DNA from: Cliona cf. orientalis
Taxonomy: Eukaryota; Porifera; Demospongiae; Clionaida; Clionaidae
NCBI GenBank assembly: GCA_963930775.1
Contig: OZ005689.1
Span: 18,313,775 to 18,377,774 of the forward strand
Direction: 5' to 3'
Length of the DNA stretch: 64,000 nucleotides
The notes below the pieces were generated by a model. That model saw only the letters and a list, made by a program, of their open reading frames with translations, was not told the DNA's origin and did no database searches. Below are positions 1-64,000 of this stretch, in pieces. Both the position numbers and the translations under genes were made by a program. Within the stretch, counting starts at the first letter, position 1. Each line of letters begins with the position of its first letter.

Positions 1-103
1 ACTGAAGGAAGAGAAGAAATCGAAACAAATAGTAATAAACATACGATTATAATGCAACAAAATAAATACTAATGTCATACATACATTTCTCGTTTGTCAA
101 TAG

Positions 104-582
104 ATGGAGATGATGTTCAAGCGAATGCACCCTTGGACAGTGCACTTGTTTCCGAGGCAACACTGAGCAGCATAAATGAAACTGGGGAAGAAACAGGTGT
201 GCATGTATGATAGTAGTGAATGTATTATGTACCTACATAATAAAATTATTGTGCACTCGCTCACACTCACACATACACCCCCTAGCTACTCCACCCGCAA
301 AGAAACGGAAAGTGCAAAAGAGGAGTAAGGCAGAGGACAGTGGAGAAGGCAATGGAATCCTTCATGGTGTACCAGCGTGAAGCAGAGGAGAGATATCAGA
401 GGAATGAAGAGGAACGTTGGCAAGGAGAGATTGAAATGGAAGAAAAGAGAAGGAAAGAAGATCAAGAACATGAGATGAGGATGATGAGGATGATGGCCCA
501 GATGTTCCAGGGTCCGGGTAGCAGCTATCACAGGCAGTACCAATTTGATTATTTACCATCACAGCACGATAATTATGATTAA
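104..582 (+). pseudogene. Harbinger Myb/trihelix-like accessory protein, C-terminal half
   Basis: Two exons are visible. The first runs about 104-199, between a tag acceptor and a gtgtgc donor, and reads GDDVQANAPLDS. The second starts near 286 (ATPPAKKRKVQKRS) and ends at the stop at 580-582. The basic KKRKVQKR run could be a nuclear localisation signal. A charged coiled coil follows (MESFMVYQREAEER, then EEKRRKEDQEHEMRMM), the usual C-terminus of Harbinger Myb-like proteins, which bind DNA and help import the transposase into the nucleus. The N-terminal SANT/Myb domain would lie left of the window. The basic segment and the coiled coil are in different frames, so there is a frameshift near 335-342. 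The family call rests on the coiled-coil pattern and on the transposase next door. Confidence 0.6.
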
Positions 583-719
583 CTATGTACTATTCAACTG
601 CTGCTACCATAATACAATATTGCTGCTGTTACATGTACATGTACCATAATAATATTTCTAGCTACTGCTGTTACATGTACATGTGTATTGGTACGTAAAT
701 ATGCTACATGGTTTGTTCC

Positions 720-2141
720 TTAGTTGGCAAAATGAGACGTTAGAGTATTTCTAATGCTGACAGCACTATCTTGTGGCTGAGCTGCAACTGAACTACACTC
801 ACTCCCTTGACACTCGACTCCATCTAACCACTCCTCACTGAATTCTTCTCCATGACGTTCACAAATATTGTGCAATACACAACAAGCAGCAACTACTTCC
901 GGCACATCACCAACGTCCACGTCCAACCGCTTAAGCAAACATCTCCACCTCCCTTTCAATCGTCCGTAGCAATGTTCAACTACCACTCGAGCTTTGCTTA
1001 GACGATAGTTGAATTGCTTCTGCTCAGTGGTCAAATGCCCATTGTTAGGGTGTGCTTTCATAAAAGGGGATAGGCAGGATCACCAAGCACAACAAGGGGT
1101 ACATCACTTCCAGCTATCTGCTCTTTCCAGTCAGGCAATAGATTGCCATTTTGTCCCTTCTGATACAAGCTTGAGTTAGCGAAAACACGAGCATCATGAA
1201 CTCTACCTGGCCAGCCTACGTATACGTCGATAAAGCGCCCTCGATGGTCAACGGTTCCTTGTAGGATGATGGAGTGCCAACCTTTGCGGTTATAATAGTC
1301 GGCTGGACATTCTTTTGGGGAGATAATGGGAATATGAGACCCATCCACAGCTCCAGCACACTGGGGAAAGCCATACTCATTCTTAAAGCCATCAACAACC
1401 TCCCTTAAAGCAGCTCCTGTAGGAAAAAGTATGTATCGAGGAAGCAGAAGCTTCACAATGGCAGAAGATACCTCCTTAGACACTAAACAAACGGTTGACT
1501 TCGACACACCAAATAAGTGGCCAATGGTGTGATAATCTGCTCCGGTTGCTAAAAACCACAGTGTCAGGGCTACACGCATATCGGTAGGAATTGCTTTCCT
1601 CATTTCAGTATCATTCTTCTCAATAGACGACCATAGCTCATCACATAAGTACGAAAAAGTACACTGTGACATGCGGAAATTCTCTATCCAATCGTTCTGT
1701 GTGAATGTTGACTTCACGACATGCTCCCACCAATGACTACTTCTTTCTTTTGTCCAAAGCATTCTTTCTTGTGATAAATTCAAACATGCCACAGACATTT
1801 AGCATCACAAACACCAATCGCTCTATAGCTTGCCTCCTATCAAATTCTCTCCTGCGTCTACTTTTTTTCTGTTTCATCAACGTCAACCTCTGAACAGTCC
1901 TGCGCTTACTCCTCAATAAACGGGCCCGAACTATCATAGCAGCAACACGTTTATCCATTGTCAGTGGTGTACTTGTATGTTTCCAAGCCGTTACTAGGCA
2001 ATCCTGACCCCTGCGCGCATGCTCAGACCCCGAATGCACAATACTAGGAACAAATACTAACCTGTGAGCTTCTTCTTGTGTGTTTGCAAGCCATCGAGTC
2101 CTCCTTCTTCGCTCTTTCAGCATCTTTGTTGCTTTTTCCAA
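720..2141 (-). pseudogene. HARBI1-like Harbinger DDE transposase, frameshifted
   Basis: The catalytic domain is spread over two frames. The piece at 1058-1798 carries an HTH-like region (HTIGHLFGVSKSTV), the first Asp in AVDGSHIPI, and the second Asp in VVLGDPAYPLL, where the frame stops. The piece at 720-1061 continues with MKAHPNNGHLT and the catalytic Glu in VVVEHCYGRLKGRW, followed by the normal C-terminus (ACCVLHNIC). Intact family members read a few residues between PAYPLL and the Met, so a small deletion shifted the frame near 1060. An N-terminal basic region in a third frame (MKQKKSRRRREFDRR, around 1800-1920) probably belongs to the same protein, through a frameshift or short intron near 1790. 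All three DDE residues survive, so decay is recent or limited. The enzyme would cut and paste the element into 3-bp TWA targets. Confidence 0.85.
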
Positions 2142-2301
2142 ATATTGAGCACCTCAGGTGACTGGTTAACTCGTGTCACAATTCATAATTGTGTTTACAC
2201 ACCACTTCCTTAACGCGGTTTGTGGTTTCGCGTGTGGACAGAGATAACACGCGTTAGAATGCGCATTAACTAACTCGGATTAGTACGTGTAAACGGGGCT
2301 T

Positions 2302-4459
2302 ATGAGGACACAGACACAACTTCCTCTGCATCTACCATCAGAAGAGTCTGAGCTAGACATGGATGTCTCAGGATTATTTGACATCAGCCTTGATCAGTCT
2401 CCTAGGCCAGCAGACATCCAATCTCCAGTGAGTCCCCCCTATTCTCAGGTTACTCCTGTCCAAGATGGATCATCCGATGTACATCTAACGTCTACGCCTA
2501 CACCTCTACCAAATGAGAGTGGAGTCATGCTAGAAGAGACAAACACTACACCATTGTCACAGTGGTACGGCTTCAAGTATGTAGGTGATAATATCGACAA
2601 AAATATCAAACCTAGACATCAGATGCTAGACAGTCAAGGAAAATCACTACATTATTTCCATTACTATGCACTAATGGATAGGATAGATAGATCTCTCCAC
2701 AGTGTCAGATGAGCCACCTTCTGAAACTGTATCGTTGACAATCGACGACATTCTCCCTACCGAAGATGACTACACTACAATTCACTCCAACTTTGCCACC
2801 CTCGCCAACCGTGTGATATGTGAACACATAGCGGGATTTGCACCCTTCAAGCATCTGGTGAAGCAGCATATTGAGCATGCTCATCAGAAAGAAATGTGCC
2901 AGCGATCTAAAGTGATAAGTACACTTACTGAAATTTTTGTAGGATACATGCAATTTATGCTGTAATATACTTTAGGTTCCTCTGGGAATCATAATGAAGA
3001 ACGAGAACAAAGTTGACGAGATGGTAGATATTTTGAGTTCTCTCCAGCAGTACGTCCCAACCAAAGAAGCCACCTTACTGTTGATATACCAGAAGTAGGT
3101 ACTACTGAGATGAAAGTTGAGAATATGCACAAAATTCTACTTGGTGGGGACCAGCTGACAGCTGAGAGAGCACGAGCAGCCTGCAGAGTCCGACAAAACT
3201 CCCAACATCCAGCTGGTCGTTTGGAAGGCACTATTCCAGTTGCAGAGGACTGGCATACCAAAGTATGTTTTATGGAGGTAAGAGATGTAGTTAATATAAT
3301 ACAAATAAGGCCTCATGATAAGATCTAAGCCTGTGTACGCTGTACATCCTTGCAGGTGCTGTGGAAATGATTGTACAAAGAGGGTGCTTACAAGGATGCT
3401 GGAACTCTTGCACAACTGAAATCATTGATTAATAGGACGAATGTTCCTAAAAAACCAAAAGTGAATGTAAATGCAGCTGAAGACTTTCTTAAAAAAAGTC
3501 AATTCTCAATGATATCATTTAACCTTATGTGTTCATACTGGTATAATAGTAATTATATTATTATGTTAATATTCATTCAGATTGTCATGGAAGGACATAT
3601 TATTGCAGCCACCCTCAAGCATTTCAAAATGGAGAATTGTGAGTCAGACCTTCCTGCAACGCTCGTGAATTACAGAGCTCTGAGGGCAGATCAGCATTTC
3701 ACAAACACATGCTCAATATATTGATAGGACTCATCAATCTTCCAATAAGGCCTGGAAAGGAGACTGGCGATCATGGATCTTGTGCAGATGGTGTCTTTGC
3801 TTATGCAAGTGAAGTGCTCACATTAAGCCTACTCAATGCAGAATTTGAAGATGCTATTAAAGAGGGCGATGGAGAAAGGGTGGTCCGTTGTTGGCGGTTT
3901 TTCCTACCGATATTTAAGTCATCCAAAAGGACGAAGTATTCCCTTGAAGCAGTTAAACTACTTATCAACACTCATGTACTACCACCTCGGCTAAGGGAAC
4001 AGATGATTTGGTCACGATTCGTGAACACAAAGGGCAAGGCTGGAGGCAACAAGCCCTGTGACCTACACATGCAACATTTGAACCGAACAGTGAAATCTGT
4101 CCTTGGTCATCAAGGATCCAACCTACTAACACCAAGGACGATACTCCGCATTGGGAAGTGTGTGGGGACCCCTCCTTAACGTCTGTAAGCAATTTGATGC
4201 TATATCTTCTGTTTGCCAACCGTCAGGCAAACACACACAAGCATCACGTGAAAAAGATCTCAAAAGGATAGTCAATCAGCTACAAGCAAAAGATGTTTTT
4301 GGGAAGTATCCCAGGCGAAAACACGAGGAATTCAAAAGTGTCACGGGCAGCATCATTGAGAGAATGGATAAAAACAAATTTTGTTCATGGCGGTGTAATT
4401 TTAATAACATCTCTCTTGTGTATGCTTATTACGTAATTGTTTATCTGACCTTCACATAA
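2302..4459 (+). pseudogene. DUF6589-family protein gene, decayed
   Basis: Successive plus-strand exons match my recollection of the DUF6589 family, known mainly from cnidarian, sponge and other invertebrate genomes and of unknown function. Landmarks in order: an acidic Ser/Pro-rich N-terminus (2302-2650); SDEPPSETVSLTIDDILP (about 2700); VDEMVDILSSLQQYVPTKE (about 3015); the family signature ILLGGDQLTAERAR with RLEGTIPVAEDWH (3130-3260); LYKEGAYKDAGTLAQLKSL (3370); DGVFAYASEVLTLSLL (3790); and LHMQHLNRTVKSV with GKHTQASREKDL (4060-4260). Introns are seen at about 2912-2974, 3279-3355 and 3490-3580. Damage: frameshifts near 2700 and 3075, and a TGA in VLWK-stop-LYKEG (3368), probably from an Arg codon. 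The start is uncertain because the Harbinger end abuts 2302. It converges on the RecQ-like gene 50 bp downstream. Confidence 0.7.
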
Positions 4460-4508
4460 TATTAAATTTTATTATTGAGAATCACCAAAGTAATAATTAT
4501 TTTAATAT

Positions 4509-5909
4509 TTAAGCTACACAGTGAAATGCATTATTGATACTACAACCTGTATTACAAGAGACACACTTACACACCACCATACACTCATCGCAACACATAC
4601 AAGGTCTACAAGCAGCAACTCTCCCATCAGATTCTTCAAAATCTTGAAAAAGTTGGGTTCGGCGACAAGTTTTCAGAGTGCAGTATTCCATCATGAGTGG
4701 TGATGATGTTCTATTGTCTGAATCACAATAGAAGAGTAGAGCACACGACAAAAATCCATCTCTGCCACCTCTTCCTGTTTCTTGAACATAGGACTCAATG
4801 TCATGTGATGGACCCCAGTGAATAACTTGTCGTACATCGGGGCAGTCCAGTCCCATCCCAAATGCAATGGTAGCAATGACAATTCGTAAGTTACCATTGG
4901 GTAAACAAAATGCTCGTACTATTGCCTCTTTGACATCTGGCTCTGTACACTTACAATACATATCTACCAATCTGCACTTTGCAATCCCATGACTAATACC
5001 AGATGGCACCCCCGAGATAATGGTGGAACAATTGATACATCTGCGCACATTCCATGTAGCGTCGGATGGGCATAAAGGTTTTCAAATTGCATAGTGAATC
5101 TGCTAATTCATGAACGAATTCCTCCATGGGTGATTTTTTCTTCACCATGTACAATACGTTCTTCTTGCAGGGCGAGATGTACACGATTTGTGGTCTCTCC
5201 ATCTGGAGCTTCTGGACGACTTGGTGGCAGTGGCAGTTACAGCCATTACATGTACAGTGATGGGAATCAGGCCTCTAATCTCACCAAGACGTCGATAGTC
5301 CGTCTGAAAGCTATCACCCCTGTATGCATATTCTCATAGTCACTACTCCAATTAATGATCACCAGCCACTTACCATTGTATAATACAATGTGCCTCATCA
5401 ACTACTAGCGCAACCAAATTTGTCTGATATACTGGAGAGATCAGCATCTCTCTCCACTGTGGATTATTCAGCAATGACTCTGGGCTGATAAACAGGAGCT
5501 GAATTTTCCCAGACTTCACACTTTCCATGGCGTCCACATCTTGCTGTAGTTCTCCAACAAACTCCGTTGCTATTCCACACATGATAAACTTGTTTCTCTG
5601 TTCCATCATCAAAGCTATCAATGGAGAGACGCATATCACAATAGAAGTTCCAATACTCCCACGAAGCTCGTCAAACACGGCGGGCAACAAAGCGTAGCAA
5701 AACGATTTACCGTACCCAGTCGGGAGCGACACAAACACATCCCTGCCACTTACAAATTCGTGTATTGCACCTCGCTGCTCCTTTTTCAATTCTTTTACCT
5801 CAGCTTTTCGCATGGCAGTATCGATGGCACGTTCAATGTCTTCGCTTGAAAACTCCATCATTGTGTCAAGTCGCACAACATTATTCATCGACCACATACA
5901 AGCCTTCAC
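4509..5909 (-). pseudogene. RecQ-like ATP-dependent DNA helicase, decayed
   Basis: RecQ helicases unwind DNA 3'-to-5' using ATP. The first exon (5370-5909) holds motif 0-like KKEQRGAIHEF, Walker A LPTGYGKS, motif Ia VSPLIALM and the DEAH box VVDEAHCIIQW. A gtaagt donor follows. The next exon (about 5200-5335) reads GDSFQTDYRRLGEIRG and motif III MAVTATAT. The second RecA lobe lies at 4509-5202 with IATIAFGMGLDCPDVRQVIHWG and motif VI QETGRGGRDG. After that comes a RecQ zinc-binding region (MMEYCTLKTCRRT, then CRPCMCCDECMVVCKC). The protein stops there, without winged-helix or HRDC domains, so it would be about 470 residues, shorter than cellular BLM/WRN/RecQ. The frame shifts near 5195 and near 5000, so this copy is broken. 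It lies tail-to-tail with the DUF6589 gene, which suggests both belong to one mobile unit. Confidence 0.85.
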
Positions 5910-6579
5910 ATTCGTCCCAACTGAGCTCTAAGAAGAGAGGAAAGATATCACAATACAGACCATTCACTAACACAAAAATGCCACAGAAAACGAAGTCTGT
6001 ATCAGTACATGCCATATATCTGCACTGACAGGAGCAACAAGTGCTCCATCATGGATGGCTCAATCATGCTGTAACTGGAGGAGTTCGACATAAACACACA
6101 CGTTATAAAGAGCCCGGGCCACACTGCCTCGGTTTATGGAGGAAGCTAAATGTGTACAATGCACATACATATTGATGTAAAGATAGCGGCCTAAACATAA
6201 TAGCAGCTGACACTAGTATAAGCTTCCTTGAACCTTACACCTAGACAGTGTGACTACAAGCACCACGTTACAATGAGCACATCAACATGACTGCCAGTTT
6301 TCAAGAAAGAGAGAATGAGAGCTCTGTAGAGCACATACCCCGTGTGCACTATTAGTAGCCTAGTGTGTGCTCTTGCATTCACTTACATGTACGCGTCATA
6401 TACATGTAGATGTGCAGTACGCGGTCAAAACAGCACATGGCACACCTGATGTGATTTGTACAGTTTGTCAACATTATGAGGTGAAACAAACGTCAGCTTT
6501 GACATTTTTGATGAATATTATTATACTCACCACTCGCTAAGATTGCCTCTATGCTGATATCAGGTAATTTTTTTTAGAA

Positions 6580-7127
6580 CAGAGAGAGAAATATAAGTCC
6601 GATGGGAAAACTAGAAGCCATCAACGACTCATCATGCCACCCGAGCTTCAGGCAGCTGACTTCAACGAGGAGAAAGAGAAAATGCCAAGCCACCCTATTA
6701 CTTTACTATGCACACGGGGGTAATACCATAGTGTCCCAGGCAAGTGCCCATGACACTATAATAATAATATTATTATACTGATAGAATACATGTACTGTAG
6801 AGCAGATTATATTTAGAGCAACATGATACAACTTGATATTACGTTTTTACTCATAAAATTTTTGCTCGGTAACCTATAACTGTACCTACTGCTCTGTAAT
6901 ATAATCAGCGCAACAAACAACTGTACCAAGTGCCCAACACAAACAAGTATTGAGATGATACAGAGAGGGAGAATGCAGCCATATTAATATAAACATCCAT
7001 GTAGTATAGACTGGTATAGAGAACACAAGAGAGAAACATATCTCCAATGTGAAAACCAGAAGCCATCAACGACTCATCACGCCACCTGACGGTGGGAGCT
7101 TCAGGCAACTGACTTCAACGAGGAGAG
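6580..7127. repeat. Direct repeat pair of about 100 bp
   Basis: The segments 6580-6676 and 7026-7127 are the same sequence in the same orientation with scattered differences. Both include gaagccatcaacgactcatc and gcttcaggca followed by ctgacttcaacgagga. The second copy has about 8 extra bases before gagcttcagg. The spacer between them carries no gene. Confidence 0.75.
6724..6765. repeat. Solo copy of a small palindromic MITE end
   Basis: The stretch atagtgtcccaggcaagtgc ccatgacactat is nearly self-complementary. It matches the two ends of the 141-bp MITE at 33200-33340 (tagtgtcccaggcaagcgcc at its left end). It looks like a MITE that lost its middle. Confidence 0.6.
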
Positions 7128-7735
7128 ATACATGTACATCTAGATATTATGGCAGAGCAGAGAACAACCCTGTTTGCTGACATGGTATTTGTGTAGTTTC
7201 TTTCTTATAAGGTAGTGCAAAAAAAAATCAGTCAGCTGGTTTGGCAGTGTCACTACAAGCATACAGATAAGATTGATAACCAGTACCTGTACCCTATGAC
7301 CTGACATTCAGAAACAACTTTTAGCCCCAAAATAAAATTCAAGGAAGGTAGAGCCTACAACTGCATAAATCTTCCCTGTGTCAGGCTTATTGAGTTGGCG
7401 TGCCCACTCAAGAAAACACAGGTATGAAGAGAAATAACACTGAGAAAAAAATATTATGGTAATAGACATGTATTAGCATTGAGACGAGCAAGACAAAGAG
7501 AGAGGGAGAGGGAGAGGAAAATAATATTGCTTTAGCTTCGCCAACTTTTGAGAGGTTAATATTCAACATTCTCTCTGCGTCCGCATTCCATTCCCGTTTA
7601 TAGCATATACACAAGACGACCTTTGCCAAAAAATTAGAGACTATATTCAATCATTCAGTAAAGGGTGCCGAATAATTAGAAGGGCCGAATTTTTAGAAGA
7701 AATACGGTATATACAACAAAATACTAGGTAGAGTT

Positions 7736-10700
7736 TCACACTGCGGCACATGATTTACACTTCCAGGGGACATCTTTTTTTTCAAAAACATAGTTAGGAA
7801 TGTCCATGCAGTGTTTGTGGTACCAGGTTTTACATACATCGCACTCGGCCATTTTATCACCTAATTCCTCGGGCAAGCGGCAGGAGCAGTGAAGGTCCAC
7901 TGACTGGGTGTGCCTGACACCAACAGTCCTGCGCTCACCGACCGCTGGGAAGCGAGAGAGGCGACATTTCTCCAAGCACTCTGCCAAGTGCTGCCTCATA
8001 GACCTGTGATTATACTTGATCTTGCATGGGTCATTACCACTGCAAATATCGTATGCAAATGCTAGGGCAAGGACTCCACAATCGGAACCATTTGATTGCC
8101 TTCCAACATCCATCATTCTCACGACAAGCTGTTTAGCAGGACTAAACACAAGGCTGGCAATCAATTTGACTGTCCCACTGGAAGCACTGGAGTACATACT
8201 GTCGTACACATTGACCACTCCATTGTCACATCCAACATTGGAAATAGTACACCAGTGACAGCCTCCAACGAATATGACCTGCACAAATTCTCCTCTGATA
8301 ATTCGGAAAGACAGACTCCTGTGAACTGTCGGATCTTGCAGGCCAGCTATTTTTGGGAATTCCTGCAAAATGAGCAACTGAGCAGCCCTAATGACTGTGT
8401 CTGAGAGCCAGCCATCAGGAGAAAGGATTTCCTGTTTCTTATCTACGTGCAAGGAATACAGTGGAGAGGATACCCAGGTGCTGCTTGCAACTGCAGAGCC
8501 ATCGGCTGAAGACATGACTGTGGTATCCTCAGTCAAGTCAACAACATGTTCAACAGCAGGCTTGGCTAGGCCACAGTTGCACAGTTCGAGACATTCAGAA
8601 TTGCTGGCCACATCTCGAAGCGAGGTCTTAGCAGCTGCAGTTCGCCAACAGTCTACAGAAATGGACACATCACCACTGACAGTCGTTAATTGCCTCATGG
8701 CATAGCCAGTCGTGAGAACTCCCTTGCGACAACATAGTAGGCATCTATCACCAAACACTTGCACAACACAACAAGGAAGGTGACATTTGCCCAACTTGCC
8801 ATCATGCAAATTCACACAGTCACCCACCTTGAAGTTACATGTTGTAGATCTTGGCTTTTCTGTGAGGGGAGGCTTCTCACTACTGGGCTTTTCTCTTTTT
8901 CCCAGACGGGTTGAGCCTGTATCAACCGACTTGCTTGTTTTAGGAGGTTTGGATTTAACACAACTGTCCTTGTCACAGTCAGCAGAAGAGGCCTTGGGAA
9001 ATAAAGTGTACCCAACGTAAAGATTTCGTGAGTTCAAGGGGCAATCTTTCTTATGTGCTCGTCCGAGCGCTCCGCACAAGCAGATATTACCACTTACTAT
9101 GTCATCTTCAAAACACCAACTAGTGTCACCAGTTGGGGAAGGCACATTTCCTTCTAAAGAAATACTTTCTGTATCTGACAGGGAATCTTCGGAATAAATG
9201 ACATCGTTATTTTCAGATGCACTGTCATCCACAGAAACATTACTTTTCTGATTTTTTACGTTCAAAGGACATTCACTATGGTTGGTACGTTGGTGAGTGG
9301 TGGATCCACACTTGCACTGTCCTCCAGTTGTACGCTTTTTTTGCCTTTTTGGCTTGATTTCATCTTCGTCTATGTCACTGTCGTCACTGCCATAGGTATC
9401 GTGGCCGTGCCTCTTTGACCATAGCTTACGACATTGTGAATCCATGGTTCGTTCCTTTTTTAACTGTATTCGCCTCTGCTTGAAGGAATCAGTTTTTTCC
9501 TGATCTAAGTACAGCTTTCTCTGTTGATTGAATGCCTCCAGAGCAGCCTGAACACCATCAAAAACAGGTAATTTCAAACGCTCAAAAAGCTCAACCACCC
9601 AACGATACTGTGGCCCACGCTTCTCATACATGTACGTCATATTCGACTGCAGTAGAGCCAGCTCAGTTGAAAGCACATAGTGCAATCTCTCGAGGAAAAT
9701 GTGCTTTGGTCTAAAGCGAATGAATACATTGTGGGAAGCTTCCAACAAATTGGAATGCCCCCACTTAAGAATGGGGTGAACCAGCTGTTCAGCCATTCCT
9801 GCTCTCTCGTGGCATTCTATTTCATAAGCCAGAGAATGGAAAGGACATGTCAGCACATGCCTTGTGTGATAGTCCTTTCCTTCGCACTTGAGATCCTCTC
9901 CATCCTCACATTCACCACAGCTGCATACTCGAAGTTGGTGAAAGTCACACCTACCAAACCCCCAATCGTGCCGGTCGCGGGCATGCATGGCCAATCCCTT
10001 TACCCTGGTTGCAAACTCTTCGGCAGATTCACTCTTCGACAAAATGAACGAAAAGGAATTTCTAGCCTTTTCGATAAATGCCTTGGAGAGACAACCACAT
10101 CCCTGTTTGTGCCTTGAACAATGACAGACCACATCGCCAACAGAGGAAAAATCATCTTTGTACTTCCTCACTAAATCAGCACTGAAGCATTTAATTTTCT
10201 GCAGCTGCTTCTTGTGGGCCCTACCCGCATGCCCACCACAGATCATGATCTCGGCATTGGGAAAGTGGTCTGTCACTGCCTTAGCAGAGGAGGAGTCGGC
10301 ATCTTGCCACTGAATGGCAATGTTCATTCCTTCATTCTTGGCTTTTTTGAACGTAAGACGTGCGGCATAGCCTTCTGCACCCTTGGACGTCCCCTGGTAG
10401 AGCTCCTCCTTGATTATATCATCTCTGCCTTTCTGACAGAGATGCTTGCGGTAATGCTGAAAGTAGCATTCTTGCTGTGATGACCACGTGTCATCCACAT
10501 ACCATCAGCGGACGTGATAGCACGACTCCACGAACCAAGCTCATTTTGGTCCATGTGTCGCATATCGTCCTTTGCATCCTCACACATTTCATCGACCATT
10601 TCTTTGACAACAGGGTACATTCTCTTGATGGTCGAGTGAAAGGTTGGCCAACTAACTGCTTCAATCCCAAGTGCGTGCTTCAGTACTTTGTAATACGTCA

Positions 10701-11166
10701 TGTGAGTGCAGCCAGCTATGACAAAAGCTACCTGTATAGCCACACTAATCTTGGTGGCACTACCAAGCTCATACATGTACTTGGACGTTTAAAAAATCAC
10801 ACCTTGGTTACCACAACCATTACAAGTACAACTAATAGAAACAGCACCACCCAGGCCAACGCTTCTCACGTAAACCGGAGTTAATGCACCTTTACAACCA
10901 GGTGTGGCACAACAGCGTATTTCATTCACTTGCTTAATGAACTTGTCAAATTGGTTCAAGTCCATGAAGCAAACAGTATTAGAAAGAACATTTCTTACAA
11001 CACGTGCATTCTTTCTCACAATTCTTTGGGGGGTTGGAACATACAGTGATCCCCCATCTGTACTGTCATCAATGGTCACGTTGAGACCATCAGTCTCTTC
11101 TTCACTGGACACCGGGCTATCCTGGATGAATGTATAAGTGTACATACAAAAAAATGCAAGCCTCAT
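7736..11166 (-). pseudogene. Mutator-like transposase fused to Ulp1 protease and PHD finger
   Basis: Three minus-strand pieces make one protein of about 1,150 residues. The N-terminal piece (10789-11166) has an acidic start and a zinc-binding-like region (RCCATPGCKGALT, CTCNGCGNQG). The middle (10414-10776) has ATKISVAIQVAFVIAG and SADGMWMTRGHHSKN. The large piece (7736-10498) carries WQDADSSS and Cys/His-rich motifs (CHCSRHKQGCGCL, CGFGRCDFH-like), a linker, a C48/Ulp1-type protease core (His in GGCHWCTI, Asp in VNVYDSM, Cys in QSNGSDCGVLAL), and a C-terminal C4HC3 PHD finger (CSCRLPEELGD to WKCKSC). The transposase part resembles metazoan Mutator-like transposase-domain proteins; the exact superfamily name is inference. 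Two lesions: an in-frame TAA at 10789-10791 after GNQGVIF, and a frameshift at about 10440-10455. No TIR pair was found. Confidence 0.75.
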
Positions 11167-12693
11167 GGTTCACAACAAGATACATGTACATGTACATGTA
11201 TCTCCCAACTTCACATACATCACCATACGTGTACATTCTCTTAACTGCACTGATGTGAATCACGCACCCGGAAGTTACATTTACACTACGGAGAATTTAT
11301 ACCAAGATGACATGTGCACTAACTATAGATCTAGAGTAACCACAACAATGTAGTTATAGTACTACATATTGTTCACCGAGAGTTCATCAAGATACACGTA
11401 ATTCGAATTCGAAGCAAAGAAGGCAGTGGTGGTCAGCAAATGTCTCCAAAACTTTTGCTCGAACGTCAAATCTACCACTAAAGAACAGACTTCATCTCAA
11501 AATCTCTCGCTTTGCTCCAGGCTCGGTGGCACGTGGCCTGCTGAGCAGGTCTCTTGAAATGCGTAGTGCTTCGCACCATTCGTTCAAGAATGCTTCTCAA
11601 TGGCCACCCTGTTTGTGCAGATGGCACTGCAATTCTGACTAATCGTTGGCCTTCTGAACTTGTAGAAGAATGTAACTTTTATGCCCTCCAGGTTAGGACA
11701 TGGACTACATACGAAAAATGATCATCCGAAAAATATTTTTCGTTGTACATGTATATACATGTAGTATAACTACGTACGCTACTATGGTACGTCGATCACC
11801 CCAGGTGTAGCATATGCATGGCTCTATGGACATATAAATATGAAATACATTGCAGTGTATTGCGCATACCCATGAAATTTGCTATAACCACTGAATCAAG
11901 AAGACAGAGCTCACTGTCAGCTCAACAGTGCAAGGAGTGGCTATAGCCAAGAAGGCGATAGTACATGTGTGGCAGATGTGCTGCTCACAGACAGACTGTA
12001 CAGCTTAACGCAGCTAGGTATTGATCGTTGGGATAGGATAGACACCACATGGAGGAGACTATCGAGAAGGTTTACCTGGAAACTATGACTGTCATGGTTT
12101 GCAGCTGTTCCACCAGACTAAGGAGGGTATTGATTATTGGCATAGAATAGACACTACACGTAGGTGGAGGGGACTATCGGACAGGTACACTGGGAAGCCA
12201 TGACTGTCATACACGTTCTGTTTGGATCCGTGTCAATGGTCTTCACGATCTATGGCTTTTCGAGTCTCATCTACATTGAGTACTCCAGCCCAACAGAGCC
12301 TTTCTCAGCTCAGGCTCCCCCAACCATGCCCTGCATGACACTAGTTATCATTATTGCAATATTGCTCTATGGAGCAACTTAATTTGCTTGATAACAGCCA
12401 AGGCTAAAGAAAAGGCTGAGTGCAATAAATGTCATGCATCCAGAGTGATGATCCCTAGCTACCACATGCTTAGAAAAGTACAGTTCCACTGAGCATACAG
12501 ACACAGCACTTTGACAGCACTTCAGCTACAGACTGTACGTACATGTACCCCCCCCCCCAAAAGTATAATTGTGGTTGCATGTACATGCATACACACACAA
12601 GCACACAAATACACACACACACACACACACACACCGAATGACTACCATACCCCTTGTGCATGTGCCAAGGGATAATGGTCCCAGACCCCCCAA
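11167..12693. other. Non-coding stretch with tandem and simple repeats
   Basis: I see no gene. A tacatgtacatgtacatgta palindromic tract lies at about 11179-11200. There is a two-copy direct repeat at 12015-12211, a poly-C run at 12549-12558 and an (AC)n tract at about 12612-12634. Confidence 0.55.
12015..12211. repeat. Two-copy direct repeat, about 111-bp period
   Basis: The segment from 12015 (ggtattgatcgttgggatag, then gatagacaccaca) recurs from 12126 (ggtattgattattggcatag, then aatagacactacac). Both continue with a ggaggNgactatcg block and a tgactgtcat block. The copies are diverged at roughly one base in six by eye. Confidence 0.65.
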
Positions 12694-13000
12694 GTTTAAA
12701 CGAGCATGTGTTGAATAAATATTCCGTACGTACGCGTTACTTTCGCGAATCGCGATCAATGAGGGCGGAGTATAAAAGGGGGGTGGTCAGGCCGGAAGTT
12801 CTTGCCCATGCACATAAATATGGCGGATGAATTTCAAATTCAAAACTAGTCCAGAATGCCCGCGATTCTCTGTCTTTCGAGGCTACACAACACGCAAGCG
12901 CAACAGGATCGGACACGCTGTTAGCTTAGACACGTGTTTACTCCAGCCACATGCACACAAACCAGAAGTCCTTCAACCGTCCTGTCACGCTGCCGCTAGT

Positions 13001-13773
13001 ATGGCCTCATCAGCTGACAAGAGAGTGATTACAGTAAGATATTCATAGCAGTACTATCATATAACCAAGAACAATAATATAAACATAACACAAAACTACT
13101 AAAACTAGGTGAAAGTAGAATATACACACACTCCTCCTCAAGTTTTTGTATCGCGTGTGAACCGTATGGTCCATGAAAGCCAGCTGCCTGCTTTGACGGT
13201 TCAACTGAGATGGGTACGTCTCGAGGAGGATGAGCCACCATCCACTGACAATGAGACCCAGCAGCAGGGTAGCACAGGTAGCTACATGTACAAACTCAGT
13301 AAAAATATACTCAAATATATGACACTTTAGGTGTTACCTTTCCGAGTCACCCCGAAGGCTATCGGCAGTCAAGCAGTTGTCCGATTCTTCGTGGCAGGAA
13401 TAATTGCCCCAACTGTTTGTGTTCCCCTTGCGTCATTGCGTTTCCCCCTGACTTCCTGCGCGGCGCCTGCAGTCCCCATCCGGCGAATGATGAGAAGCGG
13501 TACAGATTATACAAAGCGTTTTGGAAGTTGCTCAACACTCTCGGCGTCTTCCAGGATGAGGAGTACCTCCTGAGAAAGGAGCGGAGAACTATAAGGGCAG
13601 ACAAGAGGGAAATAATTCCGAAATGTGTCATTACAGTAAGCAAGGATTGCACTGTATCAAATAGGTAATATAATGTTTCTGTCTATAGGAAATCAGAAGA
13701 AGATATCCTAGCCATGATGGCGAATATAAAGATTATATGTCTACTTTCGAAGCTGAAAGTGCACTTGATTAAA
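13001..13773 (+). CDS. Element-encoded Cys-rich protein resembling the P2X7 C-terminal domain
   Basis: A four-exon model reads through without a stop. Exon 1 runs from the ATG at 13001 to a gtaaga donor at 13034. Exon 2 starts after the tag at about 13108 and ends at 13267 or 13277. Exon 3 runs from about 13330 to 13633 (gtaagc donor). Exon 4 runs from 13690 to the TAA at 13771-13773, giving about 200 residues. Exon 3 encodes a cysteine cluster C-x8-C-x2-C-x-C-x2-C (within RGRNNCPNCLCSPC), then KRYRLYKAFWKLL and REIIPKCVIT. Exon 4 continues EIRRRYPSHDGEYKDYM. The last part resembles the intracellular C-terminus of P2X7-type receptors, a domain that occurs without the channel in many invertebrate proteins. 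No membrane segment is seen. It is probably the accessory, DNA- or metal-binding protein of this transposon. The family call is from memory and tentative. Confidence 0.55.
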
Positions 13774-13794
13774 TTTAAGCAAGAGATATAATTA

Positions 13795-13985
13795 TGGTAG
13801 TCACCGGGGAAACTGCTGGGGGAGACACACAATAAGAATATCATAACACTGTAATGGGGGGGGGGACACACAATACGAATAATATTATCATAGCACGGGG
13901 GGGGGGGGGGCAAAATACGAATATCATAATAATATAGCACGGGGGGGGGGGGGGGGGGGGGGAATACGAATATCATAGCACTATC
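13795..13985. repeat. Poly-G minisatellite (G-quadruplex-prone)
   Basis: About four units of roughly 42 bp are each built of a G run followed by an a/c-aatacgaatatcata block and atagcac. The G runs lengthen from left to right: about 11 (13856-13866), 14 (13897-13910), then about 22 (13941-13962). It lies in the 3' gap between the two convergent genes of the 12.7-kb element. On the minus strand this is a C-rich tract. Confidence 0.85.
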
Positions 13986-14177
13986 CTGTGTGGATGAGAT
14001 CAGCAATACTGTCCTGTGGGCAAGGAGGTCGGTATGGACTCAGTGAGAAAGTGAGATCAGTGCACATACATTATAACATAAACCTAAACAGCAACAAAAG
14101 TATATGCAAGTGGAGCCAGTAACACCATATCAGTCAGTGACATAATATTATACATACATGTAGTCTTGTGAAATTGC

Positions 14178-16688
14178 TTAGTCGTCATCCGATTCTGCCT
14201 CGGATAAAAGTGTGCCATCGTCAACTTCTCCATCTAGGTCACCAGTCTCCTCATCTTCAGTCTCCTCATCTTCAATCTCTCTGAAGATAAAAAACAATTT
14301 TCACATATATAAAGTATAGGATGATGTACGATACATACCTGATGTCGGGTTTGTTGTCATCAACATATGCTGTCCACACAAGCTCAACAAACTTGAACGT
14401 CTTCTCCACTAGGACCTTCATAGGTGTACACCTGTCTGGTCGTCGAAGGTCTTTCACCTTGTGTACACTGGTATGAGTGCGATTCACATTCTCATTCTGC
14501 ATAATTTACAACGATATAGATATAAAGATACAAACAGCATAAATCATGCATCTGACCCAGTCCATCACTGCGAGGTTCATTCTCATATTGAACACCCTGG
14601 TGGAAAAGTGAATCCGCTTCGGTAAGTATGTGAGCAGCTGGTGGTTGAAACTCTCCACCCAGTAAGTGTCGCGACACTGTATACATGTAATATAAGCTAA
14701 ATATTGCAAGAGGACTGACTGTGAAAACCATACATACCCGACAGAAGTCATCGGCATAGCGGTACACGTAGGTGTCCTTCAAACCTTTGAGCAGTGCCTG
14801 ACATGCTTGAGGGTTAGTGAGCTCCAGCCTACTGGGAATGTATCCAGGATCATGACATGACGAACTTGGATGGCAGTCAGAGTGGATTCCCTGTAAGTAA
14901 ATATATATACGTGAACAGCTTCCATATTGTATGACGTAGGACGAACGACTGCTAATACCATATAATGGTTGGGTATGTTGAGAATGAGCTTGCGGAGAGC
15001 ATCTGAACATCCACCACAGTTTTTCATGGCCCAGTAGAGATGAATTTTAATACTTCTTCCTGAAAAAGTACACTACATTATCCACATAACTACACAGTAC
15101 ATACAAGTGGCATACGTTTATCCGTAAGCTCAGTAAACCATGTCACATCACGATCTCTTACTCTGCCCTTGGTGATTTTGGCGAGCTCCTTGGCAACATT
15201 CTTGGTTCCTACACACAATGGTGTAGTCGCATCAATTCAAATATAAAGTATACCATCCATTTCGTACCATGCCATGTGTCAAAGGAGTTGAGGAGCTTGA
15301 GATCTTGCTTCACATAGCGTCCAACAGCAAGCTGCATATCATGTGCAATCTCAACGATTTTCAAACCTGGATGGACATACACAAATTTTATACACATACA
15401 CACAACACATTATAGTATACATCACATTGTATATAACCTACCTCGAGCAATGACTTGGGGCACAACTACCTTAGTGCATTCAAGTTCACGAGTTTGGGCC
15501 ACATGATGTTCACTTCGCGAAATGGTAGAAATGCCAACAATCTTCATGGTACTGTATGTACATAGGGTACAATAGAAACAATTAGTATTGTCAATGAAAA
15601 GCATTGTCACCTTCCAGAAAGGCAAGGCACAGTGGTGTGGTAGGCATTAGCAGTTGAGTCATGTCTGGCGTCAGTGATGACCCACTGTGAACATAGAACA
15701 TCACTCATTCGTATACATGTACATGTACGTTTATACAAACCTCTCCCTTTGTTACATAGTCTGGGAGGGTCTCCACCTCTTCCACTGCTTTCTTCATGAA
15801 TTGCTTGGCCAAACGATCCACTATGCCAATGTACCCACGGCGATTGTATACTGAAATGTTATTGAATTCTTGAAATAAACCAATGTATATGCATGACAAT
15901 TACCTTGTCTGATGTAGCCATGTCCAACACTGCCCATGCCTGAAAACTTGGAAAAGTTGATGTACTGAGTAGGCAACACACCAGCGCAAGTGAAACCATG
16001 AACCAACCTACAACACAAACGGTAATATAACCACTCTACTCGACACTAAAATTTACTTCTGATTAGCTAAGTAGAGCCCACTGAGTACTCTTGAACTTGA
16101 CCATGTCCTCTTTTGCCGATGGCAACGGCGGCAAGAGAACAGCACACGCAACACATGACCTTTCTATGGGACAAGAAGATCATGACAAACAGCTTGCTAT
16201 ACTTGACGCTACAATATTGTAACCTGTTTGATAGACTCCACAGCCCATGGCTTTATTGTCAGCCCACAGGGACATGGGGAGGAGAGTCCTTCAACCAGGT
16301 CAGAAAAACAGCACTCTTCGGTCACAAACAATGCTTGGTCTTCCTGGTGCTCATCACTTACATACACTCCTATGTGATGCATACACACTTGAACATAGCT
16401 ATCATATATAGTCTGCACATACTCAGCCTTACCACTGTTTCGTAGAAAGCTCCTTGTTTCCACGCGCTCATTACCCGGGAAATTGTCCTGTGGTCTCGCA
16501 TTCCGTTCTACCGCATCCAACAAGGCGCATAACACACCGTGATTGTCTAGAGTGGGGGCTCCTACGGGTTGTAGGAGCTTGCAAACGGCCTCAAATCGAC
16601 GCTCAAAGGCTTCCTTCTCCTCGTAAGTCGAGAAAGTCGCTTGTAGAGTGAAGCGATGACGCTTTCGGGAGGAATTAGAACTCGACAT
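14178..16688 (-). CDS. Multi-exon DDE-like transposase of an unnamed metazoan family
   Basis: The start is the ATG at 16686-16688 (MSSSNSSRKRHRF) and the stop is the TAA at 14178-14180 after an acidic tail (EDEETGDLDGEVDDG to ESDDD). About a dozen exons with GT-AG borders can be followed. In order they include ECCFSDLVEGLSSPCPCGL, GLVHGFTCAGVLPTQYINFSK, GYIGIVDRLAKQFMKKAV, WVITDARHDSTANAYHTTV, TMKIVGISTISRSEHH, GLKIVEIAHDMQLAVGRYV, LLNSFDTWHGTK, WAMKNCGGCSDALRKLIL, DTYWVESFNHQLLTYLPKR, and MNLAVMDWNENVNRTH. Conserved Asp (ITDARHD), Asp (AHDMQ) and Glu (WVESFNH) are plausible catalytic acids, by analogy with DDE enzymes. I recall similar predicted proteins in fish, lancelets and cnidarians but cannot name the superfamily. 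No stop was seen inside the exons I followed, so this copy may be intact. Confidence 0.6.
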
Positions 16689-16921
16689 AATATCACAGAT
16701 CAGCTTCGAAACAAATAATATGCAAACACGTGCAAAAAGTTCTATTTGGAGCGCTCTTGCTTTTATTCGCGTTTTTGACAGTTGTTAGTGTGTGTCTATG
16801 GGTGTAAAAGTGCGAAAACGGTCACTTGGCAGAAGGCAGCCATTTTGTAAGTTCAAAATTTTAGCGAATGACATTTTTTGGCCTGACCACGCCCCTTTTA
16901 TACGGCGCATGCTCGTTTAAC

Positions 16922-18264
16922 TGTGTGATAATTATTCAATCCTAATCAACATGTAAATGTACTATAGCCTATGCTCCCCCTTCAATAACAACCATGATTG
17001 GATGTTGCACATCGTATTTCCACCACGGCTATTTACTTCCATTGGAACTAGCAGCAACTATTTGAGGGTGGCGATATAAATTTTCCTAGTCTTTGCAGAC
17101 ATGAAGGCAGCGTCTGAGAAAACTACACAATATCCTTGATTCCCTAAAGGATGGAGTGGATTTTTAGCACAAACAGATATTAGGAATAATTGTGGGCCAG
17201 TGTGCCCATTCCCCTATGCCTGACTACCTGCTCTAGTAGAGGAAAGAGCTATCAGCCCTTAGTAGAGGTGATTAACGCTGAAAATACTCAGTAAATATCG
17301 GCAGCGTACCTCTCTCTGGCTCTTTCCAGGCTCAAACTGTTTGTACCGTTCAGCCAAACAGACTGAGCGCTTACTAGCTGATCGATCACACGTACAATAA
17401 GACCACATGTACGCGGTGCGCGCCTCGGCCGGCCATCCTATTGCGCAATGTATGTAATGTGCATTATTATTAATTTTTGCGATTTTTAATTGTGCGATTT
17501 CGCTAAAATTCGCATAATCGCATAACTAAAAATACCGCATAACATACCAATCCTACGGTATATAGCCTATTAACTATATTATAATGGGTGACATGAATGC
17601 ATGTTGTCCACATTTTGGTCAGCATTACATGTTCAGCAAGAGTGAGTGGCACTTGGATCAGCCTCCCCTCTCCCCAACAAAACGATACCCTGATATATAA
17701 TATATACGTACTGTACATCTGTCAACATTAAAATGGATGCATAAAGATAGTGAATAGATGTAATACATGTACATCAGGTCAGAAGTTATAGCACTCACTT
17801 GTTCACAAGGACTCGCAACTAACTCCATTTGCATAATCTGTAAAACACGAATCTGCAGAAACATAAAAGAACCTCCTTAATACACCACGCTAGAGTGCTG
17901 TATAGAACTGCCACTGTGGTACGGACGTTATTGAAAACAAAACCCAATTCAAAACACAAATCTCTGCAGAGGACAAAAAATATCATAATACTACATGTAC
18001 TGTATTGTATATACCTCGAGTTTTATAACAATTTATGATTGTAGGCTCCGTAGACTACAAGTAAAATTGGCTAGTTCAACAGAACATACATGTACATGTG
18101 TATACCGCTACCCATAAGCAGAAGGTACGTGCATAATGCACTCGGGGTGCATGGCACTTTGTCCATTAAAGTGTGCAAAATAAGGAGCACAAGGATCAAA
18201 GAGTTAGCCGGTCCCTCGTTGATTCTACAGGGCTCTGTAATGCACCAAGTACGCATATATACAT
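16922..18264. other. Non-coding stretch
   Basis: I see no supported gene. At about 17465-17567 lies a TE-like remnant with alternating gcgatttttaatt and its complement, ending in taggattggtatgtt read on the minus strand just inside tacggta. This is the style of the mariner-like MITEs seen elsewhere in the window. Confidence 0.45.
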
Positions 18265-18640
18265 GCCGGTACTGACATTTAGCGCTTCGAGTACCGGCAA
18301 ACTAGCCCGCCAAAATTTTTTCGAAAGTGGAAGAAAAAATCCAAAGATCAAGCAGGATTCAAACCCATGAAAACCCCGCTCCACCAGCCCGAGGTCTAGC
18401 CCGCTCTGCCAAACCAGCTCGCCGTTGCCAAATGCCGTTTTTTGCCACCTTTATATACCCTATCACTACAATACTAACCCTTCATCAACAATCATAGCCT
18501 AACCCAAACCCCTCGTCACTAACCGATTACCGAAACCCAACCCCCCGCTACTAGCCTCATAAGCCGTCTAGCGCTCAGTAGTAGTGGCTATTAGTATAGC
18601 CATAGATCCCAGCCCCCTTTCACGCAGACGGAGAGAAGGG
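18265..18640 (-). repeat. tRNA-related repeat, copy 1
   Basis: This copy is homologous to 19105-19470 in the same orientation: gtaccggcaaact, aaatttttcgaaagtg, the tRNA-like part, then tttttgccacc through aacccccgctactagcctca and tagatcccagccccc. The tRNA-like part (about 18352-18423, minus strand) has a B-box-like gggtttgaatcctg and an A-box-like segment (tggtttggcagag) in the right order and spacing. It looks like a SINE or a tRNA pseudogene incorporated into a repeat. It is not a functional tRNA as read, because no acceptor stem is apparent. Confidence 0.5.
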
Positions 18641-18724
18641 GTCTGGCCAAACGTGTATAGGGCCCATGCAATGTACACTGCGCGCCAATCAGATGCACGG
18701 ATCAAGTCACATGACTGCGCAGGC

Positions 18725-19033
18725 TAGCCTCGTACCCAGGCCCTTTGATCGAGGGGGAGGAGAAAGGGCCTGGTACCTATTGCACGCGCATGCGCCAACT
18801 ACCCCAAGAAAACCTGGGGTGCCGCAAACGACTGTACGCTTTTTCGCTCTCCTCTCGCGCCTAGGGTACAAAGCGATGTCATATCGGTGTAGTCTCGTAC
18901 CCTAGGCCGCTGGAGGAGGGTGAAAAAGCGTAAAGTAGTTCGTGGTACCCCAGGTTTTCTTGGGGTAGTTGGCGCATGTGCGTGCAATAGGTACCAGGCC
19001 CTCTTTTCTCCTTCTGGGCCTGGGTACGAGGCT
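18725..19033. mobile_element. Foldback MITE with about 140-bp arms
   Basis: The left arm starts agcctcgtacccaggccc. The right arm ends gggcctgggtacgaggct, its exact complement. The arms remain alignable inward through ggcctggtacctattgcacg, gcgccaactaccccaagaaa and acctgggg. The same end sequence occurs alone near 26702 and 55660, and in diverged form near 26384 and 39795, so this is a dispersed family. Confidence 0.8.
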
Positions 19034-19104
19034 ATGCGCGGGCATGAACAAAATGCACATTAATGATTGTGCGCGTCCGCGTTCGTACGAAATAATATAG
19101 GCTG

Positions 19105-19470
19105 TGTCTACAGTCCCGGCACCGGTACCGGAAATTTTGCGATTCGAGTACCGGCAACTAAGCCAAGAAATTTTTCGAAAGTGAGGAAAAAAAAAACAAA
19201 AAAAACTCGTAGACCAAACAGGATTCGAACCCAGGACTACCGTACCACCGTACCACCAGCCCAAGCCCTGGTCTGCTCAGCCACCCTGCTCGGCTGCTGG
19301 ATGCTGTTTTTTGCCAAATTTATACACCTTGCCACTATAGTACTAACCCTTGTCACCAACCGTAGCCCAAACCCAAATCCCTCGTAACCAACCGATTATC
19401 GGAACCCAAACCCCCGCTACTAGCCTCACTAGCTGTCTTGCACTCAGTCAGTATTATAATATAGCTATAG
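19105..19470 (-). repeat. tRNA-related repeat, copy 2 (Leu/Ser-like promoter boxes)
   Basis: The tRNA-like segment is at about 19209-19287 on the minus strand. It has an A box in gtggctgagcagaccaggg, a long variable-arm-like insert (repeated ggtggtacggta), and a perfect B box gggttcgaatcctg. The long variable region and the TGGCtGAG A box suggest a class II (Leu/Ser) tRNA ancestor. The surrounding 360 bp matches copy 1 at 18265-18640, so this is a repeat family with internal pol III-type boxes and not a free tRNA gene. Confidence 0.55.
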
Positions 19471-19512
19471 ATCCCAGCCCCCAAAGGGGGCTGGGATCTA
19501 TAGCTATATAAT
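19458..19512. repeat. Near-perfect palindrome
   Basis: An arm of about 24 bases (tatagctatagatcccagcc ccc) is followed by an aaa loop and its complement (ggggg ctgggatctatagctata). The same arm sequence appears singly at about 18600 and 19730, so the palindrome probably marks the head-to-head junction of two repeat ends. Confidence 0.85.
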
Positions 19513-19799
19513 ACACTGCCGGTACTCCAAGCACTAAATCTTGGGTACTGGTGCCGGGGCTCGAATAACATAACCCTTGGTGCTTAATGGAATGTCGAAT
19601 CGCGTTTCTTATTCACGCACACCAGAAATACGCGAGGTCATAATAATTTCCTCGGCGACACGGGCCCTATACGTTTGGCCAGATGACCCCTTCTCTCCGC
19701 GTGCGTGGGCATGAGACTACTTCGGGGGCTGGGATCCATAGCTATATAATAGAGTTGCCGGTACTCTAAGCACTAAATCTTGGGTACGGGTGCCGGTAC

Positions 19800-22199
19800 G
19801 GTAGACACAGTGTTCAAAGAAATCTTGTGACTTTTGCGAAGGCTCGCCCGGCCCGCACAGATGATTTTAATCACCATTAGTTTATAGTTTTCTGAGACAT
19901 TTATCCACCCACGTTCTTTACGGTACTTAGCGCATAAACCTCGATCTATATAGCCAGCCACACACACACACACACACTTACTTACCTGATCTGAAGGTTT
20001 GAACTCTGACCTCGTTCACGTGGAAGGACCGAACGATATGCACACGCGCATGCACAGATGGACAGGGGAGGGGCTGGATTATAATACGCATGCGCATTTG
20101 GCAGGGGGTGGGGCTGAAAGCATTACCTTTGACCTTAAATCTGGCGAAAGGCGGGATATGCGAAACAGAGTTAATTAGACTGATTAGAGTGCTAAAAATT
20201 CTCAGAAAAGGGTAAGCAGCTAAATTTGAATTATATCAGCGTTTTTTGGGCCAATTTGCCGTTATATCGACCCACGTAATTTACGGTACCTTAAAATGAA
20301 GTACTTCTGGCAAAGTATGAAGGCCATTCGTAGCTGTGGATTTACTAGCTAGCTGTGTGCGCTGTTTGGTATGAGCTACGTTTGTGAAAAGGTCAGTTTA
20401 CCTTTGTTGTAGAAAGTGTAATTTTGAAGGCTCTGTACTGCGCTGTGCAGGTTGTGATAAGCTTTTATACATTTTAATTTGACACCTTAGGCCATACTAA
20501 TTTTAGTAAGCATACCCCAATCTCTAATCAGGCTTAGCCCTGGTATGCCCTGGCCTGCAGCTGCCTAAGACTGTTGACTGTATAGCTTTTTAACGTGAGT
20601 AAAATTTGATATCACAATGATTATAACGGAGAGGGTATTCTATTATTATAATCATTTCACAGATTGCCAGACACAGTCATTGAAAGATTACATCTATAAG
20701 GCTAGGCAAACTTGATTTAATGTTTCTCATCAGCCAGTTTCAGGATTTAAGAGTGGACAGGTGGTCATTGGTCATCATTAATTTTGCTCTTCGGTAAGAT
20801 GTTAAAGCTATGCGCATACGCAGAACCACTCCCACAGGGCAATAAAGGGGCGTGCCTCACAGTTGAAGGCAATGATGAAAGTTGAAGCAGGTGTCTGAAG
20901 TAGGGCACCGGCACTGATGAGAAACAAGGAATCAACTTTTGCCTGGCCTAATGTTACAGTGTAACACAATGTCATTAATTATTTTTATTCCCCAATCAAG
21001 AGTATAGCTACCGTATAGCTGGAAATTTGGCAGTTTGGTGGCCTGATTTGCAACTGCTAAATTAAAAGCGGCCAATATTTCTTACTCATGTATGGCAGCA
21101 TAATGGGCAATTTATTGGGGATTTAGGTACGTGCACTTCTTGAGGATTTAATTGGAATGTGAAACTTGGTGTAGAATGACGTTAAAATCTTTCATAAATA
21201 TATTATTGTTTTGATAAGGTGCAACAGACGAAGTAAAGTGCCCCATTTTATCCTATCAAGACTGAATATCAGTCATGCACGTGCCTTCTCCACATGGAGA
21301 TCATACCCACATCTACATACAGTAACCTATAAGTGTATACAGTAACCTATAAGTGTAAATAGAAACTGAAGCCACAGATTGAGTCTACTTTTACTGTAGA
21401 GCTCGAAGCAATAATCACAGGCTTTACAGATATCTTTGGACCGCCATTGTCAATGAAGAGCTTCAATGAGCCATGATAATGGTGCTGCCGATCCTTTTGC
21501 TGTCGCTGGGTTGATTTATTTGACAGTGATCCTCGGGAATCAGGGAGGCCAAAGAATTTTACCTTCAGTGGTCGAGTCATCTTATTAACACTGGCTTTTG
21601 ATCGTCTGATCAGCACAGCTATCTAGCTGCATTCATAATAATATCATGGTTCTTATTTTCGTGGCACCCAACCTATCAATAACAAAAACATGAAACTTTG
21701 CACATAATACAGTATTTTGTAAGCAAGGGTATACTAAGTAGGGTGGATGGCGTCCATGAAAGCACCTATAGCTATGCCCTTCAATCCAACTTCTCATAGG
21801 CGTAGGAACAAGTTGAAGGTTGAGGGGGCCATAAATATAATTGTGAAAGAAAATTTTTTACCATACCCACCTTTTGTTCAAACCACGCCCATTTTTGCAC
21901 CCATCAAGGCTGTTTGGATAGGCGGGCAAGATTCTTGGCTGTAGCCTCTTGCCCTGTAAGGACTGTAGCTACAACGATCACCAAATTTTTTTGTACTGCA
22001 TGATTCATTCAGTGTTTCTATAAATGGTGTGGGTCATTTGCAGTTGTATTGAAACCACTCATGTTTCTCATCAAGAGCTGAGTTACCAAATAATGTAATA
22101 TCTCTTGAACAAAATAATTTTGGCGAAGCTCATGCACACAATATCATTAAAGCCTAAAAGGAAACACTATGATGTTAGTTTCATTAGGTACAAACAAGG
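19800..22199. other. Non-coding stretch with MITE fragments
   Basis: I see no recognisable gene. An (AC)n tract lies at 19962-19976. A truncated end of the MITE family at 41577 occurs at 21009 (taccgtatagctggaaattt). A minus-strand open frame at 21347-21616 shows no motif I know. From about 21785 to 21950 lies a repeat (cataggcgtaggaacaag, then caaaccacgcccattttt) that recurs in diverged form at 50690-50830. Confidence 0.45.
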
Positions 22200-22341
22200 T
22201 ACTGTAAAGCGACATTTTATGCGCATGATGCAAATTCGTCAAAACGTGCCTGTTGATAAATTTATGCAATTTTTATTTATGCATTTTAATATTCCGTGTA
22301 TTGTAACAATATGGCGCAACAAAAAATGTCGCTTTACGGTA
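22200..22341. mobile_element. 142-bp mariner-like MITE
   Basis: The ends are tactgtaaagcgacatttt on the left and aaaatgtcgctttacggta on the right, differing at one position. The flanking dinucleotide is TA on both sides, consistent with the TA target duplication of Tc1/mariner-type elements. Confidence 0.75.
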
Positions 22342-24593
22342 GCTACATACAATAAATTATGTGATAGGTAGTACTGTGGATAATAATTTACATGTACGTG
22401 CTTGGACAGAATACTATCCCATAAACTTATTAAAGGTGGGTAGTTTAAATAAAACTTTGCCAGTTCTAATAGTGCAATAATACTCAGAGGTCTATAGTCA
22501 CAGATCAGTGACAGAACTGGCTGGTAAACTGACTAGTTCTATTAACTTGCTTCTCCCCCTTGTATGTTCGAGTACTATCTATGGTGACATGATGCTGCCA
22601 TCAGTAACTGGCTCCTGAGCAAAAATGTAAATCAGTAGATCTCGAGTTCTAGGCACCTGTGCATGCTGTAAGCACGAGCCAGTAGCTTTCGGTGGTTTCT
22701 GTATGCTTTAAATGCTTTAAATTGCTGAACATGACTGACAGGCACTACAAATCGTGCACTTTCTGTTCAGCATGCCTATGGTTTACTGATTGCACCCACT
22801 CAGTTTGCTATCATGCATGTGCTGATGTGTGCATTCTCCAACCTCAATGTAGGTAAGGGTTGCCAAATCATAAAGTGCGTATAGCTCAGCTCTGAATGGA
22901 ATGTTTCAATGCTAGCTATACGATGCTACAATGGCTGCACGGGGTATGTGCTCAAGAGCTATGTAAAACATGCAAATTGTCATTCTCATCTCTGCCAGGG
23001 CTACTTTATTGAGTGTAGTTCCATGTTTGTTCGCGTGGTCGAGGTCCTTCCTGCTGAGAGATGAGTAAGCACATGTTAATGACGAAGGTAGCGTCGGATG
23101 TTTAACCTAAAAGAACTTGAGCAGTGACATTGATTCCTGACAAACGATTCTGTTTTACACTGCAAGGAATAAATCTAATTTTGCTGAATTCGCACTGCTC
23201 TCGTTCACATGCGCATGCGCACACGTAGTCATTACGTCATAAAAATACATTATTATTTTTAATATTGGCAAATTTTAATTTGGCGATTTTCTTCAAAATT
23301 CGCCAAATCGCCAAATTAAAAACCTCGCCAAAGTTTCCCGTTATACAGTATACGGTGAATATATGGCGCCATTTGATGAACGAAAATATTGTCACGAAAA
23401 TTTCTAACAAACATTTCATGAATTACGGTACCGTAGGTTGGGTTTTCAATGATTGCAAATTACAAGTTCCTTCAGTGTATTACAATTATGCAATACGGGG
23501 TCGACCATCGCAATTATTGTTGTCTTCTGAATGTACATGTGTATCCATGGTAGCTGTACCCACGGGATATAAAAATAGTTATATCAGACGCGAGGGACGT
23601 ATGGCATTTATAGTCAATTTCGAATGTGTTTGAATGTGCGTGTGCGTGGACACGCTGCGTACCAATGTGTGAAGAAGCTGGCCATTCATGCAAGTTCCTA
23701 AAATTATAATTATAAATTTGTCAGAATGATCCACTAGGAGGCATAAATTGCGTGAAGTTGGTGACCTCCCACATCAGGCGCGTAGCCAGGATTTTAGGTA
23801 AGGGGGTGCTGGAGTACGCACGCGAAGCGCGCGCGCAAAATTTTAAGCCACGCCCACTTATTAACCGTCAAGGTCGAAGTTCAAATTGTCATAGAGAACG
23901 CGTTCTGAATGTAGCTAGCGAACTAGCTCAAGGTTTTCGGCCGAATCTTGGGATGAGATAAGTTTCTAACTATCTTCTAAGCTGTTTTTGTAGTAGATGA
24001 TAGTTTGGAGTAGCCAAGGGGGTGCTGGATGAGGCTGTTCTATGGACTATGTGAAGGCTAGGCATGACTAGGCCAAGAGCAGAGGGGGGTGCTCGAGCCC
24101 CCTGAGCACCCCCCCTGCCTACGCCACTGCACATGCTCCCACGTACTAATGCATGCATGTTCAAATGCAGCTGAAATTGACTGTACTGCACTCACCCGAG
24201 GGTGCGAAGATCACACTCTGCAATAACATGTATTGGTATAATACTTGGTAATTTTCAAGGGGGAAATACCTGGGTGCCCCCTCTACCTGCTGGGTGTGTA
24301 TGTTATAATGCTCAGTTCAAAGATAGGGCAGGCCCACAAAAGCCTTACAAAAATTATGATTTCCCGGTGTGAAGTACGTCCGGGTGAAAGATTGACTCTC
24401 CTCCGTGATGTAGGTTAGTAGTGTTCTGACAGTATATGCTGAACCTGGATTGCAATGCTTGTGGGAAGCAAATAAAAATGTTAATCACCTGCAAGCACTT
24501 CCTATATGGCTCACACCATCCGAGTATGCATATGCACAGTACAGCTCACGTGAAAGGTTGTGAAAGGTAAACGCTACAGACACGTTTTGCATT
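22342..24593. other. Non-coding stretch with MITE remnants
   Basis: I see no supported gene. At about 23262-23352 there is an imperfect hairpin made of aattttaatttggcgatttt and its complement. At 23426 an unpaired end, taccgtaggttgggttttca, belongs to the family of the MITE at 35726. A hAT-like MITE (listed separately) lies at about 23775-24128. Confidence 0.45.
23775..24128. mobile_element. hAT-like MITE (degenerate)
   Basis: The left end reads caggcgcgtagccaggattt then gggggtgctgg. The right end, on the opposite strand, reads cagtggcgtaggcagggggg then gtgctc. CAGTGGCGTAGCC-type ends are common among metazoan hAT MITEs. The ends are diverged and no clean 8-bp duplication is visible. Internal copies of agggggtgct suggest a rearranged or tandem structure. 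Confidence 0.5.
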
Positions 24594-24866
24594 GGGATCG
24601 ACTAAGTTCACCCCGTTTGAAACGGTTACGTCATTGGTCCCACCCACTTCACGCGGCGCAGCGCATCGTTGGCCGCCGCTAGAACTTGCACTCTGAACCA
24701 CCCATAACAAAGAAGTCAGAGCTAGAGCTAGGGAAGGTCGTGTCTGTCTGTTTGTGCCATGGCCTGAAGAAGAGGTAGTAGTACAGCAGGGATGTTCACG
24801 CCTGGAGGAGCTTGGATTGTTCCCATGTAGCAGACCTACTGCAAAGGTACGTGCACTCATCTTTGG

Positions 24867-25081
24867 GCTATTCCAGATAATGAGGATACACCCCTATGGA
24901 GGAAGGTTGATTAGTATTGTAGGATCAAGATTTAAGGTGATTTAATGAAATATTGAGGGCATTTTTATGAGGTACTGTAGGCACCACTGTAGATAGTAAT
25001 GAAGTATTGAGGGGGCATGGCAGTGAATAATTTAAATGAACATAAATCTCTTCCTCCATAGGGGTGTATCTGGAATAGCCA
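24867..25081. mobile_element. Nested 215-bp MITE
   Basis: The left end ggctattccagat, a 7-base insertion, then acacccctatggaggaag is mirrored on the right by cttcctccataggggtgtat ctggaatagcc. The interior has two copies of a tattgaggg motif. No target duplication was resolved. Confidence 0.65.
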
Positions 25082-25523
25082 TTTATTAAAATTAATGGTG
25101 AAGGTAAGGTAAAGGTGCAGATTCTACAGTAGCAGCTTGCTCTCTTAGTCAAATGAATGCCTAGTTGATCATAAATCAACGGTGATAGGGTGTCTTTAAT
25201 ACTTGAATGATATCAAAGATTTAAGTACACAATTTCCCAATTGATGCAGGTGCCATAGTCCTGTTGCTCAGCAGCTACAGCCTTGGCAATTGCCACACCC
25301 ACTCCTCTTTCTGGTCCCAGCTGCCTTATGGAAAACGTACCCACGTTATGAGAAAACGTAAGTACACGGGTTACATGTACATGTACATGTACGACTCCAA
25401 TCTCCTCTCATATAATATAGCCCTTCACATATCTACTGAACAATAGCAGTATATTTGATTGGCTTAGTACCATTCCTGACCACTTTAGGTACTCTGTAAT
25501 TGGATAATAACTGTACGTATGTA

Positions 25524-26094
25524 CAGTCGAGCCTCTGATAACGGACCCTCCGAGAAGCGGATAACCTCTCTATAGCGAACAAGTGCCGTGTTACCGATTG
25601 AATTTAGCATAGTTATAGTACATTAGCAACCTCGGAGAAGCGGACGCTTCTCAATTCCGGACAGCGGACAAGATCCAAGCTCCCAACGTGACTTTTCAAT
25701 GCAAAACTGCCTCTAAATAGCGGACATCCGGAAACCACGCCCTTAAATTAATGGTGCCACGCCCACCTTTGCCGCAATCTAGGCTGTCGCGATATTATGC
25801 CGCATGCGCGATAATAATATTAGCCTTGAATCCAGATAACGATTTTGGAGTAGCCAGTACTTCAGAAACTAAAAAATTCAGCTTGTGCTATATTGATACT
25901 GAAAATAGAACATACCAACCACTTGATTATCATCTCTACTGCTCTTATCATGCATTTCAGTGCATTTACTACCTTGTTAAGGATAATACAATCAAAATGG
26001 GTTGAAAAATCATGAACCTCCGAGATAGGGACAACCTCCGAGCAAAGGACAAGAGGCCCGTTCCCAAAATGTCCTTTGTTCGGAGGCTCGACTG
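25524..26094. mobile_element. Nested pogo/Tigger-like MITE, 571 bp
   Basis: The left end cagtcgagcctctgataacg pairs with the right end cggaggctcgactg. The element is flanked on both sides by TA (25522-25523 and 26095-26096). The CAGTCGA.CCTC ends and repeated internal gcggac motifs are typical of pogo-type elements of the Tc1/mariner superfamily. No transposase frame is present. Confidence 0.8.
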
Positions 26095-27117
26095 TATTTG
26101 TGTATGTGTGTGTGCATACATTGTTGTACATGTAGCAATTGGCTATTCAGAATGTTTGTCCTTAGTTCCCAATGTTTTAGTTTAACGCACCCTCCGTAAG
26201 CAAATATTGAATTCTGTAGTAATATTTCCCCTTTGTACAGGACATATTTGGCAAAGAATGAACATCAAAGTGACTATTTTCTATTTTATACTATGTTTTT
26301 ACATTATTTTAATTTGTGTGTCTGTACTGATAATATTCTCTTTTCCACCGACAATGTATTTCCAGACCTAGCCTTATGAATTGACCTGGGTACAAGGCTA
26401 TTCCACACCTGGATTTTGATGGTCTACTGTACGTGTGTACCATAGCTAGTCACGTTGCCTTTGCATGTGATGAGAGCAGCTCATCAAGGTATCCCATCCT
26501 TCATAGCAGGTACCATTCCATTCAAGTCCCTTGACACAGTGACATATGTAACTACCAGTCAAATCAATTAGTATAATTGTTTCTATATAGCTTCAAAGTT
26601 CCATAGTTTCGTACAGTGAAGATGTGTACACAAGGGAGAGCTGAATGTCGATATGCAATCTGCACCTCTACAAGTACTTTCACTATCAATTTTAATAAAG
26701 ATGACTCAGCTCTTGAGCCTGGGTACGAGGCTAATGAGTGCACGTACCTTTGCAGTAGGTCTGCTACATGGAACAATCCAAGCTCCTCCTGACGTGAACA
26801 TCCCTGCTGTACTACTACGTATTCTTCAGCCTTCAGGCCATGGCACAGACAGACACGTGGCCTCTAGCTCTAGCTTCATGCTGTGATTAATTTTAATGGG
26901 TGGTTTAGAGTGCAAGTACTAGCGGACGAGGCCAACGATGCGCTGCGCCGTGTAAAGTGCTAGTGGGTGGGACCAATGACGTAACCGTTTCAAACGGGGT
27001 GAACTTAGTCGATCCCGTTTTGCATTACCTCTAGACGCTGTATTCTTGCATCAACTTATTTTGCTATTGTGGTTATGTAATGCTGTAAGCCACATGCTAC
27101 ATGTAAGTACACCTTGC

Positions 27118-27297
27118 AGGCCCGTAGCCAGACTTTTTAAAAGGGGGGTGCACATGTGCATGGGTTTAATTACTATAATGTACTCACAACAAGGGTTGGA
27201 ATATTTCTTGCTGTTGTACTATACAATTTCAATGTACTACTGTAAAAAAGGGGGGTGCACGTGCACCCCCCTGCACCCTCCCTGCCTACAGGCCTGC
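27118..27297. mobile_element. 180-bp hAT-like MITE
   Basis: The left end caggcccgtagccagac and the right end complement caggcctgtaggcaggg are paired. Inside are two copies of aaaggggggtgcac, the second part of a short hairpin (ggggggtgcacgtgcacccc). A ccttg pentamer borders both sides, which may be the rest of an 8-bp duplication. Confidence 0.6.
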
Positions 27298-27302
27298 CTT
27301 GA

Positions 27303-27445
27303 CCTTGTGCTTGCACCATAGAGCTAGAGCTTGAGCTTGCACCATAGAGTTAGCTAGATCTTGCACCATGCACCTTGCACAATAAACAGCATGGTGCAAG
27401 ACCTACCTACGTGTAGTATGTAGCTCTATGGTGCAAGGTCATTTC
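27303..27445. repeat. Local direct and inverted repeats of cttgcaccatagagct
   Basis: The motif cttgcaccatagagct occurs three times in direct orientation with variations (27309-27370) and then inverted as agctctatggtgcaag (27422-27437). The arms could form a hairpin around the acataaacagcatggtgcaa-like centre. No function is evident. Confidence 0.7.
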
Positions 27446-27505
27446 TCATTATATAAAAAGATTGATTCTTGGATTAGGGATTAGCAACGATTACAAGAAG
27501 TGGTA

Positions 27506-27692
27506 ATGGGTGATATTTTGAGCGGTACGTAAGTAAATAGCATTATGCAGTATCACTAACCTCTAGCTATTATCTTTAGTAGTTGCAGTTAATGAGCTCC
27601 ACTATCTTCAGTGGCAGCTGGCTGAAAGGAAGAGAATATTGACTGAGATAGAGAGGAGGTGGAGAGCAGGAGAACGGCTATACGAAGTATAA
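27506..27692 (+). CDS. Possible small spliced ORF, unknown function
   Basis: An ATG at 27506 reads MGDILS to a gtacgt donor at 27525. A tag acceptor at 27580-27582 restores the frame exactly and continues VAVNELHYLQWQLAERK, ILTEIERRWRAGERLYE, ending at TAA 27690-27692. The peptide would be 42 residues, helical and rich in charged residues. A gtataa donor just before the stop could instead splice to a Pro/Ser-rich open stretch at about 27727-27984. I do not recognise it, and the splice match could be chance. Confidence 0.25.
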
Positions 27693-29011
27693 ACATTCTA
27701 TATTAACTCACTCACCTACATGTGTAACAGCAGATTGTCATCCAAAGAGGAGCCGTAAATGTGGGAGAGGGTGGCAAAGGCATCCTCCATCTTCCCAGCC
27801 TTCTACTGCTGGCAACTCTTTCCATTCACCTGGGCCCACTCCCACTGGAAGCTGTAGTTCCGGGCCTTCTACCTCAACAGAGACTTCTCTTCCTTCTCCT
27901 CCAGAAAATTTGATTAACCTTGATGACGTACCACAACCTACATCTACATCTGGACAGTCAATGGAGGGACTAATGGCTACTTGAATCTTCATTAACTTAG
28001 TGATTGGTGGCAAGTTGTACACCGACTACTAAGTTATTCACAGAAAATCTTCGTTGTCTTATTTACAGCTCATGCTTATTGTATTTATTATAATACTATA
28101 TATAAAAAGTATTTTTCAGACAATCAATTTTTTTATATAGTCCGTGTTATAACCTACGATTGGTCAGAACTGTAGGGCCATGTGCATAAACAAGGGTGGC
28201 CATAGAGATGCATTCTTGAACGAGTGCACAAAGTACCATGCGTTTTGAGAGGTGGACTGTTCTTTGTCATACCTATCAATAGTCCAGTAGTCCAGTAGAT
28301 TCGACATTCTCGGTCTGCTCGAATGTCTCCCTTGCACACTTCTTAGTGGTGGTTCGAGCATACAGCTACTGTTGGCCTGAGAGGTGTGGCCTACGCGATA
28401 AAGTTCATATACTTTCATCTGTGCATGCGCACTGTACTAATGGGCTATCTACTGTTGACATGCAGGGAGATAATACCATTTAGATTTCTCTTCTGAGCAC
28501 GTACTGTCAATAGCTCATTCATAATAGCCACACTATCCCATTATTGTGACATCAAACATACTTGTATACTATCACATTTTCGTTTTATGACACAAACACA
28601 TAATTCTATTCAGTGGACTCTATACAAGTAGAGATGGCCTGGATACACCTGTATACACATGTAGTATCATACCAAGGTCCTAAAATTCAACTGATATATG
28701 GTTAACCTTGATTACAGCCTGATTTTCTACCCAGAAGCCCTGGTATATAATGCAAGTAAACAGTACGATTATCTCATAAACGGGGTCGACAAAATGGCCA
28801 AGTTGTCAACCTCCAAATGGATCAGAATGGCCTACTTGACACAGCCACCCTGGTTACCATACAATGGAAAACTTCACTACGAGAAACTTTTTGTCATCAC
28901 TACTTATGGACATCACTTGGGAGAGGGACTTTGTGCTATCCTCCACAGAATTTAGTGCGGTCTCTTCCATCAGGGGGTGCAACTAGCAACTAGTAAGTAG
29001 GAATGGCCACA

Positions 29012-29131
29012 AACAAGATTAGGGATAATGCACACATAAAATGCATCCCTACACACATTTTCAAAGAAACTCTGTTGCTTGAACCGTGTAGGGATGCATC
29101 TTGTCCGTGCATTATCCCTGCTAGTCTTGTT
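29012..29131. repeat. Foldback hairpin next to the hAT left end
   Basis: Left arm segments acaagattagggataatgca and atgcatccctacaca are mirrored by gtgtagggatgcat and tgcattatccctgctagtct tgt. The loop is about 30 bases. It ends one or two bases before the hAT terminus at 29133, so the hAT may have inserted at its border. Confidence 0.75.
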
Positions 29132-29132
29132 T

Positions 29133-31796
29133 CAGGGCCGGAGCCAGCTTTTTTTGAGTGGTACGGCCATCATAAGCTGACTAGTAGGAAGTAGCCCTCC
29201 TACGTGGTGCATGCATGGTGCATGTATATATGTTTAAAAATAAGCTGCAAAATTGCACTAATTTGACCACTGCATGATAACAACGCAGTATTGTGTAAAT
29301 CACTGCCAATAAAAAATCAATTTTAATAATCAAGGACGGTAAGAATATTACAGAAATGAACCAAATACTCTTCGTCTACCCTCCCTACCAGAAATAAACT
29401 CCAGCAACTTTCTCAATCTCAGCTTGTCAACAAGTTCTTTGTGGACATGTAGAACCATCAAAATTATTCAGTCGCTCCTGAGTCATAGTGGTGCGTAAAT
29501 AGGTCTTGACACGCCTCAGTGCTGAAAAGGACCTCTCTGATGTGCCATTTGTAGCTGGTAAACTAGCAGCAGCTTCAAAACTTTCCATACACCAGAAAAT
29601 GCACTTCTCTCAGGAGCTGATAACATAGATAGGACATTCACAGCATCATGCACTGAGAAATTGCTGCACAACTCCTTGCAGACATCTTTACAGAGTGGTT
29701 TCAGAAGTGGGAGCTGGGCTTCAAGTTCAAGCTTTGAGAGGTCGTCCTTGTAGATTTCAAGTACAGCATCCAAATAGTCTTGGTATGAATCACCCTTGCA
29801 GGCCTTTAAAAGTAACTCCTGCAAGTTTTGATACACACGATAGCCAGGTTGATCAAATCTATCACTTACAGCTTGAACTACAAAAGCCAATGCTTCGTAA
29901 TAGATTTGACGATAACGATCTTCAGGAGTAGAGTGGAAATCACCAATAGTAGAGCCAACTAGCAGTCGCTGGGGTGCCCTTCGCTTTCTTGGTAGAGTTG
30001 GTTCATTGACTTCAAGATGGACCTGATCTTGAAGGACACGAGCATAGAAACTATCAAAATTATCTCCATCACGGAGAGATTTCAGAACATCGAGAGTCAG
30101 ACTGGCTAACCGCTGGCCTTCAGCAGCTGAGAGGGATTTCTTTTGAAGGCTCTTACTAAGGTTATCAGTATGACGCAATAGAAGATTTCCAAGGGAAACT
30201 CCAAACAAAAAATCAAATGTATGCATCTGTGTATCGACTCCAATGATCCTTGCTCTCATCTCACCATCAAGCTTTGAGCTTAAGGCGTCATTCCATACAC
30301 CAAGCAAAACTTCGTAATTATCCAGTACACTCTGAAGAGATGCAGCATGAACAGTCCAACGTGTTGGACAGAGTACACGAAAGCTAGGTGTGTCAGGAGC
30401 AAGATCAGACTTTAGCTTCTGGAATATGGAATCTCGCTTGGGAGACTTCTTAATGAGCTTGGATATTTCTGCCACAACTTCCAAGGAAGACTTCATAAGC
30501 TGGCACTGCTTGATCGTATCACCAACTCCCAAATTTAGAGCATGTCCATAACAGTGAGAGAAGATGGCTCGTGACTCTCTGCTGGCAATAACTGTAGCAA
30601 CACCATTTTTTATTCCTGTCATTGCACTGGCTCCATCATAGCACTGGCCTCGGCAGTTCTCAAGCTTGATATTCATGCGCAGGATTGTCTCTTCAATAAT
30701 TTTTATCAAGGCTGCCGAGCTAATGCTCTCAGTGAGGTACAAGCCTATGAACTCTTCATGTGCAACAAGATCCTCACTCACCCACCTAAATACCAGTACT
30801 ACTTGTTCCTTGTTTGAACAGTCGCTGGTCTCATCAATCATGACTGTAACGTATTTGGCATTCTTGATCTGCAGAACAATACCACGTAAGATCTGTTGAG
30901 ACATGATGGAGAGTAACTCGTTTTGTACCTCATGGGCTGTATATTTCAGCTGTTGCCTTTGTAGAAATTGATGGATGGGAGGGTAGTCTTCTCCACGGAG
31001 AAGTAAAAGCTGGTGAAGGTGTGAGTCACTCTCATCACCATCACCACGTAATGGCAGACCTTGGCGTGTGAGGAATCGAATCGATGTCAACACTTTAAAC
31101 AGATATTGCCTATTCTGCTGTTTCTTGGTAGCAGCTTGCTTGGATAGCATGTCACCCACATTTACTCTGTTAGCTAAGGCAGCAGCAGATAATTGATGAA
31201 ACTCACAGTTCTCGTGCCTGGTAAACATCCTCGTGGCATCCTTTCAGTTGGTAAACCCTTTCACCAGGAAACTTTCACTGATAGATGAATTTTCCTTTCC
31301 TTGACAGCCTTACAGCAAAGAAAACAATAGGCAGCATCCTGCCCGACATCATAATGGAGCCACTTAAAGCGGTTAAACCAAGCAGCCTGAAATGATCTAT
31401 TCACAGGAGCACTCACACCAAACTGCCTGTGTGGAAAGGTGATGTGGGTAGGTTGAAAAGCTTCTTCTGGTACATCATGAATATCTTCTCGTGTAAACTT
31501 AGAAGCCATTACGATCATAGATTTGACTTGCAGCTGTCGACTATGACTACGCGTGCACGCGCACCGTGCCGTTTGCGCATGCACATGGCAATAAATGGGG
31601 TGTGGTTCAAGCGTGGGACGTGACGGGTGTGCGTTTAATGGAACACGTGCAGATTGACCAGAACTTCGATTGGCCAGGAGGCAAGTGCAAGTCTAGGTCT
31701 AGACTAGCCATGAAGCTACAGCCTTGGTAAGTGTGTAATCCTTTAAAAACCGGTACGGCCATGGCCGTATTGGCCGAATAGGACACGCCGGCCCTG
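29133..31796. mobile_element. hAT transposon, 2.66 kb
   Basis: The left end reads cagggccggagccagc. The right end, on the minus strand, reads cagggccggcgtgtcc. CAGGGCCGG ends are typical of hAT elements. Just inside each end is a tacggccat motif (29162 and 31754). The bordering 8-mers (tcttgttt and tgtttgtg) are not identical, so the target duplication is mutated or lost. The single gene inside is a hAT transposase on the minus strand. Confidence 0.75.
29428..31584 (-). pseudogene. hAT transposase, ZMYM1/DUF4371 type, broken
   Basis: The N-terminal piece (31261-31584) has a TTF-type zinc-finger-like region (FGVSAPVNRSFQAAWFN, WLHYDVGQDAAYCFLC). The main frame (29516-31228, 570 codons) carries VTVMIDETSDCSNKEQVVL, LENCRGQCYDGASAMTG, HCYGHALNLGVGD and RVLCPTRWTVHA, the usual DUF4371 and RNase H-like landmarks. 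The C-terminal hAT dimerisation signature (NGTSERSFSALRRVKTYLR) is present at about 29430-29570 but in another frame, ending at a natural stop near 29448. Lesions: a TGA replacing Trp in KGFTN-stop-KDAT at about 31240, a frameshift near 31285, and a frameshift near 29560. The intact protein would be about 740 residues. Confidence 0.85.
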
Positions 31797-32438
31797 TGTT
31801 TGTGTACTATTAATTTTGGTCCTGCCATCCCTACTTACTTCCAAAACTCAAGCACTGAAGCCCTAATGTGGAGGCTATGCAAGGTTCTATCTTTGACTAG
31901 AAAAAATAACATGACAGTGAAAGTGTTATCAAGAGCTAGTGGCCACAAACAAGTAAAACTGTAAGCTAAACTTTATAAATTTCATTAACTCACTTGAGGA
32001 AAGAGAGAAGAGAAGAAAGAGGCCACAGAGAGGGGCAGAAAGCTCTGGCTCAGTTACTCACACTGATGCAAACTATCTTCCCATCACAGATATCAGCACA
32101 CTATGCCTGAATGGAAAGAATGTGACGGATCATGTATGTCCATACATGTATTGATTTACCCATACATGTATTGATTTACTAAAAGAAAGCAGTATACACA
32201 CTGAACTAGAAACGCTGGCCTCATCCCCAGGCTCCCTGATCTTTTCAAAGCATAATACAGAATGCTTCAAGGGAGCAATCAAGTACTTGATACCCTGCGT
32301 TCATGCACAAGAGGTAAAGTAATCAGTCGTGTCCTTGTCAACAAAATCACGGCACCTATGCAAGCTGTACGAATAAATCTGTTATAACAGGCAAGAGAGA
32401 AGTGAAGTCAAATTCAACCTATATAATAGCCGAGGACA

Positions 32439-32545
32439 AGGGATCTACAGTATTTAGCATGCCGATGGCCCTGAGCTGTGACACCCGGGTGTAGCGAGGG
32501 TGTTACTAAGGGGACACAGGGATGCTAAATACTGTGTATCCCGTT
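32439..32545. repeat. Small inverted-repeat element, about 105 bp
   Basis: The left arm gggatctacagtatttagca t is mirrored by atgctaaatactgtgtatcc c. The centre includes gacacccgggtgt, a second small palindrome. It could be a MITE or a local hairpin. Confidence 0.6.
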
Positions 32546-33199
32546 AACTGAGGTGAGCTAAGTTATTTAGAGTTTTGTAACTGTTACTATAGTAGTACAG
32601 CTATTTGCCTTGGAGCTCTCATAATATCATGGATCCGATTGGCCAAAATTTACAGGTAACTAAGTACAATTTACAAGTAAACCAACAAGCAACTAAGCTA
32701 CTTAGTTACCTCCTATTGACCAATCAGATTACAGAAAAGTGGCAGTAATAATATTATTTATACTGCTAGGCATTGGTAGCCATCTATGATATCAATGTTA
32801 CACATCATCGTCTGACATGTCATTAAACGAACGAGGGCAAAAAAGGTGCCTTCTGGGCCGCACTTACAGTGTATAGCAAGGCAAACTGGTATTTGCATAT
32901 ATCAGCATAATAGAGGAGAAAAGAAACGAGTATCGTATGTATCTCCTCCCTTCTATTATTATTATACTCTTGCACAGGTGGATGATCTAATAAGATTTCA
33001 TGGTTTAATTTTGCAGGTATGTATTGCCTTTTGATGCATAAATGTGCTTAGCGGGAAATACATTTTGGGGGATATAATTTTTGCAGTTTTCATGGGTAAC
33101 TGGCTATCCGCAAAAATTGAACTCGTGAAATAAGTACATTGTACAGGCATGTAATGGGAAGTCCACATGTGTCTGAAAATAATTAATTAAATCGCAAAG

Positions 33200-33340
33200 T
33201 AGTGTCCCAGGCAAGCGCCTATGTACATTTCAAGGGTTCAAGGTAGCAGCTTTTATGGAAATTATGTCCTGGGTAAGCACCCATGTGGGCCAAATCGCAA
33301 TGTATGTTTAAGCACCCATGGGCACTTACCCAGGACACTA
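33200..33340. mobile_element. 141-bp MITE
   Basis: The left end tagtgtcccaggcaagcgcc tatg and the right end catgggcacttacccaggac acta are inverted copies with a few differences. A TA dinucleotide at each border fits a mariner-like target duplication. A further internal gtcctgggtaagcacccatg shows a third copy of the end. Confidence 0.7.
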
Positions 33341-33430
33341 CACTATTATTGTTCATCTTCAAAAATTGGATCCATCAAAGATATCAATAGTAATACAATG
33401 TACTTCATTGTCACAAGTATGAAAAATTAA

Positions 33431-33615
33431 TACCGTAAATCGCGAATATTTCAATGTATATCTTCGGACAGCATGGCTTGTGTGAAAATTAAACGCACGA
33501 AATACATGCACAATATTAACACAGTGCAGTGCAGGGTCATTTGTCCGAAAATTATTTAACGCGAAAAATTATCGCATGAAATACTTTAGACACAGAATCT
33601 TCGCGATTTACGGTA
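33431..33615. mobile_element. 185-bp mariner-like MITE
   Basis: The ends are taccgtaaatcgcgaa and ttcgcgatttacggta, perfectly inverted, with TA at both borders. The interior is AT-rich and non-coding. Confidence 0.75.
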
Positions 33616-34361
33616 AAAACAAAAATTAATGTGTAGTGTGCAAGCATATCATATCAATCAAGTAAGTATATACGTACCTTCTGTGTGGTGAAGAGAATGT
33701 ATGGAAAACGTGACCCCTTCATGCAGATTAGGATTGTATCCCATGTTTGTACAGAGACGCCAATTCTAGGTTTAGGTTCTATTATTCTCTGGACAATTTC
33801 TCTCTACTTAGTTTGGCCATGAGCATAATATGAGCATGTGTGGACAGGCTGATAAAAGTGAGCCAACTATGGCTATGTTGCTAGCTAGCGTGGGCTAACA
33901 ATAGGAGGCATATTATGCACATGTATGACATTGTGTAATGAGGGGAAGGAGCTGATTGGTTGGTTTATGCATGTGAGAGAGCGGTTACCATATGATTGTA
34001 GGTTAAGGACATCACTGGCAAATCGCAAGAGTAGTTGCAAAGTGCATAGAGTCATGTACATGTAGCTGGCTCCCACCCCAATACCTGCCTGCTGAGGTAA
34101 TGAATGGCAGTGGGATTGAAGAATCCTACTGAAGTTGGTACATCGAAATTATGTAGCAGTTAAAGATGTCAAATATCCACTTTCCTTGAATGTCTTGTGT
34201 ACCACTGCATTGTTCCTTCTCATGTTCACTCATTCACACACAAACAAACATACCGACTAACTCCACACTCTACAGAGCAAAGAAAATCACTGATGTGACC
34301 TGGAAAGCATAGGAATGGAGGAGCTGGCAGGATTGGAGTATGATATCATAACAGAGGGTCT

Positions 34362-34688
34362 ATGTTTGGGCTGCTAGGCCCAACTCTCAGTAAATGCCTT
34401 GCATCCAAGACTGGGCTGACAAAGGAGGAAGCAGATATGGCCACTTCAAGCGAATTTGTTCAATACACTGAGTCATGTAGACCTCTACCTATCCGCTCTA
34501 CGGCTGTATATGGAAGCCTGCATGGCCGCGGAATACAGCGGGATTACAGTACAGTTTTAGTCACTGACGACCATCCTTTTTTAAGGCTTTCGTCAAATCG
34601 AGGCTCGCTGAGAAGGTACTATGCAATGAAGTTAAGGCTATTTTTGGGATCAGAAAGGTTGTCCAGGTCAAGCTGGCTGGTGAAGTGA
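34362..34688 (+). CDS. Open reading frame of unknown function (108 codons)
   Basis: The frame starts MFGLLGPTLSKCLASKTGL and includes TKEEADMATSSEFVQY and VLVTDDHPFLRLSSNRGS. An overlapping frame upstream (34316, MEELAGLEYDIITEGLCL) could be the same coding region after a frameshift, since its end leads directly into this one. Amino-acid composition is protein-like, but I recognise no domain and see no introns or poly-A signal that would settle it. It may be a relic of an element-encoded gene. Confidence 0.3.
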   Translation: MFGLLGPTLSKCLASKTGLTKEEADMATSSEFVQYTESCRPLPIRSTAVYGSLHGRGIQRDYSTVLVTDDHPFLRLSSNRGSLRRYYAMKLRLFLGSERLSRSSWLVK

Positions 34689-34858
34689 TACCAGGAATGT
34701 TGGTTTGATGAATAAAACAAACCACTATTGTGTATGTATGTATAAAAGAGAAATAAAGATATATTTTTTCAGTATCCCAAGCAACAAAATTTAAATTTAG
34801 TGTACAATAATATTACACCACTGAACTGCAAGTGCATGTCGTTATACGTGACTGGATT

Positions 34859-35330
34859 TGGGAAAACCCTCTGTATGGTATCCATGCGCAATTCACACAA
34901 TGCACGTTTTTAGTAGCTAAAGTCGAAATTAAATTTGTCAAAGTCCAGATTTTGTCATAGACGTGTTCAACAACCCTTCTTCTAACTGTTGCCGTCGTCT
35001 ACGGAGGCTAGTTGTGCTATACAAAGGCGATATAAGCCTTCATTTTGACCCACCTAGTCGGCACAGCTGCCGTACCTGAAGCCTGTTGCTATGGGCGCTA
35101 ATCGGAATTCCCGGCAGCTGTACAGACTAGGTAGGTCAAAATGAAGGTTTATTGCACCTTTGTAACTTACTATTAGCCTCCGTAGACGACGGCAAAGGTT
35201 AGTAGAAGGGTTCTTTGACGTGAATACAACAAAACTAGACTTCGACATTTTTGGACCTAAAGCACTACAAACGCGCCTTCCGTGAATAGCGCGCGGATCC
35301 TATATGCCAGGTTTTCCCGTAGATGGTGAC
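34859..35330. mobile_element. MITE family A, copy A4 (472 bp)
   Basis: The left end is tgactggatttgggaaaacc and the right end, on the minus strand, is gtcaccatctacgggaaaac. These are the two TIR subtypes seen in this family. The interior is a large palindrome (about 34972-35217) built from cgtcgtctacggaggcta, ttcattttgacc and gcacagctgccgtac and their complements. It lacks the relic coding exon found in copies A1 to A3. Confidence 0.8.
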
Positions 35331-35725
35331 AATTAGTGACACAAAATTGAATTTTGTGCAAAAGTTACCCCTTTTCTCACATATGGAGCATATTTGATGA
35401 GAATAACTCAACATCACACCGGGCATAGTGAGGGTTCTACAAGTCCCAATAAGTTTAGATTTAGTGTCAGACGGCAAAATTAGCAGGTGACTGTGAGAAG
35501 CTTGTAGGTGACTATCACATAGTTACCTGTACGTACCTGTCAGTAGCCAACCAAATGGCAGTACTATAATATTATTACAGTTGTGATCAAATGCTAAAAT
35601 ATCACTTGCACCAGTTAATGTGACCATGATTGTGCATGCCATATACTGGTTAATAAGTGCATGTCTCGGTGGTAAGGAAACGTGTGCCTATTGCCAGCAT
35701 GTTCAAGCACTTGATCACTCTGTAA

Positions 35726-35934
35726 TACCATAGGTTGGGTTTTAATTGTGAGTATCTATTAATTAATGCAAATTGCAAGTTTTTCTACGTTTCGCAATTA
35801 ATAGATTCACGAACATAAACGTGCACGTATGCTACGGTCCGGTACGGGGTTGTCCATAGCAATTGTTGGATTAGCAATTTGGCCAGACTTGGGTAGCAAT
35901 TATTAAACTGCGCAATTAAATCCGTCCTACGGTA
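35726..35934. mobile_element. 209-bp mariner-like MITE
   Basis: The left end taccataggttgggttttaa ttg is matched by the minus-strand right end taccgtaggacggatttaat tg, with TA at both borders. An unpaired end of the same family occurs at 23426. Confidence 0.65.
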
Positions 35935-35992
35935 AATAGTTCATGGGAGTATGATAGGCTGAAAGAAGATTAACTTTTCGACAAGATGCGCT

Positions 35993-36262
35993 TTGAAATC
36001 GAGGTCAAGACCTCAACCCATCTCAGTGGAACAACACAGTGTTGAGTATAGCCAATCTCGTGCAACTGGCTATCCCAAAATAGATTGCTACACTAGTTTT
36101 AGCAATGCAAATAGTTCTGACCTCAGTGTGCCTAGTAATATTGATGTAAAGGAAGTAGTGCAGTACAGGATTAAGTACACAGGTGGGGATCCCCAGGATA
36201 TAATCCGAACCAGGTATACTACTAGTGACATGCAGGGCCTGTTTGGGGCGAGCCTGAGCTGA
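35993..36262 (+). CDS. Open reading frame of unknown function (89 codons)
   Basis: The frame reads MKSRSRPQPISVEQHSVEYS and later VQYRIKYTGGDPQDIIRTRY, ending at 36260-36262. I see no recognisable domain, signal peptide or membrane segment. Its last codons overlap the left end of a putative inverted-repeat element (36243). It may be non-genic. Confidence 0.2.
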   Translation: MKSRSRPQPISVEQHSVEYSQSRATGYPKIDCYTSFSNANSSDLSVPSNIDVKEVVQYRIKYTGGDPQDIIRTRYTTSDMQGLFGASLS

Positions 36263-36665
36263 GCCTCTGAAAGTCTCTGTAAGTAGCTGTGACTCAACTT
36301 TAATAAAGCCATAGCACGAGACCACTGATACAGATCCAAGCAAATAATGACAGACAGTCTCATAGGTCTGTACTGTAGGTCTACAGCTGCATGATAGTCC
36401 CCTCCATCCTTCAGTGCCGACAGTCAATACAAAGTTTACTATAATTTGCCTCTATTATCAGTCATCAGTGAGCAGCACGTCTAGTTTATCTTTATCGTGA
36501 TCTTAGCTGGTCCTTGCATTATTGAGCTGATGACAGGCTCTATCTCATTCAGAGTCTCCTCCTTTGGAGCCTTCTGCTTGCTTCTGTATGCACATATGAC
36601 AAGCTCGATAATAAATTTGCAATTCGCTAATTTAGAACGGCGGGGCGTAACTAAGGACCGACTTA

Positions 36666-36702
<37 letters not shown>

Positions 36703-36756
36703 AGTCGCGCAGTGCATTACCGTTTTTGTGGGGCTCGCTCAGGCTCGCCCCAATAA
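36243..36756. repeat. Putative short-TIR element
   Basis: The left ggggcgagcctgagctgagc is inverted at the right as gctcgctcaggctcgcccc. The arm is about 20 bp with one insertion. No target duplication was found. The interior holds an (AT)n tract at about 36668-36699. Confidence 0.45.
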
Positions 36757-36759
36757 CAA

Positions 36760-39050
36760 TATTTAATGATTCAAATTCCACACTTTTCATTGATCTTAAT
36801 CTTTTAGCCAAAAATCAAACTGGTGGCCCATCCTGTTTCAGGTATGCTGGGGGAAGTACTTCTACTATAAATTATGTGGCACATGCCCATGTGTAGTTGC
36901 TATCTACAAACACAAGGCCTTACCAATTAGCTGGCCAAGAAAATTATTAGATCACTTGCCATTTCTCACCAGACTTGTGAACACAAGAAGCAAAGTATAG
37001 AATCTATTACGTCCGTGACAGTGACTCAAGGAAATGTTTTCCACCTGAAATCTACCAGCTGCTTAGCTAAATTGCAGGCTATTACATGGTAAACTTGCCA
37101 ATTAGTTGTACAGACTGTCCATAACCAATATTTGTGTGCAAAATGTCAAGTCAATAGATACTCCAGAAGTGCTACATCACTAATCATGGGTATGGGTGAA
37201 AAAATAGGAAAGGTGGCTCAGCAGCTCAACATCTGAATCATGCTCAGTATGTAGTCATTGCAAATATATCCACGTAGCAGTTACTTGCCAGACATAACAC
37301 ACACACACACACAATAATTGCATTGGGGTACGAAATGAATGTGGTCGAATCCACCTCAACTTTGGTCTTACAATAATTTTGTTGGTCCATGACCCCCTTT
37401 CATTATAACCCTACACTGCGGCCACCCACACCCATCCTATAGCCAGCAATTGGCCAACAAGTAATATTATGTGTATAATACACATTTGCGCTATTATTGC
37501 ACAAACTGTAATCACCGCCAGTGAGGACGCTAACATGGCTCAAAATAGATGACAGGAAGAATATTTTGCCATGAAAGTCAACTTCCTTACTAGACATACT
37601 GTACCCTCGTGGCCCATGGGTGGTGCACCTTACATTGGGCCAAGATTGGGGGATGGGCTGATATTCAAGGTATCAGTATCACACATAGACGCGAAAGAGC
37701 GCCCACATAAGTTACTCACACTATCTTCATAATTCGAATAGTAGCAGCAGTAACCAATCGAGGGCGAGGACATGAAAATGCCATGAAATAATTTCATGGG
37801 CTATGAAATACCTAGGATTTTACCAAAAACCATGGACATTTTATCACAACTGTGCACATGCATTGCATGTGACGTTGGTACAGTGGCAGCTGCTTCTACC
37901 TTAAATCCTCAAAGATAGTTTAAGATAGAACTTCAGTAGAGTAGGCCAAGTTAGAACCTAGCTCTCTTAGCTTAGTTGACTGTGTGGTGAACCATCTATG
38001 GTACTGTGTGTCTGGACATCCCAATCTAAAGTACACTGCTGAGCATGCAGCTTCTAGAAGAAAAAAAACTCCAAGTCCAAGTCCTAATGCTCAGGGAATT
38101 TTCCTAGCACGTCATGTGGAAGCAGTGATTATTAGATCGTTGTGAGCAAGCCTGTGTTAGAGGATATAATTTTGGATATTTTATAACCCTTATCAGTGTA
38201 TATTTGTATGCTTAGACCATAATTGTAACAAATACTGTGATTGATTGGTCAGGAGGAGGTGGCTATTTTTCATAGCCACCTGTAAATCACATGGACACAA
38301 GTTTATCAATACATAGCTTGAAGTTTGATACCAAACTTTATTCTAATACTATGATAGTACTAGTCCGGTGGTAGATTTGACGTTTGAACAGAGTGAGAAC
38401 CTCACCCTCACCAATGTACACTTTTTAGTGGCAGCCACTGTTGGCCAGCAGCTGAGCTGCAGTGAGGGGTGTGGTTCAAAGTTTGTGCCTTATCTGCACA
38501 TGCACACTGTATTGACAGGACATGCAGCTAGGGGATGACACTATTTAGATTTTCTTTTGATAATGCTATTCACAGCTCATGCCTAGTAGCCACATTATAC
38601 CACAATTGTGACTTGTATCCATGGATACTAAAAAGGATAGGCATGTCAGAATCCCAAATAAATTGCATATAAAAACCTGCACACATTTAAATATTAAGAA
38701 ATTTCAGGCATCATAACTACTCACTACTATGTGCTACAAAACACAAGAAACTTACACCACACACTCTTCAGCAAAGATAGCACTACACTGCAGAGTATTG
38801 GGTTGCAACCACTTCCGGCATTGCAGGGCGTCAGGGTAACTGCACAGAATTACCACATACTTAACCACATACTATTACTAATGGATAACTTCAACTTGCG
38901 CACCATGTTGCTCACTTTTCCAAGTAATTTTACGCTTCTAAGGGGTAACTCAAAGTGCTGATTTCAAATTTTTTAGTTGATTCAACTATTTTTGAAGTGT
39001 TTAGTTAAAGAGTTTAATAAGCATTTTACTTTCCGTTAAGTAACATAATA
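36760..39050. other. Non-coding stretch
   Basis: I see nothing I can call a gene. An (AC)n tract lies at about 37299-37313. The open frames are short and without motifs. The right border at 39042-39050 is the left copy of the MULE target duplication. Confidence 0.5.
39042..39050. other. Target-site duplication of the MULE, left copy
   Basis: The 9-mer aacataata here is repeated exactly at 47719-47727, directly outside the right TIR. Confidence 0.9.
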
Positions 39051-40317
39051 GGGAGTATAGATTTAATGGAACAGTGGAATGGAATGGAACGGTGGAATGG
39101 ATGGTGGAATGGTGGAATGGAATAGTGGAATGGTGGAACCGCCCTTCGTACGTGTTGCGCATGTGCATGCGCATGCTAGCGCTCTTAATCAACGTCCGTA
39201 CAGCCACAGCCATTCTTCACGAGGACAGAAGAATGGAGGCTACGATTTATACAATACTTGATTCGCCTATTCATACGCGCACTGCAACTGGCGGCCAGGG
39301 GACTGCAAATGATCCCATCTTAGTGGATATCAATACACCACCGCAGCCAGACTCTCCCGTCAAAGTGGTTCTCGGTGAAAGATATAGGTATATACGACGA
39401 TCTTTGTTGTGCTAGCACTTTTGATTTGATATTGTACAATATCATATTCCACTATTAGTTAACAAACTTTACCCCCCCTTCATTTACAGGAGAATTGTGC
39501 GCACTCTCGGTGCAATATCCGACTGTGAATCCAGCGATTCCGATTCTGAAACAGCGTACAAGCTCTCAGATGATGAAGCGGATAGAGATGAGAGAGAAGC
39601 GATGCAGTGGGATACGAGCTCGAGTGTTGCCGAAGGTGAGTACATCTATAACTTGAAATACTACAGCTGGGGTAACTCTAGGAAGGTGTCGCGGAGTGCA
39701 CATGCATGATCTTACTTCTAAGGCTATTAGATTGCTAATAATTATTATATTCAGTGGACTTACAAGCTGGTCTATTTACATGTACTGTAAGAGAGCCTGG
39801 GGACAAGGCTAGAATGCTCATTGTCAGAAGTGCATGTTTAACGATCCGATTAGGTCTCACGTGTGTACTGTGTGTGCTGTGTGTGCATGTATTCGAATTT
39901 GAAGATAGAAAGTAAGGGAGGAACTTGTCTGCCGCTCATCACGCATTAGTAGGTCATGCTTTGTGTACATGTGAGTTTGTATGATCACGCTGCTGGCTAC
40001 TGTTTACTGTGCATCTTCAAGTTTACGTAACTAAGAGCTTGTTACACATACTGCAGCTAATACTCTCTTGGGCCACTATCATGATACTCGGCTTTTAGAA
40101 CTGGGAATGATGTGGATTAACAGAATAATTATGGGAACTCCACCATCTTGACCCAAAAAAGTGGAAATTAATAGGCTTCCTAAATAGCACATTCAGAATT
40201 ATTACACCTTAAAGCTGCATGGCTTGCTACCCCAGATTCAGGACCATAAATATGTATTGTCTGTGGCTGACCCCTTTTAATTGATTCCCATGAGATAGGT
40301 TGGCAGAAATTTTCTTG

Positions 40318-40351
40318 TGTGTGTGTGTGTGTGTGCACACACACACACACA
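40318..40351. repeat. (GT)n-(AC)n self-complementary microsatellite
   Basis: A gtgtgtgtgtgtgtgtg run is followed at once by cacacacacacacac, so the tract can fold on itself. It lies in intron 2 of the MULE gene. Confidence 0.85.
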
Positions 40352-40467
40352 TATTTGTTGGTAGTTGCTTAGCAACCAAAGTTTTTATAGGCAATTTGCC
40401 AGCTATGGGAAATGGTAGGGTCATCATAAAGCAGGCCAATGATGAACAGAGGTCAACTACCAACAAA

Positions 40468-40534
40468 ATAGTTATCTGCCAGTAATTGGGGTGCATGAGA
40501 TGCATGCACCCCAATTACTAGCAGATATAACTAT
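40468..40534. repeat. Short hairpin element in MULE intron 2
   Basis: The left arm atagttatctgcc agtaattggggtgcat is mirrored by atgcaccccaattactagca gatataactat. The arms are about 29 bp with small mismatches and a short agatgc-type loop. It could be a very short MITE. Confidence 0.8.
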
Positions 40535-40751
40535 TATGTGTTGCTATGACATTGCTGTTTTTCACATTCTGAGGCTTGTTGGTCATGATAGCACTGCTAA
40601 GTGTGTGTATGCTGTGAATGACAGTGCTTATTAAGCTGAATAGCTACAGCTTGTTATTGCTTTCTGATACTTGGCTACAATAGGTCTTACATGTCATGTA
40701 CTGCAAGGCTATCATTAAATCTGGAAGCAAGAGTCTCCAAGATGTCCTTAT

Positions 40752-40779
40752 TGAGAGAGAGAGAGAGAGAGAGAGAGAA
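40752..40779. repeat. (GA)14 microsatellite
   Basis: A run of about 14 ga dinucleotides in intron 2 of the MULE gene. Confidence 0.9.
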
Positions 40780-41576
40780 GCTCACTGGCAATACCATCAT
40801 CATAATTGTAGACATACTCTATTTGTGGCTGTGCTATAGGAGGTTGCAGATGTGGTAATTTGGTAGTACACCATCATTGTCAAGTAGGTGGGATTCTAGT
40901 AATTTAGTGGTCTGGAGATAAATAATTTTCTTGTATAAGTACAAGGGAGTTTGTACAGATGAATCAATTATCTGAGGTCCAGCAAGCTGCAGTAGTACAG
41001 ACCACCAGAGATTTGCAGGTGGTAGGTTAAGGGACTACTCCTTATTGGCCACAAAATGAGTACTGTAGTCTAGAAATCCAATTAGTAAAGCTTTTACTAA
41101 GTCTATTGATTTACTACAAACCTCTGTTACAGTCACTGTGCATGCATACCACACAGAAAGACTGTAAAGTATAGATAGAATGTGATAGTTCACCAGAGGT
41201 GGCAGAAGCAAAACATGTGCAAACTTTCCATTTCATCCTATCTGGTACGTATTGTTACTATTGGATTATTGTGAGCAACTTGGTTAGCTTTGCTCTTTGT
41301 ATTGTGATATCCCATTGTGGTTTGTGTTTACACTAGTTAGTAAATGGAATATGTAACTCCCCTTAGATGACAAAGGAGACACCAGTTAGCTGTAGCTTGA
41401 TATTGTTTCTATGGTAACGAGCATCTAATGCCACGATGACCACTCTCCACTAGAGGATCCATAGTCAAAACCATGTTCATAAGAATAAACCACTAATAAT
41501 AATTATATAAACTGTTCAGCAATTTATAGTGTATACTGGGCCAGCACAGTCAGTATTCGATAACAATTAAGCCATG

Positions 41577-41765
41577 TACCGTATAGCCGGAAAATTTGGC
41601 AGTCTGGTATTACAATCGCCAAATTAAAATCTGCCAAAATTTCCTACTCGCATATATACGTATGGTAATCCCATACCGAACCGCCACATTTAACCATTCT
41701 TGTGATAGCGATTTGGGGCTCAACCGCCAAATTTAATTCTCGCCAATATTTCCGGCTATACGGTA
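41577..41765. mobile_element. MITE family B, copy B1 (189 bp)
   Basis: The ends taccgtatagccggaaaatt tggc and gccaatatttccggctatac ggta are inverted, with TA at the borders. The interior alternates gccaaattaaaa and ttaatttggcg motifs. A second copy at 51640-52539 is split by MITE A3, and a truncated copy starts at 21009. Confidence 0.8.
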
Positions 41766-42181
41766 TTCATTCAGGCCTCAGAATTATCGATCTTTGGCTT
41801 CAATATAATGAGAGTCGGTGTGTGTTTAAAGTATCATAATTTTGTTTGAAGTGTCATTGCTACTATACTTCCTGATCAATGACTCCCTGTTATCAGGAAG
41901 TATAGTAAATGTAGCTCCCCCCTCCCCCAATTGACTGATTGGAGGGTTGTCCAGGAGTAACTGCATGATTGATCAATGTGCAGAGGCATACTGCTTCATT
42001 AGTACTATTGTGTTAATATTATTATAATAATATTATTATTGTTTTGCAGGTAATAGTGACTTGACAACCATAGGTTATATGGATATGGAACACAAGCAAG
42101 AAGAGATTAAAAAGTAAGAAGCATGATACAAATAGTGTGTTGAATATTAAATATGAAGTAGCATGCTGATCATCAGAATTG

Positions 42182-42846
42182 TGACCGGATTTGGGAAAAC
42201 CCTCCGTATGGGATTTTTTCAGAAAATTGAGTTTGATGCATGGTTGATAAGCTCTACCATAGAGCTAACCCGCGTTCAAGTCTTAGGCCGATCGCGCGCT
42301 TCGTTGTGGAGATACAGCGCTTTGTTTGTGATCGCGCCACACCCCCAATAATCGAGAAATTACGGTCTAAAGGCGTTGCTATGCACGCGGAAGGCGTTTC
42401 CGCATACTACGCGTGACCCGGAAATCAATTAAATGGACCTGGGCGGAGCCGTTCGAAATGAACGTAAAGATCGAGCAAGAGTTGAATTTCGTTGTTGACA
42501 AGGACAGGCGATTGTTCTTAGATGCCCAAGAAGCTAAAAAGGTAAGCGAACGTACAGTGGATCGATGAATCTAGCTGTATCTAGGTAGAGAATTCTAATT
42601 ACCGCCCATAGCAACGGGCTCCGTGTACGGTGGCTGTGCCGACTAGGTGGGTCAAAATGAAGGCTTATTTCGCCTTCGTATAGCACGACTAGCCTCCGTA
42701 GAAGACGGCAACAGTTAGAAGAAGGGTTGTTGGATATGTATATGACAAAATCTGGACTTTCACAAATTTAGACCTGAGCTACTAAAAACGCGCATTGCGC
42801 GAATCGCGCGCGGATCCCATACGGAGGGTTTTCCCAAATCCGGTCA
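42182..42846. mobile_element. MITE family A, copy A1 (665 bp), in MULE intron 3
   Basis: The left end tgaccggatttgggaaaacc ctcc and the right end ggagggttttcccaaatccg gtca are perfect complements. The pentamer aattg lies next to both ends; a full 8-9 bp duplication is not clean. Inside are a relic coding exon (42458-42541) and the family's gtcaaaatgaaggcttattt and cctccgtagaagacggcaac blocks. It inserted within intron 3 of the MULE transposase gene. Confidence 0.9.
42458..42541 (+). pseudogene. Relic first coding exon inside MITE A1
   Basis: An ATG opens 28 codons (MNVKIEQELNFVV, then DKDRRLFLDAQEAKK) ending exactly at a consensus gtaagc donor. The homologous exon is present but damaged in A2 (about 48025-48118, minus strand, with early stops) and in A3 (about 52068-52138). 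In all three it is followed by a gtaagc or gtgagc donor. It is either the 5' exon of the autonomous parent's gene, or a captured host exon as in Pack-MULEs. I do not recognise the peptide. Confidence 0.6.
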
Positions 42847-45800
42847 CAATTGTTAACAAGCTTATGTTTCCATTATGTTCCCTTATAGAACCCTGAATGG
42901 AGTCCCAATTTTTGAGGAGCCGCCAGCCAAGTATTACGCATTTAAGATTATGCAGATTCTGCTCAACCCAAAGATTGAAGAAGACAGGATTGCGAAGCAG
43001 AGACCACTACAAACTCACTGTTCCTCTACGTTTGTTGTGGACATTACTCAGTTCTCCCACCCAGACGATATCAAGAAAGATATGTATGGCAAATGCTTGT
43101 ACAAGGGATCCCATACAGATGTATTTCGATGCTCATTTGATGACAATAAGGTGATAGTGGAAAAGGCAGGCCCAGCAGCTTCTGGCTCCAATGTTTACTA
43201 CCTGAGACGGCTACATAGTGTGCACCCCTCGAATAAAGCTTTCAGAAGAATTGTGGCCATAATTTTTGGTGAGTATGCTGTATAATATTATTGCATACTT
43301 GGATTATTTGCTAACATACCTTTTCATGATTTTGATGCTTGATGTTAAGTACCAACGCTTAGTAGCGTTACTATTAGATTGAGACCACACTCTTCGACTC
43401 AGCAATTATAATTATGCATAAATTACTGGAAGATTCCCATAGTACTGTTGTCCCACAATATTTTCTCGGAATATGGCCCACTACTGTAGTTCAGTGAATG
43501 GTGCTCATTTTCTGATAGCATTTGTGCTAGCTATATAGCATAGATCGAGTTGTGAAAAGTGGGTATGACTAATGGGTGGTGCTAAAATAGCTCTTCATAC
43601 TATGACTATGTAAGCGTATTACGTTTCCTTACTGCTTGAAATTCAAGTGCAAGCTCTTAATAACCAGAGCCCTACGGTAGACTAAGTTGGATTATTCCTG
43701 AATATTGTATGCACATAATGAATTGTGGATTTCTATGAAACATGTATACTGTAGTATATATGTGGGGTTTATTGGTGGGGTGCTTCTCCCCCATTAGGAA
43801 CTCTCTTCTAGTATATGGAGTAGTAATTCCCTTGGCACACACACACCTCCCCCCCTCCCCCAAAATCTGGCTAACTACTGCATACATGGTTGATGTTAAT
43901 TTTGGTGACTCCTTAGCTTGTTGGATTCCCTGTTTGCATAAACAAAGCTAAAAAGGTTGAGATTGGCTGTTTGATATATTGCATACATGGTTACCAACTC
44001 GGCCATGGTGCATGTAATTAACTATAATATTGGATTTTTTTTATTAGATGGAAATAACCATCCCCATCGTCTCTGCCTCGTCACATATTATTTACCGGAG
44101 AATTTTCAACCAACGGTTTTGCCTCATGGCAACAGCAAGCAGAACAAACCGTACTATCCGACTTTGCCCAGCACTATGTCTGCGATTAAGGAGAAGTTTC
44201 AATCTGGCAAAGATGGCCCAAAACGAGTAGTATCTGAAGTATCCTCCATGGTTGGAGGTGTGCTATGTGCGTCAGATGCTTGTGAATTGCCTCGAAATGA
44301 GCAGCAAGTATCAGATCTGAAACAAAGGCAAAAGAAAAATGTGATTGCTGGTGCAAATTCTTGTGATGAGCTAGCCGTAGTGATGCAAAAGGCCTACTTA
44401 GAAGAATGCAACCAACATTTCATCCGCGAGGTGAAGACTCTCTGTGAACCTGGAATAGTTGTGGCTGTTGATCGTCAGTTAGATGACTTGGTACGATTCT
44501 GTACGGATGATGCTGAGTTTGGGATCTTAACTGTTGATCCTACCTTTAGCTTGGGTGCTTTGATGTGACGGTAACTACGTACCGCCACCTGATGCTAAAA
44601 TGTAGACGCACTAGGAATTACCCTGCCTTCATCGGACCAGTGTTGATACATTTTAAGAAGTCCTTTTCAACATATCTTTTCTTTAGTTCAACTCTTGTCG
44701 GTCTTCGTCCACAGCTCTCACACTTGAAGTCATTTGGTACAGATGGTGAGCTGGCATTGCACCAGGCATTCAAGCACTCCTTCCCCTCAGCTGTTCATTT
44801 GCTCTGTACTATCCATGCTCGTCGAAACATCAAGTCAAAAATTCGAGAGTTGGGAATTAGCGAAAGTGTGCAGCAAATCATACTTGGTGATATTTTTTGG
44901 AAAGCAGGTGGGATCGCAGTATATTGAAGGTTTGATTGATGCTGAAAACGACCAACAGTACGAGAATGGACTCCAATCCTTAATTGGAAAGTGGAAAACA
45001 CTAGACATAAGTGAAGATGGTCCAGTATGTTCCTTCACTGAGTGGCTTTTGCAGTATAAGAATGCAGCAATCAAGGAGGGTCTACTGCGATGTAATAGAC
45101 AAAGAGCTGGGCTTGGTGATCCTCCCTCACAATTCACCACCAATGCAAGTGAGAGTGTAAATGCCTGCTAAAGAACAAAATGGACTACAAGAAGCATGAA
45201 CTCAGTGTATTTCTTGACAAGTTGAAGGAAGTTATCGACGAGCAAGAGAGAGAACTTGAGCGGGCTATTATTGGTCGTGGAAAGTATGAGTTTTGCACAG
45301 ATTTTCAGTATTTAGAGAGTGATTGGTTCTTGAAAATGTCTGGTGTCCAGAGGGAAGCTCATCTAAAAAAAGTTGCTAAAGCTAACCTAAGAAAGGTTAC
45401 AGTAACTTCTCATTGTTCCAATTTATCTTCTATCCACTTGACTGAGAGTTCAGAAGAGACTCATCAAAAGAAAACTCAAATGAAGCGATATGATGACTAC
45501 AACTGGTTAACAGCACCACAGAATCGGATTTCAACAGATCCACTTAACTATAGAGAAACAACCCTTTCTAGCAAACATCTGGATAACTATTCTGGATCAT
45601 CTCAACATGAGGCATGTAGCAAAGCAAGTCAATGCAGTAAGCCTACCTATAGCCATGGTTCACAATGTCAATTAACAGATGGACAAGTTACTCATTGCAG
45701 TCAGCACCAGGAGAAATCTGCATCATTTCAGCAAGACGAATTTGAGACACCAAATGAATACAACAGACCTACCTGTAGCCGTCGCTTGTTTGGGTCGCAA

Positions 45801-47718
45801 CATCAGCCATTTGGTGATGATTGTTCTCTGCCTGGCACTGCTGTGTGCACTACAATTACTAGTGACATATGCACTACCGTTAGTCAGTCACCTATTCAAA
45901 CTTGTACTAGTTTGGTAAGTCATCAGTATGCTTCATCAGCAGTCAGATTAACCAACCAGACTCAGAGTGCTACATGTTCATCGAGTTTTGATAGTAACCT
46001 CTCCGTAGCTATTAGTGACTTCAGTGGATCAGTCATTACACCGATAGAAGTGTTAAAGGCCATTTGGAAAAAAGCATCTGACCTCTTGCAGGAACCCAAT
46101 TCTCTTTCACTTGCTCCTGGACAAGGTGACAATGCTCGTATGGTCAGAAGTTACTCGGGATCCCGTCCTCACTTAGTCATACGTAAAAGAAATGGGCAGT
46201 ATGCCTGTGATGACAAATGTCCCAATTGGAGATCACTCGGCATTTGTGCTCATTCTGTTGCTGCAGCTGAAGACAATCATGAGCTACTACTCTTTGTCAG
46301 ATGGTTTACAAAAGCTCAGAAAGTCCCCAATATCACCAAACTGGCGACCACAGAAATGCCTGCTGGCCGTGGTCGTAAAGGATCAAGAGCTCCTCCCAAG
46401 AAACGACCAAAAGTGCAGCCCGAGTCAAGAGTTCCTTTCTCAGTGGTATCAGGAGCACAAGGCAAGTATGCATCAGGTGCCTTACCTCAGACCCAAGAGG
46501 CATTATCTTCAATTGATGGTGGATCTAGTAGTTTGCATACAGAGAGCAGTTCAACTACATCTAGTGGTACTGCAGCAGTAACATTGTCAATAGGAAGTGC
46601 AGTGGATACACCTGGAAACTTAATAATGACTACTGGACAGGTAAACATTCACTCACCAACAGAAGTCACCTATCATAACATGCCTGTTGTTCCTCCTCCT
46701 CCTCCTCTTATACGCTGTACATCTACATCGCCTGACTCCAGCCCTTTTACTCTGGCATTCATCACTGGGAATATTAGAGTTTGTCGCGGTTGTCGACAAA
46801 GGTATCCTAAGCCAGCTCTTGCTCCACTTAACTTGTGTGTGAGACATCAGGAATGGCAACAGTTTACAGCACCCTCAGGAGATCCTCAAACCCGATATGG
46901 GAATGTATATTACCATTGTAATATTCCCTGTATTCGAGCACGGTGGCCACAGTTTAACAGTTCAATGCTTCTTATTCCGCCCACAATGCATGCTTGTGCA
47001 AGTGCTTCCATCACACACGCAGTATTTATCTGAGCACATGCCAGGAAGGCTGTGACATTGCAAGGAATGCTCATTTTCTTCTAGTAAATAAGTTTTGGTG
47101 GGTTATTACCTTCTGTCTCATTTTTTTTGTTGTAGTAGTAATTTTACTATCATAAAGTTTTGATACAATTATAGTTTGCTATAGTTTAGCTACACCTTTG
47201 TGGCTACAATGACATTGTGTATTTTTGTTCCAGTCACTAATAAATGTGATTATTAATTTTTAGAAGTAATAGTGCTCTTACATTATAATAATAAAGTTAG
47301 TAGTATTCAGTTCTGATCTTATTCGCATATTATTATAAAACTTTTTGATGCATATGTTTTTTTTTCTGATGTTCATGGATATTGGATTCTAGTACTGCAG
47401 AGTAGCTATAGAGAGATCTCGATGCATCCACGAGTATGATGAAAGTGCACTTACTACAGCTGCCGTTTGCTATGTACAGTGGCCATGGACTGTATACGTC
47501 CAACCTGTATCCAAGAAGTGTAGCAACTGTTCAATATTAACTGCACGCGTGATACTACATTAGTATGCACACTGGTCTCGCGTGCCAGCCCCTCCCACGG
47601 AAAAGGAGGGGCTGGCGCCCATACATGCACATGTGCACGTAGAGCTATAGAAAGGTAAAGGGTTGTTGGCCGATTCCACCATTCCACCATTCCACCGTTC
47701 CATTGAATCTATACTCCC

Positions 47719-47727
47719 AACATAATA
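47719..47727. other. Target-site duplication of the MULE, right copy
   Basis: This aacataata matches 39042-39050. Its last seven bases (cataata) are also the start of the 9-bp cataatatg duplication of MITE A2, which landed two bases downstream. Confidence 0.9.
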
Positions 47728-47729
47728 TG

Positions 47730-48677
47730 TGGCCGTCTACGGGAAACCCGGCATATGGGATCTGCGCACTATTTGCGCAATGCGCGTTTTCAATACCTTA
47801 GGTCAAAAAATATCAAAGTCCAGTTTTTGTCACATTCATGTCAAAGAACCATTCTACTAACCTTTGCCGTCGTCCACGGAGGCTAACTGTCAGTTACAAA
47901 GGCGAAATACGCCTTCATTTTGACCTGCCTAGCCTGTACAGCTGCCGTACACGGAGCCCGTTGCAATGGGCACTAATTAGAATTCTCTACCTAGATACAG
48001 CTAGATTCATTGAACTACTGTACGTTTGCTCACCTTTTTAGCTTCTTGGGCATCAAAGAACAATCTGCTGTCGTTATCAACAATGAAATTCAACTCTTAC
48101 TCGATCTATATGTTCATTTCGAACGGCTTCACCCAGGTCCATTTACTTGATTTCCGGGTCACGCGTAGTATGCGGAAACGCCATACGCGTGCATAGCAAC
48201 GCCTTTAGACCGTAATGCACCTATCAATATACTGCCCCACTACCCCCCTCCCGGGCGCTATAGGGGGCAACACAGGGGGATTGACATAGAAAACCAAGCC
48301 CCAGACAGACATGCATGTATTCGATATTTGTCAAATCCCCTATCATTTCCCCACCCTGGAAGGGGGATAGAGTGGGGATTTGACAGACGAGGCTGGCCCT
48401 ACCTTACGGGAAGTTGACGAGTTCATTAGTCAAATCCCCACCTAGCCCCTATGGTGCCCGGGAGGGGGGTAGTGGGGCATTACATTGATAGGTGCATAAT
48501 TTCTCGATTATTGAGGGTGTGGCACGATCGCAAACAAAGCGCTGTATCTCCATAACAGAGCGCGCGATCGGTCTAAGACTTGAACGCAAGTTAGCTCTAT
48601 GGTAGAGCTTATCATAGATGCATCAAACTCAATTTTCACAAAAAATCCCATATGGCGGGTTTTCCCATAGACGATCA
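47730..48677. mobile_element. MITE family A, copy A2 (948 bp) with nested Tourist-like MITE
   Basis: The left end is tggccgtctacgggaaaccc and the minus-strand right end is tgatcgtctatgggaaaacc. The 9-mer cataatatg flanks both sides (47721-47729 and 48678-48686). It carries the family's cgtcgtccacggaggctaac and ttcattttgacctgcctag blocks and a damaged relic exon on the minus strand. Its extra length is due to a 281-bp insertion at 48216-48496. Confidence 0.9.
48216..48496. mobile_element. Tourist-like (Harbinger) MITE, 281 bp, with empty-site proof
   Basis: The left end tgcacctatcaatatactgc cccactacccccctcccggg is matched by the complementary right end, about 40 bp long. It is flanked by TAA on both sides. 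The sister copy A1 has the uninterrupted site (ccgtaatttctcg on the minus strand, near 42352-42364), so the 3-bp TAA duplication is proven by comparison. TWA-type 3-bp duplications mark PIF/Harbinger elements. Confidence 0.9.
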
Positions 48678-48699
48678 CATAATATGAGAAAATACGTTG

Positions 48700-51639
48700 A
48701 AAACGTGAAAGTTTTGGCTCAAACTACCCCTTGCTAGACTATTTGTCAAAAAATGCGCTACACAGAAAGTGCACACACTTTAAACTATTGCTTCTACAGA
48801 ACTCAGGGCTCATCTTACACTTTTAAGAATAGATTCCACTTCAGAAAACAATATTATGTGCATATGTGCATGTACACGTGTGAACATGCGTGTGTACCAC
48901 TATGATAGCTTACTATGTATGTGTTTGAGCAGTTTAAACTAGCAATTTCAAAAAATCATATCGTGCATGAAGTCAGCTTCTGGAATTCTGAGGCAGCTAC
49001 AATAGCACCAAAACAATTATGCACATCAAATTTTTAATTCATTAAGTAAGTTCATCAGTAGAACAGAGTTACTACTTGCATGTACTTGCTATATTTCAAG
49101 TTTGGAGTCAGTGAGTTATAGGCCTCTAAAGCAATCAATACATTATTGCTTTAGAGGCCTGTAGCTCCTTTATTATTGTGTGGCACAGAAAGTGTATGTA
49201 TGTATGTATGTATGTGTGGAATAATGTAAATTTTTGATACAATATGCCTACTTGTAGAGGCACCTATATCCAAGTATCTATGGTTGAGTACGCACAACCA
49301 CAAACCACTCATAGTAGCAATCTGTTGAGACAGGTTGAGTCCGTTTGGAGCTTGCTGCAGTGCCTAAGAAGCGAAATTAACGCAACTTACCAGCATTAGC
49401 TACCTTGCCTATTAATTATCGTATATATTCGAATACTAGTCATGGCTACTATTAATTTCAGCCTTGCTGGAATGCGGCTACTAATTGAGGGCGGCTTTTA
49501 TTAATTTGAAGCAACATCCCTTAGTGACATTGACGCAACAGACTCGATCTTCAGTACTGATTTTCGAATGTTTGACATAAATCATCAATAAAATTAATAA
49601 GCAGCAAACCAAGCCAAGGACGTTTTTTGCCATGTTTCTGCCCTAACTAACAATTATTGTTCATGGCTTGCGATCGTGGCCACGCCTACTTAATTGCGTT
49701 CACACATGTGCAGCTACTATTCAAGGGCGACTAATACTTCTTTTGCAGAGCTCCAAGTGCAACTACTATTCAAGGGTGGCTACTAACCGGGGTGTGGCTT
49801 TTATTCGAATAAATATGGTACATTATATTCATAGCATTGCTTATAGCAATTTTATAGGGTATATCATGGCAACATAATGCCATAAAGACTGAATGAAAAT
49901 CCTAGTATTTTCATTGCTAAAATACGATATACCATGAAAATCCCATCAAATTACCCATGGTTTCATGGATTAGAATTACATGGATTTTTCATAGCTAATT
50001 TCTTAGCTACAGGTATATGCAGGAGTAGATTAGACAGGTGTGTTGAACTACAGTACAAACATAATGATGGCGTAGACAAATTGTAATCAAGGCTGCTATG
50101 CACTACCGTATTTTCTCATTAGGCTTATAAGCACATATTCATTATTAAGCGCATGCGCATGCTATTTTGTTGGCCTAAGCACTAAACGCATGTTATGTGA
50201 CCATTGACCTCAATATCTGCACACTTGCTAGCTTGCCAGGGGTTCCAGCCTTTTCGAAGTAGTCGAAATCACGATGGCTACTGCAGATTCTTTCAGCAAT
50301 GAACACCATTTCAACCTGGGCGGAATATAGCAACGTAAACGATCAATCGATTGGCCACGCCCCTTAAATGATACCACGAACGCGTATGCATTCTTGATGT
50401 AGCTATTTTTTGTTAGGTGCATCTCACTATTAGCGCAGGTTTTCTTCCTGTGGAGATATAAGCACATGCACTTCCTCGAATAAGAGCCACCCTCGATTAG
50501 TAGCCGTACTTCAGCAAGGCTGAAATTAATAGTAGCCACATCATCAACACTAGGAACAGTACCATATTTCATGGGGTCACTTACTCATAAATACACCATT
50601 ATACCAGGAGTAAATTAGATAGGAGTGTTGAACTACATGCAAACACATTCTGGGAGGATGACGTAGATAGTACACGAGTAATTGAATCCATAGGCGTAGG
50701 AAGATACTACAGGTTGTAGGGGCAGAACACAGGGTTGCGCGCATAGTGCACATGAATTTTTTGACCACACCCACATTCTTTTCAAACCACGCCCATTTTT
50801 TGTACTATCGGGCCTGTAGCTTGCACCTAGGGATATACTTGATCTGCTATGACCATAATAACTAGAGCTCTATAGAGCGCATACCCCGCGCGCGCTGCAG
50901 CGTCGGATGTCAGAGCATATCAATGGTCAGAGAGCTCATGGATGCGAGCAGCCTGTTGACGACCTTTACCTACATATGGTGCCAGGTTGTGCGCATGAGC
51001 AGAGAGCACATAGTGGGCAGTGTCCATAGGCGTGGCCAACAAAATGCAGCATTTGCAACGCTCGTGGGCCTTGCCTAACGATTCGAAGCATACTGAAGCC
51101 AGTTTTTCGGCGATAGTGACGGATACATTGCATTTACGAGTCGCTCAGATGCCTAGATCTCCAGATCTGGCGATTTTTGTGCTAACAGACGACAACAACG
51201 ACAGACAAAACCGATTACATTACCCCTTGCGCATGCGCGCGGGGTAATGAGGTAGGATATGAGAAAGGGATTTTATCGCACATTTGCATATTCAAATATT
51301 TATATCTTGGGAACCATAGTAGCTATGAAGTTCAAACTTGGCATGAGTATATACTATTCTTACATCATCCTGCTACACTAAATACAAGTTGTGAGCCCCA
51401 AAAACGCCATTTTATGCCTTACTTTGGTGGCTCACCACTCAGGACAGGAGGCTTGCCGAGGTTTTTAACGTTGGATTTGTGGAGTAGAAGACCCACACTA
51501 TCTACAGATCAAGTAGGAAGCCTGTATTATGTGCACATGCGTAATTAGTATTCCCCATTTATCATAGAGTGCTTGGGCGTAAGACATTGCAAGAGTATAT
51601 CTTCCCCATACAAACATACAGGAAAACTTTAAAGGGGCG
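48700..51639. other. Non-coding stretch with MITE copies
   Basis: I see no gene I can support. It contains a perfect hairpin at about 49118-49165 (gcctctaaagcaat with its complement), a MITE at 49417-49820, and a related degenerate element at about 50104-50540 (fragment ggctgaaattaatagtagcc). A repeat at 50690-50830 is shared with 21785-21950. From about 50870 to 51250 ataccccgcgcgcgc pairs weakly with gcgcgcggggtaatg, possibly another MITE. Confidence 0.5.
49417..49820. mobile_element. 404-bp MITE with imperfect TIRs
   Basis: The left tatcgtatatattcgaatac is inverted at the right as ttattcgaataaatatggta. The interior repeats ggctactattaat, ggcggcttttatt and gcaactactattcaagggc motifs in both orientations. 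Confidence 0.55.
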
Positions 51640-52539
51640 TACTGTATAGCCGGAAATATTGGCAGGAATTAAATTTGGCGATTGAGCAAACTAATGCAGG
51701 AATATAAATTTGGCGGTTCGGTACAGGATCGCCATACATATATGTGACTGGATTTGGGAAAACCCTCTGTATGAGATTTTTTTTTCTAAAATTGAGTCCA
51801 ATGCATGGTTGATTAGGTCTACCATAGAGCTAACCCGCGTTCAAGTCTTAGGCCGATTGCGCGCTTCGTTGTCGAGATACAGCATTTTGTTTGCGATCAT
51901 GCCACACCCCCAATATTTGAGAAATTATGATCTAAAGGTATTGCCATATATAGTGGAAAGGGTAAAATATTTTACCCTTTCTACCATCTATGAAAGCGTA
52001 TGGCATTTCCGCATACTACGCGTGACCTGGAAATCAATTAAATGGCCCTGGGCGGGGCCGTCCAAAATGAACGTAAAGATCAAGTTTCGGTGTCCAAAAC
52101 AACTACCGATTGTTCGACGTCCAAGAAGCTTAAAAGGTGAGCTAACTTACAGTAGTTCAATGAATTTAGCTGTATCTAGATAGCCCTCTGGCGGAATTCT
52201 AATTAGCGCCCATAGCGACGGGCTCCGGGTATGGCACCTGTGCCGACTAGGTGGGTCAAAATGAAGGCATATTTGCCATCGTATAGCACGACTAGCCTCC
52301 GTAGACGACGGCAACAGTTAGAAGAAGGGTTATTCGACATGTATATGACAAAATCTGGCTTAGGTACTAAAAACGCACATTGCACTAATCACGCGCGGAT
52401 CCCATATTATGGAGGGTTTTCCCAAATCCCGTCACATATGTGAGTAGGAAATTTTGGCGGATTTTAATTTGGCGGTTGTAATATACATGTAGAGGAATGT
52501 GCCAAATTTAATTCCCGCCAAATTTTGGGCTATACTGTA
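51640..52539. mobile_element. MITE family B, copy B2, split by A3
   Basis: The left part (51640-51744) starts tactgtatagccggaaatat t. The right part (52435-52539) ends aaattttgggctatactgta. Together they align with the uninterrupted copy B1 at 41577-41765. The break falls in the tatatgcgagtagg-like centre. Confidence 0.85.
51745..52434. mobile_element. MITE family A, copy A3 (690 bp), nested in B2
   Basis: The left end is tgactggatttgggaaaacc and the minus-strand right end is tgacgggatttgggaaaacc. The flanking 8-mers catatatg (51737-51744) and catatgtg (52435-52442) differ at one position. A hairpin of about 37 bp (gaaagggtaaaatattttac cctttc) at about 51957-51983 is specific to this copy. 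The relic exon is badly mutated. Confidence 0.85.
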
Positions 52540-52647
52540 ACTTAAATTGTACATACAAGGTGTAAATCAAAATTGCTGAACATCAAATTTCTAGCTTTGA
52601 CCCATTCTGCAGGTATAAATTTTCTACTACTAACTAGTGTGTTATTT

Positions 52648-52666
52648 GGGGGGGGGGGGGGGGGGG
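52648..52666. repeat. G19 homopolymer
   Basis: An uninterrupted run of about 19 G; its length is likely unstable. It has quadruplex potential. Confidence 0.9.
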
Positions 52667-53488
52667 CTCATAACCACAATAACTACATCCCTAGTATAAT
52701 AGCAATTTACATGAACTTTCCTGAAAGATGCAATAATTATTATACTCCCAGTTAGGGTAACGAACCGTGTAATTGGGCACACACATGGATGAATAAAATT
52801 AATTATAGATATCAGTTCAGCATAATACTGTACAAGGAATCAGTTCACTTCATTCGCTCACTCCTTTATGTCTGTGCTGCATACATGTGCAGTCAACGAC
52901 CATTACCCTACCTACTACATACATACATACATACATACATATACATGTATTATATCACGAGTCCCAATCCACTAAAAAGAATTTGGCCACCCAATGATGA
53001 AATAGTGATGAAAATCATGATGAAACTTACGATGTAATTGCCGTGGGACTCAGAATTCGAACCTAGTGTAGAAAAGATCATGAACTATCGATGATATAAT
53101 ATGGCGATTCGCTCAGTTTGCTTACTTTAGCGAGCGAGCTCTCTGGGGGATTTCCCTAATTAGTCGGGCATATGGCAGGTTGAAGTCACGTCTGGGTCAA
53201 CTGGCTCAAGCCACGCGCCCCCAATATTATGCAATAAGGAGCATGCACAGTTTGTGTCCTAGGTCGATAATGGAGGCATACAGCAGTGCGGTGCAGTACT
53301 TTTCGTGACGGACGAGGGATATAGTCTAAGTTGTTCATTATAGCCCTAGTAGCAATTGAAACAGTAAAGGTATCGATATTGAATTGTGAAATTTGGAACA
53401 GATTCAGGTGAATATGGGAAATGGTTCTACATGCATATGGAAATATTTTGAAATTTGTCATCTGTTTACATTTCAAATTATGAAGCAT

Positions 53489-54115
53489 TTAACCCTTTAT
53501 ACGTGAGTGACTCATATAATATGCATCATTAAAACGATACACGCGAATGACGAATGACGCGTTTATGCATCATTGTGGCTCTTTGCTCGCTACGCGCGAA
53601 GGTACTCACTTATTGCAGCTGTCAGGGCTATCCTCGGTACCTGCTGTCTTACCCTCAAGTGTTTCTGTGGTCAATGTTAAGTGCACGTCCCACTGATAGG
53701 CGTACCAGACCGAACTATCACCGTACTTTTGGCAGTCACTCGCCCACCCAATTGAACCTACGAACCCACGAAGGCAAACAGTAAGTATAGCACTAGCGTT
53801 TCATTATTACACATCGCGATAGTAATTATCAATGAAATAAAACAATAACTAGAATGGCTGAGGCTCCATCTAAGGCTCTACTCACTGGAGAGGTGCTGGA
53901 TCTCTTAGATAGTGATATTGAAGAAGACTTGGATGATGGGATGGATGAAATGTTCTTTCCAAGCAGTGACGATCAGCTGGGGTTTGAAGCGGTGGAAATA
54001 GATAATGGAGAATGGTTAGTAAAATAATCCACACAACAACAATCAATTACCTTATCTTCACTCATGGGGTAGAGATGATAATGGAGATGAAGGCAGCTAG
54101 TGATGACGAGAGCAG
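53489..54115 (+). mobile_element. piggyBac element, 5' end fragment
   Basis: The target tetramer TTAA is at 53489-53492, followed by ccctttatacgtgag, a piggyBac-style CCC end. At 53854 an ATG opens an acidic frame (MAEAPSKALLTGEVLDLLDS, then DIEEDLDDGMDEMFFPSSDD) like the N-terminus of PGBD-type transposases. It ends near 54013 at a possible gttagt donor or at a nearby stop. A further acidic fragment (agatgataatggagatgaag) at about 54074 then meets a stop. The catalytic DDD domain and the right end are absent, so this is a truncated copy. Confidence 0.7.
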
Positions 54116-54509
54116 GTCTGGGAACAGCATAATAGTATAACATATTATAGTAGGGATGTCAGGGTGAAAATTAAATTTTCATTTTATTGTTATTTGCATG
54201 TACTAGAGCAGGTTGAGCTGATCACTCTGATATGCATATGACCTATGTCACTGTTGCAACTAGCCCACAACTCTGAGCAACCTCAATCAGTCATTCTCCT
54301 GAATGACTAATACAAAAAGTGGCACAATTACCTTAATGGAGTAATGAAGGCTCATTTTAGAAAGTCATCACCTGAGATCGGTTTAAGTCGGTGTTTGAGC
54401 CAGTTATAAACGACGAACAGTACTGCCTATGCCCCGCCTCTCTCTCCACCCCCTCTTGTTCCAATTATCAGAAAGCCAAATCAAATATTCTGACAATTTG
54501 AAATGCAGT

Positions 54510-54669
54510 ATGGCAGATAGTTCGCAGAAGGTTATAGCAGAGGTGCAACCAGGGTCGAAAAACATTCTGGTAAGTAAGTTAAACGAGTTTGTAGCCAGAG
54601 GTTAGCCCGTACCTTTGTATCCAATTATTCTGTGGTATGCCAGTGAGTGGGGCACATGTGTGGTTGGTT

Positions 54670-54726
<57 letters not shown>

Positions 54727-55300
54727 GAATACGATGTGAGAGTGAGCAGGTCTCTTGTCAGCTGTCCATAGGATACAAAAACATAATTATTTAAGTCACA
54801 TCACACTAGTCCGCTCTGCACTGCACACAATGTGTGTGTGTGCATGTGATGGGTGTGTGTGGGGGGGCAGGGGGAGAAAGAGAATTGCAAATCTTCATAC
54901 ATGTACATGTACAATGTATGTACTACTAAAGCTATACACTGACTGTGTATTGTGTCAGTGTGCACATACAATCCATGCCTGATCCCTGTACCACTGCCGT
55001 ACAACACTGAAATACATGTGCTTACTCTGAGGAACTTTGGCAGCTCCTTCTGCTCTTGGAGTTGTACGTTCCATGTCTTTGAGTCAGAGATCAACATTGG
55101 TTCCAAACTCAAGGGTTTTATGGGGGCCTTTTCATTTCCCATGTTGTCACTGTCATTAGCAATCTTGTCATCTCCAACCACCTCTTCCTGGAATAAACAT
55201 AGTTATTGGTAAAGATCATCAAAAGAGCATAAACTCAACATTGGGTATGCCAGTGAGTGGGGCACGTGTTGGTTGGTTGGTTGATTGGTGTGAGTGAGTG

Positions 55301-55335
<35 letters not shown>

Positions 55336-56101
55336 GTGTTATCCTTGTACCCAGGCTCTCTCGAGAGCAGGAGAGAGCCTAGGAACCACTGCATGTGCAT
55401 GTGCCAATCTTACCATGAAAACATGGTAGCCACAAAATCTATGTAAAACCTCCTCCTACAACAGGCCAGGAACCAGGGTAGGCTTGCTGCATTGTGTTGA
55501 AATGGTTCCGACTTACCCAAGTAATCAAGAGTGGCGTCTTTTGGATGTGTTAAGACTTTGAGCGCCCAGTTTTGTAGTTTAGGATTGACGTATTTAATGG
55601 TATAATATAACTAATTTACAGTGAAATTAGCGCATGTGCAAGCAGTGGTTACGAGAGAGCCTGGGTACGAGGCTAGTAAGTGTGTGTGTGTGTATGCATG
55701 CGTGCATGCGTGTCTGCATGCGCACATGCATGTGTGTGTGTACACGTGTGCTTATGTACATGCATGTGTGACAAATTGTGTGTATTGTAGAGGAATGAGA
55801 GGGGGGAATTGTTTGGTCTGACTCCTGTCTCTTCATAGAGTCACAAGTGTGATTTAACTACCTTTAATTGTATGAAGATAAACTAGAAGATCTAAGCATT
55901 TATTTATTTCATTTTCTACAGTATGTTGCTGAAAAAATTCACTGTGTATGATTAGCAGATGGTGAAATGAATGTTCTATTTGAATGTAAGGACTTTGATG
56001 GTCCAGAACATCTAGGGTCTACTATCATTGACTGTATAGCTAACAAGAAACTAGTAGAAGAGTACTTGAGCACTATGGAGTGTATTCCGCACTTTCACTG
56101 G
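54510..56101 (+). pseudogene. Two-exon gene of unknown function with one in-frame stop
   Basis: Exon 1 (54510-54569, ATG start, MADSSQKVIAEVQPG) ends at a consensus gtaagt donor. Exon 2 (55922-56101) begins after a polypyrimidine-ctacag acceptor in the same phase: YVAEKIHCV, TGA stop at 55949-55951, LADGEMNVLFECKDFDGPEH, then LGSTIIDCIANKKLVEEYL, ending at a gtacgt donor or reading on to a stop at 56162. The TGA is one change from an Arg codon. The 1.35-kb intron contains a (GT)n tract and repeats. It is tail-to-tail with the minus-strand pseudogene at 56381, as in the other two-gene elements here. I do not recognise the protein. Confidence 0.5.
54637..55330. repeat. Direct repeat pair with (GT)n tracts
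   Basis: The sequence ggtatgccagtgagtggggc acatgtgtggttggttgg at about 54637 recurs at 55243 with small changes. Each copy is followed by a (GT)n run (54672-54723, about 26 units, and about 55300-55322). This looks like a duplicated block or two insertions of the same simple-repeat-linked element. Confidence 0.8.
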
Positions 56102-56380
56102 GTACGTACTATGTCCATGGAGTCAACTGTAGGACTTTTCACTAAACTTGTAGATTCTGCCTGATTCATGTTAATGTATAATATATTTTTCTCTAAAACA
56201 AGTCAACCAGAGCACACATACTGAACATAACTAGTAGAGTATTACAAACATAAAAAAATAAAATTAATCTTCATCACTACCTAGTTCGAAGCAACACATA
56301 ATAATTATTATGTACTATTTGTACATGTGCATGTAACAATAATTAGTGCACTAACACTGAACATAAAATAAATTTAAGGA

Positions 56381-59300
56381 TCAATAAACAAATCTCCGTT
56401 TGCTATCCTCAAGAAGTTTGAAGCAACATACATCCTGTTCACCATCATACAGTACATAAAATTCCAGTGTTCTAGAATTCATTCGTATAACCTGGCCTTG
56501 GTACCACACAAGTTCTCCATCATTTTCAGCAAATCTATGACGTATTCTTTGTCCAACTAAAAGCTGAGGACACTGTTTTACTTGATCAAGTGATGGGGTG
56601 CATCCATCACTCTCCTCTTCCTCACTAGATGCCTCAAGCTCTTCAGGCACTGGCAGCAACTTTAAGAGGTTCTCTTTGAGAGCCATGAGTGAATGCTGCT
56701 TGTGATTTTTTGAAAACTTGAAGACAGAACTATCCGGGTGAGACTGGCCAAGTACCTTACGACGAAAGTTTATCTGCACTTTCACTGCTTGAATCTTTTT
56801 AGCTTTGGTTGTAAGCATGTCAAGTCCATCTTGAACTTCATCTGCTGAGGTCCACAGACCTAGTTTTTCTATTTCTTTAGTCAATTTTTCTTTCTCCTGA
56901 ACCTCTCGCTGGTGTTTCCGCTGATTTTCTTTAATTTTCTCTTCCAGAGCCTTTTCACGTTCATCTTCAATCACCTGTTGACGCTGTTTGAATTTAGCTC
57001 TAAATGTTGGAGCTAAGGTCCGTGCTGTCTGGAGCAGCTTCTCCCGTTCACTATAGCTTAGATGAGCATGTTTTATTGTGAGAAAATATGATCATGGACT
57101 CCAGAGCTATCACATTAGCATTTGGTTTTTCTCTCATCAGGCGGTCCAGTACTGCAAAGTCCCTCTCTGGGGTGACATTAGTAGTAGGGACACTGGCTGT
57201 TTCCTGGGTCATAACTGGATCCGTCACAGTTGAATGGAACTGTCCACCTGGAAGATGATCCAAGAGAAGCCTTTGAGTAGTAGCAGAAAATGAAGTGAAT
57301 AAAATTTGCATCAATTCATGTGTCATTGAACAACTCTCACTGTCTATAAGACACTTAAACACTTTATCAGATTCAGTGATAAGACAATCATCATCTTCAT
57401 CAAAGAGAGTTGCACTTCCATCTATCACTGTTGAGGGATTTTCACTCCATAACTCAAAGTTTTCCTTGATATTTGTGTACACTCTACTCATCTCCAAAAC
57501 AGACTCTACTTTCTGTAGCTTCCTCCATAGTGGCCCAGTGACAATCTTGTCAATCAAACCTAAAACCTGACATCCTGTTATGTACACAGGATTATTGAGG
57601 TCATCCTTGACAGCTTGTAGCAGTTTGTTTGCTTGCTTAGCATGAACTTCCTCAATAAACTTTAACATTAAATCTTTGAGGTAGAAAACGCCTGCTGCAT
57701 CATAGAAAAGTATATTAAATCTGTTTCCAACAAAGTGAGCTAATGGAATACAGTGTAACCCTTGTTTTCTGCAGTATGTACGAAATAGAGTTGAGGATCC
57801 ACACTGCTCAGAGCCACGATGATGAAATGCTTTACACGCTGTGCGCACTAGTCTCTGGGTACCCGAAGTCTTATTAGGAGGGTTGCAAGTAGTTGTTGCT
57901 TCCCACTGCTTGACAGTAGCTTCAGCTGTTTCAGCTAGCCCCACAAGAAAATGTAGCCCACAAAAGTTGTTCATGCGGCACACTTGTTCCCTTTCAAGTT
58001 CAGTCATGTCACTCCAACCTTCCACAATTGATGGTAGAATGCTTGAACGATAATCAGTGAGTATTTCATTGAATAGCTTTTGAGCTGAGTATCTGTCGGA
58101 CATAGTGTTTTTTAGTGCTTGGACAATTTTTGCAGACACAGCATGTCTTCCAAGAGCTTCTTGTACAGCATCTAGATCATCCAGGATTTCCTTAAATGTT
58201 TCCAATGTGTTTTGAGCAGACCCAGAAAACACATGTCGCAGTCCAAGCATGTTGTGGTGTAGCTATGTCGTATGTTATGAAATGGTCCCCAAACTTTGTT
58301 GTTCCATCAGTTTGAATAGTGTTGAAAGAGCCTACACATCAGAGAGTTTTTCACCTAGTTGAGCTTGGGCTATTGCTAGTGATTCCACTATCATTTGATA
58401 TGTCAGACTATGACTGGGTAATCGTTCAACATCCTTATGTACGACGTTACCTAATACACAGCGAATAATTGGTGCAACATTGCGTACACCCACATTAAGG
58501 GATAGTAGCTCATAAATACATGCCCTTACATTATCAGTATATTTGCCATGCTCAAAGGTGACTATCTCATCTGATTTGAGAATTTCATCCATTTCATCTC
58601 TCAGCTGAGCGTTGTCTAGGTCAGCAGATAGCATCTTAGTCTAAAGTTCTATTTCTTGTCGGAGTGCCTTCTTTTTGTCAGCAGAATCTACTTGTGTACT
58701 ACACGCTCTTGACCTCCAATATGCTGCACGATGGTTTACCTTGCTCAATTTTGATCTCAGTTTTTCTATTTGTGTTTCTGAAGATTTCAGCCTCTTCTCT
58801 ATAATTTTGATAGTTTCCTTTTGTTTTTCAACAACTACAACTCTACGTTTCTCCCTTTTTGTAGCATTCCGTTTAGCTGCATAGATCCGTTCTTTAAGAG
58901 TACCTCGCTCTTCTTGGAACTTAGCTTGCTTTTCTTTAAGACTATTGCACTCTGCTTTCAATTTTTCATTCAGTTCACTAAGTTCCATTAATCTCCTTGC
59001 AGTGTCCTCATCAGTACTCTTACCTTTATTCACTTTTTCTCTTTTGATAGGGCTGAAATGGACAACTTTGCCTTTGCGAATGCCTAGTTTGGGCAATGAA
59101 TACTCTTGCTCATGAAAAGTTAATAATATTATGCTCACACATTTATCTTTTCCTTCACGCTGCTTCTTTAGGCGTGAATATTTGGCTTGTAGTCGTTCCA
59201 AACTTTTGATTATTGCTTGTGTAGTTGGCTCATCTTCACTTGGCCATTTTTCTCCAAACAATTTTCTGATCCACCTACATGTCATCACTTGACTACATTC

Positions 59301-59489
59301 TGCATGCTTTTCCTGGAACTTGACAAGTTCTAACACAAGCTGATTAGTGACAGTATCTACAGGATGCAAGTGTGAGGTCAGAAGCATTTCGTCGGTGATA
59401 TTGTATTTACTGAGTGCTGATTCCACTTGTACATGTGGTGCCATGGGTAAGAATTCAACTGATGCTGCAGCTGCCATCGTATGTGACAT
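56381..59489 (-). pseudogene. Large coiled-coil protein of an unnamed metazoan element family, decayed
   Basis: Pieces in order from the start at 59487-59489: a helical N-terminus and basic coiled coil (58641-59489, ending KKKALRQEIEL); MLSADLDNAQLRDEMDEIL (58332-58634) in the same frame after one stop; TDGTTKFGDHFITYDI (about 58270-58310) in another frame; GLRHVFSGSAQNTLETFKEI through FDEDDDCLITES (57051-58250); NANVIALESMIIFSHNKT; then AHLSYSEREKLLQTARTL and a second coiled coil; and a C-terminal Tudor-like beta domain (LVGQRIRHRFAENDGELVWY, then FYVLYDGEQDVCCFKLLED) ending at 56381. I recall similar long predicted proteins in corals and lancelets, of unknown function. Lesions: stops near 58629 and 58333, frameshifts near 58315, 58255 and 57065. 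The intact protein would be about 1,000 residues. Confidence 0.6.
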
Positions 59490-59679
59490 TAGTACAATGT
59501 TAAGTTTATGTCAGGCTTATAGTCTGGTGAGTATAGCTTGTACGAAAACCACACGTACAAACATGCCATGGTGTCAACTCAAAGTAGGTATACTTAGTAC
59601 TTATGCTATATACTATAGCTTGATTATAGCTCTGAACAAAAGTTCTGTTGCAAATATAACTGACCATTGGAAATGCATG

Positions 59680-60064
59680 TACCGTAGAATCCCGCGATTA
59701 CGCCCCCCCTCGCGCATAAGCCCCCCCTCCATTTTTAGCTCAAGTTCCTGCATAGGTAGTTTTGTCTCGCGTATAAGCCCCCCCCTCCCTGACTGTAAAA
59801 TGGAGCTCATAAATCAACAAAAACAGTAGCTACAGCTAGCAAACTAGCTATTTGTGTCATATTATGCCTTACTTTGTCGTTTTTCTCGAGTTTTGCCTAC
59901 CAAACAGCCAGAGAAAGTACAGAGATCGCGCGCCCACGTGGCATTCGACGGTCGGTAATGGTCGTCACACGGAAATGTAAGGATCCCGCGTATAAGCCCC
60001 CTCCCCACTTTTGCCCAATCCTAGCATGCACAAAGGGGGGGCGTAATCGCGGGATTCTACGGTA
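59680..60064. mobile_element. 385-bp MITE with perfect TIRs
   Basis: The left end taccgtagaatcccgcgatt acgcccccc and the right end ggggggcgtaatcgcgggat tctacggta are perfect complements over about 29 bp, bordered by TA. Internal cgcataagccccccct and cgtataagccccc repeats lie between them. The near-perfect ends suggest a recently active family. Confidence 0.9.
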
Positions 60065-60110
60065 TATCTATAGAGATACTGTTTACAGTAGTAGTGATGG
60101 TGGTTCATAT

Positions 60111-60691
60111 ACGACACTTGTATACAGATCCTGGAATTTTGAGAAACATTCCAGGACTTAGGTGCATGGGAATCGAATGTACACCTCCACAACTCCGGTG
60201 TGATGCCCTACCAATTGAGCTACTATGAGCTTAGCCTCTGAGAGCAAGGTGGTGGGGAGTGAGGTAGTTTAGCCTATGGTACTCTAGTACAGATGGCTGC
60301 TATTATCAGCATGTCATCACAGGGGTGCCTCATAGGAGAACTTTGCAGTTATCATAATATAATGGGCACCAAGAATTACACTTGTATACAACATGTCTAT
60401 GAGTGCTCTAGTACAGGTCGCTGCTATCAACGGTGCTCTAGTACAGGTGGCTGCTATCATCAATTCCCTAGTACAGCTTGGCTGCTATCACTGATGCTCA
60501 GGCTGCTATCACCAGCTATAGTGCTCTAGTACAGTAGGCTGCTATCACTCGTAAACTAAACGACCTCGTTCCCCACCACCTTGTTCTCAGGGGCTTAGTA
60601 GCTCAATTGGTAGAGCATCACACCGGAGTTGCCACCTAAGTCCTGGAATTTTCTCGAAATTCCAGGATCTGTATATAAGTGTCATAGGTTT
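60111..60691. repeat. Inverted pair of tRNA-like sequences enclosing a tandem repeat
   Basis: The left arm (60111-60272) and right arm (60552-60691) are inverted copies. The shared core, read on plus in the right arm, is gcttagtagctcaattggta gagcatcacaccggagtt, matching a tRNA A box, D arm and anticodon-arm layout. In the left arm, on the minus strand, it continues to a B-box-like cattcgattcccatg. Beyond the core are cctaagtcctggaattt and a snap-back ccaggatctgtata. Between the arms are about five copies of ctctagtacaggtggctgct atca (60281-60550). Neither core looks like a functional tRNA. Confidence 0.6.
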
Positions 60692-63600
60692 GATATTCAT
60701 GATGGAGTTTAGGCCAGATAGTTAGAGTATCTAACTGAATGCCATAGGTGATAGCATGTTATCACAGGGGTGCCTCATAGGAGAACTTTGCAGTTTCCTT
60801 AGCTTATTCTCTAACATAGTTATACCAGCAGCTATTGAGGTCATTTTTTAACTTCAAGTGGATCACTATGCCCGGATATCATGTATTTCGTCCATCATCT
60901 TTGTTTCCTGTAACTTATAGACTGTACATGATATGCACACCAAACCTGTTGCATTAGATAACAACCTTCCTTAACTAAGTTGTGGTAATTTTGGCCATGC
61001 CCAATAATTAACTACAGACCTATGGCTTCACAGGTAATTGCACTTCAGAAGACTAAACCAACAATATAAGTACAGATTTAAACCACTCCAGCTATACTGT
61101 TGCTAGATTCAACTTTAGCGAGTACAGTGTTCAATCTATGACACATTACCCAATGATAGTTATGCCAAGAGGCTATGTAAAGTGTCTTCTCAGCCTCACA
61201 GACTCTATTGCTTATGGAAGGGCAGGGGATCTAGAATTATTTGTAGAAAGGGGGTTGTGACAGTTGTGTGCAAAGTGCAAACACAAAACTATAGGCCATG
61301 CCCATGCACTTATGTTGAACCACATCCATCATCGACTGCATGTGACGTGCTCACATAAAATGCTGCTATCCAGCACACAACTTGTTAGCACAAAACTTGT
61401 TGGATTGGTGTAAAACCTGGACTATGGACCGTGGACAGGACTATGGACCAAAATTTGGACTGATGCGCAGCTAGATGATGACCATTCCAGCTGTGAAATC
61501 AAGTTTGTGCACTTATTATAGCCTAGATGTGTCCAGTGAACTGTTATAATTGACATCAGATCAGGTTGCTTGACTCCCAGATTCAGTCACCAAAGTGTTT
61601 CTTTCAAGTGGAAATGTACGTGATCATGTAGCTCTCAGCATGGCCCTCATTAGTTAGAGCACTATTAACTGGTGTCTTAGCTACAACTCATTCTATCAAG
61701 TGTGGCCAGAATTATGTAGATAATACTGAGTATAAGTTATGTGATGATCTAGTGTTGTCCCCAAGCAAAGTGAAAGGGCCTGAGCTAGGAGAGGCAAGAT
61801 CATAATTGATCAAGTTAGAAGCAGAGTGGATCAACAGAAAGAAAACACGTGTGGTAGTGGAAGTCTTCGGTCCACTATCTCTCTGTTTTCATGTGGTGTC
61901 ACTTGCCAAAGCCCTATGCAAACACAATCACTCAATACAAAGTGAATCGAATGCTCATCCATACAACATTTACTAGGCTAATATGGAAACATTAAGCTCT
62001 GGCAGATCTATCACTGATAATAACTGCTTAGTTTATCTCAATACTAGGCTAGCTTAAGCTGGGGACTTAATACCAGTATGTCACTGATGCCCCCCCCCCC
62101 TCCCCAATCAAGTTAAAAATCATGTACGGCTAGCCTAAAATCATACTGTCTGCAGCTTGGCTACTGTGCTTTGCAAGTCAGTTGTCCAGTGGAAAGGGTA
62201 AATAGGCAGTGGCTCTCAAGTGCTTAATTCAGTTATGCTACAAGTCACAGAGGCTTCAGTTTACAAGTATATAGTGACAGAGACAAGTGCCATTCACAGT
62301 ATACATGTACATGTAGTGCTGGTGAAGATTATGAATTGCTGAGGGGTTGGGGGGAGGATCAGACATGTACTATAATTATACTTCAGTAGAGAAATTCTAG
62401 GGAGTGGAATCAACCCTCTAAATGAACCCCCATAATGGGATCCCCCTACAAAGAGACAACTGGAAACGAGTGTAAGGATGTCATTCCCATGTACATCATG
62501 TACATGTACATGTACATGCATATGTACACACATTTATTTGAATAGCTACAAGTACATCAATGTAGCTCTCCTATCCCATCACATCATGTTGACATGCATC
62601 GCATGCATGTACACTGCATTGCACATTGACGTGCCATACAGGCATATACAATTCAACACCTGGATTGCCTACAGGCCTAAGGGATCGGGAACATGCAATC
62701 ACACACTACAAGCAACTATACAGTAAAGTATGATTATATAGATACAAGTATGTCTCTATTTCATAATACACTCATACACTACATACATGCAGAGGAGCTG
62801 TACCCAGTCAACGGATATAATTATTATACATTACTTGCATCTACCCGGTCAGGGGCTTAATTAACCAACTAGCCAAGAAACTCGTTAGCATCCCTGCCAT
62901 CTCTCACATTAAGTCCCTTCAAAAATGAAGCCAGACACGGAGTTTTCTCCTCTTGTGTAGCAATATGTCTCCTTGGTTGAAGCCCTTTCGCTAGGCTGAC
63001 CACCACAATATAGGGAGGTAGATCGTATTCTAGCCCCACATGAAAGTTCAGAAAGGTTACCTCCATGAACCCATCTCAAGCCTAGGGGAAGCCCAGTGTC
63101 TGCTCAGACACACCTAGATATGCAAAAGGCAGAACCACTGAGGTGCTCAGCCTTGAGAACTTATAGGGGTGGTCTGGTAGACTGACAGTCTTAGCTATGC
63201 ATACTAATAGCTATGTATGGTTGGTGCTAAGGATGGGACCTACTATTGCACCCTCCATGTAGCTTCCAATTTACTCTGTTGAGAGATGCACCAGTTTTTG
63301 AGTTGAGGTCAAATGGCTTCCATTGAACCCCCATGACATACATATGCATGCAAGCATGCACAAGTGTAATCCTATAATAATGATGCATGTACATACACTT
63401 ATTCTCTAGTCTTGTGAACTAGACTGCCCCTCTGTAGCACTGGATGTATTGCATCACCAGCACACAGAAGGAGGGTCTGGTGACTCTGGCACAGTTTTTG
63501 TGATAGAAGTTGAAATGTGAATACTACTATTAGTCTGTGGTGACACTTAAGAATGTGGACCTCTTAGAGCTATTAGTAATGTGTTAGTAAGTCAGAAGGC

Positions 63601-64000
63601 CATACGTACATGCTAACCTATCAGACCGTGCACTTATATTAGCTGATAATCACTGTAATGTGGTTAACCACACTTACTTAGGTATTTTGCCACAAGCTCC
63701 TCCCAGCCTTCAATTTTGCACGAGAAAAATGGGAGAGCATAGTAAAACTTATCACATGAGTGATGTTGAGGTGAATGGACTTAATCGATCATGAGACAAC
63801 ATAACATGTAAAGCCCAGTCTGCACACTATGAAATGATAGAGTCTTCTTATGAAAACTTGACCATGTCCTCGGTGGCTGCATAGTGGAAATGGTGCATGT
63901 GGTAAAGGTCGTCAATATAGTGGGTTCACGGTACAGTATGCCTCAGTCGCAGACTAGACTCTGATCATCTGGAGTCTGAGAGTTGCTCTCGACCTCGATA
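60692..64000. other. Non-coding stretch
   Basis: I see no gene. A 43-bp segment at 60746-60790 (atcacaggggtgcctcatag gagaactttgcagtt) repeats one at 60312-60352. There is a poly-C run near 62091-62102, and tacatgtacatgt tracts near 62300 and 62505. A minus-strand open frame at 62869-63066 shows no motif. Confidence 0.5.

Follow-up and report, generated by a model that had tools for sequence, protein, structure and literature searches.

An apparently intact and recently spread two-gene DNA transposon of probable Kolobok kind in the sponge Cliona cf. orientalis

The window analysed here, a 64,000-nucleotide stretch of a Cliona cf. orientalis contig, contains a DNA transposon of 4,217 bp that is flanked by TTAA on both sides and carries two genes, one for a transposase and one for a cysteine-rich protein of the KolX type. 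We interpret it as a Kolobok-type DNA transposon, autonomous and of the cut-and-paste type, that belongs to a Kol0-related sublineage, a reading to which we assign a probability of roughly 0.88. The element is apparently intact and recently spread. Its end sequence and much of its second protein set it apart from the known two-protein Kolobok group. Among the papers retrieved by literature searches on Kolobok, none has a title or opening abstract lines that describe the element; an entry present in Repbase only is possible.

Results

Ends and target site

The initial annotation, made from the letters of the window, had placed a transposon at 12694–16921, which is right to within 2 bp (Table 1). 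The match of 23 out of 24 nucleotides that it gave for the inner block of the terminal inverted repeats (TIRs) was recovered by reading the sequence directly, and represents the core of an inner inverted block of 29 nt that is 90% matched. The tips of the element read 5′-AC and GT-3′. Measured from the tips, the TATA-box-like TATAAAAG starts at 71 bp on the left and at 14 bp on the right. In a related family of the same genome (family 2, represented by locus L059) these distances are 72 and 14 bp, the left distance exceeding the right one by 57–58 bp across the window family and L059. Because each end carries such an inward-pointing TATA box, it probably doubles as a promoter, with KolX served from the left end and the transposase from the right.

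Table 1. Coordinates of the transposon and its parts, counted from the first letter of the window
Feature	Position	Strand	Remarks
Left TTAA target duplication	12696..12699		beside ACGAGCATG end
Whole transposon without target duplications	12700..16916		4,217 bp; 18 sister copies
Left end	12700..12793	+	outer ACGAGCATG, 56 bp left-specific spacer, inner inverted block 12765-12793
TATAAAAG, TATA-box-like, facing KolX	12771..12778	+	putative promoter role
KolX exon 1	13001..13033	+	predicted start codon; 33 nt; same length and donor in family 2 (by eye)
KolX exon 2	13109..13277	+	acceptor picked by reading frame; least certain exon
KolX exon 3	13331..13635	+	CxxCxCxxC cluster; L059 counterpart 65.7% identical, E=3.6e-49
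KolX exon 4	13689..13772	+	stop TAA; P2X7-like IPxC..IRxxYP..Y spans exon 3 into 4
G-rich repeat tract between tails of both genes	13810..13965		repeat family D1
Transposase gene, 13 exons	14178..16688	-	598 aa
Transposase exons 1-5	16688-16224, 16163-16057, 16007-15904, 15850-15741, 15684-15611	-
Transposase exons 6-10	15551-15442, 15366-15268, 15208-15116, 15059-14959, 14890-14738	-
Transposase exons 11-13	14676-14557, 14496-14339, 14280-14178	-
Exon 5, first catalytic D candidate	15611..15684	-	ITDARHD residues 265-271, D267; 91.7% identity to L059
Exon 7, second catalytic D candidate	15268..15366	-	AHDMQ residues 331-335, D333; DTWH 353-356
Exon 11, catalytic E candidate	14557..14676	-	WVESFNH residues 478-484, E480; 92.3% identity to L059
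Right end	16880..16916	-	outer ACGAGCATG directly joined to inner block
TATAAAAG, TATA-box-like, facing transposase	16895..16902	-	putative promoter role
Right TTAA target duplication	16917..16920

TTAA adjoins the left end in 18 of the 19 copies of the family described below, the exception being L023 with TGCA, and the right end in all 16 copies of the 19 whose right end was located by the exact end word. The right end of L017 has one base changed and still adjoins TTAA, the right TTAA of L024 was found through the end-word search, and the right end of L014 lies outside the count. To look for empty sites, we took 16 copies (all except L014, L017, and L024), joined the two flanks of each with one TTAA, and compared the products with the genome, keeping the 40 best matches for each query. 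The matches listed include undisturbed sites for five copies (L010, L011, L013, L021, and L026); one site was examined for each of the five, and all five display a single TTAA between matching flanks (scores of 120–124 out of 124); the best 40 matches contain no empty site of the window copy itself. As the five empty sites hold one TTAA and the filled sites two, insertion duplicates 4 bp, TTAA, which supplies the target-duplication length that the initial annotation had proposed to determine.

Copies and recent spread

All copy searches were executed on the Cliona cf. orientalis assembly (216.8 Mb in 149 contigs). The left 307 bp of the element retrieved 23 places, 19 of which, the window copy included, are near-complete. 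The family thus comprises the window copy and 18 others in the same genome, the sister copies for which a search had been suggested, and this recurrence lies well outside chance. Identity among all 19 copies is 99.1–100.0% with gap columns left out, and the 13 copies that align with the window in one piece display a BLAST identity to it of 97.5–98.6%.

The transposase frame is open and all 24 splice-site dinucleotides are present in 12 of the 19 copies (590–599 codons including the stop); in L011 the frame is open and splice-site letters are lost, and the stretch of L014 that was covered is too short for its frame to be judged. The KolX frame is open in 16 of the 19 copies (the exceptions are L009, L020, and L024). 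Both genes are open in 10 of the 19, in agreement with the original description of an apparently intact two-gene transposon. The genome contains 40 occurrences of the exact end word and none of its reversed control. Because 35 of these 40 occurrences are located at the ends of the 19 copies, the count, which covers exact ends only, offers no hint that short derivatives are numerous. The differences among the copies are too few for selection to be read within the window family.

The transposase

The minus-strand gene model spans 1,797 nt and encodes 598 amino acids and a stop codon without an internal stop, and all 12 introns of the window copy are of the GT–AG type. The initial annotation had followed about a dozen exons without meeting a stop and had reported the motifs ITDARHD, AHDMQ, and WVESFNH; the 13 exons contain all three. 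Its remark that the number of introns is unusual holds in that the number is high, but this number is shared with family 2. The candidate catalytic residues follow one another in the order D267, D333, DTWH (353–356), and E480, and align with the same motifs of L062, an ordinary Kol0-type element of the same genome. The predicted protein thus has the D-D-E arrangement with a C/DxxH between the second D and E that is a feature of Kolobok transposases. According to the Kolobok sections of Kojima & Bao (2022, PMC9587614), nearly all Kolobok lineages also have a zinc finger between C/DxxH and E. The Cys/His-rich stretch HSDCHPSSSCH (residues 424–434), which precedes E480 and is partly kept in L059, may represent this finger.

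Among Pfam families, the transposase matches PF20700, ‘Mutator-like transposase’, with 30.3 bits (cut-off 26.5), the best stretch being residues 353–433, from DxxH onward; the transposase reading of L059 scores 42.2 bits. Taken at its name, this best domain, above its cut-off in both the window family and family 2, would make the element a Mutator-like (MuDR) one. MuDR target duplications, however, measure 8–10 bp, whereas the target duplication here is the 4-bp TTAA, and from the first D to E the transposase is homologous to one that lies beside a canonical KolX and TTAA-flanked ends. The C/DxxH, which is compatible with a MuDR origin, is described in PMC9587614 as common to MuDR, Kolobok, hAT, P, and Dada. 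Membership in MuDR is very unlikely.

No piggyBac model is found among the Pfam matches of the transposase at E up to 1, and a phmmer search of the PDB with this protein returned nothing useful. The absence of a piggyBac model, together with the PF20700 match and the homology to a Kol0-type transposase, makes it extremely improbable that a piggyBac-type transposon acquired a KolX-like gene, even though the TTAA target and the confinement of the KolX resemblance to the C-terminal part of the protein would fit such an origin, in favour of which a statement in PMC9587614 was also counted.

The KolX protein

The plus-strand gene is convergent with that of the transposase and consists of four exons encoding 196 amino acids. 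A start of exon 2 at 13143 was tried and dropped, as exon 1 is then out of frame; the acceptor at 13109 fits. The initial annotation had described the product as Cys-rich with a P2X7-like C-terminal part, and both properties are supported: the sole Pfam match is P2RX7_C (E=2.6e-4), which at 21.4 bits is just below the cut-off of 23.5 and covers residues 157–184 only. A profile of six KolX relatives matches the KolX of L062 along 28 residues with E=4.4e-5, against 0.025 for the best of 20 shuffles, and the two show no match beyond this tail. The 28-residue stretch, IPxCx4IRxxYPx5Y, agrees at most but not all positions with the third of the P2X7 cysteine motifs given in Rump et al. (2020, PMC7016195). 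In the PDB, a phmmer search with KolX produced no P2X7 chain and nothing else useful, and the six-relative profile gave two chance-level matches, neither of them to P2X7. Relatives of KolX exon 3 were looked for in viral contigs and none was confirmed.

The window KolX carries seven cysteines, all of which align with cysteines in L056. Across the six relatives four cysteine columns are invariant and a fifth is kept in 5 of 6; family 2 keeps five. With the P2X7 ballast (ZCD) domain and the nanor-like proteins, as far as PMC7016195 describes them, KolX shares a largely present third motif and a CxCxxC cluster. In contrast to the ballast domain, it is not joined to a channel and the second printed motif (LCCRx3GxCITT) is unrecognisable in it. 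We regard KolX as a small, cysteine-rich, and probably zinc-binding putative accessory protein.

Related families and selection

Counterparts of all 13 transposase exons are present in L059, in the same order and with 45–92% identity, exon 1 being matched over 88 of its 155 residues. With one apparent stop in the L059 reading passed over, comparison of the two transposases over 509 codons gives pS 0.78, pN 0.26, and pN/pS 0.33. Exons 2–4 of KolX also match L059, with a pN/pS of 0.31 over 152 codons; only residues 10–35 of the 56 in exon 2 match (38%), and tblastn finds no match for exon 1. Both genes are under selection at the protein level.

Across the genome, KolX-like sequences account for 125 exon-level matches at E up to 0.1, a number that includes the window family. 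Among the matches listed, we counted by eye 15 places outside the window family with a transposase match. A KolX match lies within 4 kb in 14 of these (one of them weak, E=0.099), and in 13 of the 14 the two genes are convergent; the exception to the pairing, C1:23388421, has no KolX among the matches listed. Related families in this genome thus keep the KolX–transposase pairing. L061, located on C10, is the exception to the convergent layout: its KolX is nested, antisense, in the intron that separates transposase exons 9 and 10. The single end of L061 that could be seen starts with AC, as do the ends of the window family and of family 2, and the three are strongly diverged from each other.

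Two further loci, L027, with TIR-like ends at C16:5182038/5190237, and L028, were considered as relatives and rejected: the ends of L027 lie in a near-perfect palindrome that neither protein matches at E up to 1e-3, and the outcome for L028 was the same.

Placement relative to Kol0

The initial annotation could not assign the element to a named superfamily. This view is unsupported, because the TTAA duplication, the D-D-DxWH-E transposase, and a second gene with a P2X7-like tail are what the printed description of Kolobok and its Kol0 lineage contains: TTAA-duplicating elements with a D-D-(C/D)xxH-E transposase and KolX, a protein similar to the C-terminal part of P2X7 (Kojima & Bao 2022, PMC9587614). 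Placement in a known superfamily is also what the annotation itself had named as its refutation. The same source, in the parts that concern Kol0, reports the lineage (Kolobok-1_XT type) from sponges among other animals and likens its KolX to P2X7 residues 476–595 with seven conserved zinc cysteines. The KolobokP type, characterised by long terminal direct repeats of about 450 or 660 bp and a His-Me nuclease, was rejected: the repeats listed for the element include no such direct repeat, and P2RX7_C is all that Pfam finds in the second gene.

L062, which ranks second among the 28 P2RX7_C matches of the genome, provides an internal comparison. It has TTAA, 5′-AG..CT-3′ ends, a perfect inverted repeat of 26 bp, and a transposase convergent with a KolX frame of 281 amino acids, which scores 90.2 bits against P2RX7_C and whose cysteines, by eye, fit the three printed motifs. 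Its transposase was assembled by joining open pieces with splice sites unmapped; eight of the nine pieces, taken together, match no Pfam family. The window transposase aligns with it from the first D to past E (BLASTP, 22% identity over 268 amino acids, E=7e-9), and hhalign gives E=5.9e-7 against 0.01 for the best of 20 shuffles. By these alignments the two transposases are homologous.

Could the element then be an ordinary member of Kol0, its ends and its KolX having merely drifted within that lineage? The gene pair, its convergent layout, and TTAA are as in L062, and the seven cysteines of KolX, placed as in L056, agree with such membership. However, the AC start is common to three strongly diverged families, the L062 KolX is matched in the 28-residue tail only, the second cysteine motif is unrecognisable and only four cysteines are invariant in six relatives, and the transposase is just 22% identical to that of L062. 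Ordinary membership is therefore somewhat less likely than not. As both the AC..GT tips and a KolX that is canonical-like in its tail only speak against it, we file the element as a divergent, Kol0-related Kolobok. A bolder reading, which we hold tentatively and at slightly under even odds, treats the AC-ended elements as a Kolobok lineage of their own and the sister group of Kol0. In this lineage the asymmetry of the ends would be conserved, and the cysteine region of KolX would have been remodelled while the protein remained under selection and a constant partner of the transposase. Kolobok termini are given in PMC9587614 as 5′-RR and YY-3′. The AG..CT tips of L062 conform to this and the AC..GT tips of the window element depart from it, which suggests that the printed rule does not cover all relatives.

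Proposed mechanism

Starting from what is demonstrated, namely the ends, the TTAA duplication, the copy number, the recent spread, the open spliced frames, the protein-level selection on both genes, and the homology to a Kol0-type transposase, we propose the following model for the divergent Kol0-related Kolobok element. The inward TATA boxes would serve as promoters, that of the left end driving KolX and that of the right end driving the transposase. The minus-strand product would act as a DDE transposase in which D267, D333, and E480, accompanied by DTWH, form the candidate catalytic triad. It would recognise the ACGAGCATG ends together with the inner block and insert the element into TTAA, which is duplicated in the process; movement is envisaged as cut-and-paste rather than copy-out. 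The plus-strand product, a divergent KolX, is most likely a cofactor or regulator of transposition.

KolX-type proteins are regarded in PMC9587614 as the likely source of the cytoplasmic ballast domain of the P2X7 receptor. Because the element described here is intact, very recent, and multi-copy, and its partner gene is under selection, it constitutes a practical system in which the need for KolX in transposition can be tested. One may also speculate that, if the inner block that holds the TATA box is the binding site of the transposase, the enzyme could repress its own promoter.

Gene order and P2X7-like domains

The two genes of the transposon converge tail to tail, whereas in the related family with an AC-start end (L061) the KolX gene is nested in antisense orientation within the transposase gene (L061:597-3499, C10:3048496 onward), where it lies between the counterparts of transposase exons 9 and 10. 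P2RX7_C, the Pfam family of the P2X7 ballast/ZCD domain, has 28 matches across the sponge genome (for example, at C17:5815083, C2:4155587 and C8:3437727), at least one of which sits within an ordinary Kol0-type element (L062). A passage in Rump et al. 2020 (PMC7016195) puts the number of ZCD genes at fewer than 10 per species.

End words, insertion site and repeats

A near-perfect palindrome on contig C16 (L027:277-10000), with arms of about 4.75 kb that are 98.8% identical, contains the end word of the transposon in both arms; neither transposase nor KolX was matched in it at E values up to 1e-3. The sister copy L010 is inserted at C14:7145760 to 7150206, and, judged by eye, its surrounding sequence, read in reverse, resembles the part of a retroelement that encodes a CCHC zinc knuckle. 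Repeats in the window are listed below.

Repeats within the window
Feature	Window position	Location
G-rich tract of four 48-nt units that repeat imperfectly and contain long runs of G	13810-13965	between tails of transposase and KolX genes
Repeats resembling flanks of sister copies L016 and L023	20192-20295, 24593-24641, 26969-27016
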